Positions 1-64,000 of a stretch of 64,000 nt of DNA are shown here, piece after piece. The notes under the pieces were generated by a model. That model was given only the letters and a program-made list of their open reading frames with translations, made no database searches and was not told the DNA's origin. The position numbers and the translations under genes are program-made. The stretch comes from Halorubrum rubrum (GTDB taxonomy: Archaea > Halobacteriota > Halobacteria > Halobacteriales > Haloferacaceae), in assembly GCF_024494685.1 (NCBI RefSeq), contig NZ_JANHDM010000012.1, positions 62,001-126,000 of the forward strand, written 5' to 3'. Every line of letters begins with the position of its first letter. Within the stretch, counting starts at the first letter, position 1.

Positions 1-91
1 TCCATACGATCCCGACGAGCGAGCCGTCACGACGGGAGTTCGGCCGGACGTCACGACGGCGGTTCGGTCGCTCGCCAGGGTCGGCTCCCCG

Positions 92-1231
92 TCACCACTC
101 GCGTGCCGCGAGCGTCGCGTAGAGGTCCCGGCACCGGTCGAGCACGTCGATAGAGACGCTCTCCGTCTCCGTGTGCGCCTCGCCGGGCTCCGAGGGGCCA
201 CAGACGAGACACTCCGTGCCGGCCTCCGACAGCCATCCCGCATCGGTGGCGTGCGGTTTGGTGACGTGTTCGGGGCGACCGAGCCCGCGGGCCTCGTGGA
301 CCTCGCGCGCGGCCGACAGCGCGGCGTCGGCGAACGCGTCGTCGCCACAGCCCATCGGCGGGAGGTCCTGGTCGACGGTCCACTCGACGCCGGAAACCGC
401 CTCCGTGCGCGCCAGGTCCGCCCGCTCGCCGGGGACGGTTCGTTCGTCGATCGTCACCTCACACCGGTCGGGGATCACGTTCCAGGTGTCGCCGCCGTGG
501 AAGCCCGTGACGACGACCGACCCGGTCACGTCCTCGCCGAACACCGTCGCCTTCGGGGCGTCGAGCCCCCGGACGACGTCGACGGCGTCGCAGGCGCGGT
601 AGACCGCGTTCTCTCCCGCCTCGGGCTCGGAGGCGTGTGCCGCGTCGCCCGACGCGACGAGCGTCGACGCCCGCCGGCCCTTGTGGGCGACGACGACGTC
701 GGTCACGCCCGGCTTCGAGTAGTTCGTCGACCCCTCCGCGACGAGCGCGTGGTCGGGAACGAACCCCTCGTCTATCGCGTGGCGTGCCCCCTCGCCGCCG
801 GTCTCCTCGCCGACGAGGGAGGCGACCGCGAGCTCTCGACCCGCCGGCGGCGTCGCGTCCCGGAACGCGAGCAGGCAGGCGGCGACCGCGCCCTTCATGT
901 CCGCCGTCCCGCGGCCGTGGATCCGGCCGTCGCGGCGCTCGACGACGTACTCGCCGTCCGTCCCCTCGCCCGCCGTCTGCCGCTCCGCCGGCGGGACCAC
1001 GTCGTGGTGGCCGACGAGCGCGAACGTCCCCGCGTCGGGGTCGGTGCCGATCCCAGGCTTGCCGTTTCCTCCCGCCCGCTTGTACGCGATCACGTTGCCG
1101 ACCGCGTCGCGCTCGACGTCGGCGTCGGTCTCCGCCCGGAGCCACTCCTCGATGGCGTCGCCGGCTGCGGTCTCGTCCTCGTGGGAGGGGATCGAGACCA
1201 GCCGTTCGGTCAGGTCCGCGAGTTCGCTCAT
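92..1231 (-). CDS. M20 family metallopeptidase (ArgE/DapE/ACY1 type)
   Basis: Zinc-dependent amidohydrolase or deacylase of 379 residues. The di-metal site is visible: HxDxVP at H75-P80 with ligands H75 and D77, the bridging D111 in GRGTADMKG, the catalytic pair E142-E143 in GEETGGEG, E166, and a C-terminal His in GEAHTETE. Length fits the family. The ATG at 1231 is chosen because the short upstream extension is not family-like. Relatives cleave N-acyl groups from amino acids (acetylornithine, succinyl-diaminopimelate, N-acyl or carboxypeptide substrates), and the substrate cannot be fixed from sequence. Probably cytoplasmic. It lies just downstream of the DUF357 gene on the same strand, so it may share its transcript. 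Confidence 0.9.
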   Translation of the reverse strand: MSELADLTERLVSIPSHEDETAAGDAIEEWLRAETDADVERDAVGNVIAYKRAGGNGKPGIGTDPDAGTFALVGHHDVVPPAERQTAGEGTDGEYVVERRDGRIHGRGTADMKGAVAACLLAFRDATPPAGRELAVASLVGEETGGEGARHAIDEGFVPDHALVAEGSTNYSKPGVTDVVVAHKGRRASTLVASGDAAHASEPEAGENAVYRACDAVDVVRGLDAPKATVFGEDVTGSVVVTGFHGGDTWNVIPDRCEVTIDERTVPGERADLARTEAVSGVEWTVDQDLPPMGCGDDAFADAALSAAREVHEARGLGRPEHVTKPHATDAGWLSEAGTECLVCGPSEPGEAHTETESVSIDVLDRCRDLYATLAAREW

Positions 1232-1315
1232 ACACCCGAGTCTGCGGACGGACACATAAATGCGCGCGGAACGGGTCGGTCGACGGGCGTCACGTCGTGA
1301 GTCGGGTGGCGACCG

Positions 1316-1600
1316 TCACGTCGTGAACAGTTCGGTCCCGTCCGGGACCGCGAACAGCCCCAGCCGGACGCCGGCGTCGAGCCACCCGTAGCCGTACGAG
1401 TAGGACGCGAGCGCGTTGACGGGGTCGCCGTTCGCGCGGAAGTGGCGGCCGTCCTCCAGGTACGACTCCGCCATCTCGGCGACGTCGGCGGCGGCGTCGC
1501 CGAGCGGGGTGTCCGCCGGAGGCCGCGGCTCCGCGGCATCGAGCGCGTCGGCGAGCATCCGCTCGTACCGGTCCGTCTTCTCCGCGAGGTCGGCGGTCAT
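1316..1600 (-). CDS. DUF357 family protein
   Basis: A 94-residue, mostly helical acidic protein beginning MTADLAEKTDRYERML. The pattern of a leading helix, a Pro-rich linker, then helices ending in a YSYGYGWLDAGVRLGL segment matches the archaeal DUF357 family as I know it. Function unknown. The ATG at 1600 is preferred over longer in-frame starts because the upstream extension is basic and lacks haloarchaeal composition, and a T-rich TATA-like stretch (GACTTTTGG on the coding strand) lies about 23-32 bases before it, as expected for a leaderless transcript. The M20 peptidase follows 84 bases downstream in the same direction. Confidence 0.8.
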   Translation of the reverse strand: MTADLAEKTDRYERMLADALDAAEPRPPADTPLGDAAADVAEMAESYLEDGRHFRANGDPVNALASYSYGYGWLDAGVRLGLFAVPDGTELFTT

Positions 1601-1837
1601 ACCGTCCCCTTCTCGGGGACGGCCAAAAGTCGATCCCACTCGCGTCACCCTTGCGCCGTCCTCGTTTCCGTCCAGACGCCGGTCCTGCCTGTCCGTGATG
1701 ATCCGAGTGAATGACGGGTCCCTTATGGCTCGGACGGCGAGGGGATCCCGGTCGACGTGCCTCTGACGACACACCGACCGTATCTTTTGAGCGTGCTCGG
1801 CTCCGTCCGCTCACCGTCGTACCGGACCGACACGGGA

Positions 1838-1843
1838 CTATAG
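1838..1843 (+). promoter_or_regulatory. TATA box for the membrane protein at 1869
   Basis: ACTATA(GG) lies 26-31 bases before the ATG at 1869, the spacing typical of leaderless haloarchaeal promoters. Inferred from position and AT content only. Confidence 0.45.
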
Positions 1844-1868
1844 GACCCTCCGGCGTGTAGTCGGCGAC

Positions 1869-2837
1869 ATGACCGACTGGCCGCGCCGCGCGGAGCGCTG
1901 GTTCCTGTTGCGCGCGAACCGACTCCTCGTCGCCGGCACGTTGACCGCCGCGGTGTTCGTCGCGTTCGTGGTCGCCGTCTCCGTGCTCCCGCCGCCGTTC
2001 GTCGAGCGAATGAGCGCGAGCGACCCGGTCGAGACGCTGTTCGGGACGATGATCGCGGCGGTCGTGACCGGAACGACGCTCGTCGTCACGATCGGCCAGC
2101 TCGTGCTCACCCAGGAGAACGGCCCGCTCGGCGACCAGCGGGACCGACTACGCGACTCGATGGACGTACGAGAGTTCACGGCCGAACTGATCGGATCCCC
2201 CGTCTCGACGGACCCGGCCGTCTTTCTCGGCGACATCGTCGAGACCATCGCCGATCGGACCGGGGACCTACGGCGGTCCGCCGGCGACTCGGAGAACGGC
2301 GACCTCGGGAACGAGGTCGAGGCGTTCACCGAGGAGGTGGCTCGGGACGCGGCCGTGGTGACGGAACGGCTCGACGGCGCTCGGTTCGGGTCCTTCGACG
2401 TGATCTCGGCCGCGCTCCGCTTCGGTTACAGCCGGAAGATCGCGCGTATCGAGCGTCTCTCCGCCGAGTACGGGGGGTCGATCTCGAAGACCGAGCACGC
2501 GCTGCTCGACGATCTGAAGACGCTGTTGTCGCTGTACGGTTCGGCACGAGAACACGTCAAAACGCTGTATTTCCAGTGGGCGCTCATCGATCTGTCACGG
2601 CTGATCCTCTACGCGGCGATCCCCGCGGTGACCGTCGCGGGGATCGCCCTCGCCGTCGTCGACCCGACGACGTTTCCGGGGGCCACGCTCGGGATCGACC
2701 ACGTCGTCCTCGCGGTCGGGGCCGCGTTCGCGGTGACGCTTTCCCCGTTCATGCTGTTCGTCTCGTACGTCCTCCGGATCCTGACGGTCGCGAAGCGGAC
2801 GCTCGCCATCGAACCGCTGGTGTTGCGGGAGGAGTGA
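1869..2837 (+). CDS. Conserved haloarchaeal membrane protein, four TM segments
   Basis: A 322-residue protein with two N-terminal transmembrane helices (about residues 17-40 and 55-82), a soluble region of about 155 residues rich in charged helices, and two C-terminal helices (about 238-262 and 275-306). No catalytic motif recognised. The 2+2 helix layout with a large cytosolic-type middle is reminiscent of DUF-type haloarchaeal membrane proteins, but I cannot assign a named family. Its own TATA box precedes it. A 43-residue membrane peptide gene follows 76 bases downstream but appears to have its own promoter. Confidence 0.75.
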   Translation: MTDWPRRAERWFLLRANRLLVAGTLTAAVFVAFVVAVSVLPPPFVERMSASDPVETLFGTMIAAVVTGTTLVVTIGQLVLTQENGPLGDQRDRLRDSMDVREFTAELIGSPVSTDPAVFLGDIVETIADRTGDLRRSAGDSENGDLGNEVEAFTEEVARDAAVVTERLDGARFGSFDVISAALRFGYSRKIARIERLSAEYGGSISKTEHALLDDLKTLLSLYGSAREHVKTLYFQWALIDLSRLILYAAIPAVTVAGIALAVVDPTTFPGATLGIDHVVLAVGAAFAVTLSPFMLFVSYVLRILTVAKRTLAIEPLVLREE

Positions 2838-2881
2838 CGAACGGTCGGCGTCCGCTCCGCCCACACGACCCGAGCGCCGAC

Positions 2882-2890
2882 GTTTTATAT
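2882..2890 (+). promoter_or_regulatory. TATA box for the small membrane peptide
   Basis: GTTTTATAT sits 24-32 bases before the ATG at 2914. This is a strong AT-rich island in GC-rich surroundings and supports the small gene being real. Confidence 0.6.
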
Positions 2891-2913
2891 CCTGGCTGAT
2901 CGATCCCTCTCGC

Positions 2914-3045
2914 ATGAGCATCGGCAAGATCCTCAGTGGGGAGGAACTCACCACGCGACGCGTGGGGATCATCATCGTCGGCTGGATCGTCTTCGTCTGT
3001 GTCGTTTCGGTTCTGCTCCTCCTCTTTACGGCCTTCCAGATCTGA
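2914..3045 (+). CDS. Small single-pass membrane protein (43 aa)
   Basis: A short gene encoding 43 residues: a polar head MSIGKILSGEELTTRR, then one hydrophobic helix (about residues 18-41, starting GIIIVGWIVF) and a short tail ending FQI. The positively charged TTRR just before the helix predicts an N-in orientation. A good TATA box lies at the right distance. No known function. Small single-TM proteins of this sort are common and often missed in haloarchaeal annotations. Confidence 0.7.
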   Translation: MSIGKILSGEELTTRRVGIIIVGWIVFVCVVSVLLLLFTAFQI

Positions 3046-3112
3046 CACGTCGGGGCGTCTCCAGTTGGGACGGTGTCGACCGGCGAGAGGCGGTCGACGG
3101 ATCGGAGACGTC

Positions 3113-3119
3113 GTCTATT
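3113..3119 (+). promoter_or_regulatory. TATA box for the pirin gene
   Basis: TCTATTT lies 26-32 bases before the ATG at 3145 and helps select that start over an upstream in-frame ATG at 3073. Confidence 0.5.
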
Positions 3120-3144
3120 TGTTTCTCGCGCCCGTCTCGGTCCT

Positions 3145-3900
3145 ATGAGCACCGGATCGACGGCGACGCTTCACACGGCCCCGCGGTCGACGGTCGAACG
3201 GGATCAGGGGTCGTTCCGAACTCGGTTCAATTTCCCCGGCCGACTCAGCCCCGACCACGACGACCACGGGTACGGCCCCCTCTCGACCGTGGTCGAGTCG
3301 TTCATGGACCCCGGCACGCTGATCCCGATGCACCAGCACCGAAACGAGGAGATCGTCTCGTGGGTGCCCGCGGGCTCGATGCGTCACGACGACCGCGAGG
3401 GCAACGACCTCGTCACGGACGCCGACCACCTCATGGTCATGAACGCCGGCGAGGGGTTCTGGCACGCGGAGCGAACCCTCGCCGACGACCCGCCCCTGCG
3501 CATGCTCCAGATCTTCGTCCGCCCGCGCGAGCTCGATCTCCCCTCGGGGATCCAACACGAACTGCTCCCCGAGCCGGTCGCGGGCGAGTGGCGACACCTG
3601 TTCGGTCCCGAGGGCACCGACGCGCCCCTCTCGGTCCGAAACCGGGTCCACCTCCACGACGTCCGCCTCGAGGCGGGCCAGCGCGTCGACCTCCCCGTCG
3701 AGGACGGCTGGGACACGTACTTCTACGTGTTCGACGGGACCGTCTCCGGCGGCGGCGAGACGCTCGAGTCGACCGAGAGCGGCCTGCTCGTCGGCGACGG
3801 TGCCGATCTGGCGCTGGCCGCCGACACCGACGCGACCCTGGTCGCGTTCCGCATCGATCCCGACGCGCCGGTCACCCGCCAGGGGACGATCGGGCGGTAG
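3145..3900 (+). CDS. Pirin family protein
   Basis: Bicupin of 251 residues. The pirin metal ligands are all present in the N-terminal cupin: H63 and H65 in PMHQHRNEE, and H107 and E109 in GFWHAER. The C-terminal cupin (about 140-245) has no metal motif, as usual for pirins. Family members bind Fe and include quercetin 2,3-dioxygenases and redox-dependent regulators; the physiological role in haloarchaea is unknown. The start at 3145 is chosen from the TATA box, and because the family begins near residue 10. Monocistronic by appearance. Confidence 0.9.
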   Translation: MSTGSTATLHTAPRSTVERDQGSFRTRFNFPGRLSPDHDDHGYGPLSTVVESFMDPGTLIPMHQHRNEEIVSWVPAGSMRHDDREGNDLVTDADHLMVMNAGEGFWHAERTLADDPPLRMLQIFVRPRELDLPSGIQHELLPEPVAGEWRHLFGPEGTDAPLSVRNRVHLHDVRLEAGQRVDLPVEDGWDTYFYVFDGTVSGGGETLESTESGLLVGDGADLALAADTDATLVAFRIDPDAPVTRQGTIGR

Positions 3901-3931
3901 GTCCGTCGGTCGGCGGGGGCGGCCGGCGTGA

Positions 3932-4099
3932 GGGCGACCGGAGGCGACCGCCGATGGATCGGAGAGCGGTGCGGGTTTATGCACTCTCACCGACGAGGAG
4001 ACGATCGAGACCGACGTCTTCGGCGAGGGCGAGGACGTCGGCGACGACAGCGAGACGGACGACGGCAGCACCGACGATGACGGCGCACTCCCGTTGTGA
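3932..4099 (+). pseudogene. Possible remnant of an acidic protein C terminus
   Basis: Between the pirin and Rid genes one frame is open from a stop at 3929 to TGA at 4097-4099 and reads as a typical haloarchaeal acidic tail (for example TDEETIETDVFGEGEDVGDD, later STDDDGALPL). There is no ATG, GTG or TTG in frame, so it cannot be translated as it stands. Either it is the degraded end of a lost gene or a chance acidic frame. A TTTATG element at 3976-3981 could be a relic promoter. Low certainty. Confidence 0.3.
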
Positions 4100-4218
4100 C
4101 GACCGAAAGGAGTGAACCGCACCGGACCGAGGCCGTGAACCTCTCGGAGTCACTCCGGAGGGCCGCCGTCGAACCGCGCTACGAAATCCCTTTGTTGGAC
4201 CGTGGTGACCTCGACTCC

Positions 4219-4608
4219 ATGGAACGGAAACGGGTATCCTCGGGCACCGAGTGGGAGTCGACGGTCGGGTACTCTCGGGCGATTCGGGTCGGCTCGCACG
4301 TACACGTTTCGGGGACGACGGCGACCGACGACGACGGAGACGTCGTCGGCGAGGGCGATCCGTACGAGCAGACGAGGAGGGCGATTCGGAACGTCGAGGA
4401 CGCTCTCCGGGAGGCCGGCGCGTCGCTCGAGGACGTGGTCAGAACCCGGATGTTCGTCACGGACGTCGACGAGTGGGAGGCGGTCGGCGAGGCCCACGGC
4501 GAGGCGTTCGGCAACGTTCGGCCGACCACGAGCATGGTCGAAGTGAGCCGCCTCATCGATCCGGAGATGCTCGTGGAGATCGAGGCCGTCGCGATCGTCC
4601 CGGAGTGA
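4219..4608 (+). CDS. Rid family (YjgF/YER057c/UK114) protein without the RidA arginine
   Basis: A 129-residue chorismate-mutase-like fold protein covering the full Rid domain: HVHVSGTTATDDDG, EDVVRTRMFVTDVDEWE and the C-terminal strand MLVEIEAVAIV. In RidA enzymes the 2-iminobutanoate/2-iminopropanoate carboxylate is bound by an Arg in the (A/G)RSxVEV segment; here that segment reads RPTTSMVEV, so the Arg is Thr. This places it with the Rid groups that are not classical imine deaminases (family knowledge). The ATG at 4219 is selected as the family's usual length begins there; an in-frame ATG at 4096 would add a 41-residue non-conserved extension. A second, Arg-containing Rid protein is at 55730-56110. 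Confidence 0.85.
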   Translation: MERKRVSSGTEWESTVGYSRAIRVGSHVHVSGTTATDDDGDVVGEGDPYEQTRRAIRNVEDALREAGASLEDVVRTRMFVTDVDEWEAVGEAHGEAFGNVRPTTSMVEVSRLIDPEMLVEIEAVAIVPE

Positions 4609-4646
4609 ACCCCGCTGCCGCACCGGCCGGGGTCGGGTCGACGCGC

Positions 4647-4847
4647 TCAGTTCCCGCCGCTCCGTTCTAACGGAAGCGTCGCGACGCCGACCGCGAGGCC
4701 GCCGAACGTCCCCGTGACGACCGCGTCGACCGCTCGGTCGTCGGCGAACGCGAACTCGACGACGCCCGCGACGGCGATCCGGACGACGACGGTCGCGAGG
4801 AGGTACCTCGGCGGGTCCGAGCGATCGAGAGCGAGCGACGGGGTCAC
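4647..4847 (-). CDS. Small membrane protein, GTG start, coupled to DUF5804-like gene
   Basis: Encodes 66 residues with two short hydrophobic stretches (about residues 17-34 and 43-60: LLATVVVRIAVAGVVEF and VVTGTFGGLAVGVATLPL), suggesting a two-helix membrane hairpin. It begins with GTG at 4847-4845, which overlaps the TGA of the upstream gene in a GTGA motif, a hallmark of translational coupling. No family recognised. The reading is supported by the overlap geometry and sensible haloarchaeal amino acid use rather than by homology. Confidence 0.65.
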   Translation of the reverse strand: MTPSLALDRSDPPRYLLATVVVRIAVAGVVEFAFADDRAVDAVVTGTFGGLAVGVATLPLERSGGN

Positions 4848-5317
4848 CCCGAGAACTCCGCCTCGCTCACCCGGACCACGAGCGTCTCCTCGACATCGCG
4901 AAGGTCGTACTCGGGGACCTCGCCCTGCGTCCGCCGGACGAAGAGCGGCTCGACGGGCTCGCCGTCGACGAGCCCGAACACCTTCAGCCGCTGGTCGGTC
5001 TCCTCGGGAGGAACCTCGCCGTCCCGGACCTCGCGTGCGAGGTCGCGCGAGAGCCACTCGGAGCGGGAGACGGACGGCTCCAGGACGATCGCCTCGGCGA
5101 CAAACCGGACGAGGTACCAGTCGAGGTCGTTCAAAAGCGACACCGCCGTCCCGAGGCTCACGGTGTCGACGGCGACGCTGTTGGCGAACGGCTCGGCGAT
5201 CTCGTAGGTCGCGAGCGCCTTCCGCGCGGTCTCGCGGGACAACAGCTCGTAACTCAGGTTCGCGTCGGACTCGCCGAGGAGACACACCCGCGTCACGTCC
5301 GTGAACTCGGATGGCAC
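4844..5317 (-). CDS. Haloarchaeal DUF5804-like protein
   Basis: A soluble 157-residue acidic protein. The segments RVCLLGESDANLSYELLSRE, SLLNDLDWYLVRFVAEA and SRSEWLSRDLARE fit what I recall of the Halobacteria-restricted DUF5804 family; the name is from memory. Function unknown. GTG at 5317 is chosen because TTTAC on this strand (5348-5344) lies 27-31 bases upstream; a second GTG at 5296 is possible. It is divergent from the histidine kinase and shares the small palindromic promoter between them. Its stop overlaps the GTG of the small membrane protein. Confidence 0.7.
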   Translation of the reverse strand: MPSEFTDVTRVCLLGESDANLSYELLSRETARKALATYEIAEPFANSVAVDTVSLGTAVSLLNDLDWYLVRFVAEAIVLEPSVSRSEWLSRDLAREVRDGEVPPEETDQRLKVFGLVDGEPVEPLFVRRTQGEVPEYDLRDVEETLVVRVSEAEFSG

Positions 5318-5343
5318 CGGGAAATCGATTGCGGTCGACCGGA

Positions 5344-5356
5344 GTAAACGATTTAC
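5344..5356. promoter_or_regulatory. Palindromic divergent promoter GTAAA-CGA-TTTAC
   Basis: GTAAACGATTTAC is a perfect 5+5 inverted repeat with a 3-base centre. The right arm TTTAC lies 24-28 bases before GTG 5380 (plus strand) and the complement of the left arm lies 27-31 bases before GTG 5317 (minus strand). Each arm can thus serve as TATA box for one of two leaderless genes. Confidence 0.55.
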
Positions 5357-5379
5357 GTCTCTCCTCGGACTCTCGATCC

Positions 5380-6471
5380 GTGTCCTCCACGTTCGATCGG
5401 ATCCGTCCGGAACACGGCGTCCACGCGCTTGGAACGTTTTGTTTCGGGCTCGGGACAGTTCACCTCCTCACCGAGGGGACGGGGTTCGGGACGGGACTCG
5501 AGGCGTTCGTGGTCGGGAGCATCTCCGCGTTCGTCGTGTTCACCGGACGCGAACTCCGGGATCGATCGATCTCCGCGTCCGGCCGGTGGCGAGTGGTGCG
5601 GTTGGGAGTCGGCGTGGCGGGGTCGTTCGCGCTGTTGGCGGTCGCGATCTGGAGCATCTGGCTGCTGGAGGGCGACCCTACCGAGTTCTCGTTTCTGCTC
5701 TCCTTCATTACCGCCCTCGGGGCGATGGTCGGCGTCCGAGGCGGTCTATACGCCGTCGAGTCGGACGAGCGGCTCGAGGAGGCCGAGGACCTGAGCAAAC
5801 TCCTGACGATCAACCATCGCGTCCTGCGGCACGACCTCCGGAACGAGCTCTCCGTCGCGCTCGGGTACCTGGATAACATCGAAACGTCCGATACACCGAC
5901 AGAAACGGCCGAAGAGGCCCGGATGATCCGGAAACACCTCGAGCGGATCCTCGAGACGACGGATCGAACACGCCGGGTCGTATCGATCTGGAACGCGGAC
6001 CGGCGAACGGCGTTCGATCTCACGTCGTTGATCGAAGAGCGGGTCGACCGGCTTCGAGGCGTCCACCCGGACGTCGACATCTCGACGCGTTTCACGGCCG
6101 ACTGCCGCGTCGAGGCCCACCCCGCCCTTCCGACGGCAGTCGAGGAGGCGCTGCGGAACGCGGTCGAGCACACGCCAGACGACGCGTCGATCACCGTCAC
6201 CGTCCGAGCGGATCGAGCGGGCTCGGCGGTCGTCGAGGTGGCCGACACGGGATCGGGGATCTCGAAGTTCGACGTCGATGCGATCGAGAGCGAAGGTGAG
6301 ACGCCCCTCGTCCACACCCAGGGACTCGGCCTCTGGATGATCTACTGGACGCTCGAAACGTCGGACGGCGACCTCGAGTTGGCCGAGAACCGACCCACGG
6401 GAACGGTCGTCCGGATGACGCTCCCGGCGACGTGTCGGTTGGGATGCGAGGAGTCGGGAACGCCTCGGTAG
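5380..6471 (+). CDS. Membrane sensor histidine kinase
   Basis: Two-component sensor of 363 residues from GTG 5380. About four N-terminal transmembrane helices (roughly residues 14-31, 39-56, 73-95 and 103-126) are followed by a HisKA-like H box with phosphoacceptor H151 in RVLRHDLRNELS, then an HATPase_c domain with N box EEALRNAVEHTP, G1 ADTGSGI and G2 QGLGLWMI. There is no PAS, GAF or receiver domain. This 4-TM sensor with short linker is a common haloarchaeal design; the signal is unknown and no response regulator is adjacent. GTG 5380 is preferred to an ATG at 5311 because the shared divergent promoter sits 24-28 bases upstream. Confidence 0.85.
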   Translation: MSSTFDRIRPEHGVHALGTFCFGLGTVHLLTEGTGFGTGLEAFVVGSISAFVVFTGRELRDRSISASGRWRVVRLGVGVAGSFALLAVAIWSIWLLEGDPTEFSFLLSFITALGAMVGVRGGLYAVESDERLEEAEDLSKLLTINHRVLRHDLRNELSVALGYLDNIETSDTPTETAEEARMIRKHLERILETTDRTRRVVSIWNADRRTAFDLTSLIEERVDRLRGVHPDVDISTRFTADCRVEAHPALPTAVEEALRNAVEHTPDDASITVTVRADRAGSAVVEVADTGSGISKFDVDAIESEGETPLVHTQGLGLWMIYWTLETSDGDLELAENRPTGTVVRMTLPATCRLGCEESGTPR

Positions 6472-6519
6472 CGCGGTCGCGACGGCGTCGGCCCTCGCGC
6501 CCCCGGCGGACGCTCGAAC

Positions 6520-7722
6520 TCAGAACGTGGAGACGTCGCCGACGATGACCCGGCGGGTGACGCCGGTCACGTCCGCCAGTTCGTCGTCGACGATCCCGAC
6601 GATCTCGTCTTCGATCGCCGACAGCTCGACGCCCTCCTCGGTGACGATCTGTGCGTCGGCGACGTGGGGCTCGTCGATCGGGCGGCCGATCTGCGAGAGC
6701 AGCCGGACCTGGAGGTCGCGGATCCCGTCGACCTCGTCGGTGACCGTCTCCGCGACGTGCGTCGACAGCAGGTTGTAGATCTTCCCGATGTGGTTGACCG
6801 GGTTCTTCCCGGAGGTGGCCTCCATCGACATCGGGCGGTTCGGCGTGATGAGCCCGTTCGCGCGGTTGCCTCGCCCGACGGAGCCGTCGTCGCCCTGTTC
6901 GGCCGAGGTTCCGGTGACGGTGAGGTAGATCGAGCCCTCCTCGTAGTCGTCGGCCGTGTTGACGTCGACGTGTACCTCGCGGTCCGTGTGGCTCTCCGCG
7001 AGGTCGGTCACGAACTCGCGGACGCCGCTCACGGCGTCGTCGTACTCGTCGAGGTCGGCGACGTGCGCGTCGACCATCGCGGCCGCGACCGTGATGTCGA
7101 TGCGGTCGCCCTCGCGTTTGCCCATCACCTTCACGTCGGGGCCGAGCTCGGGGTGGTCGGCGTAGTAGGTCGTGTTGAGCTCGCGTTCGGTCTCGTGGAC
7201 GATCGTCTCCGTCTCGGTCAACGGGGCGTGGCCGACGCCGAAGGAGGTGTCGTTGGCCATCGGGACCTCCTGGGTCTCCTCGCCGAAGACGTCCTGGAGG
7301 TCGCCGGAGCCCTCGCCGAGCCTGACGTCGACGATCACGTCCGTCCCGTACTCGAGCTCCGGGAGCGCCTCACCGAGGTACTCGCGGGCGGCCGCGAGCG
7401 CGGTGGAATCCACCGGGAGCTGTCGGCCCTCGTACTCCTTCGTGGCACGGCCGACGATCAGCACGTAGATCGGCTCGATCACCTCGCCGCCGCCGAACGC
7501 CGGGGCGGCGCGACCCGCGACGAGCTGGGTCTCGTCGGTGTTGTAGTGGAGGACCTTGCCGACGCGGTCGAGGTAGAGCTGCGAGAGCGCGCGCGAGACC
7601 GACTCCGCGAGGCCGTCACAGATCGAGTCGGGGTGTCCGATGCCCTTCCGCTCGACGATCTCGACCTCCTGGTCCTCGACCGCCCGTCGGTCGAGGCGGC
7701 TGACTTGGATGTTCCGGGTCAT
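6520..7722 (-). CDS. mat: S-adenosylmethionine synthetase, archaeal type (MAT)
   Basis: Forms S-adenosylmethionine from methionine and ATP. At 400 residues it matches the archaeal MAT family, which is very divergent from bacterial MetK. Diagnostic segments include [18 protein letters not shown] near the N terminus, [14 protein letters not shown], and the glycine-rich [20 protein letters not shown]. Cytoplasmic, essential methyl-donor supply. A TATA element (AGTTATACT on the coding strand) is 27-36 bases before the ATG. The aminotransferase gene lies 76 bases upstream on the same strand, but the promoter between suggests independent expression. Confidence 0.96.
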
Positions 7723-7747
7723 GCGGATAGCGTCGTTTCCCGGCGGC

Positions 7748-7759
7748 AGTATAACTTGC
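7748..7759 (-). promoter_or_regulatory. TATA box for mat
   Basis: On the coding strand CAAGTTATACTG is centred about 31 bases before the mat ATG at 7722. Confidence 0.6.
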
Positions 7760-7798
7760 GGAAACCACTCCAGACAGAATAATGCCCTTCGGTAATCG

Positions 7799-8920
7799 CT
7801 ATCGGACCGCCTCGTACGCCTCCGCCATCACCGAGACCGCCTCCCGGAGGTCGTCCTCGTCGGTCGCGTAGGAGATACGCGCGTGCCCCCGTCCGCCCTC
7901 GCCGAACGCCTCGCCGGGGACGACGATCACGTCGCGTTCGAGACACGCCTCGACGAACCCCTCGGGCACCTTCGGCATCGCGTAGAACGCGCCCTGCGGG
8001 ACCGGACACTCGATGCCGGCGTCGGCGAACCCCTCGAGGAGGACATCGCGGCGGCGTTCGAAGGAGTCCGTCATCTCCTCGACGACGTCGCGGTCGCCTC
8101 GCAGCGCCGCCTCCGCGGCGTACTGGGCGGGGGCCGAGGCGCACGCCTGCGCGTACTGGTGGACGCGGAGCATGCGGTCGATCCGCGCCTCGGAGCCGTA
8201 CACCCACCCCAGCCGCCAGCCGGTCATCGAGAACAGCTTCGAGGCGGAGTTCACGACGACGACGCTGTCTGTCTCGGCGAACTCCATCGGCGAGTAGTGC
8301 TCGCCCTCGAAAACGGTGTACTCGTACACCTCGTCGGAGAGGCAGAGCACGTCGTGCTCGTCGGCGATCCGCGCGAACTCCCGGACGTCCGCCTCGGAGG
8401 AGACGGCCCCGGTCGGGTTGCCGGGCGAGTTCACGACGAACGCGGCGGTGTCGTCGGTGATCGCGGCCTCGATCGCGGCGGGATCGATGGTGAGGTCCTC
8501 CCGGAGCGGAACCGGGACCGGGTCGCCGCCCGCCAGCTTCGTCAGGGCGTCGTAGGAGACGAAGCCGGGATCGGGGACGATCACCTCGTCGCCGGCGCTC
8601 ACGTGCGCCTCGAGGGCGACGTGAAGCGCCTCGCTGCCGCCCGCGGTGGCGATCACGTTCGCCGGGTCGAGGTCGACGCCCTGGTCCGCGCGGTGCTTCT
8701 CGGCTATCGCCTCCCGGAGCGGGGCGATTCCCTTGTTCCCGGTGTAGGCGTCCGCCTTCCCCGCCTCGATGGCGTCGACGGCCGCCCGGCGGGCGTGCTC
8801 CGGCGTCGGGAAGTCCGGCTGGCCGATCCCGAGGTTGATCGCGTCGTCGCCGGCCGCCTCGAACACCTCGCGGATCCCGCTCACCGCGATCCGCTCGACC
8901 CTGTCGGAGAATGTCGGCAT
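7799..8920 (-). CDS. PLP-dependent aminotransferase, class I/II (AspC/AvtA-like)
   Basis: A 373-residue fold-type I aminotransferase. The pyridoxal-phosphate lysine is K228 in NSASKLFSMTGWRLG; N168 in NSPGNPTGAV and D196 in LSDEVYE complete the cofactor site, with the final substrate Arg in HARISYA. The start MPTFSDRVERIA at 8920 matches the family; an upstream in-frame ATG at 8959 adds a basic stretch. The substrate is probably aspartate or a related amino/keto acid pair, but cannot be fixed. A second class I aminotransferase is at 33223-34419. Confidence 0.9.
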   Translation of the reverse strand: MPTFSDRVERIAVSGIREVFEAAGDDAINLGIGQPDFPTPEHARRAAVDAIEAGKADAYTGNKGIAPLREAIAEKHRADQGVDLDPANVIATAGGSEALHVALEAHVSAGDEVIVPDPGFVSYDALTKLAGGDPVPVPLREDLTIDPAAIEAAITDDTAAFVVNSPGNPTGAVSSEADVREFARIADEHDVLCLSDEVYEYTVFEGEHYSPMEFAETDSVVVVNSASKLFSMTGWRLGWVYGSEARIDRMLRVHQYAQACASAPAQYAAEAALRGDRDVVEEMTDSFERRRDVLLEGFADAGIECPVPQGAFYAMPKVPEGFVEACLERDVIVVPGEAFGEGGRGHARISYATDEDDLREAVSVMAEAYEAVR

Positions 8921-9045
8921 GGCGTACCGAGGGATCCGCCCGGAGTTAGTTCTTGTCACGTCGCCCGCGACCGCCGGCGGGGCATCCCCTCCGGAGTCAC
9001 CCGAGCCACCGACAGTTCCTTGCCGGCCGGTCGTGATCGACCCCC

Positions 9046-10491
9046 ATGGACACGCTCGTCACCGACACGCTGCTCGTCACCATGGATCCGGACGTCCAGG
9101 GCGCGACGGGCGACCTCGGGATCGTCGACGACGGCGCGGTCGGCTGGACCGACGGGGAACTGACCTACGTCGGCCCCGCCGACGGCGTCGAGACCGGGGA
9201 CGCGGAACGGACCGTCGACGGGGGCGGCTGTCTCACGCTTCCGGGGCTCGTCAACGCCCACGTTCACGGCCACCACACCGTGCTCCGGGGGGCCGCTCAG
9301 GACGTCCCGGAGATCGAGTGGATGACCCGCTCGCTGGGGCCGATCTCCGCACACGCGACGCCCGAGGACGGGATCGTCGGGGCGGAGCTCACCGCGATCG
9401 AGGCGCTCGCGTCCGGCACGACGACGGTCGGCGAGTACGCCAGCGGCGTCGGCGACCTCGTGCGGGAGGTGTACCGACCGCTGGGGCTCCGGGTCGTCGC
9501 CACCGAAATGATAAACGAGGTCCCCGAGGACCGGTCGGACATCGGACCCGACGAGCCCTACCCGTTCGACCGCGACGGCGGCGACGCCGGCCTCGAGCGC
9601 GCGGAGGACCTCGTCGCCGAGTTCGACGACGACCCGCTCGTCGAGCCGGCGTACGGCCCGCAGGCGCTGGACATGGTCTCGCTCGACCTCCTCGAGACGA
9701 TCACCGAGCGGGCCCGCACGGAGGGCCACACCGTCCACATGCACGTCGCGCAGGGCGACCGGGAGCGCAGACAGATCGCCGCCCGGTACGGGGAGGACGA
9801 GACGACCGTCGGCGTCCTCGACCGCGAGGGGTTGCTCGGCGATCACCTGCTCGCGGCCCACCTCCACGGGGCGACCCCGGCGGAACGCGGCCTGCTCGCC
9901 GACGCCGGCGTCCGGATGGTCGGCTGTCCCTCCTCCATCACCGCGATCGACGGGATCGTCCCGCCGGTCGTCGAATATCTCGAACACGGCGGAACCGTTG
10001 GGATCGGCACCGACCAGGCTCCCGGCCCCGGCGGACACGACGCGCTCCGCGAGGCGCGCACGGCGGCGATGCTCGCGAAGGCCGACCGCACCGACCCCAC
10101 CGCGCTCGACGCGAGCGGCGTCCTCGAGCTGCTGACCGTCGGCGGTGCCCGAGCGCTCGGGATCGCCGACCGCGTCGGGTCGCTCTCGCCCGGCAAGCGC
10201 GCGGACGTGGTCGTCTGCGACCTGGAACGTCCCGAGATCGCGCCGACCGTCACGCGGCCGTTCCACACCGCGATCCCCAACCTCGTGTACGGCGGCGGCA
10301 GCGACGTCGTGCGGGACGTGTTCGTCGACGGCGTCCAGCTCGTCTCCGCGGGCGGGATCGTCGGCGTCGACGTCGACGCGGTCGTCGCGGAGGCGGCCGA
10401 GCGCGCCGAGCGGGTCTTCGCCGACGCCGAGGCCGACTGGCGCGCCGCGGGGTCCACGCTCGTCGACGCCGTCGACGAGGGGCGGCTCTAG
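9046..10491 (+). CDS. Amidohydrolase family protein (MtaD/SsnA-type deaminase)
   Basis: A 481-residue metal-dependent hydrolase with the composite N- and C-terminal beta-sandwich and central TIM barrel of the ATZ/TRZ group. Metal ligands seen: H72 and H74 in NAHVHGHH, His in HTVHMHVAQ, His in LLAAHLHGAT, and Asp in GIGTDQAP. The ending SPGKRADVVVCDL is typical. Related enzymes deaminate 5-methylthioadenosine, S-adenosylhomocysteine, 5-deoxyadenosine, guanine or cytosine. Location near the S-adenosylmethionine synthetase makes a role in recycling SAM by-products attractive, but that is inference. The usual SNN after GTD is replaced by QAPGPGGHD, so substrate may differ. Confidence 0.85.
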   Translation: MDTLVTDTLLVTMDPDVQGATGDLGIVDDGAVGWTDGELTYVGPADGVETGDAERTVDGGGCLTLPGLVNAHVHGHHTVLRGAAQDVPEIEWMTRSLGPISAHATPEDGIVGAELTAIEALASGTTTVGEYASGVGDLVREVYRPLGLRVVATEMINEVPEDRSDIGPDEPYPFDRDGGDAGLERAEDLVAEFDDDPLVEPAYGPQALDMVSLDLLETITERARTEGHTVHMHVAQGDRERRQIAARYGEDETTVGVLDREGLLGDHLLAAHLHGATPAERGLLADAGVRMVGCPSSITAIDGIVPPVVEYLEHGGTVGIGTDQAPGPGGHDALREARTAAMLAKADRTDPTALDASGVLELLTVGGARALGIADRVGSLSPGKRADVVVCDLERPEIAPTVTRPFHTAIPNLVYGGGSDVVRDVFVDGVQLVSAGGIVGVDVDAVVAEAAERAERVFADAEADWRAAGSTLVDAVDEGRL

Positions 10492-10510
10492 GACTCCGGG
10501 GGATCGCCGC

Positions 10511-11386
10511 CTACCGCCGCCTGTCCCACACCGGCCGGTCGTCGATCCGCGCCCCGCCGATACCGGAGCCGCTCCGGGCGTCCGCCGCCTCGAACAGCTC
10601 GCGGAGCGCCGACGGGAACCGCACGGCGTCGACGCGGTTGAGCGTCTCGTCGACGGCGCGGAGCCGGTAGTTCGGGCGACCGATCCCCATCGGAACCTTG
10701 ATCGACTCGACGAGCCCCCGCTCCTCGAGCGCGCGTCGCGCGGCCGAGAAGGTCTGTTTCGGCGCGATACCGACGTCGTCGGCCCACTCGCGCACGTCGG
10801 CGAAGAGGTGGTCGTGACGGGCCGCCAACGCGACGAGCAGCGTTCGGTCGTCGAGCGCTTCGGACCGATCGAGGGCCGTCGGGTCCGTTCCGAGCGTCGA
10901 GAGGACGGTTTCCAGGTCGGCGGCGAACCGATCGTCGAGCGCCTCTCGGGCCGCGGACAGCAGGCGGCTCCGCGAGGGCATCCCGATCGACGCGGGGGCG
11001 GCCGCCTCGAAGCGCGCCTCGACTGCCTCCGCGGCGGCGGTCGTTCGGTCCGACTCGGCGTCGGTCAGGAGCGTTCGGTCGTCCGCCGGTCCCACGACGG
11101 CGTCGACGCGACCGGCGCTCGCGAACAGCGTCCGGTCCGGTCGCGGACCGGTCCCGGTGCGCAGCGCGATCGTTCCGCGGGCGCAAGCCTCGGCCGCGGC
11201 GCTCCCGAGCGCGAGCGCGCGACCGAGGTCGTCGACGACCCCCGGCGGACACGCCACCCGCCAGCGGCCACTCCCGTCGGCGCGACGCGCCGAGAGCGTC
11301 GCGGCGAGGAGTTCGATGCCGACGCCGACGGCGACCACGCCGTCTCGCCCGGCGAGCGCGGCCTCGACGTCGTCGGCGACGGACAT
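10511..11386 (-). CDS. TbsP-like (DUF5821) transcriptional regulator
   Basis: A 291-residue protein resembling the haloarchaeal TbsP/DUF5821 family as I remember it: an N-terminal alpha/beta domain with a LRTGTGPRPDRTLF segment, then a C-terminal winged helix around residues 180-250 containing LVALAARHDHLFADVREWA, VGIAPKQTFSAARRALEERG and IGRPNYRLR. TbsP is associated with control of sugar and glycerol metabolism genes in Haloferax. Here the target is unknown. It is convergent with the amidohydrolase (19 bases apart). Divergence from textbook TbsP is considerable, so treat as a paralogue. Confidence 0.7.
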   Translation of the reverse strand: MSVADDVEAALAGRDGVVAVGVGIELLAATLSARRADGSGRWRVACPPGVVDDLGRALALGSAAAEACARGTIALRTGTGPRPDRTLFASAGRVDAVVGPADDRTLLTDAESDRTTAAAEAVEARFEAAAPASIGMPSRSRLLSAAREALDDRFAADLETVLSTLGTDPTALDRSEALDDRTLLVALAARHDHLFADVREWADDVGIAPKQTFSAARRALEERGLVESIKVPMGIGRPNYRLRAVDETLNRVDAVRFPSALRELFEAADARSGSGIGGARIDDRPVWDRRR

Positions 11387-11499
11387 ACCCGTTCTGGCGG
11401 TCGCGGTGGAATGAAGCTTCCCCCGATCTCGGGGGTGACGCGGTCGGATCGCGATCGCCGGGTGCCCGTTCGGGTGCCCGATCGGTGTGCCCGTTCGAT

Positions 11500-12249
11500 T
11501 CAGGGCGCTCTGGCGATCACGAGATAGCCGGTGTGGCCGACGCCACGGGTGGAGGGTCTGGAGCCGCGGTCGGAGAAGTCCATCTCGCGCTGGATCGTCT
11601 CCAGCGTCTCGACCGCCGCGAGTCCGGCCTCCCGCGCGGCCGTCACCGCCTCGCGGGTCCCCTCGACGAACGGCGAGTAGACGGCGAGAAAGCCGCCGGG
11701 GACGAGCAGGTCCGGCGCGCGGGAGACGATCGCCGGCGCGTCACCCGTGTCGAGCGTGAGCACGTCGAAGGGGTCGGTATCTTCGGAGCCGTCGAGGAGG
11801 TCCATCTCCTCGGCGAGGTCGCCGGTCCGGACCTCGACGCGCTCCTCGACGCCCGCGACGCGCATGTTCTCGCGCGCCACGTCGGCGAACTCCGGATCGA
11901 CCTCGTAGGTGGTCACGTCCGCGCCGACCCGGCCGAGGTGCGCCGCGAGGATGCCGGTCCCCGTGCCGGCGTCGAGGACGCGGTCGCCGGCGGCGACGCC
12001 GGTCAGTCCCATCACCAGCCCGACGTCGCGCGGCATCATCGGCGCGCCGGTGCGCTCGAGGTGGTCGAACAGGTCGGGGCCGCGAAGCTCGCGGACCTCG
12101 AAGGCGGTTCCGAGGTGGCTCTCGACGGTGTCGCCGGCGGCGACGTCCTCGGGGACCTCGAGCACGCCGAGGTCGGTGCCGAACTCCTCGCCGGGCTCTA
12201 AGAGGTACTCGCGGTCCTCGTGGACCAGGAGGTACGCGGCGTCGGTCAC
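11500..12249 (-). CDS. trmI: tRNA (adenine-N1)-methyltransferase, TrmI family
   Basis: Class I methyltransferase of 249 residues with the TrmI layout: an N-terminal beta domain (about 1-70, [19 protein letters not shown]), the family motif [18 protein letters not shown] before the SAM motif [16 protein letters not shown], an acidic YEVDP, and [10 protein letters not shown]. It makes m1A at position 57/58 in tRNA (family knowledge). GTG at 12249 overlaps the TGA of nac (GTGA), indicating coupled translation. The nac-trmI pairing is conserved in my memory of haloarchaeal genomes. Confidence 0.9.
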
Positions 12250-12638
12250 TCGAGCTCGGCGATCGCGGCCGCGAGGTCGCCGTCGTGCGCCTCGAGCGTC
12301 TCGCGGGCGAGCGACTCGGGGACGCCCGCGCGCTCCGCGACGAGCGCCACGTCGTCGTCGGGGATGCCGCCGCTGTCGGCCGTCTCGTCGGGATCGGCGG
12401 CCTCGACGGCGCTCGCGCCGCCCGCGCCCGCGTCGGCGACCTCGTCCGGGTCGCCCACGATCTGGTAGGTCTGCTGGCCCTGCGCGTCCATGCGCGTGAC
12501 CTGGGGGCTCTCGAAGACGAGGTCGCCGTCGGCGGTCTCGACGACGACCCGCTCGGCGTCGAGCTCCTCAACGTCGATCCCCATCTGTTTCATCATCTGT
12601 TTCATCTTTCGCGGATTCATGCCGCCTCCTCCGAACAT
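12246..12638 (-). CDS. nac: Nascent polypeptide-associated complex protein (archaeal alpha-NAC)
   Basis: Ribosome-associated chaperone of 130 residues. N-terminal [20 protein letters not shown] is the signature of archaeal NAC. The NAC beta domain spans roughly 25-65 ([20 protein letters not shown]) and a C-terminal UBA domain covers about 90-130 ([20 protein letters not shown]), joined by an acidic linker expanded as usual in halophiles. Acts as a homodimer at the ribosome exit. ATG 12638 is selected by the conserved N terminus; CTTTTTG on the coding strand about 25-31 bases upstream could be its TATA box. Cotranscribed with trmI. Confidence 0.93.
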
Positions 12639-12766
12639 GTCGCGGAGTTCGGCCGGGCGGCACAAAAAGGGTGACGAAGGGTCCCGGCGTCGGTCGGGGC
12701 GGTCCGCTTCCCCCGTTCGCCTGCCTCCTCACGGAGTTTGATACGCCTCCGGGTCCAGGGAGTCGT

Positions 12767-13540
12767 ATGTACCTCGCGGACCACACCTGGCCGGAAGTCG
12801 GCGACCGCCTGGAGGGCCAATCGACGGCGATCGTGCCGCTCGGCTCGACCGAACAGCACGGACCGCACCTGCCCCTGGCGACCGACCACCTCATCGCGGA
12901 GGGACTCGCGACCGCGGCCGCCGAGGAGACCGGCCTCCCTCGAACGCCGACCGTCGATATCGGGGTCAGCCCGCACCACCGCCAGTTCCCCGGCACGCTC
13001 TGGGTCGACCCGCCGGAGTTCCGCGACTACGTCGAGAGTTTCACCCGCAACCTCGCGTACCACGGGATCGACCGCGTCGTCTACGTCAACGCCCACGGCG
13101 GCAACGTCGACCACCTCCGGGAGGTCGGCCGCCGGCTCCACCAGGACGGGACGGCGTACGCGATAGAGTGGATGTGGGACGAGTCGATCCCGGAGCTCGT
13201 CGACGACCTGTTCGCGCAGAACGGCCCGCACGCCGGGCCCAAGGAGACCGCCATGATCACCCATCTCGCGCCCGACCTCGTCCGGCCCGAGGAGTTCGAG
13301 GCCGCCCGCGACGGCGGACTCACGGACATCGAGGACTCCGAGACGATGGTCCACGGCGCGCGCACCTTCTACGACGCGATCGACAACTCCGCGAACGGCG
13401 CGTTCGGCGACCCGACCGACGTCACGCCCGAGAAGGCCGAGCGGCTGTTCGAGGCCGCGGCCGACCAACTCGTTCAACTCTTGGAGTGGCTCGACGCCCG
13501 CGAGTTCGAGGCGTTGATGCCGGAGCCGCGGGTGGAGTGA
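12767..13540 (+). CDS. Creatininase family amidohydrolase (possible ArfB-type)
   Basis: A 257-residue protein with the creatininase metal site: E29 and H31 in STEQHGPHLPL, D40 in ATDH, His in GVSPHHRQFPGT, and YVNAHGGNVDHL. The archaeal members include ArfB, the formamide hydrolase of F420/riboflavin biosynthesis, while others are creatininases or mycofactocin-type peptidases. As haloarchaea make both F420 and riboflavin, ArfB is a fair guess but unproven. ATG 12767 is the family start. Divergent from the nac gene (128 bases between starts). Confidence 0.85.
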   Translation: MYLADHTWPEVGDRLEGQSTAIVPLGSTEQHGPHLPLATDHLIAEGLATAAAEETGLPRTPTVDIGVSPHHRQFPGTLWVDPPEFRDYVESFTRNLAYHGIDRVVYVNAHGGNVDHLREVGRRLHQDGTAYAIEWMWDESIPELVDDLFAQNGPHAGPKETAMITHLAPDLVRPEEFEAARDGGLTDIEDSETMVHGARTFYDAIDNSANGAFGDPTDVTPEKAERLFEAAADQLVQLLEWLDAREFEALMPEPRVE

Positions 13541-13891
13541 GACGTTCGAGGACGGGCCCGGTCGAAAGGGGCGGAGGAGTGACCCATTGCGGCGACGAAG
13601 CTGTGAGCCGGGCGACCGAGGCGTTGACCGCGTTCACCGCGCCAGCGGCGACCACCCCTCGACCGTCCCGACGTCTCACGGGACACCCTCGTTCTACACG
13701 CACTCGGCGGATGACCGCCGGTTCGTGCCGTGTGTCGGCCGAACGGCGGTGTCTCGACGGGTCCATTTTCACGTCTCGTCGGTCCGCCTCGCGAATCCTC
13801 GCGCGCCTCGCGGGATCGTTGGGGGTGCGCTCCGGCTTCCGACGATCCGTCGCGCGGAAGCGTTAGGTGTGCGGCGACCGACCGCGGCGAC
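13541..13891. other. Intergenic stretch without a recognisable gene
   Basis: These 351 bases separate the creatininase and HhH genes. All frames are either broken or give arginine/proline-rich products typical of out-of-frame GC-rich DNA. A GCGTTAGG element about 27-34 bases before ATG 13892 may be the promoter of the downstream gene. I see no RNA gene or repeat. Confidence 0.5.
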
Positions 13892-14470
13892 ATGGACCTC
13901 TCGCGAGCCGACGTGGAGGCGGCACTGGAGGCGTACCGGTCGACGGAGCCGCTGTACACCGTCGAATCGGAGGCCGTCGAGACCATGCCCGACGCGTTCC
14001 GACGCGGCGAGTACGGTCGCCGGGACGCCCAGTGGGTGGTGCGGTGGTACGGCCGCCGGCACCTCGGCGACGAGCCGGCGGGGGAGGACCGGAGCCGTCG
14101 AGAGGAGGCCTTCGAGGGGGCCGACTTCGAGAGGGTTCGCGACGCGATCGCGGCCGCGGTCGAGGCGGACCGGGAAGCGTACGGGGACGCGGTCGACGCG
14201 CTGACCGCGCTGCCGGGCGTCGACCTGCCGGTCGCCTCGGCGTTCCTCGCGTTCGTCCACCCGGACCGGTTCGTCGTCGTCGGCCCGTACACGTGGGAGA
14301 CCGTGCGCGACCTGACGGACCTCGAGGGGCCGTATCCGGACCCGCCGTCGACCGGCGAGTACGACGACTACCTCTCGGCGTGCGACGGGCTCGCGGATCG
14401 GTACGAACTCGACCCGTGGGAGGTGTACATGCTGGTCTGGCGGTGTCGAAGGGAACGCGCCGAGCCGTGA
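13892..14470 (+). CDS. Conserved protein with a helix-hairpin-helix-like segment
   Basis: Encodes 192 residues of unknown function. The segment DALTALPGVDLPVASAFLAF (about 100-119) followed by VHPDRFVVVGPYTWETV resembles the helix-hairpin-helix plus downstream region of DNA glycosylases (LPGVGxxxAxxxL..P..F.vvD), but the catalytic Asp position reads G and no iron-sulfur cysteines follow. It may be a non-catalytic HhH-GPD relative that binds nucleic acid. The start at ATG 13892 gives MDLSRADVEAALEAY, a sensible haloarchaeal N terminus. Inference only. Confidence 0.65.
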   Translation: MDLSRADVEAALEAYRSTEPLYTVESEAVETMPDAFRRGEYGRRDAQWVVRWYGRRHLGDEPAGEDRSRREEAFEGADFERVRDAIAAAVEADREAYGDAVDALTALPGVDLPVASAFLAFVHPDRFVVVGPYTWETVRDLTDLEGPYPDPPSTGEYDDYLSACDGLADRYELDPWEVYMLVWRCRRERAEP

Positions 14471-14513
14471 CGCGGCTCCGTCGAGCGACGCGGCCGCACA
14501 GAACGACCCGGAT

Positions 14514-14681
14514 TCAGACCCTGAGCCACGCCTTCGGGTGGTCCTCCCGGAGGTGGCGCTGGTAGGCGACGATCAGCTCCGGATAGGAGTCGGCGACGGC
14601 GTGCCATCCGCAGTGGTCACATCCCCGTTCCACGGCGTCGTCGCCGCCTTGGACGTAACCGCCGCGCCGATAGGTCACCAT
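14514..14681 (-). CDS. Small zinc-finger protein, CxxC-H-H type (55 aa)
   Basis: A 55-residue gene. After a basic/glycine head (MVTYRRGGYVQGGDDAVERG) comes one finger: C21-x2-C24, then H43 and H47 in YQRHLREDH, that is CDHCGWHAV then a helix with two His. This is a C2H2-like finger of the sort found in many short haloarchaeal proteins. H27 is an additional possible ligand. Role unknown; such one-finger proteins may bind DNA, RNA or protein. No in-frame upstream ATG exists. Convergent with the HhH gene. Confidence 0.7.
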   Translation of the reverse strand: MVTYRRGGYVQGGDDAVERGCDHCGWHAVADSYPELIVAYQRHLREDHPKAWLRV

Positions 14682-14782
14682 GTGACTCCCCGCATATGCG
14701 ACATACGTTCACACGGACGTGCTCGACGGGCTTGAACCCCTCGCCGAGCGCGTTCTCGCCGACGCCGATCTATCCCGTGTGA

Positions 14783-14839
14783 CAATTACTATCGATCGTT
14801 ATAGACTTATTAAAGGTAATTGACTTGTAAATAGACTTA
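14783..14839 (+). promoter_or_regulatory. Repeat-rich promoter of the formaldehyde dehydrogenase gene
   Basis: An AT-rich block before ATG 14875 holds an inverted repeat CAATTAC (14783-14789) / GTAATTG (14816-14822) and a direct repeat ATAGACTTA at 14801-14809 and 14831-14839, exactly 30 bases apart. TTATTAAA (14808-14815) is a TATA candidate about 60 bases before the ATG. The arrangement suggests binding of a dimeric regulator around the promoter. Confidence 0.55.
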
Positions 14840-14874
14840 CGTCATATGCTGTCCACTGTTCTCACGGATCACTC

Positions 14875-16044
14875 ATGAAAGCAGTAGTGTATCAGGGACC
14901 GTACGAGGTCGCCGTCGAGGACGTGGAGGAACCGGAGATCGAGCACCCGAACGACGTGGTCGTGGACATCACGACGTCGTGTATCTGTGGGTCGGACCTC
15001 CACATGTACGAGGGTCGAACCGCAGCCGAGGAGGGGATCGTCTTCGGCCACGAGAACATGGGAATCGTAAGCGAGGTCGGCGAGGCCGTCTCGACCCTGG
15101 AGGAGGGCGACCGCGTGGTGATGCCCTTCAACGTTTCCTGCGGTTTCTGTCAGAACTGCGAGGAGGGGTTCACCGGGTTCTGTACCAACGTCAACCCCGG
15201 CTTCGCGGGCGGTGCGTACGGCTACGTCGCCATGGGGCCGTATCCGGGCGGACAGGCCGAGAAGCTTCGCGTCCCGTACGCGGACCACAACGCGCTGAAG
15301 CTGCCCGAGGGACGCGAGCACGAGGACGCGTTCTCGCTTCTCGCGGACATCTTCCCGACGGGATGGCACGGCACGGAGCTGGCGGACCTCCAGCCCGGCG
15401 AGTCGGTCGCGATCTTCGGGGCCGGTCCGGTCGGACTGATGGCCGCCTACAGCGCCAAGATCAAGGGCGCGGCGGAGATCTACGTGGTCGACCAGGTGCC
15501 GAGTCGGCTCGCGCTGGCCGAGGAGCACTGCGACGCCAACGCGATCGACTTCTCCGAGGGCGACCCGGTCGACCAGATCATCGAGGAGCACGGCGGGATG
15601 GTCGACAAGGGCGTCGACGCGGTCGGGTACCAGGCGACCGACCCCGAGGACGTCGACACCGAGACGGAGGACTACTCCTACCAGCCGGCCAAGGAGAACC
15701 CGGCGGTCGTGATCAACAACCTGATCCGGGTCGTCCGGCCGACGGGCCAGCTCGGGATCCCCGGGCTGTACGTACCCGAGGATCCCGGCGCCCCGGACGA
15801 CATGGCCGCCCAGGGGCGGCTCGGAATCGACTTCGGGAAGTTCTTCGAGAAGGGCCTCAAGTGCGGCACGGGTCAGTGTAACGTGAAGTCGTACAACCGG
15901 TACCTGCGCGACATGATCATCGAAGGGCGCGCCGATCCGTCCTGGGTCGTCTCCCACCGCGTCGACCTCGAGGAGGCCCCGGAGATGTACGAGGCGTTCG
16001 ACGCCCGCGAGGAGGGCGTCACGAAGGTCCTGCTCGAGCCCTGA
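14875..16044 (+). CDS. Glutathione-independent formaldehyde dehydrogenase-like zinc alcohol dehydrogenase
   Basis: Medium-chain NAD(P)-dependent dehydrogenase of 389 residues. Catalytic zinc ligands C38 (CICGSDLH), H59-E60 (GHENMG); structural zinc C89, C92, C95, C103 (CGFCQNCEEGFTGFC); Rossmann motif AIFGAGPVGLMAAY around residue 182. The long insertion with AYGYVAMGPYPGGQAE and the LKCGTGQCNVKSYNRYL segment are characteristic of the Pseudomonas-type formaldehyde dismutase/dehydrogenase branch. Likely oxidises formaldehyde to formate with NAD without thiol cofactor. Upstream region is unusually AT-rich and repeated, so expression is probably regulated; a T6 tract follows. Confidence 0.9.
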   Translation: MKAVVYQGPYEVAVEDVEEPEIEHPNDVVVDITTSCICGSDLHMYEGRTAAEEGIVFGHENMGIVSEVGEAVSTLEEGDRVVMPFNVSCGFCQNCEEGFTGFCTNVNPGFAGGAYGYVAMGPYPGGQAEKLRVPYADHNALKLPEGREHEDAFSLLADIFPTGWHGTELADLQPGESVAIFGAGPVGLMAAYSAKIKGAAEIYVVDQVPSRLALAEEHCDANAIDFSEGDPVDQIIEEHGGMVDKGVDAVGYQATDPEDVDTETEDYSYQPAKENPAVVINNLIRVVRPTGQLGIPGLYVPEDPGAPDDMAAQGRLGIDFGKFFEKGLKCGTGQCNVKSYNRYLRDMIIEGRADPSWVVSHRVDLEEAPEMYEAFDAREEGVTKVLLEP

Positions 16045-16084
16045 GCCGGCCGCCACGCCGACGCGACGACGCACCGTTCTCCCG

Positions 16085-16090
16085 TTTTTT
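16085..16090 (+). terminator. Oligo-T terminator after formaldehyde dehydrogenase gene
   Basis: Six consecutive T (CCCGTTTTTTCG) 41 bases past the stop; archaeal RNA polymerase terminates at short T tracts without needing a hairpin. The downstream small gene has its own TATA, consistent with a boundary here. Confidence 0.5.
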
Positions 16091-16134
16091 CGATCCCGCC
16101 AACGCTTATCACTCACCGACGCGTTCGGCGAGAC

Positions 16135-16287
16135 ATGTGCCAATACTGTAACTGGGCGTTCCACGACGGGTGGGGCGAACTGCTCCAGTACGACGAGGTG
16201 TACCAGTCCGCCGTCGGTGCCGAGACGGAGTCCACCCACGGCTTCCACGAGGACTGGGACGACCTCCGGGCGGAACTCGAGATCTGA
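16135..16287 (+). CDS. Small acidic CxxC protein (50 aa)
   Basis: Encodes 50 residues starting MCQYCNWAFHDGWGE and ending DDLRAELEI. C2 and C5 form a CxxC at the very N terminus; His residues further on (H10, H35, H38) could complete a metal site. CTTATC (16105-16110) lies 25-30 bases upstream as TATA box. Function unknown. Composition (acidic, few Lys) is fully haloarchaeal. Confidence 0.65.
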   Translation: MCQYCNWAFHDGWGELLQYDEVYQSAVGAETESTHGFHEDWDDLRAELEI

Positions 16288-16347
16288 AAGCGGGGACGCT
16301 CGTAGCCGCGACCGACCACCGGGCGGACGGCGCGGCAGCCACGACTC

Positions 16348-17355
16348 ATGACTCGATCCGACGACGCCCGCTCGCCGGCCGACGCTTCGTCCGTGACCCC
16401 GAGGGAGCCCCGCGCGCGGCGACGAACCCTCCTATCGGGGACGGCCCGGCTCGCCGCCGCGGGCGCGTACGGACTCGCGTACGCCGACGGGGGGATCCCC
16501 ACGGACGCCTTCGAGCCGCCCCAGCCGGGGCCCGACGCCGATCTCACGCTCATCGCCCACCGCGGCTTCGCCGGCGAGAACCCCGAGAACACGGTCGCGG
16601 CGGTGGAGGCCGCCGCCGGCCGCGACGTCCCCGAGGACCGGCGGGCCGATCTCGTCGAGGTCGACGTCGTCCCGACCGCCGACGGCGACGTGGTGGTCTT
16701 TCACGACGACCGGCTGGCCGGCCGTGCGGGGGGCGCGCTCGGGCTCACCGACGCCGAGGGGGTCGTCTGGGAGACGGGGACGCCGACCGTCACGGACGCC
16801 GAGGTGCTCGGAAGCGGGGAAACGGTCCCGCTCCTACAGGAGGTGCTCGAGGCGTTGCCCGTCGAGGTGGGCGTGAACGTCGAGTTGAAGAACCCCGGAC
16901 GCGCCGACCTGCGGCCCGGAGAGAAACTCTCGGCGGAGGAGCTCGCAGAGCGGACCGCGGTCTGGCGGCCGTTCGTCGATCGCGTCGTGGAGGTTCTCGA
17001 CGGGCACGACAACGCGGTCCTCCTCTCGTCGTTCTGTGAGGCCGCGCTGGCGGCGAGCCGCGAGACGTCGTCGTACCCGGTCGCGCCGATCCTGTCCGAG
17101 TCGATCGCCGACGGCCTGGCGATCGCCCGCGAGCACGACGCCGAGGCGATCCACCCGGCGATCGACCTGGTCCGGGGGACGCCCTTCGCCGGCGCGGGAT
17201 CCGCGGGCGTCGACCTCGTGGAGACCGCTCGGGCGGAGGGTCGAGACGTGAACGTCTGGACGGTCGAGACGTGGTACGAGGCGCGGTGGCTCGCGGCGGT
17301 CGGCGTCGACGGGATCATCGCCGACTACGCGGGACTGCTCGAGCGGTGGCCGTGA
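16348..17355 (+). CDS. Glycerophosphodiester phosphodiesterase, probably exported
   Basis: Hydrolyses glycerophosphodiesters to glycerol 3-phosphate and an alcohol. 335 residues; the GDPD core starts at LTLIAHRGFAGENPENTVAA (catalytic His in AHRG) and continues with EVDVVPTADGDVVVFHDD (E, D metal ligands and second His). The N terminus has twin arginines (RARRRTLLSG) and a hydrophobic stretch, a possible Tat signal, though its Pro/Ala-rich start is long. Terminal WTVETWYEARWLAAVGVDGIIADY is typical. Works in lipid turnover or phosphate scavenging. Confidence 0.9.
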   Translation: MTRSDDARSPADASSVTPREPRARRRTLLSGTARLAAAGAYGLAYADGGIPTDAFEPPQPGPDADLTLIAHRGFAGENPENTVAAVEAAAGRDVPEDRRADLVEVDVVPTADGDVVVFHDDRLAGRAGGALGLTDAEGVVWETGTPTVTDAEVLGSGETVPLLQEVLEALPVEVGVNVELKNPGRADLRPGEKLSAEELAERTAVWRPFVDRVVEVLDGHDNAVLLSSFCEAALAASRETSSYPVAPILSESIADGLAIAREHDAEAIHPAIDLVRGTPFAGAGSAGVDLVETARAEGRDVNVWTVETWYEARWLAAVGVDGIIADYAGLLERWP

Positions 17356-17377
17356 TCGGGGGACGCACCGATCGCGC

Positions 17378-18580
17378 TCAGATCGGGAAGACGTCCTCGG
17401 CCGTTCGATCGTCGCCGTCGTTCGTCCCGTTCGCCGCCGTCAGATCGTCGAGCTCCGCCCGGAGTCGAGGCTCGTCCATGTCCTCGCCGATGAGGACGAG
17501 CCGTGTCCGGCGGTCGTCGTCAGGGTCCCACTCGCCGATCGGACCGGCCTGGACCGACGGGCCGGCCTGGCTCACGCCGATCACCTCGTCGGTGCCCGCG
17601 ACGGCGACGAACCCCTTCGCGCGGATCACGGAGCCGTCCCAGTCGCCGAGCCAGTCGGCGAACGCCCCCGGCTCGAACGGGTCGCCGCTACGGTAGACGA
17701 ACGAGTCGACGCCGTGGGCGGCCGCCGCGCCCTCGGCGTGATCGTGGCCGGCGTGATCGTGTCCGTGGTCGCCGTGTACGTGACCGTCGTCATCGGCGTG
17801 CTCGGCGGCGGCCGCGTCGTCGCCGTCCCCGTCGCCGCTTTCCGCCTCGCTTTCGGCGATGGCGCGCTTCCAGCCGGCCGAGCGTTTCGCCTCCTCGAAG
17901 TCGAACCGGCCCGTGTCGAGCACGCGCTCGGGGTCGACCTCGGAGTAGGTCGTCCGGATCCGCTCCGCGCGGGGGCCGAGCCGCTCGGCGACGGACTCGA
18001 TCCGGTCCATCACGTCGTCGGGGACCATGTCGGTCTTGTTCAAGAGCAGGACGTCACAGAACTCGATCCCCTCGACGAGCACGTCGGCGAGCGGACGGTC
18101 CGCGCCCGACCCGGCGTTCGCGCCGCCGGGCAGGTCCGCGCCGGCGTCGAACTCCTTCCAGAAGCCGTAGCTGTCGAGAACGGTCACCATCGTGTCCAGC
18201 CGGAACCGCTCCGTCGGATCGACCTCCGAACCCTCCGTCCCCTCGAGGAACGCCCGTGCGACCGGCACCGGCTCGGAGATCCCGGAGGACTCGACGAGGA
18301 GGTAATCGAACTCGCGGGAGTCAGCGAGCGCGGTCGCCTCGGTCAACAGGTCGTCCTGGAGCCGACAGCAGATACAGCCGTTCGAGAGGTCGATCACGCC
18401 CTCCTCGTCGTTCTCACGCGCGATCAGCTCGGCGTCGACGTTCACCTCGCCCATGTCGTTTAAGATCACGGCGATCCGTCGATCGCCCGGATTCTCCAAC
18501 AGGTGGTTCACCAGCGTCGTCTTCCCGGCGCCGAGGTACCCGCTGAGGACGGTGACGGGTATGCGATCGTCGCGTGTCAT
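17378..18580 (-). CDS. CobW/G3E family GTPase (metal chaperone)
   Basis: A 400-residue G3E P-loop GTPase. Walker [10 protein letters not shown] (14-22), the family metal-binding CxCC at C69-C72 (NGCICCRL), NKTD in LLLNKTDMV, and a C-terminal CobW_C domain. Between them is a histidine-rich stretch ([20 protein letters not shown]) that likely binds zinc or another divalent metal. COG0523 members move zinc, cobalt or other metals into client enzymes. Client unknown; it could serve the zinc enzymes nearby. The chosen start [14 protein letters not shown] at 18580 is the family's; an in-frame ATG at 18724 is rejected. Confidence 0.9.
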
Positions 18581-18729
18581 GCGTACTCGTACCCAACCGT
18601 GCCGGCGGTATGAAACGATCGATCGGACGGATCTACCGAGGTGCTCGCGAGGGATACCCTTCCGGATACCGGCGGCGAACGGCGGTTGTGAGACGTTTAT
18701 GTGTCTCGATCGGTTAGGTCGCACATCGA

Positions 18730-19389
18730 ATGGTCTCCCCGTTCGACGTGTTGGATCTCGACGAGGACGCGGACGACGCCGACGTCGAACGGGCCTATCG
18801 CGATCGGGTGAAGGAGGCGCACCCCGACACGGGCGGATCGGTGGAGGAGTTCCAACTGGTCAGGCGGGCCTACCGGGAACTCGCCGATCGCAACCTGGAC
18901 GGCGCGGAAACGAACGGGACCGGCACCGATCCCGCCGACATCGATCTCACGGAGGGGGAGGGAACCGGCTCGATCCGCGTGGAGTTCCTCGATTACGAGG
19001 TGATCGCCGACCGCGGGTGGGACCTCGCGGACGACGACCTCTTCGCGAAGGCGGCCGACGCCGACCTCGCCCCGGCCGACCACGGTCGCCTCCTCGTCGA
19101 GCCCGACGAGAGCCTGCTCGAGGCCGCCGAGAACCGCGGGTTCTCCTGGCCCTTCTCGTGTCGCGGCGGCGCGTGCGCGAACTGCGCCGTCTACCTCGTC
19201 GAGGGCGAGCTCTCCCAGCCCGCGAACCACATCCTCTCGGAGGAGCACGCCGAGCGCGGCTTCCGGCTCTCGTGTAACGGCTACCCGCTCTCCGACGAGC
19301 TGAAGGTCGTCTTCAACGTCAAACACCTCCCCGAACTCGACGAGCTGCGGCTGCCGCCCGGTCCGTTTCGCCGGGCGACCACGGAGTGA
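18730..19389 (+). CDS. J-domain/[2Fe-2S] ferredoxin fusion (haloarchaeal Fer type)
   Basis: 219 residues with two parts. The N terminus (about 1-55) is a J domain with HPD at 31-33 (EAHPDTGG), which stimulates Hsp70 chaperones in DnaJ. After an acidic linker and haloarchaeal ferredoxin insertion, the plant-type [2Fe-2S] domain carries C144, C149, C152 and C182 (CRGGACANC and RLSCNG). It could deliver electrons while docking to DnaK or to Fe-S assembly chaperones. This fusion is known in haloarchaeal annotations as ferredoxin, but the logic of the fusion is little discussed. Confidence 0.9.
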
Positions 19390-19427
19390 GACGGGATCCG
19401 ACGGCGGGCGTCGAGCGGCGATCGACT

Positions 19428-21587
19428 CTAGAGCTGCTCGGCGATGGCGGCGACGACCGCGTCCTCGACGGCGTCGCGCTCGCCCGAGAGGAAACCGATC
19501 TTCCCCTCGCGGAGCCCGGCGGTCGAGACGTCGGCGGCCGGGGCGATCTCGGCCGCTCGGGCGGCGACGTCCCGCACCGACAGGTCAGCGGTCGACCGGA
19601 CGTACAGCTCGTCGGTACCGATACCGACCGTGGCGAACGCGTCGCCGTTCGCGTGCCGCCGGTGGAGGTCGTCCAAGAGCAGCGGCGTCGGCGGGAAGTC
19701 GAACCGGTGGGTGTACTCGTCGGTGTCGAGCAGCGCGAACTCGACGCCGTCGACGGACTCGGTGACGACGTTGGCGCTCGCGGTCTCGATCTCGGTCTCG
19801 AGCTTCTCGCGGAACTGCTCGGAGACGTGCGCGGCGAGGTCGCCGCCGTCCTCGAACAGCAGGTCGGCGATGAGTTCGCGTTTGTCCTGATAGGACTGGT
19901 AGTACGCCTCGAGCGCGACCGCCTCGCGGAGCTCCGCGATCCGCTCGCGGTCGTAGCCGGCGTCGCGCGCGAGGTCGACGTAGCGGGCCGGCGCGTCGTC
20001 CCAGTAGCTCACGGCGGGCAGGTGGACGAGGTCCGTTCGGACCTCGTCGTTGATCGCCGACGCGAGCGACGCGACGAGCGCGCCCGTCGAGAGGTCGGTG
20101 TCGACGTCGGCGAGCTCCGTCGACACGAGCGTGTCGACCTGCTCGCGCGTCTCGGGGTCCGCGACCGCGGCGTCGACGACGACCGCGTCCACGTCGTAGA
20201 CGGAGAGCAGGTCGAGCCCGTCGGCGGACTCGACGGTCGAGCCGGTGCCGAGAAGCAAGAAGAGCGGGAGCTTTTCGTCGTGGCGGTCGCGGTCCTGAAG
20301 CATGCGGGTGACGTCGTTCGTCGCCGCGTCCATGTCGTAGACCGGCTCCTCCGTCGGTCGGCGGGTGAAGTAGTGGTACTCCGCGTCGCTTTTGGCGTGC
20401 TCGTCGCGGATGAGCGGAAGCACGGCGCGTTCGACCGCGGCACCGGCGACGTAGCCGTCGGCGGTGGCGGGGTGACGAACCACGACGGGCCGCGACTCGA
20501 GAACCGCCCGGCGGACCGCCTCGGCGGCGTCGAGCAGCCCCTCACCGAGCCCGGCGACGGCCTCGTCGCCGGCGAGCGGCTGGAGACCCTCCGGGCGGGC
20601 CTTCGCGGTGAGCGCCTCGGCGAGCCGGCGGCGGACCGCCTCGGCGTCCTCGCCGTCGAGCACCGCGAGTGCCTCGGTCTCCACCTGGATGTCGCCGCGG
20701 CGACGCTCGGCTTCACCGTCGATCCTGATCGCGTCGCCGACCTCGACCTCGGGGTACGCCCGGACGCCGGGTTCGACGAACGCGGCCGCGTCGACGACGC
20801 CGGTCGCGTCGCGGAGCTCGAAGATCGTCGGTCCGCCCGTCTGGTGCGTACTCACGACCTCGCCCTCCAACCGGACCGGCTCTCCGACGCGGTCCGGGAG
20901 GGTCTCGACGTCGACGCGCTCGTACTCCGCGCCCGGAGCGTCCGCGTCTTCGTCCTCCACGCCCGGCTCTTCGACGTCCCGATCCCCGGACGCTTCCGGC
21001 TCCGCGTCGGCGGGAGTATCGGCGGCCCCGTCGCTCGCTTCGGAGTCGTCGAAGTCGTCCAAACCATCCGAGTCGCCCGAGGAGTCCGACGTGACGGGTG
21101 CGTCCGTCCCCTCGGTGCGCTCATTTCCCGCGATCTCGCCGGTCGGGTCCGCTCCCTCGTCCGTGTCGTCGGCGGTCTCCGCGCCCTCGTCGTCGGGTTC
21201 CTCGTCGGGCACGTACTCGGTCTCGCCGTCCTGGACGAGCGCCCCGCGGAACTCCCGATCGGCCTGGCGGATCGACCACGAGAGGTCGATGTTCCCGTTG
21301 TCCCGGACGCCTTTCACCTGGACGAACACGTCGTCGCCCGGCTCCCACTCGAGACTGTCGAGCCGCCTGTCCAGCTCCGAGCGGTGGAGCAGCCCCGTGA
21401 TGCCCGGTGCGAGGTCGATGAACACGCCGAACTCGGCGTAGCCGTCGACGACGCCGCGGTAGAAGCGGTTCGCGACGAGCTGATCCGGGCTGTCGCCGCG
21501 GAAGTCGAATACCACGTCCTCCTGGTGTGAGCGGCAGATACGACCGCCGCCGTCGACGTCGACGCCACAGATAATACAGGTTCCCAT
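19428..21587 (-). CDS. Degenerate DHH-family protein with zinc finger, S1 and OB domains
   Basis: A 719-residue protein: N-terminal zinc ribbon-like CIICGVDVDGGGRICRSHQ (C4, C7, C18, H21), an S1 RNA-binding domain (about 40-110), a long acidic linker (about 125-235), an OB fold (RLEGEVVSTHQTGGPTIFEL) and a RecJ-like DHH/DHHA1 region. Motif I reads VRHPATADGYVAG, missing one Asp of DxDG, and the DHH triad is replaced (VVVDAAVADP). The phosphoesterase is therefore probably inactive, leaving a nucleic-acid-binding scaffold. Archaeal RecJ-like proteins associate with GINS/MCM or RNA decay; which applies here is unknown. An intact DHH protein is at 27188-28498. Either of two adjacent ATGs (21593, 21587) could be used. 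Confidence 0.85.
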   Translation of the reverse strand: MGTCIICGVDVDGGGRICRSHQEDVVFDFRGDSPDQLVANRFYRGVVDGYAEFGVFIDLAPGITGLLHRSELDRRLDSLEWEPGDDVFVQVKGVRDNGNIDLSWSIRQADREFRGALVQDGETEYVPDEEPDDEGAETADDTDEGADPTGEIAGNERTEGTDAPVTSDSSGDSDGLDDFDDSEASDGAADTPADAEPEASGDRDVEEPGVEDEDADAPGAEYERVDVETLPDRVGEPVRLEGEVVSTHQTGGPTIFELRDATGVVDAAAFVEPGVRAYPEVEVGDAIRIDGEAERRRGDIQVETEALAVLDGEDAEAVRRRLAEALTAKARPEGLQPLAGDEAVAGLGEGLLDAAEAVRRAVLESRPVVVRHPATADGYVAGAAVERAVLPLIRDEHAKSDAEYHYFTRRPTEEPVYDMDAATNDVTRMLQDRDRHDEKLPLFLLLGTGSTVESADGLDLLSVYDVDAVVVDAAVADPETREQVDTLVSTELADVDTDLSTGALVASLASAINDEVRTDLVHLPAVSYWDDAPARYVDLARDAGYDRERIAELREAVALEAYYQSYQDKRELIADLLFEDGGDLAAHVSEQFREKLETEIETASANVVTESVDGVEFALLDTDEYTHRFDFPPTPLLLDDLHRRHANGDAFATVGIGTDELYVRSTADLSVRDVAARAAEIAPAADVSTAGLREGKIGFLSGERDAVEDAVVAAIAEQL

Positions 21588-21658
21588 TTGCATGTCTCGA
21601 GTGCCTCACGCCTAAAACGGTTGTCGAAAGCCGTCCGAACGGGAGCCGTTGGCACCTG

Positions 21659-22273
21659 TCACCCGAGGAGCGTCCGCACCGCGGCCACGACCCGGTAGCC
21701 GACCCCGTATCCGAACGTCGCCGCCGGGACGCCCGCAAGAAGCGTCCGCAACGGGGAGGTTCCGTGGATCGTTCGGACGCCCACAAGCAGCAGCAGCGTC
21801 GCGTATCCGCCGCAGGCGACCCGGAGGACCGGGAACGGCGGTCCGGCGAGCGCCATCGGCGCGCTCGCGTACGCGACCACCTGTACCGTCTCGCTCACGC
21901 CGCCGCGCTCGCGGAACGAGAGCCCGCCGTCGACCTCGAGGCTGGCGATCACGAGCGACACCGTCGCGATCGCGGCGGTCAGGTGGAGGCCGACGGGGGC
22001 CGCGAGCGCCGTGACGAGCAACACCACGACGGCCGCCGAGAGCACCGTGCTCTCGGCGATCGTCGGCACCACGGTCGGATCGGTCACGACCCAGCCGAGC
22101 GTGAAGGCGGCGGCGACGGCCGCGGCGAACGTCAGCCCCGGTGCCTGGTCGCCGGGGGCGACCCCGTTCGCGAAGAAGCGTCGCGGTCGGACCAGCACCT
22201 CGACCCACGCGCGTCCCAGCGCCCGGAGGCCGCGGTCCCGCCCGCCCTCCGGGTTCTCGATCCACGAGTTCAC
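21659..22273 (-). CDS. YIP1 family membrane protein
   Basis: 204 residues with a short amphipathic N terminus (WVEVLVRPRRFFANGVAPGDQAP), characteristic of archaeal/bacterial Yip1-domain proteins (the VLVRPRRFF motif), then five hydrophobic helices (about 47-65, 75-95, 97-118, 138-160, 175-200). Function unknown; a general integral membrane protein. It lies directly upstream (65 bases) of, and in the same direction as, the DHH/OB gene. Confidence 0.8.
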   Translation of the reverse strand: MNSWIENPEGGRDRGLRALGRAWVEVLVRPRRFFANGVAPGDQAPGLTFAAAVAAAFTLGWVVTDPTVVPTIAESTVLSAAVVVLLVTALAAPVGLHLTAAIATVSLVIASLEVDGGLSFRERGGVSETVQVVAYASAPMALAGPPFPVLRVACGGYATLLLLVGVRTIHGTSPLRTLLAGVPAATFGYGVGYRVVAAVRTLLG

Positions 22274-22390
22274 GGTATCGGGTACGGCTCCCTCCGATAA
22301 CGGGGTTCCGATCCGCGCCGCCCGCCCGCGAGCGCACGGCGACCGCTCGCGCGCCGCCCGTTATCCGGACTGATATCCGGCGGGCAAACC

Positions 22391-22397
22391 CTTATAT
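22391..22397 (+). promoter_or_regulatory. TATA box for the pilin gene
   Basis: CTTATAT is 25-31 bases before ATG 22422. A purine-rich GGAGGGGGAG stretch also lies immediately before the start, but with this TATA the transcript would begin near the ATG. Confidence 0.55.
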
Positions 22398-22421
22398 CGG
22401 CGGTGGCGGAGGGGGAGACGA

Positions 22422-22886
22422 ATGTGCGGGTATCGGGAGGACGAACGGGGGTTCGCACCGATGGCCGGCACCGGCGTCCTCGTCGGCGTGGTGGTGTTGA
22501 TACTCGCAGTCGTCGGCGCGGCGATGTTCGGGCTCATCGACGGGGTCGCCCCGCCGGACGCGGAGTTCGAGGTCGAACGGGACAACGGGAGCCTCGTCGT
22601 CACCGCGGTCGGCCCGGACCCGGTCCCGGCCGAGGAGCTGTACGTCCGCGGGGAGGACCCCGACGACTCGATGACGTTCGGCGCGTGGCCCGGCGAGGGC
22701 ATCGTCCGACCGGGCGACCGGGTGACGGTGCCCAACGCCACCGGCGACGAGACCGTGGAGGTCGTCTGGGAACCGGTGGCGTTCGACCGCAGCGAGACGC
22801 TCGGCAGCTACGAGCCGGACGATGACTCCGAGATAGACGAGTGGGCCGAGGAGAACGGCCCGGAGGCCGCCCCGGTCGCGGCGTGA
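22422..22886 (+). CDS. Archaeal type IV pilin-like protein
   Basis: 154 residues with a short charged leader MCGYREDERG followed by FAPMAGTGVLVGVVVLILAV, the layout of a class III (archaeal) prepilin: peptidase PibD would cleave before the hydrophobic helix, which then packs into the pilus core. The rest is a small beta-rich domain (FEVERDNGSLVVTAVGPDPV). It stands alone without pilB/pilC-type assembly genes, as many haloarchaeal pilins do. Cell surface. Confidence 0.75.
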   Translation: MCGYREDERGFAPMAGTGVLVGVVVLILAVVGAAMFGLIDGVAPPDAEFEVERDNGSLVVTAVGPDPVPAEELYVRGEDPDDSMTFGAWPGEGIVRPGDRVTVPNATGDETVEVVWEPVAFDRSETLGSYEPDDDSEIDEWAEENGPEAAPVAA

Positions 22887-22924
22887 GGGGTTCACGGCCC
22901 GTCGGCGACGGCGTGATCGACGAG

Positions 22925-24058
22925 CTACTCCACCGACACCCACTCGCCGCGCTCGTCGGAGCGTTCGATCGCCTCGAGGATGCGCTGGACCTGATACCCC
23001 TCCTCGAACGAGGGAGAGAACTCGCCGCCCTCGGCGACCGCCGAGAGGAACTCGTAGTTCTCGTGGACGAAGGTGTGCTCCCAGCCGAGGACGTGGCCCG
23101 GCGGCCACCAGTGGTCGACGTAGGGATCGGATTCGTCGGTGACGAGCACCGTCTCGTAGCCGCGGTCGCCCTCTCGGAGCACCTCCAGTTCGTTCAGCCG
23201 CTCGAGCGAGAACCGCAGGCTCCCCGTCGATCCGTGGACCTCGATCGCGTGGTCGTTCTTGTGGCCGGTCGCGAACCGCGACGTCTCGAAGGTGCCCATC
23301 GCGCCGGAGTCGTAGGCGACCTGCGCCGAGAACGCGTCGTCGACGGTCACGTCGCGGTACTCCTCGACGTTCCCCTCGTCGTCGAGGACCGGCCGCTCCT
23401 CGACGAACGTCTCGAGGTGCCCGGAGACGCGGTCGATCCCGCCGACCGCGTCGCCGACGAGGAACCCCGCGAGGTCGATCGAGTGCGCGCCCAGGTCGCC
23501 GAGCGCGCCGGAGCCGGCGAGGTCGGCGTCCATCCGCCACGCCCAGGGCGCGTCGGGATCGACGAGCCAATCCTGGAGGTACCGCCCGCGGACGTGTCGG
23601 ATCTCGCCGATCTCGCCGTCGGCGATCAGGTTCCGCGCGTGCTGGATCGCCGGGACGAACCGGTAGTTGAACGCGCAACCCGAGGGGACGTCGGCGTTCG
23701 CGGCCGCCTCGCGCATCCGCTCTGCCCCCTCGAGGGTCGACGCGAGCGGCTTCTCACAGAGGACGGGGACGCCCGCCTCCAGCGCGGCGACCGAGGGCTC
23801 GACGTGGACGTGGTTCGGTCCCAGGTTGTAGAAGACGTCGACCGCCTCGATGGCGTCGGCCCAGTCGGTCTCGGTGTGCGGGAAGCCGAATCGGTCCGCC
23901 GCCTCCGCGAGCGCCTCCTCGTCGCGCCCGACGAGCGTGTGTCGCTCGACGGCGGGCGCGTCCGGGAAGAACATCGGGAGCCGTGCCATCGCGTTCGCGT
24001 GCGCGTTGCCCATGAATCGATACCCCAGAACGCCGATCTTCAGTGGTTCGTCTGTCAT
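22925..24058 (-). CDS. Gfo/Idh/MocA family oxidoreductase
   Basis: A 377-residue NAD(P)-dependent dehydrogenase. Rossmann start KIGVLGYRFMGNAHANAMAR, the family EKP in LCEKPLAST, and the C-terminal substrate domain with GALGDLGAHSIDLAGFLVG (catalytic D and H). Members oxidise inositols, sugars or sugar acids. ATG 24058 is chosen as the family start. It follows the sugar isomerase gene by 26 bases on the same strand, so the two are almost certainly one operon acting on the same carbohydrate or polyol. Confidence 0.92.
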   Translation of the reverse strand: MTDEPLKIGVLGYRFMGNAHANAMARLPMFFPDAPAVERHTLVGRDEEALAEAADRFGFPHTETDWADAIEAVDVFYNLGPNHVHVEPSVAALEAGVPVLCEKPLASTLEGAERMREAAANADVPSGCAFNYRFVPAIQHARNLIADGEIGEIRHVRGRYLQDWLVDPDAPWAWRMDADLAGSGALGDLGAHSIDLAGFLVGDAVGGIDRVSGHLETFVEERPVLDDEGNVEEYRDVTVDDAFSAQVAYDSGAMGTFETSRFATGHKNDHAIEVHGSTGSLRFSLERLNELEVLREGDRGYETVLVTDESDPYVDHWWPPGHVLGWEHTFVHENYEFLSAVAEGGEFSPSFEEGYQVQRILEAIERSDERGEWVSVE

Positions 24059-24084
24059 CGTCGTCGTGGTGATCGTTCGCTCGC

Positions 24085-25056
24085 TCACTCCGCCCAGTAC
24101 GCGTCTCCCGGCCGCGTCTCGAAGACGGCCCGCTGGAGCACGTCGACGGCCTTCTCCAACCCCTCGCGCGGAGAGGTGAGCGAGTCCTCGTGTTCGATCG
24201 AGAGCGCCCCCTCGTAGCCGACCATCCGGAGCGTCGAGACGACGTCCTTCCAGTGGGCCTCGCCGTGGCCGTAGCCGATCGAGCGGAAGAGCCACGAGCG
24301 GTCGGGCTCCTCGGTGTAGTCCGTCGTGTCGAGGACGCCCTTCACGCGGGCGTTCGACTCGTACACCTTCGTGTCCTTGGCGTGAACGTGGTGGATCGCG
24401 TCGTGCTCGCCGAGGAACCGGATCGCCTCCGTCACGTCGATGCCCTGCCAGTAGAGGTGGGAGGGGTCGAAGTTCGCACCCACGCGCTCGTTCGTGGCCT
24501 CCCGGAGCGCGAGCATGCCGGTCGGCTCGTAGACGAGCATGTTCGGGTGCATCTCGATCGCGACGTCGACGCCGTGGGCGTCGGCGTGTTCGGCGAGGTC
24601 GCTCCAGTAGGGGATCGCGACCTCGTCCCACTGGTACTCGTGGGCCTCGGCGTGCTCGGTCGGCCACGGGGCGGTGACCCAGTTGGGCGTCGAGTCGCCG
24701 GGCGCGCCCGCCGGGAGTCCCGAAAAGCAGGTGACGGTGTCGACGCCGAGCCGGTCGGCCAGCTCGATCGCCTCGCGCAGCTCTCGGTCCGCGTCCCCGG
24801 CGCGGTCCTCGTCGGGGTGAAGCGGGTTGTTGTGGGTCGCCAGCGCGGAGACGCGCAGGTCGTGCGTCTCGAGCAGGTCGGCAAGCGCCGCCCGCCTCGA
24901 CTCGTCGTCGAGGGACGCCTCGCGGTCGACGTGGTCCTCGCCGGGGAAGCCGCCGACGCCGAGTTCGACCGCGTCGACGCCGAGTCCCGAGAGATACGCG
25001 AACGCGTCCTCGATCGATTCCCCACCGAACGGAACGGTCAGTACGCCGATGTCCAT
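24085..25056 (-). CDS. Sugar phosphate isomerase/epimerase (xylose isomerase-like TIM barrel)
   Basis: 323 residues of the AP endonuclease 2/IolE superfamily. Metal ligands expected of the family are visible: E in VAIEMHPNML, D and H in NFDPSHLYWQG, H in IHHVHAKD, and E in LSIEHEDSL. Starts MDIGVLTVPFGGES. Together with the following Gfo/Idh/MocA enzyme it resembles inositol- or glucoside-type 3-keto sugar pathways. The pathway substrate is not determinable here; no transporter adjoins. Confidence 0.9.
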   Translation of the reverse strand: MDIGVLTVPFGGESIEDAFAYLSGLGVDAVELGVGGFPGEDHVDREASLDDESRRAALADLLETHDLRVSALATHNNPLHPDEDRAGDADRELREAIELADRLGVDTVTCFSGLPAGAPGDSTPNWVTAPWPTEHAEAHEYQWDEVAIPYWSDLAEHADAHGVDVAIEMHPNMLVYEPTGMLALREATNERVGANFDPSHLYWQGIDVTEAIRFLGEHDAIHHVHAKDTKVYESNARVKGVLDTTDYTEEPDRSWLFRSIGYGHGEAHWKDVVSTLRMVGYEGALSIEHEDSLTSPREGLEKAVDVLQRAVFETRPGDAYWAE

Positions 25057-25144
25057 GCGTTCGAATCTAACTACGTCCCGAATAAACCTTTAGGATACGG
25101 TCAGCCCGTTGGACGCCGGCGTTCCGGGACGGAACCACATGAGG

Positions 25145-25150
25145 TTTTAA
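25145..25150 (+). promoter_or_regulatory. TATA box for the PspA gene
   Basis: TTTTAA is 24-29 bases before ATG 25174, supporting a leaderless transcript. Confidence 0.5.
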
Positions 25151-25173
25151 CGGATGGAGCGTGTACAACGCCC

Positions 25174-26052
25174 ATGGGAATCCTCTCGCGCGCCTCCTAC
25201 GTCATCCGCTCCAAGGTGAACGCCCTCCTCAATCGGGCCGAGGACCCGACCGAGTCGCTCGACTACTCCTACGAGCAGATGCGTGACGAGCTTCAGGACG
25301 TCAAACAGGGGATCGCGGACCTCACGACCCAGAAGAAACGCCTGGAGATTCAAAAGCGCAAGCTCGAGGAGAACGTCGAAAAGCACAACCGACAGGCTCG
25401 GGAGGCGGTCCAGCAGGACCGCGACGACCTCGCGCGGAAGGCCTTAGAGAAGAAGAAGTCGAAGATGGCCCAGATCGAGGAGCTGGAAGGGCAGATCGCG
25501 AAGCTGAACGACACCCAGGACCAGCTCGTCGAGAAGAAGAACAAGCTCCAGAACCGCATCGAGGAGTTCCGCACGAAGAAGGAGACGATGAAGGCCCGCT
25601 ACGAGGCCGCGGAGGCCTCCTCGCGCGTCTCCGAGGCGATGACCGGCGTCGGCGACGAGATGGAGGACGTGGGTCGATCGATCGAGCGCGCCGAGGAGCG
25701 GACCGAGGAGATGGAGGCGCGCGCGGAGGCGATGGACGAGCTCGAGGAGACCGGCGCGTTCGAGGACGCGCTCTCGGACAAGGACGGCATCGATCGCGAG
25801 CTCGACGAACTCTCGACGGACAGTGAGGTCGACGCCGAACTGGAGACGCTCAAAGGCGAGCTCGGGAAGGCGGACGCCCCGAGCGAGGACGCGGACGGCG
25901 CGACCGAGAGCACGGACGAGGAGATCGACGCCGAACTCGACGATATCCAAGCCGAAGTCGACGGCGCGGACCTCGAGGAGGATCTCTCCGAGGGGGACGT
26001 CGAAGTCGACCTCGAGGAGTCCGAGACCAACGCGGACGAACAGCGGAGCTGA
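25174..26052 (+). CDS. PspA/IM30 family protein
   Basis: A 292-residue membrane-stress protein related to PspA/Vipp1, members of the ESCRT-III superfamily. MGILSRASYVIRSKVNALLN forms the amphipathic N-terminal helix; residues about 25-170 are continuous coiled coil (LTTQKKRLEIQKRKLEEN, then repeated heptads); the acidic C-terminal third (from about 200) is haloarchaeal. Likely binds the inner face of the membrane during ionic or proton-motive-force stress. No PspF or PspC homologue adjoins. Confidence 0.92.
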   Translation: MGILSRASYVIRSKVNALLNRAEDPTESLDYSYEQMRDELQDVKQGIADLTTQKKRLEIQKRKLEENVEKHNRQAREAVQQDRDDLARKALEKKKSKMAQIEELEGQIAKLNDTQDQLVEKKNKLQNRIEEFRTKKETMKARYEAAEASSRVSEAMTGVGDEMEDVGRSIERAEERTEEMEARAEAMDELEETGAFEDALSDKDGIDRELDELSTDSEVDAELETLKGELGKADAPSEDADGATESTDEEIDAELDDIQAEVDGADLEEDLSEGDVEVDLEESETNADEQRS

Positions 26053-26084
26053 GGACCCCCTCTACCCCTCGCGCCGCCGCCGAC

Positions 26085-27047
26085 TCAGCCGTGGGTGTAC
26101 CCGCGGTCCGGCAGCGGCTCGCCGTCGACGGTGACGCCGGCGTCCGCCTCGCGGACCGATCCGACGCGGACGAGCCCGGCCGGGCACGCCTCCCGGACCC
26201 GTTCGAGGGCCGGCTCGGGCACCGTACACACCAGCTCGAAGTCCTCGCCGACGTGCGCGGCGAGCTCGAACCGCTCGTCGCCCTCCGCGGGATCGGCGTC
26301 ATCCTCGCCGACCGCGTCGCCGCTCCCCGGACCGACCACGTCGTCGACGGCGGGGTGAACCGGGAGCGCGTCGCGGTCGAGCCCGAACCCGACCTCGCTC
26401 GCCTCCGCGAGCTGGTGGAGCGACCGCGCGAGCCCGTCCGAGGAGTCCATCATCGCCGTGGCGACCCCCGAGAGCGCGCGGCCGTCCGCGACCCGCGGCG
26501 TGAACCGGAAGAGGTCGTTCGCACGCTCGACGGCGGTCTCGGTTCCCCGCTCGAAGAGCCGGAGCGCCGCCGCCGACCGACCCCACTCGCCGGTGACACA
26601 GAGCGCCTCGCCGGGCGACGCGCCGGATCGGGAGACCACACCGGGGCCGGCAGCGGCGTCGGAGTCGACGTCGGGGAGGCTCCCGATCGCGGTCGTCGCG
26701 GTCGTGAACTCGACGTGTTCGTCGAGGTCGCCGCCGACGTACTCCGCGCCGACGGCCGCACAGACGTCGACCGCGCCGGCGACGAACTCGTCGATGGCGT
26801 CGGGGTCGAACGTCTCGTCCGCGTACACCGCCACGGCGGCGGTCGCCTCCGCGCCCATCGCCGCGACGTCCGACAGCGACGCGCCGACCGCGCGCCAGCC
26901 GGCGGTGTACCGGGTCGTCCCCGGCGGGAAGTCGGTCCGCTCGTGGAGCATGTCGGTGGTGATGACGGTGCCGTCCACGACCGCCGCGTCGTCGCCGGCG
27001 CGGGGCAGGTCGACCGCGAGTCTCCGGAGGGCGTCGCGCTCGTTCAC
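26085..27047 (-). CDS. thiL: Thiamine-monophosphate kinase
   Basis: Phosphorylates thiamine monophosphate to the diphosphate cofactor. The 320-residue protein carries the ThiL/PurM-like signatures: GDDAAVV (18-24), VITTDMLHERTDFPPG, SLSDVAAMGA, YVGGDL and DSSDGLARSLHQL. Has an acidic insertion (DAVGEDDADPAEGDE) near the C terminus. Convergent with pspA and divergent from the DHH phosphoesterase gene. Confidence 0.93.
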   Translation of the reverse strand: MNERDALRRLAVDLPRAGDDAAVVDGTVITTDMLHERTDFPPGTTRYTAGWRAVGASLSDVAAMGAEATAAVAVYADETFDPDAIDEFVAGAVDVCAAVGAEYVGGDLDEHVEFTTATTAIGSLPDVDSDAAAGPGVVSRSGASPGEALCVTGEWGRSAAALRLFERGTETAVERANDLFRFTPRVADGRALSGVATAMMDSSDGLARSLHQLAEASEVGFGLDRDALPVHPAVDDVVGPGSGDAVGEDDADPAEGDERFELAAHVGEDFELVCTVPEPALERVREACPAGLVRVGSVREADAGVTVDGEPLPDRGYTHG

Positions 27048-27187
27048 GCTCCCCGAACGGGCCGGCGAGGGGTTAGCTGGTTCGGTCCTCGGCCGCGGGA
27101 CCGCGCCGGGACGGATCGGCGTCTCCGGGTCGGTGCCGTCGCGCCGCGGAGCGGCGGAGTTTTCCCGTTGCCGCCCGGCCTGCGGGT

Positions 27188-28498
27188 ATGGACGACGACC
27201 TCATCGACCAGACCGGGACCCCGCTGTCTCGATACACGAAGCTCCCCGGAACGGGGTTCTTCTACCCCGACTCGCTCGACGACGAACGCGCGGAGCGCCG
27301 CGCCAGCGAGACGATCGAGGGCAGCGAGGCCGTCGTGGTCGCCGACGGCGACGCGGACGGGCTCGCCTGCGCGGCGATGGTCCGCGAGGCGTACGACGCC
27401 GCCCTGGACGTCGCGGATTTCGAGGCCGCCATCGCGGAGCGAACCGCCGAGGACGACGAGAGCGGGCCGGACGGCGACGCCGATCCCGCGGACGCCGACC
27501 TCGACGCCGATCCCGCGGACGCCGACTCGGCGGACCTCGATGCCGAGTCCGAGGCCGACGATCCCACGGCGGACGCCCACACGCGGTCCCCGGTCGGGCT
27601 GATCTCGGCCGGACCGTACTCGCTCGACACCGCCCTGGAGCGCGTCGTCGCGTACGCCGACGACGGGATCGACCTCTACGTCTGTGACCTCTGTCCCGAC
27701 GAGTTCGAGCCGATCGAGGAGGCGCTGGACGCGCTCTCGGCGTCGTGTACGTCGATCCGGTGGTTCGACCACCACCAGTGGGACGCGGACGTGGCGGCGG
27801 CGGTCCGCGAGCGCGGCGTCGACCTCGTCGTCGGCGACTCCGACGAGGAGTGTACCGCCGACGTGACGCTCCGGTCGCTGACGCACGACTTCGAGGATCG
27901 GTGGACCGAGCTCGCCGCGGTGACGCGCGACCACGACCTCTGGATCAAGGAGGACCCGCGGTCGGACGACCTCGCCGACTACTCCTACTGGTCCGGGGGC
28001 GAGGAGTACGCGACCGTGATCGGCGCGTACGGCGCGGACCTCCCCGAGGTCGTCCGCGAGTACGTCGAGTCGCGCCGGGTCGAGAAGGCCGCGCGGATCG
28101 ACGCCGCCGTCGAGCGCGCCGCCACCCACGAGGTCGGCGACTGGCGCGTGGCGGTGACGTACGGCCGGTGTTCACAGAACGAGGTGGCCGAGGAACTTCG
28201 CGAGCGGGGAGCCGACGCCGCCGTGATCGTCAAACCGGCGGGCTCTGCGTCGATCCGCGGCTCCGAGGGCTTCCGGCGCGCCCACGAGGTCGCCGGGAGG
28301 GTCAACGGCGGCGGCCACCCGCAGGCGGCGGGGTGTAAACCCGACATCTACGACGACATGCTCGATTACGCCCACCACTGGACGACCGAGGGCCAGGCGT
28401 GTAAACGCGTGATCCTCGCGGCGTTCGAGGCCGTCGCGGAGGCGGTCGAAGCCGGCGAAGCCGACGAGGACGCCGAGGCGGTCGCCGACGACGAGTAG
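27188..28498 (+). CDS. DHH/DHHA1 family phosphoesterase (archaeal RecJ-like), active-site intact
   Basis: 436 residues with motif I VVVADGDADGLACAAM, the DHH triad in RWFDHHQWD, motif IV TRDHDLW, and the DHHA1 glycine motif VNGGGHPQAAGC. All metal-binding residues are present, so it should be an active nuclease or oligonucleotide/cyclic dinucleotide phosphodiesterase. Between motifs I and II it has an Asp/Ala-rich insert (about residues 86-135) partly built by a 27-base tandem duplication. Contrasts with the degenerate DHH protein at 19428-21587. Confidence 0.9.
   Translation: MDDDLIDQTGTPLSRYTKLPGTGFFYPDSLDDERAERRASETIEGSEAVVVADGDADGLACAAMVREAYDAALDVADFEAAIAERTAEDDESGPDGDADPADADLDADPADADSADLDAESEADDPTADAHTRSPVGLISAGPYSLDTALERVVAYADDGIDLYVCDLCPDEFEPIEEALDALSASCTSIRWFDHHQWDADVAAAVRERGVDLVVGDSDEECTADVTLRSLTHDFEDRWTELAAVTRDHDLWIKEDPRSDDLADYSYWSGGEEYATVIGAYGADLPEVVREYVESRRVEKAARIDAAVERAATHEVGDWRVAVTYGRCSQNEVAEELRERGADAAVIVKPAGSASIRGSEGFRRAHEVAGRVNGGGHPQAAGCKPDIYDDMLDYAHHWTTEGQACKRVILAAFEAVAEAVEAGEADEDAEAVADDE
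27476..27529 (+). repeat. 27-base tandem duplication inside the DHH gene
   Basis: Two adjacent 27-base units (27476-27502 and 27503-27529), identical in their first 24 bases, encode DADPADADL and DADPADADS. In frame, enlarging the acidic surface loop; the high identity at the DNA level suggests recent duplication. Confidence 0.8.
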
Positions 28499-28532
28499 GA
28501 CGAGAAACTCGCGCCGTCTCCGGATCGCCCGC

Positions 28533-29447
28533 CTACGACGACGACGGCGACATCGAGATGTTGAGGCTCTTCTGGACCAGCTGGGTGAACGCCATCGAAC
28601 AGAGGAAGTACCAGACGATCCACATCTGGATGGGGCCGACGAGGCCGGCGTCCCAGGTGACCGTGCCGGCGAGCGGGACCACGATCTCCTGAGCGGCCAC
28701 CGCGGGATACGCGGAGTCGGAGCCGCGGTAGCCGATGACCCAGAACATCCAGAGGAACGCCGGGATGGTGAGGAACATGATCCACACCATCGGACGGAAC
28801 TGCTCTTTGAACATGCCGAGCTGGTCGCCCATCGCGTCCATCTGCTCCTGTTGGATCGCGTCGAGCGCCTCCTGGTCGTCGCGCTCTTTGGCCTCCTTGC
28901 GGCGCTCCTGGATGTCCTTCATGCGGTCCTGGTACTGGCTCATCTTCTCCATGTCCATCAGGCCCGCGCGCAACAGCGTCGAGTAGAGACCGGTGCCCAA
29001 CGCGATCACCATGATGACGACGTAGAAGGGGACGATGCCGAGAAGCGGGCCCAACACCAGGTCGAGCCCGCCGGCGATGACGTTCCGGACCGGCGGGACG
29101 GCGTAGCCGACGAACGCGCCGACCGTCGCCAACGCCGCCAACTTGTCCCACTTCGTCCACGAGGTGGTCTCCGGGGTTTCGACGTCGCCGCCGCTTCCGC
29201 TCCCGCCGTCGTCGTCGGTTAGTCCCGCCTCGATGCCGTCGCGGTCGGCGATCGCGAACCCGCGCTCGCCGTCGACGAGGATCTCCTTCTCGATGAGCCG
29301 TCCCCACTGTCCGCTCGTGATCTCGTCGCGGACGTCGACCCACTGGACCTCGCCGTCGGTGGCGCGGTCGAGGACGGTTTCGAGCGCGTCCCGCATCTCG
29401 CCGTCCTCCGCGACGAGCGAGCGGACCCGCCGTTCGACCTTACTCAT
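28533..29447 (-). CDS. DUF106/EMC3-TMCO1 family membrane protein
   Basis: 304 residues. After a soluble acidic N-terminal domain of about 95 residues, one TM (about 100-118), then TMs at about 133-160, 215-235 and 270-290, with a charged coiled loop between (MEKMSQYQDRMKDIQERRKE), the hallmark of Oxa1-superfamily insertases (YidC, Get1, EMC3). DUF106 proteins are the archaeal members and probably assist membrane protein insertion. Sits directly downstream of adk, which is its conserved archaeal position. Confidence 0.9.
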   Translation of the reverse strand: MSKVERRVRSLVAEDGEMRDALETVLDRATDGEVQWVDVRDEITSGQWGRLIEKEILVDGERGFAIADRDGIEAGLTDDDGGSGSGGDVETPETTSWTKWDKLAALATVGAFVGYAVPPVRNVIAGGLDLVLGPLLGIVPFYVVIMVIALGTGLYSTLLRAGLMDMEKMSQYQDRMKDIQERRKEAKERDDQEALDAIQQEQMDAMGDQLGMFKEQFRPMVWIMFLTIPAFLWMFWVIGYRGSDSAYPAVAAQEIVVPLAGTVTWDAGLVGPIQMWIVWYFLCSMAFTQLVQKSLNISMSPSSS

Positions 29448-29568
29448 TATCGGGCGATTAGCGGTCGACGGTTAAGAACCTTGTAGGATCGTCGTCGCGG
29501 TCGTCCCGGAACGGGTGGGCGATCGGCCCGCGGCGACCGCGACGATCGCTCCGTGACGACCCGGTGGA

Positions 29569-30192
29569 TCACTCCTCGACGACGTCGCGGATCCGGTCGA
29601 AGACCTCGTCGGGGGGCGCCTCGCCGTCGACCTCCTCGAGGACGCCCTCCTCGCGGAAGTGGTCGATCACGGGTTCGGTGTTCTCGGCGAACACCTCGAG
29701 CCGCTCCCGCGCGGTCTCCTCGGTGTCGTCCTCGCGCTGGATCAGCTCGCCGCCGCACTCGTCGCAGACGCCGGCCTCCTCGGGCGGCTGGAAGTCGACG
29801 TGGTAGTTCGCGCCGCACCCCTCACAGACCCGGCGGCCGGTGAGCCGGTCGACGAGGACCTCGTCGTCGACGTCAAGGAGGACCACGGCGTCGAGGTCGG
29901 TGATCTCCGAGAGGTACTCGGCCTGGTCGAGGTTCCGCGGGTAGCCGTCGAGCACGAACCCCTCCGCGTCCGCCAGGGCGGCCTTCACGATCTCGTTGAC
30001 GACCGGGTCCGGGACGAGCTCGCCAGCCTCCATGAACGATCGGGGCGTCCCGTACTCCGTCTCCATGTCCTTGTTCGCCCGGAGCGCGTCGCCGGTGGTG
30101 ACGTGGTCGATCCCGTACTCCTCGGCGAGTTTCGCGCTCTGTGTCCCCTTGCCCGCGCCCGGCGCGCCCAAAAGCAGAATCCGGTGGCTCAT
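29569..30192 (-). CDS. adk: Adenylate kinase, zinc-LID type
   Basis: Interconverts ATP + AMP and 2 ADP. 207 residues; P loop GAPGAGKGT (9-17), DGYPRN in the NMP-binding part, and a LID with four cysteines C123, C126, C143, C146 that bind structural zinc. Bacterial-type long adenylate kinase, usual for haloarchaea. In many haloarchaea secY precedes and cmk-truB follow the adk-DUF106 pair; neither is in this window, so the cluster is split. Confidence 0.95.
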
Positions 30193-30240
30193 ATCGGGGC
30201 GGTCACTCCGCGCGCTTAAAGCCTTGAAGATCCGCGCCGA

Positions 30241-31125
30241 TCACCCGTCGCCGTCGAGTCGACGTTTGACTCGATCCGCGTGCGCGTCCGCGAGCCGGGT
30301 CGGCTCCGGCAGCTTGTAGCCGGCACACAGCGCCGCGACGAGCTCGACGGTCGTCTCCGCGGACGCGCGGTGACCCGGACTCACGTACAGGGGGTTCACC
30401 CGCCGGCTGTTCGGGTACTGTCGTGACTGGTACGCGTGCCCGATGACGGGCGGGCCGGCGTCGGGATCGGCGTCCGCGTCGTCGACGTCCCCGCCGACCC
30501 GCTCGACCGAGTCGTCGGCGCGGATCGCGGTGGACCATCCCTCCGGTCGCTCCCCGACCGGTTCGTCGGGCTCGCCACAGAGGAGGCGCTTCGCGACGCC
30601 GACGCTCGGCAGATCGCGGATCACCCCGACGTGGGTCGCGATCCCGGCCTGTCGGAAGTGGATCCGACCGGAGCCGTCACAGACGAGGAGATCCGGCTCG
30701 ACGGAGAGAGCCTCGAGCGCGGCGAGTATCGGCTCGCCCTCGCGGAAGGCCAGTAATCCCGGAACGTACGGGATCGAGAGCGGCGTGACCGCGTCCGCGT
30801 ACTCGATCACGCACCCGTCACGGATCGCGACCGCGGCCGATATCGCCTCGTCGCGCTCGGGGCGGAACGCCTGGTCGATCCCGACGACGACCGGCGCGTC
30901 GGGGTCGAGATCGCCGGTAGGTTCGGATCTCGCTGGCGGCAGCCCCGTAGAGCGGTCCGCGGCCTCGTCGATCGCGATCTCGGCGGGCGTGAAGTCGAGG
31001 TCGTCCGCGAACGTCGCCGCCGCCGCCAGCTCGCGCTGGAGCGACTCCATCTCTTCGCGCGACCGGTCCGGGTCGGGGAGGAACTCCGGTCGCGCGAGGG
31101 CGTTCGTGTCGATCGGCGGCGACAT
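30241..31125 (-). CDS. nfi: Endonuclease V
   Basis: Repairs deoxyinosine (or cleaves inosine RNA) by cutting one base 3 of the lesion. 294 residues; motifs VVVGIDQAF (metal Asp), IPYVPGLLAFREG (substrate wedge PYIPG equivalent), LLVCDGSGRIHFRQAGIATHVG and LLCGEP. It has an N-terminal helical extension and a 25-residue acidic insert (VERVGGDVDDADADPDAGPP). The ATG abuts the stop of the rhomboid gene with no gap, so the two are translated from one message. Confidence 0.92.
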   Translation of the reverse strand: MSPPIDTNALARPEFLPDPDRSREEMESLQRELAAAATFADDLDFTPAEIAIDEAADRSTGLPPARSEPTGDLDPDAPVVVGIDQAFRPERDEAISAAVAIRDGCVIEYADAVTPLSIPYVPGLLAFREGEPILAALEALSVEPDLLVCDGSGRIHFRQAGIATHVGVIRDLPSVGVAKRLLCGEPDEPVGERPEGWSTAIRADDSVERVGGDVDDADADPDAGPPVIGHAYQSRQYPNSRRVNPLYVSPGHRASAETTVELVAALCAGYKLPEPTRLADAHADRVKRRLDGDG

Positions 31126-32073
31126 TCAGAACCGCCCGCCGGGGCCGCCCGGACCGCCCGGTCCGCGGACGCGACCGCCGCCCATCGAGACCCCGCCCGG
31201 CCCGCCCGCGCGGCTCGCGAGGTCCTCGTTGCGCGTGCCGAACGCCAAGCCGATCGCGAACCCGATCAGGTGGGCGACGTGGGCGATACCGCCGACGCCG
31301 CCCGCGCCCGTCGAGACCACGAGGAACGCGGAGATCAGCGCCACCCCCCACGTGAGGTACTTGAGCTTCATCGGGACCACGAAGAACAACAGGATCTCGA
31401 GGTTCGGCCGCCACACCGTCAACACGCCGAGGATCGCGAACGTCGCGCCGCTGGCCCCGAGCACGCCCACGAGCCCGCCGGTCGCGAGCACGAACAGCAC
31501 GTGACCCAGCCCGGCGAGGATCCCCGAGACGAGGAAGAAGCCGAGGAACTTCCGCGATCCGACCGCGCGCTCGACGAGCGGGCCGAAGAAGAACAGCACG
31601 ATGCTGTTTCCGAGGATGTGGAACAGCCCGCCCCGCGAGTGCGAGAAGACGGAGGTGACCCACGTCCAGACGTTTCCGATCGCGTCCGACCGCAGCACGA
31701 ATATCTGGCTGTGGGCCGCCTCGCCCAGCGTGAGCGTCACCGTCCACTGCGCCACGAAGGTGAGCCACATGAGCGCGAGCAACACGTACGTGGCGTTCCC
31801 GCGGAAGTAGCCGAGCAGGCCGCCGGTCCCAGTCGCGCGCTCGATCCGCCGTTTGGCCCGACCCGCGACGCCGTCGTCGGCGTCGGCGCGGTTCCCGCCC
31901 TCGACGCCGTCGTCGAAGCCGCTGTCGAAGACGCCGCCGGGGTCGTTCCACTCGGCGAGCCCCGGACAGTCGTGGTTCTCCGGCAGGCGGTGGTCCGCAC
32001 AGAACGTTCGGCCGCACCGTCGACACTGGTACGGGAGGTTCTCGTACTCCCCGCACTCCTCGCACGTCGCCAT
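31126..32073 (-). CDS. Rhomboid intramembrane serine protease with AN1-type zinc finger
   Basis: 315 residues. Residues 4-36 form an AN1 zinc finger (C4, C7, C17, C20, C25, H28, H34, C36). The rhomboid core from about 95 to 280 has six helices; the catalytic pair is S208 in GVLGASGATF and H268 in HVAHLIGF, with N156 in HILGNS helping the oxyanion. The C-terminal tail is Gly/Pro-rich (GPGGPGGPGG). The finger on the cytosolic side could recruit substrates or ubiquitin-like SAMPs (inference). Followed without gap by endonuclease V. Confidence 0.92.
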   Translation of the reverse strand: MATCEECGEYENLPYQCRRCGRTFCADHRLPENHDCPGLAEWNDPGGVFDSGFDDGVEGGNRADADDGVAGRAKRRIERATGTGGLLGYFRGNATYVLLALMWLTFVAQWTVTLTLGEAAHSQIFVLRSDAIGNVWTWVTSVFSHSRGGLFHILGNSIVLFFFGPLVERAVGSRKFLGFFLVSGILAGLGHVLFVLATGGLVGVLGASGATFAILGVLTVWRPNLEILLFFVVPMKLKYLTWGVALISAFLVVSTGAGGVGGIAHVAHLIGFAIGLAFGTRNEDLASRAGGPGGVSMGGGRVRGPGGPGGPGGRF

Positions 32074-32149
32074 TACCGCCCCTTACGGCGGCGCTCGTAA
32101 AGCGGTTTGGCTCTCGATCGGGGTCCTACTTCGCGATCGTGGATCCGAT

Positions 32150-32686
32150 CTACTTCGCGAGGTTCGCCTCGAACGTCTCGCGCACCTTCTCGACCTTCGG
32201 CTGCGCGTGGAACGTACAGTAGGCGTCGTCGGGGTTCTTCGCGAAGTAGTCCTGGTGTTTCTCCTCGGCGCGGTGGAACGTCTCCAGCGGCTCGAGTTCG
32301 GTCACGACCTCGTCGTCGTACTCCTCGTCGAGTGCCTCGATGTACGCCGCGGCGCGCTCGAGCTGGTCCTCGTCGTGCGCCAGGACGATCGACCGGTACT
32401 GGCTCCCCACGTCGGGACCCTGCCGATTCAGCTGCGTCGGGTCGTGGATCGCGAAGAAGACCTCCAACAGGTCGTCGTAGCCGATCACCTCGGGGTCGTA
32501 CTCCACCTGGACGACCTCCGCGTGGCCGGTCTCGCCGGTACAGACCGCTCGATACGTCGGGTCCTCCGTGTGTCCCCCGGCGTAGCCGGAGGTCACCGAC
32601 TCGACGCCGGAGAGCTCCTCCAGCGCCGCCTCGATACACCAGAAGCAGCCGCCGCCGAACGTCGCCGTCTCGAGGTGTTCCGTCAT
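32150..32686 (-). CDS. msrA: Peptide-methionine (S)-S-oxide reductase
   Basis: Repairs oxidised methionine S epimer. 178 residues; catalytic C14 in GGGCFWCIEA, followed by GYAGG, GETGHAEVV and the DPTQLNRQGPDVGSQYRS segment, all diagnostic. A second Cys (C17) sits in the same motif; the resolving Cys could be that of DAYCTF near the C terminus. ATG 32686 is the family start; an upstream ATG at 32719 would add eleven residues. Divergent from ribH. Confidence 0.95.
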   Translation of the reverse strand: MTEHLETATFGGGCFWCIEAALEELSGVESVTSGYAGGHTEDPTYRAVCTGETGHAEVVQVEYDPEVIGYDDLLEVFFAIHDPTQLNRQGPDVGSQYRSIVLAHDEDQLERAAAYIEALDEEYDDEVVTELEPLETFHRAEEKHQDYFAKNPDDAYCTFHAQPKVEKVRETFEANLAK

Positions 32687-32799
32687 GGAACCACGTAGGG
32701 GCGCGAACCTCTTAAACACCGTCCGGGGGACCTCGCCGGCGCGCGTCGGCCGCCGTCGCCGAACGGTAGACCTTTGCCGCCCCCACTCCGAGCCGGGGT

Positions 32800-33204
32800 A
32801 TGGTCTCGCTGGGACTGGTGGTGGCGCGGTTCAACGGCTCCGTCACGGAGCCGATGGCCGAGGCCGCCCGGAAGGCGGCGGCCGAGCGCGACGCGGTCGT
32901 CGTCGACGAAGTGAGCGTGCCGGGCGCGTACGACAGCCCGCTCGCCGCCGACCGGCTGGCGCGGCGCGAGGACGTCGACGCGGTCGCCGTCGTCGGCGCC
33001 ATCGTCACCGGTGACACCGATCACGACCGCGTCATCGCGACCGCGACCGCGGAGACGCTCACGCGGGTGAGCCTCGACCGCGACACCCCCGTCACCTTCG
33101 GCGTGAGCGGTCCGGGGATGTCCGGCGCGGAGGCCCGCGAGCGGATCGACAAGGGCGCGGAGGCCGCGAACGCCGCCGTCGACCTCGCGCAGGAACTCGA
33201 CTGA
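32800..33204 (+). CDS. ribH: 6,7-dimethyl-8-ribityllumazine synthase
   Basis: Penultimate step of riboflavin synthesis. 134 residues, archaeal type: LVVARFNGSVTE at the N terminus, the substrate loop VPGAYDSPLAADRLA, catalytic region GAIVTGDTDHDRVI (His proton donor), and TFGVSGPGMSGAEARERID. Subunits assemble into icosahedral or pentameric particles. Followed 18 bases later by the aminotransferase in the same direction, so likely cotranscribed. Confidence 0.92.
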   Translation: MVSLGLVVARFNGSVTEPMAEAARKAAAERDAVVVDEVSVPGAYDSPLAADRLARREDVDAVAVVGAIVTGDTDHDRVIATATAETLTRVSLDRDTPVTFGVSGPGMSGAEARERIDKGAEAANAAVDLAQELD

Positions 33205-33222
33205 CCGAACCAACGGAACACA

Positions 33223-34419
33223 ATGACCGACGCATACGACTACTCCGACCGGATCGGACGCGTAGAGCCCAGCGCGACGCTGGCGATATCGAACCTGGCA
33301 GCCGAAAAGGAGGCCGAGGGGGCGGACATCGTCGACCTCTCGGTCGGCGAACCCGACTTCGACACCCCCGAGAACGTCGTCGACGCGGGGAAGGCTGCGC
33401 TCGACGCCGGCCACACCGGCTACACGTCCTCGAACGGGATCCCCGAGCTGCGGGAGGGGATCGCGGCGAAGCTCCGCGGCGACGGGATCGACGCGAGCGC
33501 CGACGAGGTGATCGTCACGCCCGGCGGCAAGCAGGCGCTCTACGAGACGTTCGGAACGCTGATCGACGATGGGGACGAGGTCGTGCTGTTGGACCCCGCG
33601 TGGGTCTCCTACGAGGCGATGGCGAAGCTCGCGGGCGCGGACCTCACCCGCGTCGACCTCGCCCCGCACGGCTTCCAGCTCGAGCCCGCCCTCGACGCCC
33701 TCGCCGAGGCGGTCTCCGACGACACCGAACTCCTCGTCGTCAACTCCCCCTCGAACCCGACCGGCGCGGTGTTCTCGGAGACGGCACTGGAGGGCGTCCG
33801 CGACCTCGCGGTCGACCACGACGTCGCCGTCATCTCCGATGAGATCTACGAGCGGATCGTCTACGACGCCGACCACGTCTCCCTCGCGAGCCTCGACGGA
33901 ATGGCCGACCGAACGGTCACGATCAACGGCTTCTCGAAGGCGTACTCGATGACTGGCTGGCGGCTGGGCTACCTCCACGCGACCGAGGAGTTCGTCGGGC
34001 AGGCCGGCAAGCTCCACTCGCACTCGGTGTCGTGTGCGACCAACTTCGTTCAGCGCGCGGGCGTCGAGGCGCTCGCGAACACGGACGAGGCGGTCGAGGA
34101 GATGCGCGAGGCGTTCGCCGACCGCCGCGACCTGCTCGTCGACCTGTTCGACGAGCACGGCGTCGACGTCGACGTCGGCGACGGCGCGTTCTACATGATG
34201 ATCCCGGTAGGCGAGCCGTGGAGCGGCTCGAGTGCGAGCGGCGACGAGCCGCGAGCGGACGACGCCGACTGGTGTGAGCGCGCAATCGAGCAGGCCTCCG
34301 TGGCGTGTGTCCCCGGAAGCGCGTTCAACGCGCCCGGCTTCGCACGCATCTCGTACGCCGCGAGCGAGGAGCGGCTGCGCGAGGCGGTCGACCGGCTGGT
34401 CGCGAACGACCTCCTCTGA
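33223..34419 (+). CDS. PLP-dependent class I aminotransferase (aspartate aminotransferase-like)
   Basis: 398 residues. PLP lysine K239 in INGFSKAYSMTGWRLG, NSPSNPTGAV and SDEIYE for the cofactor. N terminus SDRIGRVEPSATLAISNLAAE is typical of the AspB/thermophilic aspartate aminotransferase branch (I-gamma). A 15-residue acidic/Ser loop (SGSSASGDEPRADDADW) near the C terminus is haloarchaeal. Substrate probably aspartate/oxaloacetate, unproven. In operon with ribH. Confidence 0.93.
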   Translation: MTDAYDYSDRIGRVEPSATLAISNLAAEKEAEGADIVDLSVGEPDFDTPENVVDAGKAALDAGHTGYTSSNGIPELREGIAAKLRGDGIDASADEVIVTPGGKQALYETFGTLIDDGDEVVLLDPAWVSYEAMAKLAGADLTRVDLAPHGFQLEPALDALAEAVSDDTELLVVNSPSNPTGAVFSETALEGVRDLAVDHDVAVISDEIYERIVYDADHVSLASLDGMADRTVTINGFSKAYSMTGWRLGYLHATEEFVGQAGKLHSHSVSCATNFVQRAGVEALANTDEAVEEMREAFADRRDLLVDLFDEHGVDVDVGDGAFYMMIPVGEPWSGSSASGDEPRADDADWCERAIEQASVACVPGSAFNAPGFARISYAASEERLREAVDRLVANDLL

Positions 34420-34490
34420 GCGGTCGGCTCGGAGGACCGAGTCGGGCCCGCCCGAGCGACTCGCGTTCACTTCCCCGCCGCCGGTGGGAT

Positions 34491-34500
34491 TTTATATAAC
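34491..34500 (+). promoter_or_regulatory. Strong TATA box for the universal stress protein gene
   Basis: TTTATATAAC, 28-37 bases before ATG 34528, preceded by a purine-rich GGTGGGA that could act as BRE. One of the best promoters in the window. Confidence 0.65.
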
Positions 34501-34527
34501 CGTGCGGATGGTTCGCCTGGTGACGTC

Positions 34528-35007
34528 ATGTACAAGCACATACTGTATCCCACGGACGGGAGCGCCGGCTCCGAGGCCGCGATAGCACACGTACGGGAGA
34601 TCGCCGAGGCGTTCGACGCGACGGTTCACGTGTTACACGTCGTCGACACGCGCCAGTTCTCTCTCGGGATGAGCGGCAACTACATGTCCGGGCCGAAGGG
34701 GTACGGGCGGGACCGACCCTCGGAGGACGAACGGCGACGCGAGCTCGAGGAGCGTGCCACCCCGTTCGTCGAGGAGATCGCGGCAGATTTCGAGGGGATC
34801 GAGACGAGAGCTGCGGTCCGCGAGGGGAATCCACACAAGGTCATTCTCTCGTACATCGACGAGAACGACATCGACCTCGTGGTGATGGGCACCGAGGGAC
34901 GCACCGGCGTCGAGCGGTACCTGCTCGGCAGCGTCTCCGAGAAGGTCGTCCGGCTGGCTGATCCCCCGGTGGTCACGGTTCGCGCCGACGCGGACGACGA
35001 CGAGTAA
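34528..35007 (+). CDS. Universal stress protein, UspA family
   Basis: Single-domain Usp of 159 residues. Begins MYKHILYPTDGSAGSEAA; has the ATP-binding signature G-x2-G-x9-G-S in MGTEGRTGVERYLLGSVSE, so it is of the nucleotide-binding class. Cytoplasmic dimer. A strong promoter precedes it, consistent with abundant or stress-induced expression. Not linked to a transporter here. Confidence 0.93.
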   Translation: MYKHILYPTDGSAGSEAAIAHVREIAEAFDATVHVLHVVDTRQFSLGMSGNYMSGPKGYGRDRPSEDERRRELEERATPFVEEIAADFEGIETRAAVREGNPHKVILSYIDENDIDLVVMGTEGRTGVERYLLGSVSEKVVRLADPPVVTVRADADDDE

Positions 35008-35127
35008 CGGCCGGCAGCGGATCGCTCGATTCTAACGGGCGGGCCATCGGATCCATCCCCCGGCCGCTCGATCCCGGCCGGTCGACCGTTCCGAAACCCT
35101 TACTCCCGGCCCGTCGTACCTCCCGGT

Positions 35128-35439
35128 ATGACAGACACGCCGGATTCGGACGGCTCGGGCGGGGACGACCCCGCCGTCGACGCCGCCGAAGTGGAACACG
35201 TCGCGGAGCTGGCTCGCGTCCGCTTAGCGGAGGGCGAACGCGAGACGTTCGCCGAGCAGTTCGCGGCGATCCTCGAGTACTTCGAGGCGCTCGACGAGGT
35301 CCCCGACCTCGACCGCGAGGAGGACCTCGTCAACGTGATGCGCGAAGACGAGATCGAGGGGGGGCTGAGCCAGGCGGAAGCGCTCTCGAACGCCGCCGAG
35401 ACGGAGGACGGCTTCTTCAAGGGGCCGAAGGTGTCGTAG
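35128..35439 (+). CDS. gatC: Asp/Glu-tRNA amidotransferase subunit GatC
   Basis: 103-residue small subunit of GatCAB. EVEHVAELARVRLAEGERETF and FAAILEYFEALDEVPD match the GatC helices; the extended C-terminal strand (DGFFKGPKVS) wraps GatA. TAG is followed immediately by the ATG of gatA. gatB is not in the window. Confidence 0.93.
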   Translation: MTDTPDSDGSGGDDPAVDAAEVEHVAELARVRLAEGERETFAEQFAAILEYFEALDEVPDLDREEDLVNVMREDEIEGGLSQAEALSNAAETEDGFFKGPKVS

Positions 35440-36738
35440 ATGGCGGCCGATCTCAACGCGTTCATCACCGAGGAGACGATCGAGGGCGACGGCGAGGGCC
35501 CGCTCGCGGACACGACCGTCGCCGTCAAGGACAACATCTCGACGGCGGGGGTCCGGACCACCTGCGGCTCGGAGATGCTCGCCGACTACGTCCCGCCGTA
35601 CTCCGCGACCGTGGTCGAGCGGCTGACCGACGCCGGCGCGACGGTCGTCGGCAAGACGAACATGGACGAGTTCGGGATGGGGACCACCACGGAGACCTCC
35701 GCGTTCGGCCCGACGCGGAACCCCGCGGACCCCGAGCGCGTCCCCGGCGGCTCCTCCGGCGGCTCCGCGGCCGCGGTCGCCGCGGGCGAGGCCGACGTGG
35801 CGCTGGGTTCCGACACGGGCGGGTCCGTGCGCTGCCCGGCCGCCTTCTGTGGCGTCGTCGGGATCAAACCCACCTACGGGCTCGTCTCGCGGTACGGGCT
35901 CGTCGCGTACGCCAACTCGCTCGAGCAGATCGGCCCGATCGCGGGCACCGTCGAGGAGGCCGCCGAGGCGCTCTCGGTCATCGCGGGGCCGGACCCGAAC
36001 GACGGGACGACCCGCGATCCGGCGGCCGTCGAGGGCGCGGGCGTCCCCCAGGGCGGCTACGCCGCGGCCGCCGACGGCGACGTCGACGGGCTGACCGTCG
36101 GCGTTCCCACCGAACTCTTCGAGGGGGCCGACGAGCGCGTGGTCGAGACGGTCGAGGACGCGATCGCGTGTCTCGAGGACCGGGGCGCGGAGACGGTCGA
36201 AATCTCCCTTCCCTCCGTCGAGCACGCGGTCCAGGCGTACTACGTGATCGCGACCGGCGAGGCCTCCTCGAACCTCGCGCGCTTCGACGGGGTCCGGTAC
36301 GGCCACCGCGCCGATTCCGACGGGAACTGGAACGAGTCGTTCGCGGAGACCCGCGAGGCGTTCGGCGCGGAGGTCAAACGTCGGATCCTGCTCGGGACGT
36401 ACGCGCTCTCTGCGGGATACCACGACAAGTACTACGAGAAGGCCCAGGACGCCCGCGAGTGGGTCCGCCGGGACTTCGAGGACGCCTTCGACGACGTCGA
36501 CGTGATCGCGTCGCCGACGATGCCGGTGCTCCCCTTCGAACTCGGCGAGGGCCTCGAGGACCCGCTCCGGATGTACCTCGCGGACGCGAACACGACTCCC
36601 GTCAACCTCGCGAACCTCCCCGCGATATCGGTGCCCGCGGGCGAGGCCGACGGGCTCCCGGTCGGGCTCCAGCTCGTCGGGCCGAAGTTCGGCGAGGCGA
36701 CCGTGATCCGCGCGGCGAGCGCGGTCGAGGACCGATGA
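35440..36738 (+). CDS. gatA: Asp/Glu-tRNA amidotransferase subunit GatA
   Basis: Amidase subunit that releases ammonia from glutamine to convert misacylated Asp-tRNA(Asn)/Glu-tRNA(Gln). 432 residues with the Ser-cisSer-Lys triad: K30 (VAVKDNIS), S105 (GGSSGGSAA) and S129 (DTGGSVR). Slightly shorter than bacterial GatA at the N terminus, as usual for haloarchaea. Starts directly after gatC and its stop overlaps the next gene in ATGA. Confidence 0.96.
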   Translation: MAADLNAFITEETIEGDGEGPLADTTVAVKDNISTAGVRTTCGSEMLADYVPPYSATVVERLTDAGATVVGKTNMDEFGMGTTTETSAFGPTRNPADPERVPGGSSGGSAAAVAAGEADVALGSDTGGSVRCPAAFCGVVGIKPTYGLVSRYGLVAYANSLEQIGPIAGTVEEAAEALSVIAGPDPNDGTTRDPAAVEGAGVPQGGYAAAADGDVDGLTVGVPTELFEGADERVVETVEDAIACLEDRGAETVEISLPSVEHAVQAYYVIATGEASSNLARFDGVRYGHRADSDGNWNESFAETREAFGAEVKRRILLGTYALSAGYHDKYYEKAQDAREWVRRDFEDAFDDVDVIASPTMPVLPFELGEGLEDPLRMYLADANTTPVNLANLPAISVPAGEADGLPVGLQLVGPKFGEATVIRAASAVEDR

Positions 36739-37241
36739 GCCTGACCGACGAGGAACTGGACCGCCTCGCCGACGTGGTGCGCCTCCAGCCGACGAAGAAC
36801 GGCGAACTACAGGAGGCGTGGGGGGTCGAGGACGGCAGCGCGGTCCACCGCTACCTCGAGGAGCACCTGAAGGAGTACTACTACCGCGACGACGACAGCC
36901 TGATCCGGGCGACCGCCGAGGCGAACGACCTCGTCGACGTCGAGCCCGGCATCGAGGCGGACGCGGTCGCGAAGGGGGCCGCCCCGGACACCATCCGCGT
37001 CCCGGAGCTCGAAGCCCGAGTGTTCGCGGTCGTCGCCGGCCCGGACGAGCGCTCGCAGTCGGTCGTGAGCGTCCTCGAGGCCCTCCGGGAGGCGTACGAC
37101 GTCGACCCCGAGGTGGGGGAGGTCCGCCGCGCGCTCCGGAGCCTGGAGCGAAAGAACGTCGTCGAGGTCGTCTACCGGACGGTGCCGACCTTCCGGCTCG
37201 CCGTCGACCGGGACGCCGTCGAGGTCGAAGTCGCCGAGTAG
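36735..37241 (+). CDS. DUF5797 family protein (winged-helix-like)
   Basis: 168 residues; begins MSLTDEELDRLADVVRLQPTK and contains two probable winged-helix segments (about 5-50, LQEAWGVEDGSAVHRYLEEH; and about 95-150, VVSVLEALREAYDVDPEVGE followed by RALRSLERKNVVEVVYR). Matches Halobacteria-restricted DUF5797 as I recall it. ATG overlaps the gatA stop, so it is the third gene of the gatCA operon. Possibly a regulator of the operon or a tRNA-linked protein; unknown. Confidence 0.8.
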   Translation: MSLTDEELDRLADVVRLQPTKNGELQEAWGVEDGSAVHRYLEEHLKEYYYRDDDSLIRATAEANDLVDVEPGIEADAVAKGAAPDTIRVPELEARVFAVVAGPDERSQSVVSVLEALREAYDVDPEVGEVRRALRSLERKNVVEVVYRTVPTFRLAVDRDAVEVEVAE

Positions 37242-37280
37242 CGGGCCGTGGAAGTGGGAGCCGGGGCCTGACGCGGACGG

Positions 37281-38288
37281 TCAGTCGTCCGTGGGCTCGC
37301 CCGTGCCCGCGTCGATCTCCCTCGCGACCGTCCCCGTTCCCGCTTCCTCGGAGACACCCCGCCGCGACTGGATCTTCCCGGCCAGCACCGCGACCACGTA
37401 GACCGCGACCGCGACGAGGACGATGGTCCCGCCGGCGGTCGCCTCGTACCGGTACGAGAGGGTGATCCCGACGAGCACCGCGAGCTCCGCGAGCACGACC
37501 GAGGCGAGGAGCGACTCGCGGAAGCCGCGGGCGAGCTGCGCGGCGGCCGCGACGGGGACGACGAGCATCGCGGCGACTAAGATTACGCCCATGATCTGCA
37601 TCGCGCCGACGACCACCATCGCCGTCAGCGTCGTCATCAGGCGGTTGTACCACGCCACGTCGATCCCCGCGACGCGGGCGGCGGTCTCGTCGAACGTGAC
37701 GTACAGCAGCTGTTTGTAGGTGACCGTCACGACGAGCGAGACGAGGAGGAAGAGGACGACGAGCAGGACCGCGTTCTCCCTGGAGACGGTCGCGAGGTTG
37801 CCGAAGAGGTACTGGTTGATCCCGACCGCGAGCCCCCCGGTGTTCACGCTGATCAGGACCGCGCCGAGCGCGAACCCAGTGGAGAGCACGATCGCCATCG
37901 AGACGTCGTTGTACGCGTCGGTGACTTCGGAGATCAGCTCGATGGCGAGCGCGGCGATCATCGCGACGACGACCGCCGTGACGTACGGGGAGATCCCCGT
38001 GCCCAGGACCGAGTTGACGAACAGCCCGACGGCGACGCCCGCGAACGCCGTGTGTGCCAGCGCGTCGCCGATGAGCGCCATCTGCCGGTGGACGAGGAAC
38101 GTCCCGACGAGCGGGGCCATCACCGCGATCAGCGCCCCGACGAGGAACGCGTGGTGCATGAAGACGTACCGGAGCATCCCGATGCCGAACGCCTCGCCGA
38201 CCGCGTAGAGGGCGTCGCTCCACAGCCCGATCAGCCACGCGATGAGGTCGTAGGGGGCGCGGATCGCTCCCGAGACGAGCGGCGTCAC
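37281..38288 (-). CDS. Metal ABC transporter permease (ZnuB/MntB type)
   Basis: 335-residue integral membrane subunit with about eight or nine helices. Family segments: LVGTFLVHRQMALIGDALAHTAFAGVAVG, SVNTGGLAVGINQYLFGNL and GAMQIMGVILVAAMLVVPVA, typical of ABC-3 zinc/manganese permeases. Has a soluble acidic C-terminal tail (from about 305). Its ATG overlaps the stop of the ATPase gene by four bases (ATGA), placing it third in the operon. Confidence 0.92.
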   Translation of the reverse strand: MTPLVSGAIRAPYDLIAWLIGLWSDALYAVGEAFGIGMLRYVFMHHAFLVGALIAVMAPLVGTFLVHRQMALIGDALAHTAFAGVAVGLFVNSVLGTGISPYVTAVVVAMIAALAIELISEVTDAYNDVSMAIVLSTGFALGAVLISVNTGGLAVGINQYLFGNLATVSRENAVLLVVLFLLVSLVVTVTYKQLLYVTFDETAARVAGIDVAWYNRLMTTLTAMVVVGAMQIMGVILVAAMLVVPVAAAAQLARGFRESLLASVVLAELAVLVGITLSYRYEATAGGTIVLVAVAVYVVAVLAGKIQSRRGVSEEAGTGTVAREIDAGTGEPTDD

Positions 38289-39154
38289 GACCGGTCACCC
38301 CCCGGATCCGCCTCCGTCTTCGCCCCCAGGCCGAGTGCCGTCCCGTACGCCCGCTCGAGGGCGTCGCTCCCGGCGAACGCCGCCGGCGACCCGTCGAAGT
38401 ACACCTCGCGGTTGAGACAGATCACCCGCGAGGCGCGCTCGAGGACGGCCCCGATGTCGTGTTCCACGAGGAGTATCGTCATCCCCTCCTCGTTGAGGTC
38501 GGCGAGCAGGTCGAAGAAGGCGTCCACGGACTCGGCGTCGACGCCGACGGTCGGCTCGTCCAACACGAGGAGTTCGGCCTCGCCGGCGAGCGCCCGCGCG
38601 ATGTACGCGCGCTGGCGCTGCCCGCCCGACAGCGCCGTGATCTTCCGGTCGGCGAGGGCCTCGATCCCGACCGTCCGGAGCGCCTCGCGGGCGTGCTCGC
38701 GGTCCGTCTCGGTCACGCGGCCGAACCCGGCGTGCGGGAACCGCCCCATCAACACGACCTCCGCGACCGTGATCGGCATCCGCGTCGTGTTCTCGGTCAC
38801 GTCCTGGGCGACGTAGCCGACGCGCTCGCGCTCGGCGAACGCGAGCGAGGGGTGCCCGAGCAGCCGGGAACTCCCGGCGTCGGGCTCGTGAAGCCCCAGT
38901 ACGAGCCGCAACAGCGTGCTCTTCCCGGAGCCGTTCGGCCCGACGACCCCGACGTACTCGCCGCGGTCGACGCCGAACGAGACGTCCTCGACCACGGGCG
39001 TCGCGGCGTACCCGAACGTCAGGTCGACCGCCTCGACGACGCGGCCGGCGTCCTCGCCCGCGCCCCCGTCGCTCCGTTCACTGCCGGCCTCCTCGCTCTC
39101 CCGGCTCGTTTCGACCCCGCCCACGCCGACCGATGGAACCCCTTCGAACGACAT
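38285..39154 (-). CDS. Metal ABC transporter ATP-binding protein (ZnuC/MntA type)
   Basis: 289 residues. Walker A GPNGSGKST, Q loop YVAQD, signature LSGGQRQRAYIARAL, Walker B LLVLDEPTVGVD, H loop LLVEHDIG. The first 40 residues are a non-conserved acidic extension (EESEEAG-type composition), so a later start inside is possible but no better start is evident. Second gene of the metal import operon; four bases after the binding protein stop. Confidence 0.93.
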   Translation of the reverse strand: MSFEGVPSVGVGGVETSRESEEAGSERSDGGAGEDAGRVVEAVDLTFGYAATPVVEDVSFGVDRGEYVGVVGPNGSGKSTLLRLVLGLHEPDAGSSRLLGHPSLAFAERERVGYVAQDVTENTTRMPITVAEVVLMGRFPHAGFGRVTETDREHAREALRTVGIEALADRKITALSGGQRQRAYIARALAGEAELLVLDEPTVGVDAESVDAFFDLLADLNEEGMTILLVEHDIGAVLERASRVICLNREVYFDGSPAAFAGSDALERAYGTALGLGAKTEADPGGDRS

Positions 39155-39158
39155 GGTC

Positions 39159-40238
39159 TCAGGGCTCGAAGTTGCGGCCGTAGTCGGCGAACGTCACGTC
39201 CTCGGGGTCGTCGACGCCGAGCAGGATCCGGAACGTCGGGAGGTTCACCTCGCGGGCGATGTCGAAGTACCCCCAGCCGCGCTCGGCCCACGACTCCGCG
39301 GTCCCGGCGTACGGCGTGACCGGGAAGTACGCCGCCACGTCGGTCTGTTCGAGCAGCTGTCTCGCCGGTCGGATCGGTTCGAAGACGGCCGCGCCGATGT
39401 GCCGGATGTCGTTCGCGGCGATCGTCTCCTGGGCCCGGCGCATGTCCGCGGGGCGCACGTCACCGTCGGCCGCGAGGTTCACCACCAGCGGCTCGATGGT
39501 CGTCCCGTACCGGTCCGCGAGGTAGCCGAACGCGTTGTGTGCGGCGAGGAAGACCACGTCGCGCTCGGCCGCCTCGAACGCCTCCGCCCACGTCGAATCG
39601 AGGTCCGCGAGGTCGGCCTCGAGCGCCGACGCGTTCTCGCGGATCGCCTCCTCGGCGTCCGGAGCGACGTCGATCAGGCCGGCGGCGACGTTCTCGACCG
39701 CCAGCGTCGCGCGCTCGGGGTCGAGCCAGAAGTGCGGGTCCCTCGCGTCCTCGACCGCCTCCTCCTCGCCGAGCCCCTCGCCGAGGTCGATCAGGTCGAC
39801 GCCCTCGCGGGCGTTCACGACCGCCGTCTCCGCGGTCTCGGCGCCGAGCGTGTCGATAGCGCGGTCGGCCCACGGCTGGAAGTCGGGACCGACGTAGACG
39901 AACGCGTCGGCGTCGGTGATCCGTCGCTGGATCGACGGGTCCGGCTCCCAGCCGTGCCCGTGGAGTCCGGTCGGGACCAGGTTCTCGACCGTTATCGCCG
40001 TTCCCTCCGCGAGCCGCCGGGCGTAGTCGTAGAAGGTGAAAAACGAGGCGACCACGACGGGGCCGCCGGCGTCGCCGTCGCCCCCGTCGGCGTCGGTTCC
40101 CCCGCCGGCGTTCTCGCCGCCGCCGGAACCCGCCGATCCGCCGAGACAGCCCGCGAGCCCGCCGACGACCCCGCCGGCACCGCCCGCGAGGAACCGCCGC
40201 CGCGAGACGCTCGTCGTTGCGATTCGTTCGGAGTTCAT
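39159..40238 (-). CDS. Metal ABC transporter substrate-binding lipoprotein (TroA/ZnuA family)
   Basis: 359 residues. Tat-type signal SRRRFLAGGAGGVVGGLAGC with lipobox Cys at 31, then an acidic Gly-rich tether. Cluster A-I metal ligands: His in GLHGHGWEPDPS, His in DPHFWLDP, His in AAHNAFGYLADRYG, and a C-terminal Asp/Glu. The long His-rich loop of zinc-specific ZnuA is absent, so zinc or manganese are both possible. Anchored outside the membrane. First gene of the operon; an operator-like palindrome lies 53-68 bases upstream. Confidence 0.92.
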   Translation of the reverse strand: MNSERIATTSVSRRRFLAGGAGGVVGGLAGCLGGSAGSGGGENAGGGTDADGGDGDAGGPVVVASFFTFYDYARRLAEGTAITVENLVPTGLHGHGWEPDPSIQRRITDADAFVYVGPDFQPWADRAIDTLGAETAETAVVNAREGVDLIDLGEGLGEEEAVEDARDPHFWLDPERATLAVENVAAGLIDVAPDAEEAIRENASALEADLADLDSTWAEAFEAAERDVVFLAAHNAFGYLADRYGTTIEPLVVNLAADGDVRPADMRRAQETIAANDIRHIGAAVFEPIRPARQLLEQTDVAAYFPVTPYAGTAESWAERGWGYFDIAREVNLPTFRILLGVDDPEDVTFADYGRNFEP

Positions 40239-40290
40239 TACCGACCCGTCGGCGGGGAACGACCATAGTACTTGCGACCCTAATCAAATT

Positions 40291-40306
40291 ATTAGATAGA
40301 TCTAAT
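40291..40306. promoter_or_regulatory. Perfect inverted repeat, likely metalloregulator operator
   Basis: ATTAGAT-AG-ATCTAAT: 7-base arms, 2-base centre, in a 45-base AT-rich island between the metal importer (start 40238, minus) and yhbY (start 40398, plus). Size and symmetry fit a dimeric winged-helix repressor of the DtxR/MntR/SirR or Fur type. Regulator identity is inference. Confidence 0.6.
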
Positions 40307-40397
40307 TCATTGCGGACGGGACGACAGACACTCGTCGGGGCGCCGCGAGCGGACCGCGAACCTCAAGGTTCAATGCGGGCGAGCGAGTGAATCGGAC

Positions 40398-40643
40398 ATG
40401 ACCGATCAGCAGCTTCGAAAGGAGGCACACGACCTCGACGTCACCGTCTGGGTCGGCAAGGGCGGCATCGGGGCGGTCGTCGACGAGCTGGCCGACCAGC
40501 TCGACGACCGCAAGCTGGTGAAAGCGAAGTTCCTGCGGGCCGCCCGCGGCGGCACGTCGACGGACGAACTCGCCGACGAGCTCGCCGAGGCCGTCGGGGC
40601 CGACCTGGTCGAGACGCGCGGGAACACGGCGGTCTTCCACTGA
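40398..40643 (+). CDS. yhbY: CRM-domain RNA-binding protein YhbY
   Basis: 81 residues covering one CRM (CRS1-YhbY) domain: LRKEAHDLDVTVWVGKGGIG with the conserved GKGG loop, then LVKAKFLRAARGG. YhbY associates with pre-50S ribosomal particles in E. coli. The stop overlaps the mscS start (TGATG), so both are cotranslated. Confidence 0.9.
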   Translation: MTDQQLRKEAHDLDVTVWVGKGGIGAVVDELADQLDDRKLVKAKFLRAARGGTSTDELADELAEAVGADLVETRGNTAVFH

Positions 40644-41521
40644 TGGCGGGGGCGATACCGGTCGTCTCCGGGGCCGTAGAGCCGTATCTCGGCCCGGCGA
40701 CCGGCGCCGTGCTCGCCGCCGCGACCTTCCTCGCCGTCGTCGCCGCGGCGTTCGTGGCGAACAGGGTCGTCGTCGGGCCGCTCGTCTCTCGCGTGTTCGA
40801 CCGGCGGGGCCTCGACGACCACGCCCGCCGCCCGCTCCAGAAGATCGTCACCTTCCTCGTGGTGTTCGCGGGCGTCACGGTCGGGTTCAGCGTGGCCGGC
40901 TACGGCGACTTCCTGCGGTCGGTGGCGACGATCGCCGCCGCGGCCACGCTCGCGATCGGCCTCGCGATGCAGGACGTGCTCAAGAACTTCGTCGCCGGCG
41001 TCTTCATCTACACCGACAAGCCGTTCCGCATCGGCGACTGGATCGAGTGGGACGGGAACTCGGGCGTCGTCGAGGACATCTCGTTCCGCGTCACCCGCGT
41101 CCGCACGTTCGACAACGAGCTGCTCACGGTGCCGAACCACGTGCTCACCGGCGGCGTGATCAAGAACCCCGTCTCGAAGGGGCGGCTCCGCCTGAAGTTC
41201 GTCTTCGGGATCGACTACGACGACGACATCGACTCGGCGATCGACATCATCGTCGAGGAGGCCGAGGCGCACGAGGGGATCCTCGACGACCCCGCCCCGT
41301 CGGTGCGGCTGACCGAACTCGCCGACTCGTACGTCGGGCTCCAGTCGCGGATCTGGATCGACGACCCCTCGCGCGCGGACTTCGTGCGGACTCGCGCCGA
41401 GTACGTCCAGACGGTCAAAGAACGGTTCGACGAGGAGGGGATCTCGATCCCGTTCCCGCAGCGGACCGTCTCGGGCCGCGACGCGTGGTCCGAGCCGGCG
41501 TCGTTCGGCGGCGAACCGTAA
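40643..41521 (+). CDS. MscS family mechanosensitive channel
   Basis: Osmotic safety valve of 292 residues. Three N-terminal helices: about 14-36, 65-85, and the pore helix VATIAAAATLAIGLAMQDVLKN (Ala/Gly-packed TM3), then the beta domain (GDWIEWDGNSGVVEDISFRVTRVRTFDN, LLTVPNH) and alpha/beta C terminus. Protects against hypo-osmotic shock. Placed directly before the potassium uptake genes, which fits osmotic adaptation. Confidence 0.93.
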   Translation: MAGAIPVVSGAVEPYLGPATGAVLAAATFLAVVAAAFVANRVVVGPLVSRVFDRRGLDDHARRPLQKIVTFLVVFAGVTVGFSVAGYGDFLRSVATIAAAATLAIGLAMQDVLKNFVAGVFIYTDKPFRIGDWIEWDGNSGVVEDISFRVTRVRTFDNELLTVPNHVLTGGVIKNPVSKGRLRLKFVFGIDYDDDIDSAIDIIVEEAEAHEGILDDPAPSVRLTELADSYVGLQSRIWIDDPSRADFVRTRAEYVQTVKERFDEEGISIPFPQRTVSGRDAWSEPASFGGEP

Positions 41522-41584
41522 GGGTCCGTCGGCGAGGGCCGCCCTCCCGCGTCGCCGATAGTAATCCACTTGTAAGTCCGCCGA

Positions 41585-42934
41585 ATGGATGGTCCCATGC
41601 ACGTGGTCATCGTCGGCGCCGGCGAGGTCGGCACGAGCATCGCCGCGAGCCTCGCGTCCGACCACGAGGTCGTCGTCGTCGACGTCGACCCCGACCGCGC
41701 CGAACAGCTCAAGTACGAACTCGACGTGCTCACGATCGCCGGCGACGGGACGGCTTCCGGGATCCAGACGGCCGCGAACGTCGGGAGCGCGGACATGGTC
41801 ATCGCCTGTACCGACGACGACCGGACCAACCTCGTGACCTGCGGGACCGCGAAGACGCTCGGGGACGGCTTCACGATCGCGCGGGTGAAAAGCACCGAGT
41901 ACCTCCGGACGTGGGAGGGCAACGAGGGGGCCTTCGGCGTCGACTTCATGGTGTGTACGGATCTCCTGACCGCCCAGAACATCGTCCGCGTCATCGGCCT
42001 CCCCGCGGCGGTAGACGTCGACCCGTTCGCGAGCGGGCTCGTCCAGATGGCGGAGTTCGAGATCGACGCGGAGAGCCCGGTCGCCGGCCAGACGGTCTCT
42101 GAGGCCGACCGGTTCGAGTCGCTGACGTTCGTGGGGATCTTCCGCGACGGCGAGATGAGTATCCCGCGCGGCGACACCGACATCGAGGCCGGCGACCGAG
42201 CGGTGGTGATCGGCAGCCCCGAGAGCGTCCAGTCGTTCGCGAACGACGTCGCGCCCGACACCACCCCGGACGAGGCCGACGAGATCGTGATCGTCGGCGG
42301 CAGCGAGATCGGCTACCAGACCGCCCGACTGCTCGAGGAGCGCGAGTTCACGCCGCGGCTGATAGAGCGGGACGCGGATCGCGCCCGGACGCTCGCGGAG
42401 GAGCTCCCGAACACGGTCGTGATGGAACACGACGCGACCGACACGGAGTTCCTCTCCCGCGAGCACGTCGACGAGGCCGACATCGTCGTCTCCGCGCTCG
42501 GCTCCGACGAGCAGAACCTGCTCGTCTCCGTGCTCGCGAAGCGCATGGGCGTCGACCGCGTCATCGCGGTCGTCGACAGCCCCGACTACGTCACCGTCTT
42601 CGAGGAGATCGGCATCGACATCGCGATCAACCCCCGGTCCGTCACCGCCGAGGAGATCACCCGGTTCACCTACGAGAGCATCGCCGAGAACATAGCGGTG
42701 TTGGAGAACGACCAGGCCGAGGTGCTCGAGCTCGAGCTCACCGAGGGGTGTCGGTTCGCCGGCCGGTCCATCGCGGAGCTGGTCGACGAGATCGACGTGC
42801 GGTTCGTCATCGGCGCGATCACCCGGAACCACGCGCTCGTCACCCCGCGGGGAGATACGGTGCTCCAACCGGGCGACCACGTGATCCTGCTCGTGGACGC
42901 GGACGCCGTGAGCGAGATCGCGTCGATGGCCTGA
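41585..42934 (+). CDS. trkA: Trk potassium uptake regulatory subunit TrkA
   Basis: 449-residue peripheral NAD(H)-binding subunit made of two repeats of RCK_N (TrkA_N) plus RCK_C: first VVIVGAGEVGTSIAASLAS with VDVDPDRAEQL, second IVIVGGSEIGYQTARLLEE with IERDADRAR. Gates TrkH. The ATG at 41585 fits a weak TATA (GATAGTAATCC); the second ATG at 41597 (MHVVIVGAG) is equally family-like. Stop is one base before the trkH ATG. Confidence 0.94.
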   Translation: MDGPMHVVIVGAGEVGTSIAASLASDHEVVVVDVDPDRAEQLKYELDVLTIAGDGTASGIQTAANVGSADMVIACTDDDRTNLVTCGTAKTLGDGFTIARVKSTEYLRTWEGNEGAFGVDFMVCTDLLTAQNIVRVIGLPAAVDVDPFASGLVQMAEFEIDAESPVAGQTVSEADRFESLTFVGIFRDGEMSIPRGDTDIEAGDRAVVIGSPESVQSFANDVAPDTTPDEADEIVIVGGSEIGYQTARLLEEREFTPRLIERDADRARTLAEELPNTVVMEHDATDTEFLSREHVDEADIVVSALGSDEQNLLVSVLAKRMGVDRVIAVVDSPDYVTVFEEIGIDIAINPRSVTAEEITRFTYESIAENIAVLENDQAEVLELELTEGCRFAGRSIAELVDEIDVRFVIGAITRNHALVTPRGDTVLQPGDHVILLVDADAVSEIASMA

Positions 42935-42935
42935 G

Positions 42936-44444
42936 ATGTCCGCCGGGACCCGGATCCGCGTCGGCTGGCGGGCGAGCGTCGGACTGACCGGCGACGTCCT
43001 CACGTATCTCGCCGTCCCGCTGTCGTTTCCGCTCCTTATCTCGTTCTACTACGCCGAGTCGTCGCTGCCGTTCCTCGCCACGATCGCCGTCACGCTCGCG
43101 CTCGGGGCCGGGTTCCGGCGGCTCGGCGACCCCGAGGTGGACCTCGGTCCACGGGAGGCGTTCCTCGCGGTGGCGCTCATCTGGCTGCTCGTCGCCGCGG
43201 TGGGCGCGATCCCGTTCGTCGTCGCCGGCGTCGGGACGGTCGCTCACCCGGTGAACGCGATGTTCGAGTCGATGAGCGGGCTGACGACGACGGGCGCGAC
43301 CGTGCTCCGAGACTTCTCGCTCCACTCCCGGTCGGTGTTGATGTGGCGGCAGGTGATCCAGTGGCTGGGGGGGCTGGGGATCCTGATCTTAGCGACCGCG
43401 GTGCTCTCGGAGATCGGGGTCGGGGGAGCCCAGCTGATGGAGACGGAGTCACAGACCCAGGACGTCAACAAGCTCACGCCGAAGATCTCCGAGACGGCCC
43501 GGCTCATCTGGGGGCTGTACCTCGGACTCACCGCCCTCGCGGTCGCGACCTACTTCGTGCTCGGGCTCGCGTTCGACCCGCAGATGGACCTGTACAACGC
43601 GATCGCGCACGCGCTCACCTCCGTCGCGACCGCCGGGTTCTCGCCCGAGCCGCTCTCGGTCGGCGCGTTCCACCCGGTCATCCAGTGGGCGGTCGTCCCG
43701 TTCATGGTCGTCGGGTCGACAAGCTTCGTCCTGTTGTACTTCCTCATCAACGGCGAGCCGATGCGGCTGCTCCGCAACGAGGAGTTCCACTTCTATCTGG
43801 GCGCGCTCGGGTTCTTCTCGGCGATCGTCGCGGGCTCGCTGTTCCTCGATCCGGCGACGACGTTCGGCGTCGAGGCGACGCTGCGACACGCCGTCTTCAA
43901 CGTCGCCTCCATGGTGACCACGACGGGGTACGCGAGCACCGACTACGTGCTGTGGGCTCCCGCGGCAAAACACATGCTGTTCGCGTGTATGTTCGTCGGC
44001 GGGATGGTGGGGTCGACGACGTGTTCGATCAAGTCGCTGCGCTGGCTCGTCGCGCTGAAGGCGTTCCGACGGGACCTCTACACCGCGATCCACCCGGAGG
44101 CGGTGCGGCCGATCCGCGTCACCGGGAAACCCGTCGACGAGACCGTTGTCCGCGACATCTACGCGTACCTCCTCTTGAGCATCGTGATCTTCTTCCTGCT
44201 CACCGTCGTGATCGTCGTCGACGCCGAGCGCGCCGGACTGCGCGTCAGCGAGTTCGAGGCGATGGGCGCGGCCGCGACGACCTTCCTCAACATCGGTCCC
44301 GCCTTCGGCGACGCCGGCCCCTACGGGACGTTCGCGTCCTTTTCGATGACGACCCGCGGCGTCATGATCGTCCTGATGTGGATCGGTCGGATCGAGATCA
44401 TCCCGGTGCTCGTGTTGTTCACGCGGGCGTTCTGGACGTCGTGA
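42936..44444 (+). CDS. trkH: Trk potassium uptake channel subunit TrkH, copy 1
   Basis: 502 residues, about ten helices in four M1-P-M2 repeats. The four filter loops are visible: SGLTTTGATVL, SVATAGFSPEP, SMVTTTGYAST and FLNIGPAFGD. Imports K+, the major osmolyte of salt-in haloarchaea, under control of TrkA. Operon with trkA; a second trkH follows 115 bases later. Confidence 0.94.
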   Translation: MSAGTRIRVGWRASVGLTGDVLTYLAVPLSFPLLISFYYAESSLPFLATIAVTLALGAGFRRLGDPEVDLGPREAFLAVALIWLLVAAVGAIPFVVAGVGTVAHPVNAMFESMSGLTTTGATVLRDFSLHSRSVLMWRQVIQWLGGLGILILATAVLSEIGVGGAQLMETESQTQDVNKLTPKISETARLIWGLYLGLTALAVATYFVLGLAFDPQMDLYNAIAHALTSVATAGFSPEPLSVGAFHPVIQWAVVPFMVVGSTSFVLLYFLINGEPMRLLRNEEFHFYLGALGFFSAIVAGSLFLDPATTFGVEATLRHAVFNVASMVTTTGYASTDYVLWAPAAKHMLFACMFVGGMVGSTTCSIKSLRWLVALKAFRRDLYTAIHPEAVRPIRVTGKPVDETVVRDIYAYLLLSIVIFFLLTVVIVVDAERAGLRVSEFEAMGAAATTFLNIGPAFGDAGPYGTFASFSMTTRGVMIVLMWIGRIEIIPVLVLFTRAFWTS

Positions 44445-44559
44445 GGACGACCGTCGTGGGATCGTCGACACCGTCTCCGGAGGGGATCCCTGGCGATATC
44501 GACGACTACTTACTAACGCCACGAACATCCTCGATCCGTTCCGTCGGCGGGACACACGC

Positions 44560-46095
44560 ATGACACGAACGATCGACACGCGGGCGACGTTCAGCTACAT
44601 CGGGAGCGTCCTCAAGTACCTCTCGGCGGCGATGCTCGTCCCGCTCCTCGTCGGCGCGATCTACGGGGAGGACGCGTGGGTGTTCGCCGCGTCGATGGCG
44701 ATCGGCGTCGCCGCCGGCGTCGCGCTCGAACGGCTCGATCCCGACCCCGATCTGGGTCCTCGCGAGGGGCTCGCGGTCGTCTCGCTCGCGTGGCTCGCGG
44801 CGGCCGCTCTCGGGGCGATACCCTACGTCCTCGCGGGGTACGGCACGGCCTCGGCGCTCGGACACCCGGTGAACGCGCTGTTCGAGTCGACGAGCGGGTT
44901 CACGACGACCGGGGCGACCGCGCTCGCGGAGATCAGCTTCGACCGGCACTCCCACGCCGTGTTGATGTGGCGGCAGCTCACCCAGTGGCTCGGCGGGATG
45001 GGGATCATCGTGTTGATGATCGCGATCCTGCCCGAACTGGCGGTCAACGGCGCACAGCTCATGCGCTCGGAGGCGCCGGGACCGGAGCTCCAGAAGCTCA
45101 CGCCCCGGATCGCCGAGACGGCCCGCGCGCTCTGGGTCATCTACGTCGCGTTCACCGGCGTGCTGGTCGCCGTCCTGTACGCGCTCCACCTCCTCGGGCT
45201 CGCGCCGAACATGGGCCTGTACAACGCGATCGCCCACGGCTTCTCGACGCTGCCGACCGGCGGGTTCTCCCCCGAGGCGGACAGCATCGCGGCGTTCTCG
45301 CCGGTCGTCCAGTGGACGTTCGTCCCGTTCATGGTCGTCGCCGGGGTGAACTTCGCGCTGTTCTGGTACGTCCTCCGCGACGAGGCGACGGAGCTGTTCG
45401 AGAACACGGAGTTCCGCGTCTACGTCGGGGCGGTCGCCCTGCTGAGCGCCGTGCTCGCGGTCACGCTGTTTCGGGGCGGGGCCCCGGCGACTGAGCTCGG
45501 CGGCGTCACGGCGGGCGTCACGGAGAACGCGCTCCGACAGGGGGTCTTCCAGATCGCGTCGCTTCTGAACTCCACGGGCTTCGCGACGGCGAACTTCGCC
45601 CAGTGGGAGACGCACACGAAGTTCCTCCTGCTGCTCGCGATGTTCGTCGGCGGCTCCGCGGGGTCGACCGGCGGCGGGATCAAGGTGATCCGGTGGCTCA
45701 TCCTGTTCAAGACGCTCCGGCGCGAGCTGTACACGACGGCGAACCCCGACGTCGTTCGACCGGTCCGGCTCGGCGGCGAGGTGGTCGACGAGGAGGTCAT
45801 CCGCGGCATCCTGGTGTTCACGCTCTTGTACTTCCTGGTGTTCGCGTTCTCCGCCGTCTTCATCGAACTGGACACGACCCGAGTGGGAGAGCCGCTCACC
45901 GGCGTCGAGGCGCTCGCCGCCTCGCTCGCGACCATCGGCAACATCGGGCCGGGGCTCGGGCCGCTCGGCCCGTTCGGGACCTACGAGATGCTTCCGGACA
46001 CGACGAAGCTGCTCATGGTCGTCCTCATGTGGCTCGGCCGGCTGGAGATCGTCCCGGTGCTCGCGGTGTTCATCTCGGCGGTCGACGACCGGTGA
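44560..46095 (+). CDS. trkH: Trk potassium uptake channel subunit TrkH, copy 2
   Basis: 511 residues, same architecture as copy 1 with filter loops SGFTTTGATAL, STLPTGGFSPE, LLNSTGFATAN and TIGNIGPGLG. In loop 2 it has TGGFS instead of TAGFS and in loop 3 STGFA instead of TTGYA, so conductance or affinity may differ. The 115-base gap carries ACTTACTAAC (44505-44514), perhaps its own promoter. No second trkA; both copies may share one TrkA. Confidence 0.93.
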   Translation: MTRTIDTRATFSYIGSVLKYLSAAMLVPLLVGAIYGEDAWVFAASMAIGVAAGVALERLDPDPDLGPREGLAVVSLAWLAAAALGAIPYVLAGYGTASALGHPVNALFESTSGFTTTGATALAEISFDRHSHAVLMWRQLTQWLGGMGIIVLMIAILPELAVNGAQLMRSEAPGPELQKLTPRIAETARALWVIYVAFTGVLVAVLYALHLLGLAPNMGLYNAIAHGFSTLPTGGFSPEADSIAAFSPVVQWTFVPFMVVAGVNFALFWYVLRDEATELFENTEFRVYVGAVALLSAVLAVTLFRGGAPATELGGVTAGVTENALRQGVFQIASLLNSTGFATANFAQWETHTKFLLLLAMFVGGSAGSTGGGIKVIRWLILFKTLRRELYTTANPDVVRPVRLGGEVVDEEVIRGILVFTLLYFLVFAFSAVFIELDTTRVGEPLTGVEALAASLATIGNIGPGLGPLGPFGTYEMLPDTTKLLMVVLMWLGRLEIVPVLAVFISAVDDR

Positions 46096-46170
46096 GGACG
46101 CGTCAACCGGCGAGAACGCGTCGGGTGGTGACGGAACACGCCGACCGGTGCGGTTCGGACCGAGAGCGTA

Positions 46171-46180
46171 CGTTCTTAAC
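46171..46180 (+). promoter_or_regulatory. TATA-like element before the 146-aa Usp gene
   Basis: CGTTCTTAAC is 23-32 bases before ATG 46203, suggesting a separate leaderless transcript for the Usp genes. Confidence 0.45.
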
Positions 46181-46202
46181 GGGCGGGCGGCTAGTAGGCG
46201 GC

Positions 46203-46643
46203 ATGCCGAGCACCGATCAGACCGGCGACCGGGACCTGCTCGAACACGTACTCCTCCCCGTCGCCAACGAGGACGACGCGCTCGCGACGGCGGAGGCGCT
46301 CGAACCGTACCGGCCGGCGCGAGTCACGGCGCTTCACGTCGTCGAGAAGGGCGGGGGCGTCCCGGACAAGACGCCGGTCGAGCAGTCAGAGGAGCTCGCA
46401 GCGGAGTCGTACGCCGCGGTTCGGTCGGTGTTTCCCGACGCCGACGAACACACCGCGTACGACCGGGACGTCGTCTCCGCCATCTTCGAGGCGGCGGACG
46501 CGGTCGACGCGAGCGCGATCGCCTACCGGTCCCGCGGCGGGAACCGGCTCATGCAGTTCCTCTCGGGGGATCTCACGGTGAAGCTGGTCACGGGGTCCGA
46601 CCGTCCCGTGATCGCCCTCCCTCACGGGCCGTCGGACGAATGA
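46203..46643 (+). CDS. Universal stress protein family protein, non-canonical
   Basis: 146 residues with Usp fold: LLEHVLLPVANEDDALATAE, VTALHVVEKGGG, and YRSRGGNRLMQFLSGDLTVK. The usual ATP-binding G-x2-G-x9-G-S/T is altered (RGGNRLMQFLSGDLTVK), so nucleotide binding is uncertain. Such Usp proteins commonly flank haloarchaeal Trk or cation/amino acid transporters as cytosolic regulators. First of two Usp genes after trkH. Confidence 0.85.
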   Translation: MPSTDQTGDRDLLEHVLLPVANEDDALATAEALEPYRPARVTALHVVEKGGGVPDKTPVEQSEELAAESYAAVRSVFPDADEHTAYDRDVVSAIFEAADAVDASAIAYRSRGGNRLMQFLSGDLTVKLVTGSDRPVIALPHGPSDE

Positions 46644-46699
46644 TCCCGACCGAGCCGGCGGCGGCCCGCTCGCGTCCGAGGTGAGGACCGGTTCGACAC

Positions 46700-47545
46700 A
46701 TGACGACCGCAGAGGACGACGGACCGACGATCCTGGTCGCGCTCTCGAACCCGCGGACCGAGCGCGCGCTCGTCACCCTCGCCGGCGCGCTCGCCGAACA
46801 CGAGAGTGGTCGAGTGCTCGCGACGCACGTCGTCACCGTGCCGGACCAGACGGCGTTGGAGAAGGCGGCCGAGAACAGGGCCGCGCTCGACGAATCCTCC
46901 GAGGAACTGCTGGCCGCCGCGACGGCCGACGCCGAAGCGTTCGACACGCCGATCGAGACGAGGACGATCCTCTCACACCGCGGGATCGAGGAGGTGTTCG
47001 ACGCGGCTCGGACGACCGACGCGGACGCGGTCGTGATGGGGTACGGCGGCGCCCGGTTCGCCGGCGGGCGCGTCGAGGGCTCGCTGGACGAACTGGCTCG
47101 CGACCTCCCGTGTGACTTCCTCGTCCTCGACGGCGAGCGGCTGGACCTCGCAGACGTGCTCGTCCCGACCGCCGGTGGACCGTCCTCCGACCTCTCCGCC
47201 GAAGTCGCGAGGGCGCTCCGGGAGGTGCTCGACGTCCACGTCTCGTTGCTGTACGTCACCGATCCGGGAGACGAGGAGGTCGGCCGCGAGTTCCTCTCCG
47301 ACTGGGCCGAGAGCCACGGGTTGGACGACGCGACCCTGCGCGTCGAGACCGGCGACGTCGAGGAGACGATCGGTCGTCTCGGCGAGGCGTACGACCTCGT
47401 GATCGTCGGGGCGACCGAGCGCGGACTGCTCTCGCGGATCGTCCGCGGATCGCTCGCGTTCGACGCGATCGAGACGCTCGACACGCCGGTGTTGCTCTCG
47501 GAGCGGCCATCGTCGCGGTCGCTGTGGGAGCGGCTGCTCGGGTGA
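46700..47545 (+). CDS. Tandem-domain universal stress protein
   Basis: 281 residues in two Usp halves: 1-145 (TILVALSNPRTERALVTLAG; VVMGYGGARFAGGRVEGSLD) and 146-281 (DVLVPTAGGPSSDLSAEVAR; VIVGATERGLLSRIVRGSLA). The second half keeps a near-canonical G-x2-x-G-x9-G-S nucleotide motif. Likely regulates the neighbouring K+ transport proteins, as inferred from clustering. Convergent with the channel gene. Confidence 0.88.
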   Translation: MTTAEDDGPTILVALSNPRTERALVTLAGALAEHESGRVLATHVVTVPDQTALEKAAENRAALDESSEELLAAATADAEAFDTPIETRTILSHRGIEEVFDAARTTDADAVVMGYGGARFAGGRVEGSLDELARDLPCDFLVLDGERLDLADVLVPTAGGPSSDLSAEVARALREVLDVHVSLLYVTDPGDEEVGREFLSDWAESHGLDDATLRVETGDVEETIGRLGEAYDLVIVGATERGLLSRIVRGSLAFDAIETLDTPVLLSERPSSRSLWERLLG

Positions 47546-47602
47546 AGTCGCTCGGGCGACTGTGTCGGTCGTTCGACGGTGCTCCGCTCGAGCGCCCGCT
47601 CC

Positions 47603-49243
47603 TCACGCGAACGCCCGCTCGAACGCGCGGATGCCGTCGTCCGTCCCGACGACGACGAGCTCGTCGTCCGGCTCGACGACTGTCCCCGGCCCCACGTCGG
47701 TGACCACCTCGTCGTCCCGCTCTATCGCCAGCACCGTACACCCCGTCTCCTCGCGGACGTTCGCCTCGCCGAGGGCCCGGCCGACGAGACGGGGCGTCTC
47801 GAGTCTCACCACCTCCACCTGCTGTTCGACCGAGAGCACGTCGCGCCCCTCCAGGAGGCGCGCGGCCGACATCCGCCCGGTCACGGTCGCCAGCGAGAGG
47901 ACGTAGTCGGCACCCGCCCGGTACGTCTTCGAGACGTTGGCGTGTTCGTCGACGCGGGCGACGATCTCCGTGTCGGGTGCGGCGTCACGGACCACGAGCG
48001 TGGCGAACTCGGTCGCGGTGTCGTCGGGGAGCGCCAACACCACGGTGTCGGCCGACTCGATCCCGGCCTCCCTGAGCGTCTCGAGTTCGGTCGCGTCGCC
48101 GGTCACGTCGACGGCCGCCGACCCCTCGCCCGAGTCGTCGACGACGGTGTACGAGATCCCGGCGGCGTCGAGCTCCGCGGCGACGGTCCGACCGACCTGT
48201 CCGTAGCCGGCGATCACCGTCCGCCCGGCGGCGAACCGGCGCACCGACGACTGGGTCATCTCGACGAGCCGCCGAAGCTGGTCGGAGCGCCCGGACACGA
48301 GGAGCACGGTCCCGCGCGCCAGCGTCGCGTCCGGCGAGGGCGAGGCGTCGAACTCGCCCTGGAACCACGCGCCGACCACGTTGACGCCGGCGCGCTCGCG
48401 GATCCCGCTCTCCGCCAGCGTCGAGCCGGCCAGGTCGCCGCCGTGGCGCACCGACACCTCCGCGAGCCGGAGGTCGCCGCCGATCGCGACCGCCTCGTCT
48501 ATCTCCGTCCGGAGGGCCGTCGTCACCTTCGCGGCGAGCCCGCGACCGAGAAGCGGCCGCGGAGAGAGGACGTGGTCGGCACCGGCGAGCCGGTGGTACC
48601 GCTCGAGGTCGGGGTCGTCGACGACGCTGACGACGGGAACGTCCTCGGCGAGCTCCTTGGCGGCGAGGACGATGCTCGCGTCCACCTGATCGGAGAGGTC
48701 CGCCACCAGCGCCCGCGACTCGGTCAGCCGCGCCGCGGTGAGCCCCTCGGCGGACTCCGGGTCCGCGCGGATCACCCGGTGGCCGTCCCCGTACAGCTCG
48801 TTCGCCCGCTCGCGGTCGGACTCGACGATCACGTACGGAACGTCGTGCGCCTCCAGCTCCTCGATGAGCACCTCCGCGCGCGTGGTGTACGAACAGAGGA
48901 TCACGTGTCCGGTGACGCCGTTCTCGAGGGCCGTCGGAGCGGTCTCCGTGAACGCCGCCTCCAGGAGCGGGGTCGCGACGACGGGCAGCGCGCCGACGAG
49001 GAGCGCCATCCCCAACAGGTCGGTCACGACGATGAACGCCTGCATCTGCGGGCTCTTCCACGGGGCGTCTCCGCCGAACCCCGTGGTCGTGAACATCTCG
49101 ACGGTGAACTGAAGCGAGTCGAGGAACGTTTGCGGGCGTCCCTCGTAGGTCGCCATCCCCCAGCGGTAGGCGAGCGCCGTCCCGACGAGCGCCAGACAGA
49201 GCAGGAGGAGGTAGCCGACGACCCGCCTCTGCCATCCGTTCAT
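47603..49243 (-). CDS. Two-TM potassium channel with tandem RCK (TrkA) domains
   Basis: 546 residues. TM1 about 9-27, pore loop with filter TTTGFGGD (TxGFG core plus an extra Gly before Asp), TM2 about 68-92. Then two RCK_N-RCK_C units: VILCSYTTRAEVLIEELEA (first; the GxGxxG is replaced by CSYTTR, so it may not bind NAD) and VIAGYGQVGRTVAAELDAA (second, intact GYGQVG). MthK-like ligand-gated channel with doubled RCK. ATG 49243 chosen; GTG 49249 also possible; TTTTTCAC about 21-29 bases upstream may be the TATA. Confidence 0.9.
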   Translation of the reverse strand: MNGWQRRVVGYLLLLCLALVGTALAYRWGMATYEGRPQTFLDSLQFTVEMFTTTGFGGDAPWKSPQMQAFIVVTDLLGMALLVGALPVVATPLLEAAFTETAPTALENGVTGHVILCSYTTRAEVLIEELEAHDVPYVIVESDRERANELYGDGHRVIRADPESAEGLTAARLTESRALVADLSDQVDASIVLAAKELAEDVPVVSVVDDPDLERYHRLAGADHVLSPRPLLGRGLAAKVTTALRTEIDEAVAIGGDLRLAEVSVRHGGDLAGSTLAESGIRERAGVNVVGAWFQGEFDASPSPDATLARGTVLLVSGRSDQLRRLVEMTQSSVRRFAAGRTVIAGYGQVGRTVAAELDAAGISYTVVDDSGEGSAAVDVTGDATELETLREAGIESADTVVLALPDDTATEFATLVVRDAAPDTEIVARVDEHANVSKTYRAGADYVLSLATVTGRMSAARLLEGRDVLSVEQQVEVVRLETPRLVGRALGEANVREETGCTVLAIERDDEVVTDVGPGTVVEPDDELVVVGTDDGIRAFERAFA

Positions 49244-49291
49244 ACGCACGGAAGGGACGGTGCCGTGAAAAACGTGAGCCGTCGGGGTCGG

Positions 49292-49528
49292 TCATCGGAC
49301 CTCGACCGGCCGCGCCGCCTCCGCGCACCAGGCGTTTCCGCGCCGACCGGCCCGCCGGAGGTCGAGGTGGACGACCGAGCCGGCGTCCAACTCCGACAGC
49401 TCCGCTTCGAGTTCCGGGTCCTCGTACTCGACGACGTACAGCGTCCCGTTCCGCGGGTGTTCACGGAGCGTGATGGTTCCGTGGTCGTTACACGCCTTCA
49501 CGACGGTGTACTTGCCAGTCCGGTCCAT
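49292..49528 (-). CDS. Conserved small haloarchaeal protein (78 aa)
   Basis: 78 residues, beta-rich: MDRTGKYTVVKACNDHGTIT, REHPRNGTLYVVEYEDPELE, then VVHLDLRRAGRRGNAWCAEA. I recognise no named domain with certainty; the composition and even codon use argue it is real. A GTG immediately precedes the ATG and could be the start. Head-to-head with the phosphopantoate ligase gene across the duplicated promoter region. Confidence 0.65.
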   Translation of the reverse strand: MDRTGKYTVVKACNDHGTITLREHPRNGTLYVVEYEDPELEAELSELDAGSVVHLDLRRAGRRGNAWCAEAARPVEVR

Positions 49529-49590
49529 CACGGTCGGCGGTACGCGTTCGAACGACTTAGGTATTCGACCGGTTCACCACGGCAACGGGC

Positions 49591-49646
49591 CGCGGTAACG
49601 CGTCACTTTACTCGCCGCGGTAACGCGTCACTTTACTCGCCGCGGC
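49591..49646 (+). repeat. 25-base tandem duplication carrying promoter elements
   Basis: Two exact 25-base copies (49591-49615, 49616-49640) plus the first bases of a third (49641-49646). Each contains TAACGCGT and an ACTTTACTCG element; the ACTTTACT of the second copy lies 23-30 bases before ATG 49660, the TATA position, so the duplication gives two candidate TATA boxes for one gene. Confidence 0.85.
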
Positions 49647-49659
49647 GTCAACCGCGGGC

Positions 49660-50427
49660 ATGACCGGGACGGAGATCCCCGAGGATCACCCCAGATACGC
49701 GTCGCTTCTCACCCGCCACCGCATCGAGGCGGGCGTCGAGAAGGGCATCACCTCGAGACAGGGCCTCATCGCGCAGGGGCGCGCCGAGGCGTTCGACTAC
49801 CTGCTGGGCGAGCGAACCCTCCCCAGCGCCGACGCGGCCGCGCGGGCGGCCGCCGCGACGCTGCTCGCCGCCGACCGACCGGTGTTCTCCGTGAACGGGA
49901 ACGTCGCCGCGTTAGTCCCCGAGGAGACGGTCGAACTCGCCGACGCCGTCGGGGCAGACCTCGAAGTGAACCTCTTCAACCGCACCGACGCGCGGATGGA
50001 GGCGATCGCCGACCACCTCCGCGAACACGGTGCCGGGGAGGTGAAGGGGTTGACCGGCGACGGCGAGATCCCCGGCCTCGAACACGCCCGCGGGACCGTC
50101 GACGCCGACGGGATCGGCGCGGCGGACGTGGTGGTGGTGCCGCTGGAGGACGGCGACCGCGCGGAGGCGCTCGCGGCGGCGGGCAAGACGGAGATCGTGA
50201 TCGACCTCAACCCCGGAAGCCGGTCCCCGCGAACCGCCGCGGTCCCGATCGTCGACAACGTGCTCCGAGCGGTCCCGAACGTGACCGCGCACGCCCGCGA
50301 TCTGGCGGACGCCACGCCCGCGGAGCGCCGCGCGATCGTCGACGACTTCGATCCCGACGCGGCGCTCGAGGCGGCGGAACGGGCGATCCGCGAGGGGGCC
50401 TTTTCGGACGGCGACGACGAGAGCTGA
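49660..50427 (+). CDS. 4-phosphopantoate--beta-alanine ligase
   Basis: Archaeal coenzyme A pathway enzyme (PPS) that joins phosphopantoate and beta-alanine with ATP. 255 residues; HPRYASLLTRHRIEAGVEKG, FSVNGNVAALVPEE, EVNLFNRTDARMEAI, KTEIVIDLNPGSRSPR and VDNVLRAVPN are highly characteristic. Cytoplasmic homodimer. Transcription likely from the duplicated promoter upstream. Confidence 0.94.
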   Translation: MTGTEIPEDHPRYASLLTRHRIEAGVEKGITSRQGLIAQGRAEAFDYLLGERTLPSADAAARAAAATLLAADRPVFSVNGNVAALVPEETVELADAVGADLEVNLFNRTDARMEAIADHLREHGAGEVKGLTGDGEIPGLEHARGTVDADGIGAADVVVVPLEDGDRAEALAAAGKTEIVIDLNPGSRSPRTAAVPIVDNVLRAVPNVTAHARDLADATPAERRAIVDDFDPDAALEAAERAIREGAFSDGDDES

Positions 50428-50521
50428 ACGGAACCGAGCGGAACCAGCGGGCGAGTGAGACGGGCGGGATCGGGACTGACGTAGCGAACGGGGGGACGGA
50501 GGCCTACCGCCCGAATCCGGG

Positions 50522-51550
50522 TCAGTCCGCGTCGTCGTCGGCGGGATCGTCGTCGGTCGGGGAGCCGTCGCCGCCGGACAGCAGGTCGTCGTGAACGGCG
50601 AACAGGTCCTCGCGGGTCGGCGTCGCGTCGACGACGACGGTCCGCCCGCGGAACCCGACCGTCGCGTCGTCGAGGGCCCCCTCGGCGTCGACGCCGCCGG
50701 AGAGCCGGCGGACGCGGTCGCGGGTGAGCCGCGTCGGGTCGAGCGTCGCCGCGTACCGGAGATCGGTTCCGCCGCCCCCACCGTCGACGTCGAGCGCGAC
50801 CCCGATCGACCCGGCGGCCTCGACGCTCGCGCGGAGCGTCTCGGGCCCGCCGGAGAGGGCGGACCGGAGCCGGTTCCGCCCCGACTCGCCGATATCCGCG
50901 TGTACCGCCACGTCGCCCGACTGGAGCGCGGGGAGCGATCCGTCGCCCGCGGCCGCGCCGTCTGTTGGTTCCCCGTCCAGCGATCCGGCGGCGCGTGCTC
51001 GCTCGACGGCGGCGTCGACGTGGGATGCGGCGCGGTCGATCGCGGGCGCGTAGCCGACGACGAGCATTCCGTCGCTGGCCGCGACCGCGTACGGCTCCCC
51101 GCGGCCGCGGAACCGACGGACCGGTCGACCGGAGCGGCGCGAACGCGCCGTCGTCCACCGTCCGCGGTCCTCGACGGCGGCCGAGAGGCCGTCCGGGTCG
51201 AAGGATCCGCGGACGACCACGGCTCCTTCACGCTCAGTTTCGGAGAGGGCGGCGCTCCCGGCGATCGAGTCGACGTCGGCGAGAGAGACGTTCGCGCGGG
51301 CCATCGCGGCGGAGAGTCGCGTCGACCACGGCGCGGGGAGGCCGATCGCCGAGACGACCGCGGGGTCGACGACAGCGGTGACGACGGTGTCGCCGTCGGC
51401 GAGTCGACCCGCGTCGTACGGGGCGGTCGAGCCGATCGTGTCGGCGGCGCGGGCCGTGCCGGCCGCGGAGCCGGAGGCGATTCCGGCGAGCGTCGTTCCG
51501 AGGACTCCGGCCGTACCGATGCGTCCGAGCAGCGTGCGTCTGGAGGGCAT
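50522..51550 (-). CDS. Tat-exported haloarchaeal protein of unknown function
   Basis: 342 residues. N terminus [20 protein letters not shown] is a twin-arginine signal with hydrophobic core and an AAGTARAAD cleavage region. The mature part is an acidic alpha/beta protein with repeated pieces of the form [12 protein letters not shown] / [11 protein letters not shown] / [18 protein letters not shown], and a low-complexity acidic tail. No catalytic motif seen. Extracellular or membrane-associated. Confidence 0.75.
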
Positions 51551-51677
51551 CGATTCACCGTCACGCGGGGGGCACTTAATTCATCGACTTCGACCGCCGA
51601 ACCTTCCGAGTCGGCGGTCGTGCGACCGGATCTCCAACGGGGGCAAGTTCAAAGTCACTCGGCGACTACCGGTCGGT

Positions 51678-52127
51678 ATGGAACTGGACGACACGGACAG
51701 GGCGATCCTCCGGATCCTCCAGGAGGACGCCAGGACCCCGTTCTCGGAGATCGCGCGCCGGATCGACATGTCGAGCGCGACGGTCCACGACCGTGTCGGC
51801 CGGATGGAGGACGCCGGCGTCATCGAGGGGTATCACGCCTCGGTGAACCCGAAGGCGGTCGGCTACGGCGTCAGCGCGCTCGTCGGGCTCCGGGTCGAGC
51901 AGGGTCGCGAGGAGGACGCCCTCGAGCGCCTGCGCGAGATCGAGGGGGTGCGGGAGATCCACCTGACCACCGGCGAGTGGGACGTGATCCTCCGCGTGGT
52001 CGCCGAGGACACGGACCGCCTTCGGGACCTGATGTTCGACCGGGTCGCGAACATGGACGGATTCTCGCGGTCACAGACCATGATCATCCTCGGAACCGAC
52101 TACGAGACCGAGGGACTGCCGATCTGA
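51678..52127 (+). CDS. Lrp/AsnC family transcriptional regulator
   Basis: 149 residues: N-terminal helix-turn-helix ([40 protein letters not shown]) and C-terminal RAM/AsnC effector domain ([40 protein letters not shown]). Single HTH plus RAM, octamer-forming type. The effector pocket residues are TTGEWD, the usual GxxD region. Possible targets include the flanking genes; unknown. Confidence 0.93.
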
Positions 52128-52234
52128 GCGGGCGGGAGGCCCGGAGGGCGGGACGCGATCGAGGCGAGCCCCGCCGTCTGGCCCGGCCGGTCTCGACCGG
52201 AACCCTCAACTCCGGAACCCTCCGAACCCCTGGT

Positions 52235-53392
52235 ATGAGCGCACGGTTCGAGGACCGGCTGGAACTCTCGGCGGAGCGGGCGTGGGCGGCGGCGGTCGTC
52301 GCGGCCTCCGCCGTCCTCGTCGTCGGATCCGTACTCCTCCCGCGAGTCGTGTACGACCGGTTCATCTGGCGGTACTTCTGGGGACCGGTCGCCGCCGACG
52401 GACAGGTCGCACAGTGTGCGGTCCGGCCCGCCGACGGCGGGACGGAACTGCTGACGAGCGCGTCCGCGTGTGCTGACGCGGCCGCGGCGGGCGGGGTCGT
52501 CGCCTACCCCGGTTACACCACCGTCTCGACGGTGAGCTACATCGTGATCCTGCTCGCGATGCTGATCGGGGTCGTCTTCCTGCTCCGCCGGCTCGACATC
52601 GCGAACGAGTACCGGTTCTTCTACGCGCTGTTCCCGTTCATGCTGTTCGGCGGCGCGCTCCGCACCGTCGAGGACGCCGGTATCGCGGCGCTTCGCGCCG
52701 GCGTCGATCCCTTGATACCCTTCCCTTGGAGCGCGCTCATCATCAGCCCGTTCATCTACTTCACGGTCTTCGCGGTGACGCTCCTCTGCGTGATGGCCGC
52801 GTACGCGCTCGAGGACCGCGGGATCGTCGACGACTACGCCCCGCCGCTCTTCGGCGCCGGGTCGCTCGCGCTGGTCGCCTCTGTCGGCTACCTGACGTAC
52901 CTCGCGGTCGCCACCGACTACGTGGCCTTCTACCCGCAGGTGGTCGGGCTGATCCTCCTGATCGCGAGCGCGTCCGCGGCGGTCACGTGGAAGCTGATCG
53001 AGCGGTTCGAACCCTCGATCAACCGCGGGACCGGCTTCGTCGGCTTCGTGATCATCTGGGGCCACGCGATCGACGGGGTCGCGAACGTGATCGGTCTCGA
53101 CTGGATGCCGACGCTGACGGGGACCCCGAACCTCGTGCCGAAACACGTCGTCAACGAGCTGGTGGTGAACGTGACCGGCCGGGTGCTCCCCGAGTCGGTG
53201 CTCGCGGTCACCGGCGACGCCTGGCCGTTCCTCCTCGTCAAGCTCGCCGCGGCGACCTTCGTCGTCTGGGTGTTCAACGGCGAGCTCTACGAGGAGTCAC
53301 CGCGGTACACGCTGTTGCTGCTCATCACCGTGCTCGCGGTCGGGCTCGGCCCCGGCACGCGTGACATGCTGCGGGCGACGTTCGGCGTCTGA
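52235..53392 (+). CDS. DUF63 family membrane protein
   Basis: 385 residues with about nine or ten helices. Family segments [36 protein letters not shown]-like GHAIDG, and KHVVNE ([10 protein letters not shown]) with conserved charged residues in the membrane are diagnostic of archaeal DUF63. The Arg-Glu/Asp, His-Asp and Glu residues inside helices suggest an enzyme or transporter, but no activity is established. Confidence 0.88.
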
Positions 53393-53442
53393 TTCGGCGC
53401 GGTCCGGGGTTCGACCGACGCGCGAATCGGATGCGCCCCTGC

Positions 53443-54312
53443 TCACTTCCGCGGATCGATCCCGTCCAGTTTCCTCACGTCGCCGTCGGTAAGGTCCAGG
53501 TGCGCCGCCGCGACGTTCGACTTGAGGTGGTCGACGCTCGACGTGCCGGGGATCGGGAGCATCACCTCGGAGTGCTGGAGCAGCCACGCGAGCGCGACCT
53601 GCCGGGGCGTCGCGTCGTCGTATCCGCCGGCGACGGTTTCCAGTACGTCGTCGACGTCGTCCTCCTCGACCGCGTACATCGGTCCCCACGGAATGAAGCC
53701 GATACCGTACCCTTCACACGCCCGAAGGACGTCCTCCTCGTCGCGGTTGCCCACGTCGTAGCGGTTCTGGACCGTCGCGATCTCGACTATCTCCCGTGCG
53801 GTCTCGAGCTGGTCGACGGTGACGTTCGAGAGCCCGACGTGGTCGATCTGACTGGCGTCCCTCATCTCGGCGAAGGCGTGGACGGACGCTTCGAAGTCGA
53901 CGTCGGGGTCCGGACGGTGGTACTGGTAGAGGTCGACGGAGTCGGTTCCGAGCCGATCGAGGCTACACAGGACCTGGTTCCTGAGGAAGTCCGGGTCGCC
54001 GTGGGGGATCCAGTCGCCCTCGCGGTTCCGGAGCAGCCCGGCCTTCGAGGCGACGACGACGTCGTCGTCCGCGCCGAGTTCCTCGCCGATCAGCCGCTCG
54101 CTGACGCCGGGCCCGTAGGAGTCGGCCGTGTCGACGAAGTCGACGCCGAGGTCGACGGCCCGTCGGATCACCGCCCTCGCCGCTCGCTCGTCGGCCGGCC
54201 GTCCGACGACGTCCTCGCCGGTGACGCGCATCCCGCCGAAGCCGAGCCGGTTGACGGTCAGGTCACCGCCGATGTCGAACGTGTCCGCCGGATCGACGCG
54301 TTCCGTTGTCAT
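53443..54312 (-). CDS. Aldo/keto reductase family protein
   Basis: 289-residue (alpha/beta)8 NADPH-dependent oxidoreductase. Catalytic tetrad: Asp in FVDTADSYGPG, Tyr in the same motif, Lys in VVASKAGLLR, His in LYQYHRPD. C-terminal PIPGTSSVDHLKSNVAA binds the cofactor phosphate. Related to the AKR branch with YajO/voltage-channel beta-like enzymes. Starts MTTERVDPAD at 54312; upstream in-frame extension rejected. Substrate unknown. Confidence 0.92.
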   Translation of the reverse strand: MTTERVDPADTFDIGGDLTVNRLGFGGMRVTGEDVVGRPADERAARAVIRRAVDLGVDFVDTADSYGPGVSERLIGEELGADDDVVVASKAGLLRNREGDWIPHGDPDFLRNQVLCSLDRLGTDSVDLYQYHRPDPDVDFEASVHAFAEMRDASQIDHVGLSNVTVDQLETAREIVEIATVQNRYDVGNRDEEDVLRACEGYGIGFIPWGPMYAVEEDDVDDVLETVAGGYDDATPRQVALAWLLQHSEVMLPIPGTSSVDHLKSNVAAAHLDLTDGDVRKLDGIDPRK

Positions 54313-54439
54313 ACCGACGCGTCGTCGGCCAGCGACAAAGCCGTGGGGGTCGGCGAGGACGGTTGAGCGGGATCGGTAGCGGGGACGCGACCACCGAGGA
54401 CGGGGATACATTCAACTACCGTCCGACCGCACTCGACGC

Positions 54440-55621
54440 ATGGCCGAATTCGAGCGACTGGTATTGACAGGCACGCCACGCGAACGCGGGATCGAACACG
54501 GCGAGCGGTTCGCCGAGGAAGTCGCGACCAACGTCGAGACGTACCGCGAGCGGTTCGCCCACGAGGGCGTCGACGTCGACGCGATGCGCGAGCACGCCGC
54601 CGAGTACGTCGAGTACATCGAACGCGAGAGCCCCGACTACGCCGCCGAGATGCGCGGCGTCGCCGAGGGGAGCGGCGTTCCGCTCGCCGACGTGACGATG
54701 CTCAACGTCCGGTGGGAGGTCATCTATCCGGCGTGGAAGGCGCGGACGGAGGAGGCCAACGAGCGGGCCGACGACGGGTCGTCCGCGTCCGGGAACGCGA
54801 GCGGTTCCGGACGGGCGAGCGATCCCGATCCCCCGATCGACGGCTGTACCAGCTTCGGGGTGATGCCGTCGGCGACCGCCGACGGGACGACGTACGTGGG
54901 ACAGAACTGGGACTGGCTCGCGCCGATCGCGGACACCCTCTTCCTGATGGAGCTGCGCCGCGAGGACGCGCCGGACGCCCTGACGATGACGGAGGCGGGC
55001 ATCGTCGGCGGGAAGATCGGCGTGAACGAACACGGCATCGGGATCGCGGTCAACGGCCTGATATCCGGCGACGACGGGGGAGACGGGCTTCGCAAACCCT
55101 ACCACGTCCGATTCCGCGAGGTGCTCGACGCCGAGCGCTACGACGACGCGCTCCGACCGATACTCGAGACCGACCGCGTCTGTTCGGCGAACGTCCTCGT
55201 CGGCCACGCCGACGGCGAACTGATCGACCTCGAGGCCGCCCCCGAACTCGTCAACCCGATCTACCCCGAGGAGGGCGTGCTCACGCACTCGAACCACTTC
55301 GAGACCGACGCGGTCGAGAGCGTCAACGAGCGGCGCGGCCCGAGCACGCTCTACCGCGCCGAGCGTCTCCGTCGGCTGCTCGCGGAGGAGGTCGACGGCG
55401 GCGACGCGGAAAAACGGGGGATCGACTCCGGCGTCATCCGCGACGCGCTGCGGGACCACTTCGGTCGCCCCTCGAGCATCTGTAGCCACGTCGACGAGTC
55501 GCTTCCCGAGATCGAACACGGGCAGACGAACGCCAGCCTCGTCATCGACCTCCGAGAGCGGCGGATACTCGGCCAGCGTGGCCCGCCCTGTTCGGGCGAG
55601 TACCACGAGTACGCGCTCTGA
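54440..55621 (+). CDS. C45-type acyltransferase/hydrolase (isopenicillin N acyltransferase-like)
   Basis: 393-residue Ntn-hydrolase candidate. TGTPRERGIEHGERFAEEV opens the family; the putative nucleophile C136 lies in DGCTSFG after a disordered Ser/Gly insert (110-132). In this family the chain is cleaved before that Cys to free its amino group. Further segments: TYVGQNWDWLAP, LTHSNHFETDAV and GRPSSICSH. Probably hydrolyses an amide or acyl-homoserine-lactone-like substrate; unproven. Confidence 0.85.
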   Translation: MAEFERLVLTGTPRERGIEHGERFAEEVATNVETYRERFAHEGVDVDAMREHAAEYVEYIERESPDYAAEMRGVAEGSGVPLADVTMLNVRWEVIYPAWKARTEEANERADDGSSASGNASGSGRASDPDPPIDGCTSFGVMPSATADGTTYVGQNWDWLAPIADTLFLMELRREDAPDALTMTEAGIVGGKIGVNEHGIGIAVNGLISGDDGGDGLRKPYHVRFREVLDAERYDDALRPILETDRVCSANVLVGHADGELIDLEAAPELVNPIYPEEGVLTHSNHFETDAVESVNERRGPSTLYRAERLRRLLAEEVDGGDAEKRGIDSGVIRDALRDHFGRPSSICSHVDESLPEIEHGQTNASLVIDLRERRILGQRGPPCSGEYHEYAL

Positions 55622-55729
55622 CCCGGGTCGCGGCCGGCGGGAGCCGACCGGGACCGAGCCGCTTCCTCCCGCCGAGTTCCGGTCGGCTCGCACCCCAACA
55701 CGTATCTCCCGCCCGCGAGTGTGAGGCTC

Positions 55730-56110
55730 ATGGTCCAACACGTCTCGACGGACGCCGGCTACGACAGCGAGTTTCCCTTCTCGCAGGGCGTGATCCACGG
55801 CGACACCGTCTACACCGCCGGACAGATCCCGAAGGACCCGGAAACTCGGGAGATCGTCGGCGAGACGATCGGCGAACAGACGCACGCGACGTTCGACAAC
55901 CTCGAAGCCGTCCTCGAGGCGGCGGGAACCTCCCTCGAGAACGTCGTCAAGACCACGGCGTTCCTGACGGACATGGACGACATCGAGGAGTTCAACCGGA
56001 CGTACCGCGAGCGGATGCCCGAGCCGTACCCCGGACGGAGCACCGTCGAGGTCGCCGACCTGGCCATCGACATCACGGTAGAGATCGAGATGATCGCGGC
56101 CATCGAGTAG
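55730..56110 (+). CDS. RidA family imine deaminase-like protein
   Basis: 126 residues; complete Rid domain with PFSQGVIHGDTVYTAGQIPK, NVVKTTAFLTDMDDIEEFN and the Arg-containing GRSTVEVADL, followed by VEIEMIA. The Arg expected to bind the imine carboxylate is present, so 2-iminobutanoate/2-iminopropanoate deaminase activity is plausible. ATG 55730 with ACGTATCT about 25-31 bases upstream. Lies just before the atypical region; compare the Arg-less Rid protein at 4219. Confidence 0.92.
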   Translation: MVQHVSTDAGYDSEFPFSQGVIHGDTVYTAGQIPKDPETREIVGETIGEQTHATFDNLEAVLEAAGTSLENVVKTTAFLTDMDDIEEFNRTYRERMPEPYPGRSTVEVADLAIDITVEIEMIAAIE

Positions 56111-56149
56111 TCGGATCCGGACGGTCGGATCCGCCTCACGCGTCTCCGG

Positions 56150-56404
56150 TCACCCGGCGACGAGCCGGTATCCCGAACGGGCCAGTCGTCCGGCACCGAT
56201 CAGGGCCAGAACGGTCGCCCCGAACGCGACGCCGGAGTGAACGAGATCACTGCTCGGACGCGTCCGTGTGATGTTCGAGAGTAATCTCGTGGCGTCCGAG
56301 TCGCTCACCGCGTCAGACAACGCTTTCGAATCTTTCGGACGGTGCCACCTCGGGCGAGTGCTAACCGCCGGTCCGTTCCGACGAACCTCGCTCGATGACA
56401 ACAA
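56150..56404 (-). CDS. Hypothetical small protein with one C-terminal TM
   Basis: Up to 84 residues from a TTG at 56404; in-frame TTG or GTG starts further in would give about 50-57 residues (ALSDAVSDSDATRLLSNITR then HSGVAFGATVLALIGAGRLA). The C-terminal 25 residues form a hydrophobic helix. No family recognised, weak start evidence. It could be a small membrane protein or a remnant at the border of the atypical region. Confidence 0.35.
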   Translation of the reverse strand: MLSSSEVRRNGPAVSTRPRWHRPKDSKALSDAVSDSDATRLLSNITRTRPSSDLVHSGVAFGATVLALIGAGRLARSGYRLVAG

Positions 56405-56462
56405 ATCATGACTTTCAGTAATATTGTGTATCGTGGTGATTTTTCAGGATCATCAAAACGTT

Positions 56463-56483
56463 AATTATAGTTTTATGAAATTA
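56463..56483 (+). promoter_or_regulatory. AT-rich promoter of the Tm-1-like cassette
   Basis: About 95 bases before ATG 56497 are strikingly AT-rich. ATTATAGTTTTA (56464-56475) is 22-33 bases upstream and is the best TATA. AATTATA occurs twice (56463-56469 and again just after ATGA), which could mark regulator binding. Confidence 0.5.
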
Positions 56484-56496
56484 TACTACCCGACGT

Positions 56497-57339
56497 ATGG
56501 AGTTCACACGGCAGGAGTCGCTTGACCGACTTCAGGAAACGGTATCGAGCGGCGATCCGATCATCGGCGCAGGCGCGGGGACAGGTATCTCGGCGAAGTT
56601 CGCTGAACGAGGCGGCGTCGATCTACTGATCATCTACAACTCCGGACGCTACCGGATGAACGGTCGGGGATCGCTGGCCGGCCTCCTCCCGTACGGTGAC
56701 GCCAACGAGATCGTCGTCGAGATGGGCCACGAAGTGCTCCCGGTCGTCGAGGATACGCCCGTACTCGCCGGCGTCAACGGGACCGACCCGTTCCGACAGA
56801 TGGACGTGTTCATCGAGGACCTGAAACGGCGCGGGTTCTCGGGCGTCCAAAACTTCCCGACGGTGGGCCTCATCGACGAGGACAGCGGGTTCAGACGGAA
56901 TCTCGAGGAGACGGGGATGGGTTACGACAAGGAGGTCGACATGATCCAAGAAGCGGCCGAGCAAGGGATGCTCACCTGCCCGTACGTCTTCAGCGAGGAG
57001 CAGGCCCGCGAGATGACCGAGGCCGGAGCGGACGTGATCGTCTCGCATATGGGACTGACTACGTCCGGGGATATCGGTGCCGAGACGGCACTGGATCTCG
57101 ACGCCGCAGCCGACCGTGTCCAGGCCCATCACGACGCCGCAAAAGGAGTGAACGAGGACGTGACGGTGATCTGTCACGGTGGCCCGATCGCATGGCCCGA
57201 CGATGCTCAGTACGTGTTGGAACACACCGAGGGCGTCGTCGGATTCTTCGGCGCGTCGAGCATCGAACGCCTCCCGACCGAGGAGGCCATCGAAGCACAG
57301 GCCCGCGAGTTCAAGGAGATCGATCTCAGCCATGACTGA
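56497..57339 (+). CDS. Phosphoenolpyruvate hydrolase-like TIM-barrel protein (Tm-1 C-terminal domain homologue)
   Basis: 280 residues. GDPIIGAGAGTGISAKFAER, LLIIYNSGRYRMNGRGSLAG, VLPVVEDTPVLAGVNGTDPF and TVGLIDEDSGFRRNLEETGM are characteristic of the PEP_hydrolase (TIM-barrel, IGPS-like) family. In plants the same domain is fused behind a UPF0261 domain in Tm-1. First gene of a three-gene operon; its last eight bases overlap the cupin gene. Biochemical role in prokaryotes not established; likely catabolic. Confidence 0.9.
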   Translation: MEFTRQESLDRLQETVSSGDPIIGAGAGTGISAKFAERGGVDLLIIYNSGRYRMNGRGSLAGLLPYGDANEIVVEMGHEVLPVVEDTPVLAGVNGTDPFRQMDVFIEDLKRRGFSGVQNFPTVGLIDEDSGFRRNLEETGMGYDKEVDMIQEAAEQGMLTCPYVFSEEQAREMTEAGADVIVSHMGLTTSGDIGAETALDLDAAADRVQAHHDAAKGVNEDVTVICHGGPIAWPDDAQYVLEHTEGVVGFFGASSIERLPTEEAIEAQAREFKEIDLSHD

Positions 57340-57763
57340 CCACGAATACTTCGTCACTCCTGACGACGTCGAAAGTCAACTATTCGATTGGGGCGTCCTG
57401 AAGTGGCTGAGCACGCCGGACGTGACGGGCGGTGAGCGCTTCAGTGCTGGCGTCGTCGAACTCGAACCGGGAAAGGGCCACGACCGCCACACCCACCCTG
57501 ACAGCGATGAGATCCTCTTCGTCATCCGGGGGAGCGGTGAGCAGGAAGTCGCCGATCAGACACGCGATATCTCGGCCGGCGAGATGGTATTCGTTCCTGA
57601 GGGCGTCGAACACGGAACCGTCAACACCGGCTGGGAACCGTTGTTGCTGCTGGCGGTCTACGCACCACCGGGTCCCGAGGAGGTACTCCGGGAGCTTCCG
57701 GAGTGTGAGATCGTCCCGCCGGGCGAACTCCCGACACCCGAGAACGTGGAGGAGCGAGTATGA
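57332..57763 (+). CDS. Cupin domain protein of the Tm-1-like cassette
   Basis: 143 residues, single cupin barrel. Motif 1 RHTHPDSDEILFVIRGSGE gives His-x-His and Glu ligands; motif 2 VPEGVEHGTVN gives the last His, so metal binding should be intact. Probably a small-molecule isomerase, dioxygenase or sensor acting on the cassette's substrate. Overlaps the preceding gene by eight and the following gene by four bases. Confidence 0.9.
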   Translation: MTDHEYFVTPDDVESQLFDWGVLKWLSTPDVTGGERFSAGVVELEPGKGHDRHTHPDSDEILFVIRGSGEQEVADQTRDISAGEMVFVPEGVEHGTVNTGWEPLLLLAVYAPPGPEEVLRELPECEIVPPGELPTPENVEERV

Positions 57764-58986
57764 CCGTCACGATCGTTGGGACGCTCGATACGAAAGGCGA
57801 AGAGATAGCCTTCGCCCGAGACGTCCTCCGCGCACAAGGTGTCGACGTACACGTCGTCGATACGGGCGTGATGGGCGACCCGGAGATCGACCCGGACACC
57901 GCCGCGAGTGCGGTCGCCGAGGCGGGCGGAACCACGCTGGAGCACCTCCGGGACGACGCCGAGCGCGGCGAGGCGATCGAGGCGATGGGTAAGGGCGCGG
58001 CGGCGATCGTCCGGCAGCTACACGATTCTGGCGACCTCGACGGTGTGCTCGGTCTCGGCGGCTCGGGTAACACCTCGATCGCGACGACGGCGATGCGTGC
58101 GCTGCCGGTTGGCGTCCCGAAGGTGATGGTCTCGACGATGGCCTCCGGCGACACCGAACCGTACGTCGGCGCCACCGACATACTGATGTTGTACTCGGTG
58201 GCCGACATCGAAGGGCTCAATCAACTCTCCCGGAAGGTGATCGCCAATGCGGCCCTCGCGATGGTCGGGATGGTCACGAACCAGCCGGACATCGAGGTCG
58301 AAGACCGACCCACGATCGGGATCACGATGTTCGGCGTCACCACACCGTGCGTCCAGACGGCCAGGGAGTTTCTCGAGGAACGAGGCTACGAAACGATCAT
58401 CTTCCATGCGACCGGAACCGGGGGGAAGGCGATGGAAGCCCTCGTGAGACAGGGCGTCATCGACGGCGTCCTGGACGCGACAACCACGGAGTGGGCCGAC
58501 GAGCTCGTGGGTGGTGTGCTTACTGCTGGCCCCGACAGGCTGGACGCCGCCGCGGAGACGGGCACGCCACAGGTCGTCTCGACGGGCGCGCTTGACATGG
58601 TCAATTTCGGGCCGCGAGACTCCGTGCCCGAGGAGTTCGAGGGGCGACGCTTCCATATCCACAACCCACAGGTAACGCTGATGCGGACGACGGCCGAGGA
58701 GAACGCCGAGCTGGGAGAGATACTCGCGGGGAAGCTCTCGGCAGCGAAAGGGCCGACTGCGCTCTACCTGCCACTCGGGGGCGTTTCGATGCTCGACGTC
58801 GAAGGGGAGGACTTCCACGATCCCGACGCCGACACGGCCCTGTTCGAGGCACTCAAAACGCACCTGGCTGACTCAGTCGAATTGGTCGAGATGGAGACCG
58901 ACATCAACGACGAGGCGTTCGCGCGGGCATTGGCCGAACAGCTCGATGCGTACATGCGGGAGGCAGGTCTCGCGCCAGACGAGTGA
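57760..58986 (+). CDS. UPF0261 / Tm-1-like ATP-binding domain protein
   Basis: 408 residues: VTIVGTLDTKGEEIAFARDV, VLGLGGSGNTSIATTAMRAL and STMASGDTEPYVGATDI form the nucleotide-binding half, followed by the second Rossmann-like half (GITMFGVTTPCVQTAREFLE, FHATGTGGKAMEALV). Homologous to the N-terminal domain of tomato Tm-1. ATGA overlap with the cupin. A strong hairpin terminator follows 5 bases after the stop. Confidence 0.92.
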   Translation: MTVTIVGTLDTKGEEIAFARDVLRAQGVDVHVVDTGVMGDPEIDPDTAASAVAEAGGTTLEHLRDDAERGEAIEAMGKGAAAIVRQLHDSGDLDGVLGLGGSGNTSIATTAMRALPVGVPKVMVSTMASGDTEPYVGATDILMLYSVADIEGLNQLSRKVIANAALAMVGMVTNQPDIEVEDRPTIGITMFGVTTPCVQTAREFLEERGYETIIFHATGTGGKAMEALVRQGVIDGVLDATTTEWADELVGGVLTAGPDRLDAAAETGTPQVVSTGALDMVNFGPRDSVPEEFEGRRFHIHNPQVTLMRTTAEENAELGEILAGKLSAAKGPTALYLPLGGVSMLDVEGEDFHDPDADTALFEALKTHLADSVELVEMETDINDEAFARALAEQLDAYMREAGLAPDE

Positions 58987-59330
58987 CCCGGACTGCTGGA
59001 AGGCCAGCAGTCCACGTTTTCCGTGCCCCGTCGAACAGCGATCTAATCGGCGGCCAGCAGACGAGACGGGAGGCGGAGACGCTACAGTCCGCTTGAAGGC
59101 TCGGATCCGTCGGCGTATACGACCAGCGCTGATCGAGCCGCCCTCGCTCGATCAGTCGCACTCTTGGAGCCTCTGAAGCTTCGTCCGGCGGGCTCGGTCG
59201 CTGATCGGCGTCAGTTCGCGTCCGGCGTACAGTTCTTCACTTCGGGTTGTCGTTCGGTTATCCAAAATCGGGTTCCGATGGAGCAGATCCCTCGAGACGA
59301 TCGGATGACTTCGACGCTGTAGCCAGTCGC
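58987..59330. other. Intergenic stretch, terminator and inverted repeat, no gene
   Basis: 344 bases between UPF0261 and the EamA fragment. Besides the terminator it holds TGATCGAGC (59130-59138) / GCTCGATCA (59146-59154), a perfect 9-base inverted repeat with 7-base loop. No frame looks coding. Confidence 0.5.
58992..59020 (+). terminator. Hairpin terminator of the Tm-1-like operon
   Basis: ACTGCTGG / AAGG loop / CCAGCAGT, perfect 8-base stem (58992-58999, 59004-59011), then a T4 tract (59017-59020). Bacterial-looking intrinsic terminator, unusual for an archaeal gene. Confidence 0.65.
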
Positions 59331-59705
59331 TCACACCGTCTCTTCGCGCTGAATGAGGAGCACGCCAGCTACGACGAGCGTGCCGCCGACGACCGTGACG
59401 ACTGAAACGGGCTCTCCCAACACCAACGCCTCCAAACCGACGGTCACGCCCGGTTCGGCGGTACTGATGACGCTCGCTCGACTCGCACCGATCTTTGCGA
59501 TGCCAGCGAAGAACGTGAGTACGGGGACGACGGTCGCCAGAACCGCGATCCCACCGATCGCTCCCCATCCCCGTGGAGTGGCCGGCATCGTCAACGACCC
59601 CGTTCCGGCACCGAACACGAGGAAACTGAGGGCGGCCGCCGGCAACACGAAGGCCGTCAGCGTCTCTGCGGGTACCGTCGTGAGCGCGCGCTGGCTGACG
59701 AGAAT
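59331..59705 (-). pseudogene. EamA (DMT) transporter, C-terminal domain only, N-terminal half lost
   Basis: 124 residues survive (ILVSQRALTTVPAETLTAFV onward to VVAGVLLIQREETV), equal to most of the second EamA repeat of a drug/metabolite transporter normally about 300 residues long. GLEALVLGEPVSVVTVVGG is the typical penultimate helix pair. The coding frame meets the right end of an IS200/IS605-type remnant at 59706-59716, so insertion followed by deletion removed the first half. No start is available; presumably not expressed. Confidence 0.8.
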
Positions 59706-59715
59706 GTGACTTCCT

Positions 59716-59765
59716 CCCCACCCTACTCGCTCGCCGCGTTCGCGGCCCGCTCCTTGAGGGTGGGG
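59716..59765. repeat. Right-end hairpin of the IS200/IS605-type remnant
   Basis: CCCCACCCT (59716-59724) pairs with AGGGTGGGG (59757-59765); inside are further palindromic GC pieces. The tnpB stop codon lies in the left arm, as expected for the right end of IS605-group elements where the 3-prime part of tnpB doubles as guide (omega/re) RNA scaffold. Confidence 0.7.
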
Positions 59766-60031
59766 CTTCCTGTTTCCACGACGCGCTTTGCAGGAACCGA
59801 ATGGGTCCCCGTAGGGAGCGCAGTCTCCGCAGGCGTTGATTCGGGACAGCCCGTCCCTACTTGCTTCAGACCGCGTACCAAGATGTTGTACGCCGCGTTC
59901 CAGTCCCGGTCGGGAGTGTATCGGGTGTATGAACGGGCGATGACGGCGCTGTATCCCCTCCCTACTCGCTCCCTCCGGTCGCTCGTTGAGGGAGGGGCCT
60001 TAGCGCCTATCTTCAGGTAATCGTGACTCGT
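59723..60031 (-). pseudogene. TnpB (IS200/IS605, IS1341-type) C-terminal remnant
   Basis: An open frame of 103 codons ending TAG at 59725-59723. YTPDRDWNAAYNILVRGLK matches the RuvC-III motif of TnpB (DxNAAxNI, catalytic Asp), followed by the haloarchaeal tail VGTGCPESTPAET...SPTLKERAANA. The zinc ribbon that should precede it is missing; in its place is sequence (APPSTSDRRERVGRGYS) encoded by a second hairpin, then a stop. Thus the nuclease is inactive. Domesticated or decayed end of a mobile element. Confidence 0.75.
59955..59997. repeat. Second hairpin, same family as the IS right end
   Basis: CCCCTCCCT (59955-59963) / AGGGAGGGG (59989-59997). It shares the layout CCCC-N-CCCTACTCGCTC ... 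TTGAGGG-N-GGGG with the hairpin at 59716-59765, so both belong to one repeat family. Probably a second element end or a REP/MITE-like derivative inserted into the tnpB remnant. Confidence 0.65.
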
Positions 60032-60130
60032 TTAGCATCCGATCGATCTCACAGACTCACCCATAGAGGCTGCTCGGGGTCACCGATCTGGAAACAGACC
60101 TCTCAACGGTCGCAAAAATGTACTCGATGC

Positions 60131-62080
60131 TCAGAGTTCTGTCGCCGTCTCAAAGGCCTCCCAGACAGCTTCGTCGAGCGAACGGGGTGCCCAGCAATCG
60201 CCGACTCGGTGGATCGACACGTCAGTACCTGAGAGGGCGCGGTACTGCTCGTAGTCGGCATTACCACCGTGGGCGAAGACGACGGTGTCAACGCTGTCGC
60301 GGCGTTCACGATCGTCGTTGAATACGTTCTGGAGAACGATTTCGTCAGCCTCGACAGCGTCGACGCGATGGTGCGGCGTCAGTATGACGCCCTCGGAGTA
60401 GAGATCACCAAGAAGTGTATTTTGGATGTACTGCTGGACTGATTCACCCGGCGTGTACGCCGCTGTGACGATCTCGACATCGGCACCGGCGTTGATAGCT
60501 TCGGAGGCGACATCAAGGGCAGCCTCGTTCCCATCCCAGTCAGCGACGAGAACCTCGTCTCCGAAGGGATCGTCGGCACGGAGTGCTTCAATCGCGGTAC
60601 ACGATGACACCGACCCAGCGACGGGAATGTCTGGTCTGCGCCCGGTTGCACCCGTCGCGAGGACAAGTTCGTCGGGATCGTAGGCGGCGACGTCGTCCGG
60701 ATCAAATTGCGTATCGAGTTCAACAGTCACGTCGTGGTCGTCAAGACGTGATGTGAGGGTGGCCAGCCAGTCTTGGTAACGTCCGCGGTGGTCAAGGTCG
60801 GCATAGGCGGTCACCTGTCCGCCGAGGTCGCTGGTGGCTTCGAGAAGAGTAACGTCGTGACCTCGTTCGGCTGCTGTCGTTGCTGTGACGAGTCCAGCTG
60901 GACCGCCACCGACGACGAGGATTGACTTCGGTGTCGTCACCGAATCGAGGTCACTGTATTCTGCTTCGCGACCAGTGACCGGGTTGATAGTACAGCGAAT
61001 CGGCAACCCCTCTTGGTACCGACCAATACAGCCTTGATTACAGGCGACGCATGGAATCACGTCATCCCACTCCCCGGCTTTCGTCTTCGCCGGAAGTTCA
61101 GGATCGGCGATAAGCGCCCGAGTCATCCCGACCACGTCGGCACCCGTCTCGGTAAGCATGCGTATCGCCTTCTCCGGCGTATTGATACGTGAAGTGACGA
61201 TCGTCTCACCATCGACAGTCTGATCGATGACCGTGGCGGGTGACTGCGTGACCGTTTCTGATTCGGTGGCAGGTGGGACGATATAACTACAGCCTTCCTG
61301 CGTACTGGAGCTGCCGACCACGATACTCCAATAATCAAGCGTCGCCACGTCGTCGATATGTTCGATGATCGGGAGCGTCTCCTCGAATGAGAGGCCCTGT
61401 TCAGAGCGTTCTTCAGCACTTATCCGGATCCCAACCACGAAGTCATCGCCCGTATGTTGGCGAATACGATCGGCAATCGCTACAGTGAATCGACATCGGT
61501 TCTCGAGCGTGCCACCAAACTCGTCATCTCGATTGTTGACATTCGGGCTCCAGAATTGCGCCGGCAGATAGCTGTGCGAGCCGACGATCTCAACACCATC
61601 GAGGCCAGCTTGCTCCATCCGTACTGCTGCGTCGGCGAAGGCGTCGATCATCTCGTACACTTCTGCCGTCTCCATCGGCCGTGGAATGACGTTCAGTCGA
61701 TCGGTGGGTTCATCAGAGGCCGAAAGCGCGGGCGGGGCGTACTCACCGGCGTAGCGCTCACGTCCGCCATGAAAGAGTTGCGCCAGAAGACGAGTACCGG
61801 CCATGTGCATCGCCTCGGCAAATGGTTCGTACGTCTCCACGATGTCGTCGGTGCTGGCGTCGATTGTATGGTCGGTCAACAGACCACTTTCGTGGACGGC
61901 GTGGGCTTCAAGAACCACTAGCCCCGCCCCGCCGCGCGCTCGTTCAAGGTGGTATTCGAAGAACGCATCGGTTGGGAGATACTCATCGACAAGCGTCGTT
62001 TGGTGGCCCGAACTCATGATTCGATTTGGTAGTTGGATCGATCCTAACCGTGTTGGGTCAAAGAGTGGCGCATACTCCAT
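60131..62080 (-). CDS. NADH:flavin oxidoreductase, OYE/2,4-dienoyl-CoA reductase family with Fe-S cluster
   Basis: 649 residues. N-terminal old-yellow-enzyme FMN barrel (1-330; GSHSYLPAQFWSPNVNNRDD, DDEFGGTLENRCRF), a [4Fe-4S] motif C344, C347, C351, C363 (CVACNQGC then RCTINP), and a C-terminal FAD/NAD Rossmann domain (GGGPAG 391-396). Same layout as trimethylamine dehydrogenase and FadH. Reduces an unsaturated or oxidises an amine substrate, unknown. Codon use is less GC-rich than the core genes. Isolated between remnants. Confidence 0.93.
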   Translation of the reverse strand: MEYAPLFDPTRLGSIQLPNRIMSSGHQTTLVDEYLPTDAFFEYHLERARGGAGLVVLEAHAVHESGLLTDHTIDASTDDIVETYEPFAEAMHMAGTRLLAQLFHGGRERYAGEYAPPALSASDEPTDRLNVIPRPMETAEVYEMIDAFADAAVRMEQAGLDGVEIVGSHSYLPAQFWSPNVNNRDDEFGGTLENRCRFTVAIADRIRQHTGDDFVVGIRISAEERSEQGLSFEETLPIIEHIDDVATLDYWSIVVGSSSTQEGCSYIVPPATESETVTQSPATVIDQTVDGETIVTSRINTPEKAIRMLTETGADVVGMTRALIADPELPAKTKAGEWDDVIPCVACNQGCIGRYQEGLPIRCTINPVTGREAEYSDLDSVTTPKSILVVGGGPAGLVTATTAAERGHDVTLLEATSDLGGQVTAYADLDHRGRYQDWLATLTSRLDDHDVTVELDTQFDPDDVAAYDPDELVLATGATGRRPDIPVAGSVSSCTAIEALRADDPFGDEVLVADWDGNEAALDVASEAINAGADVEIVTAAYTPGESVQQYIQNTLLGDLYSEGVILTPHHRVDAVEADEIVLQNVFNDDRERRDSVDTVVFAHGGNADYEQYRALSGTDVSIHRVGDCWAPRSLDEAVWEAFETATEL

Positions 62081-62351
62081 ATGTCTTCAAAATCCGTTAT
62101 GGATTTTAAATTTCTGATAGATATTTGCTCGTGTTGACAGTCATACCAGACACTCAAGCAGCTGTCTCGAGATGAACGGACAAGCCACGGCCGCTAGCGA
62201 ACTATCGTGGGACAAATCGCTCTGTTGATCACTGCCGAGCAAGTGGCTTCTTGCCAATTCGTCCTGATCGACTGAAAGACTAGCTGTCTGCGCAGTGGAT
62301 CAAGTTCTTCTTAACCAACAAACCGACCAAAATATCTCAGGAGTTGGTTAA
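62081..62351. other. AT-richer intergenic stretch, no intact gene
   Basis: Contains the promoter area of the oxidoreductase and, near 62292-62352, one open frame reading QWIKFFLTNKPTKISQELVN that could be a scrap of a coding region but has no identity I can name. All other frames are broken. Confidence 0.4.
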
Positions 62352-62606
62352 CAACCTATTGGCCACCATACTCGACGCAACCACTACCCGTTTTGGTATG
62401 ATGATTACGAGGGGCCCTATCGCGTCTTCTTCGGCCACACTGTTCATGACCACCCGGTGGAGCGAGAACATGCCGTCGGCCTCGATACCGGCTGCGTCTA
62501 CGGTGGAACGCTCATCGCGTACGACTACCGGAACGACGAATTCCTCACCGTAGAGGCGAAGACACATCAAGAACGCGCCAACTCGAAAATTGTCGATCCG
62601 GCCTGA
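62352..62606 (+). pseudogene. Metallophosphoesterase (calcineurin-like) C-terminal fragment
   Basis: 84 codons open from a stop at 62349 to TGA 62604-62606. NHYPFWYDDYEGPYRVFFGH, TVHDHPVEREHAVGLDTGCV and YGGTLIAYDY are the C-terminal metal-binding part of ApaH/PrpE/serine-threonine phosphatase-like enzymes: the GHT(V)H motif and GLDTGCVYGG are diagnostic. The N-terminal two thirds with the other metal ligands is absent and no start is present. A dead fragment. Confidence 0.75.
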
Positions 62607-62971
62607 GCGGCTCTATTTATTCGATCCTCGATAGAAGAGAGATATTTCCAAAACTAGTTCTTTTGTGACCCTCTTAGCCACTATCCGAAGTGGAACGATG
62701 GTGGGCGATTAACGAAACACTCGGCCTAGTATCCATGCGATTCCGTTCGCCACGGAACAGAACAGAAAGAGGCCGATGGCTCTGTTGAAATCCTCTTCTT
62801 CAGATATGTTCTCACCTGAAACAGCCGGTCGATGAAAGCTGCCTATTGACCACCAAGGGTTCTACCAGTTCAAAGGGATGTTTCAGTGATCGTGCGAGAT
62901 ACACAGCGCGAATCTCCCATTGCGATTCTATCAGCAGATGTAACGTGTTCGAATCGCAGGTCGCCCGCAAT
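62607..62971. other. Intergenic stretch with a possible insertion-sequence end
   Basis: 365 bases, AT-rich, no intact gene. GGCTCTGTTGAAATCC at 62778-62793 looks like the terminal inverted repeat style of IS6-type elements in haloarchaea (from memory), and the minus strand nearby has two abutting frame fragments (IRAVYLARSLKHPFELVEPL and AAFIDRLFQVRTYLKKR) that could be a frameshifted transposase end. Not proven. Confidence 0.35.
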
Positions 62972-64000
62972 TCACCATTCTGCAGGCGGTTCGACGGGCA
63001 GCAAGCCTCTGCCGACGAGCACTCGTTGCCCGAAGGGCGAAGACAACAGTTCGAGGAATGCCTGCTCACGGGCATCAGGCTCGTCAAGCGTGTACAAGTA
63101 GACGTCGTCCGTCAGTGGGTACCCCTCCTCGTACACGCTCACACGGTCACCGTCAACGGTCACGTCCAGAATCCGGACATCCCGCTCGCGGGCAAGCCTG
63201 ACGCCGGATGCCTGGACCACTCCAAGCGCGTTGTCGTGTTCAGCTGCAGCTGATACTAACTGGGAGGCTTGTCCGGCCCGATAATCAAGCGCTGAAGGGG
63301 TGGAGTTGCCGGCGAAGAAAAAGTTCTCGTAAGCGGTATTGGTGCTGCTGGTGACCCCGGGTCCGAGAAAGAGAAACGGTTCCACGTCGGGACCTCCCAG
63401 AGTTCGCCAATTTGTGATATCGCCCGTGTACAACCGACGAATCTCCCCCGGTGTAAGAGAACCGAGGCCCGATTCCGCGAGGGCGGGTGAAACGATGAAT
63501 GCCCAGCCGTCTCGGGCGACCAACTCTCGAACGACGGCGTCAGCTCGATCGCCGAGGTACTCCGTCGGTTCCGGTTTGGCCCTCGTTGAGCCAAGTCCTG
63601 CCACGTCGACTGTTCCGTCAACGAGCGCCTTGCCGGCCCGCTCTCGTTTCGAGAGTGTGGTCGCAACGTGGAACGGTGGATTAGATCGACCGCCTGAGGG
63701 TGCTACCTCTTCCCCGGCAGTAAAGTGGTCCGCGAGTCGTTCGTCGAAACGTGGGCGGGCCCCCATCTGCGTCCAGACGAGACGGTCGGCCGTCGGAGAT
63801 GGATTCGCATTCCACAGACCGGCTCCAAGCTGGACAGCTTCCGATAGGGCCCCCGTGGTCGCAATCGTAACTGGCCCTGTTCTCGCAGAGTGATCGTTGG
63901 GACAACTTGGGTTTGCCGGTCTGGTCTCGCGGTTCGGTGTCTGTGTTTCTGTCGGGGTGTCATCATCAGCATCCACCACGCCAGCGTGCAACGAACACCC
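62972..64000 (-). CDS. PstS-like phosphate-type substrate-binding lipoprotein (partial, start outside window)
   Basis: The frame stays open to the right edge, where the codons read G-C-SLHAGVVDADDDT: the Cys is the expected lipobox residue, so the signal peptide is just off the window. About 340 residues are visible: VTIATTGALSEAVQLGAGLW, DVAGLGSTRAKPEPTEYLGD, VARDGWAFIVSP, SLTPGEIRRLYTGDITNWRT and NTAYENFFF are typical of PstS/PBP-like domains. Ends RGLLPVEPPAEW. Likely binds phosphate or a similar oxyanion at the cell surface; pst permease genes, if any, lie to the right or elsewhere. Confidence 0.85.
   Translation of the reverse strand, partial: GCSLHAGVVDADDDTPTETQTPNRETRPANPSCPNDHSARTGPVTIATTGALSEAVQLGAGLWNANPSPTADRLVWTQMGARPRFDERLADHFTAGEEVAPSGGRSNPPFHVATTLSKRERAGKALVDGTVDVAGLGSTRAKPEPTEYLGDRADAVVRELVARDGWAFIVSPALAESGLGSLTPGEIRRLYTGDITNWRTLGGPDVEPFLFLGPGVTSSTNTAYENFFFAGNSTPSALDYRAGQASQLVSAAAEHDNALGVVQASGVRLARERDVRILDVTVDGDRVSVYEEGYPLTDDVYLYTLDEPDAREQAFLELLSSPFGQRVLVGRGLLPVEPPAEW

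Follow-up and report, generated by a model that had tools for sequence, protein, structure and literature searches.

Deletion of SirR in Halobacterium NRC-1 raises the mRNA levels of zurM, zurA and ycdH in the presence of manganese, according to the available text of PMC1779511 and of the review PMC3600143. The same text of PMC1779511 indicates that the mRNA of SirR is otherwise positively correlated with that of the importer, and dual control is discussed there. In Treponema, TroR, which acts on TroABCD, is a DtxR-family metalloregulator of an importer, as given in the available extract of PMC2628430. MntR of B. subtilis (solved chain of 142 residues) is likewise a DtxR-family metalloregulator of an importer. 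To our knowledge, MntR is devoid of a FeoA domain. The iron boxes of DtxR/IdeR are built of TTAGG half-sites; they have in common with the site described here the inverted TTAG half-sites and the protein superfamily. Palindromes of archaeal DtxR-family regulators were reportedly described by Leyn and Rodionov in 2015 (regulons, by comparative genomics) and in a 2024 study of the TroR network of Haloferax; both sets may include the motif reported below.

The window (G000:C3:62001-126000) is the whole stretch of 64,000 nucleotides that was analysed and belongs to the 3.23-Mb genome of Halorubrum rubrum (G000). Its features relevant here are given below; positions preceded by + are counted from the first base of the first half-site.

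37281 to 38288, minus strand: permease of the importer, ABC-3 family (Pfam ABC-3, 6.6e-61).
38285 to 39154, minus strand: ABC ATPase of the importer (Pfam ABC_tran, 2.9e-31).
39159 to 40238, minus strand: metal-binding lipoprotein, the ZnuA/TroA-family component of the ABC importer (Pfam ZnuA, 2.6e-50); ATG at +67 of the operator.
40264 to 40275, minus strand: GCAAGTACTATG, a predicted core promoter (BRE/TATA-like) for the importer operon; it corresponds to the AT-rich columns 31-41 in the promoter stack.
40279 to 40283, minus strand: third half-site TTAGG (consensus TTWGA), starting 22 bases after the start of the first half-site.
40291 to 40306, no strand: inverted repeat, ATTAGAT and ATCTAAT around AG; similar site (at least 10 of 12 fixed bases) at 81 of 81 importer loci, 71 of them distinct.
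40305 to 40292, minus strand: predicted core operator TTAGATCTATCTAA, within the inverted repeat.
40398 to 40643, plus strand: yhbY, divergent neighbour, found at 26 of the 81 importer loci (a lower bound, flank lengths varying between loci) against 81 of 81 for the motif; probably not controlled by the site.

The site had originally been predicted to be a perfect 16-base palindrome that stands out in GC-rich DNA, 53 bases before the start of the binding-protein gene and with yhbY on its other side. Positions 40291-40306 read ATTAGATAGATCTAAT, which mismatches its own reverse complement at two positions; the palindrome is thus imperfect and consists of two 7-base arms flanking an asymmetric AG. 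The contrast in composition is genuine, A+T amounting to 81% across 40280-40310 in a window of 69% G+C. The location upstream of the importer is also correct, although the distance to the ATG of the binding protein at 40238 is 52 bases; the ATG of the divergent yhbY, at 40398, is indeed found on the opposite side, 91 bases from the site. The window includes 33 inverted repeats of the 7-2-7 type, against 15.1 +/- 3.5 expected from 30 Markov simulations. As such repeats are common in the window, the bare observation of one of them could not support the claim of an operator. The repeat at 40291-40306 is the sole one with at least 75% A+T (simulation mean, 0.0), and a search for ATTAGATAGATCTAAT with up to three mismatches found no second place in the window and none across 100 shuffles. 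The site was counted as significant because it is conserved across loci.

Conservation was examined with the motif TTAGAYnnRTCTAA (TTAGACNNGTCTAA), a match being defined by at least 10 of the 12 fixed bases. The TTAGAT/ATCTAA arms are located upstream of genes encoding ZnuA, ABC_tran and ABC-3 proteins. The motif (10 to 12 of 12) was found upstream of the binding-protein homologue in 30 of 30 genus loci, i.e. the best 30 from a search of 52 genus genomes, in which importers are present at further places. It was also found (at least 10 of 12) upstream of the importer gene in all 51 named haloarchaeal loci, which were retained from 52 after a bacterial one (Prevotellaceae, L144) had been dropped. 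Both sets overlap, so that the 81 loci include 10 duplicates and correspond to 71 distinct promoters. Only 7 of 904 random 420-base stretches taken from the same named loci reach 10 of 12. A scoring matrix, from whose training the window site and three loci (L017, L018, L093) were left out, gives the window site 27.0 bits and the runner-up place in the window 10.8. Judged from these comparisons, the site is strongly conserved and common to haloarchaea. Importers outside the orthologous group of the window can be devoid of it: no site of at least 10 of 12 was found at the paralogous ZnuA gene on contig C5 of the window genome, and the site was looked for and not found at the importer of Haloferax mediterranei pHME505. 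A third type of ZnuA (32-33% identity to the window protein), found at L157:2963 (G003) and L158:4126 (G041), has the same operator.

When the 71 distinct promoters are stacked, a third half-site (TTWGA) becomes visible at +22 to +26 (T22 in 68 of 71, T23 in 65, G25 in 68, A26 in 54). A-rich columns at +31/+32 follow, and then AT-rich ones at +36 to +41; these read as BRE and TATA, the TATA boxes being clearer in the relatives than in the window promoter. The position of the ATG of the window binding protein, at +67, fits a leaderless transcript or one with a short leader. Two groups of importer loci can be distinguished, by eye and with duplicates counted, according to the position of the start codon. 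It is located at +63 to +70 in 58 of the 81 loci, including the window, and at +17 to +36 in 15 of the 81, which have a TATA-like box (also judged by eye) upstream and the operator near the predicted start; the start codons of the remaining 8 (L033, L103, L108, L115, L135, L141, L142, L143) are doubtful. Most loci of the second group have a recognisable third half-site (e.g. TTCGA, TTTGA, TGTGA). Since it is kept where the operator lies near the start, the third half-site seems to be part of the operator rather than of the core promoter. In the relatives inspected, at GDT1 genes and chromosomal DtxR genes the operator follows a TATA-like box and precedes the ATG, a placement inverted relative to that of most importers. 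An importer operator of the DtxR family is in itself of an ordinary kind; the three-part layout, with a third half-site at a fixed spacing, is distinctive. The window differs from the MntR and TroR operators by its archaeal BRE/TATA promoter, its TTAGAY half-site and its third half-site at +22.

The closest parallel is the importer carried by pNRC200 of Halobacterium, which is taken to be zurM-zurA-ycdH according to its plasmid location and gene order. This importer is homologous to that of the window (53% identity over 82% of the protein) and is preceded by the same tripartite operator (TTTGATACATCTAA, 28.3 bits), with TTAGA at +22 and the ATG at +70 instead of +67. It differs from the window by its location on a plasmid and by one half-site of the operator, TTTGA, which gives 9 of 12 to the consensus. 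SirR and the candidate regulator of the window genome are alike at the level of the DtxR family.

The window genome includes one regulator of this candidate type (C19 type), encoded at G000:C19:209361 (101.8 bits), plus two poorer members of the family. No regulator gene adjoins the importer of this genome, and no site of at least 10 of 12 was found within the 6 kb taken around the C19 gene. In other genomes, a C19-type DtxR gene lies no more than 5 kb from the importer at 14 of the 51 named loci (7 of the 51 having less than full flanks), and is found in the importer cluster of eight genus genomes (G006, G008, G015, G020, G024, G036, G039 and G040). Three of these genomes recur among the 14: G006 as L118, G020 as L116 and G036 as L128. 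In the tree, the C19 clade nests among regulators linked to the importer and regulators bearing the operator. DtxR HTH, metal-binding and FeoA domains were detected by Pfam in the C19 protein and in all 5 regulators scanned among the 14 linked ones; the FeoA domain distinguishes the C19 protein from MntR of B. subtilis. The linkage of DtxR genes to the importer and the parallel with Halobacterium support the DtxR/MntR/SirR-type operator of the original prediction.

Among solved structures, the C19 protein is closest to 5zr4, which we take to be DR2539, a Mn/Fe repressor of Deinococcus. The ligands of iron-type DtxR/IdeR include Met10 and Cys102 (available text of PMC4805248); in the C19 protein, both of these places are taken by Asp, and the remaining two ligand positions are occupied by Glu and His. 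This set of residues points to sensing of manganese or of mixed metals. Asp8, Glu99, Glu102 and His103 of B. subtilis MntR correspond in C19 to Asp, Asp (not Glu), Glu and His, and Glu11 to Lys, as also in DR2539 (available text of PMC3327659); compared with bacterial MntR, the metal-site residues seem mostly, though not all, of the manganese kind. The short DtxR proteins encoded on C18 and C3 were considered as regulators and found less likely, as they show no FeoA match and the metal ligands are absent. One short DtxR-family protein, encoded at G000:C18:246167 (L047), has a cysteine-rich tail (CPDCFDPETDACAC).

The exact pattern was found 45 times in the 52 genus genomes, against 6 times for a reversed control. 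Forty-two of these sites adjoin a ZnuA-type importer, a putative exporter (GDT1 or ArsP_2), a multicopper oxidase or a DtxR gene: 25 are upstream of ZnuA-type importers, 12 by DtxR genes (3 at chromosomal DtxR-GDT1 pairs and 9 in plasmid-like clusters, where some lie between DtxR and multicopper oxidase genes), 2 upstream of GDT1, 2 of ArsP_2 and 1 of a multicopper oxidase. One other site precedes the gene of a phosphonate-type binding protein and 2 are unexplained. When the third half-site was added to the pattern, a search of 170 family genomes gave 66 sites, whereas the reversed control gave 1. Thirty of the 66, all from outside the genus, were inspected, and 29 adjoin importers (16), putative metal exporters (ArsP_2, 8), multicopper oxidases (3), a multicopper oxidase with a DtxR gene (1) or a DtxR-family regulator (1); L213 is the sole one with no recognised gene beside the site.

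A genome-wide search, proposed along with the original prediction, therefore gives enrichment near metal genes across the genus; the signal is weak in the window genome, where sites with up to two mismatches number 16 against 17 for the control, i.e. neither enrichment nor a broad regulon in this genome alone. As these sites are at background level, the genome-wide signal stems from the comparison of genomes. The GDT1 gene at G000:C1 is preceded by a 10 of 12 site, with the first ATG of the frame 68 bases downstream; none of the other matches fetched from this genome is beside a gene of the kinds probed.

Several sites deserve mention on their own. An exact TTAGACAGGTCTAA at G000:C4:28811-28824 (L049, L162:2812; 19.2 bits with the importer matrix) lies just upstream of a gene encoding an ATPase assigned by eye as Orc1/Cdc6-like, on a 111-kb contig, with no metal gene in its surroundings among the kinds probed. 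Sites of the classical TTAGG kind, TTAGGCnnGCCTAA, are found at G000:C18:289870 and G000:C24:167584 and are possibly boxes of a second, iron-type regulator. Clusters encoding a C19-type DtxR protein and a multicopper oxidase carry the TTAGAY operator at L152, L156, L160, L161 and L164, with a GDT1 gene also present in three of the five (L152, L161, L164); they are possible mobile islands of manganese handling. ArsP_2 genes (PF11449, putative 10TM heavy-metal exporter) adjoin the operator at L145:3194, L149:3418, L204, L217-L219 and L223-L226; the shared operator suggests that these exporters handle manganese. At L150:3173, an exact TTAGACTAGTCTAA precedes the gene of a phosphonate-type binding protein, whose importer would be either a metal-responsive ABC importer of a non-metal substrate or an unusual carrier of a metal ligand.

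Taken together, the site is probably an operator for manganese-dependent repression of the importer operon (37281-40238, minus strand) by the C19 regulator. A dimer of the DtxR/MntR/SirR type with a FeoA domain, most likely the product of G000:C19:209361, would bind TTAGATCTATCTAA in its metal-loaded form, with Mn(II) as the likeliest metal. The third half-site, at a distance of two helical turns and next to the BRE, would probably receive a second dimer by cooperative binding, and the pair of dimers would block assembly of the transcription complex, so that the importer would be switched off when metal is plentiful. Metal-dependent repression from an upstream position is favoured by the effect of the SirR deletion in Halobacterium together with the same promoter architecture.

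Other functions of the site were weighed against this one. Its origin by chance, as an AT-rich promoter palindrome, draws on the 33 inverted repeats of the 7-2-7 type in the window, but was rejected given the unique AT-rich repeat, the lack of near matches in the shuffles and the presence of the motif at all 81 loci but in only 7 of 904 control stretches. The Fur-type box that had been envisaged initially has no matching regulator, since the best Pfam match to Fur in the window genome is partial and, at 21.3 bits, below the cut-off of 23.1; a chance palindrome or a Fur-type box is extremely improbable. It is very improbable that the site serves the divergent yhbY: the ATG of this gene is merely 91 bases away, but yhbY was found at 26 of the 81 importer loci (a lower bound) and the motif at all 81, and the third half-site and core promoter are oriented towards the importer. 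A DtxR/IdeR iron box does not fit either, because the arms are TTAGAT and not TTAGG, the fifth base of the first half-site being A rather than G in 69 of the 71 promoters, and because the C19 protein, taken as the regulator, has no Met/Cys iron ligands.

The metal and the direction of control leave more room for other readings. An operator responding mainly to zinc or iron instead of manganese is somewhat unlikely. Zinc would fit the binding protein, whose best solved relatives are YcdH and the zinc protein AdcA, whose top NCBIfam match is the zinc protein AztC (far under its cut-off) and in which, as in YcdH and AdcA, the third metal ligand is His. In such binding proteins, His at this position is a sign of zinc. 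Iron would fit 5zr4, which, if it is DR2539, would respond to both manganese and iron. Against these metals stand the Asp residues at both specificity positions of the C19 regulator, the manganese effect in Halobacterium (available text of PMC1779511) and the presence of the same site at genes of the GDT1 family, whose members studied so far transport manganese (available text of PMC7380456). Manganese is given a larger share than zinc, the residues of the regulator and the link with GDT1 arguing for the former and the His ligand of the binding protein for the latter. The predicted BRE/TATA lies downstream of the operator, which counts against repression. In archaea, an operator located upstream of BRE/TATA often means activation. 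The same operator and regulator might therefore activate the importer when metal is scarce, or act both ways, which is considered unlikely. Such a role would agree with the constant spacing of the operator, whose centre precedes the TATA-like block by about 32 bases, with the ATG at +63 to +70 in 58 of the 81 importer loci, with the inverted arrangement at GDT1 and chromosomal DtxR genes of relatives, and with the positive mRNA correlation and the dual control discussed in the available text of PMC1779511. It disagrees with the rise of importer mRNA in manganese on SirR deletion described there, which concerns a Halobacterium promoter of the same geometry, and with the 15 of 81 loci in which the site is near or past the predicted start, where activation is implausible.

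Manganese-dependent repression of the importer remains the preferred reading for the window. The presence of the operator at putative exporters (GDT1, ArsP_2) argues against one simple manganese repressor shutting both import and export. Tentatively, the haloarchaeal three-half-site operator may be a position-coded switch, through which a single manganese-sensing DtxR family would set import and export oppositely by placement alone: at importers and multicopper oxidases the family would read the site ahead of the BRE, and at GDT1 exporters and its own gene it would read a site lying between TATA and ATG.

A visual guess has thus become a testable regulon, defined by a compact pattern with almost no background (66 sites against 1, with 29 of 30 inspected sites fitting). 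Across haloarchaea, this pattern picks out DtxR regulators and multicopper oxidases along with importers and putative exporters. The manganese-dependent effect of the SirR deletion in Halobacterium is now linked to a sequence that can be mutated. With two promoter geometries and an operator common to importers and exporters, the rules that set repression against activation in archaea become directly testable.
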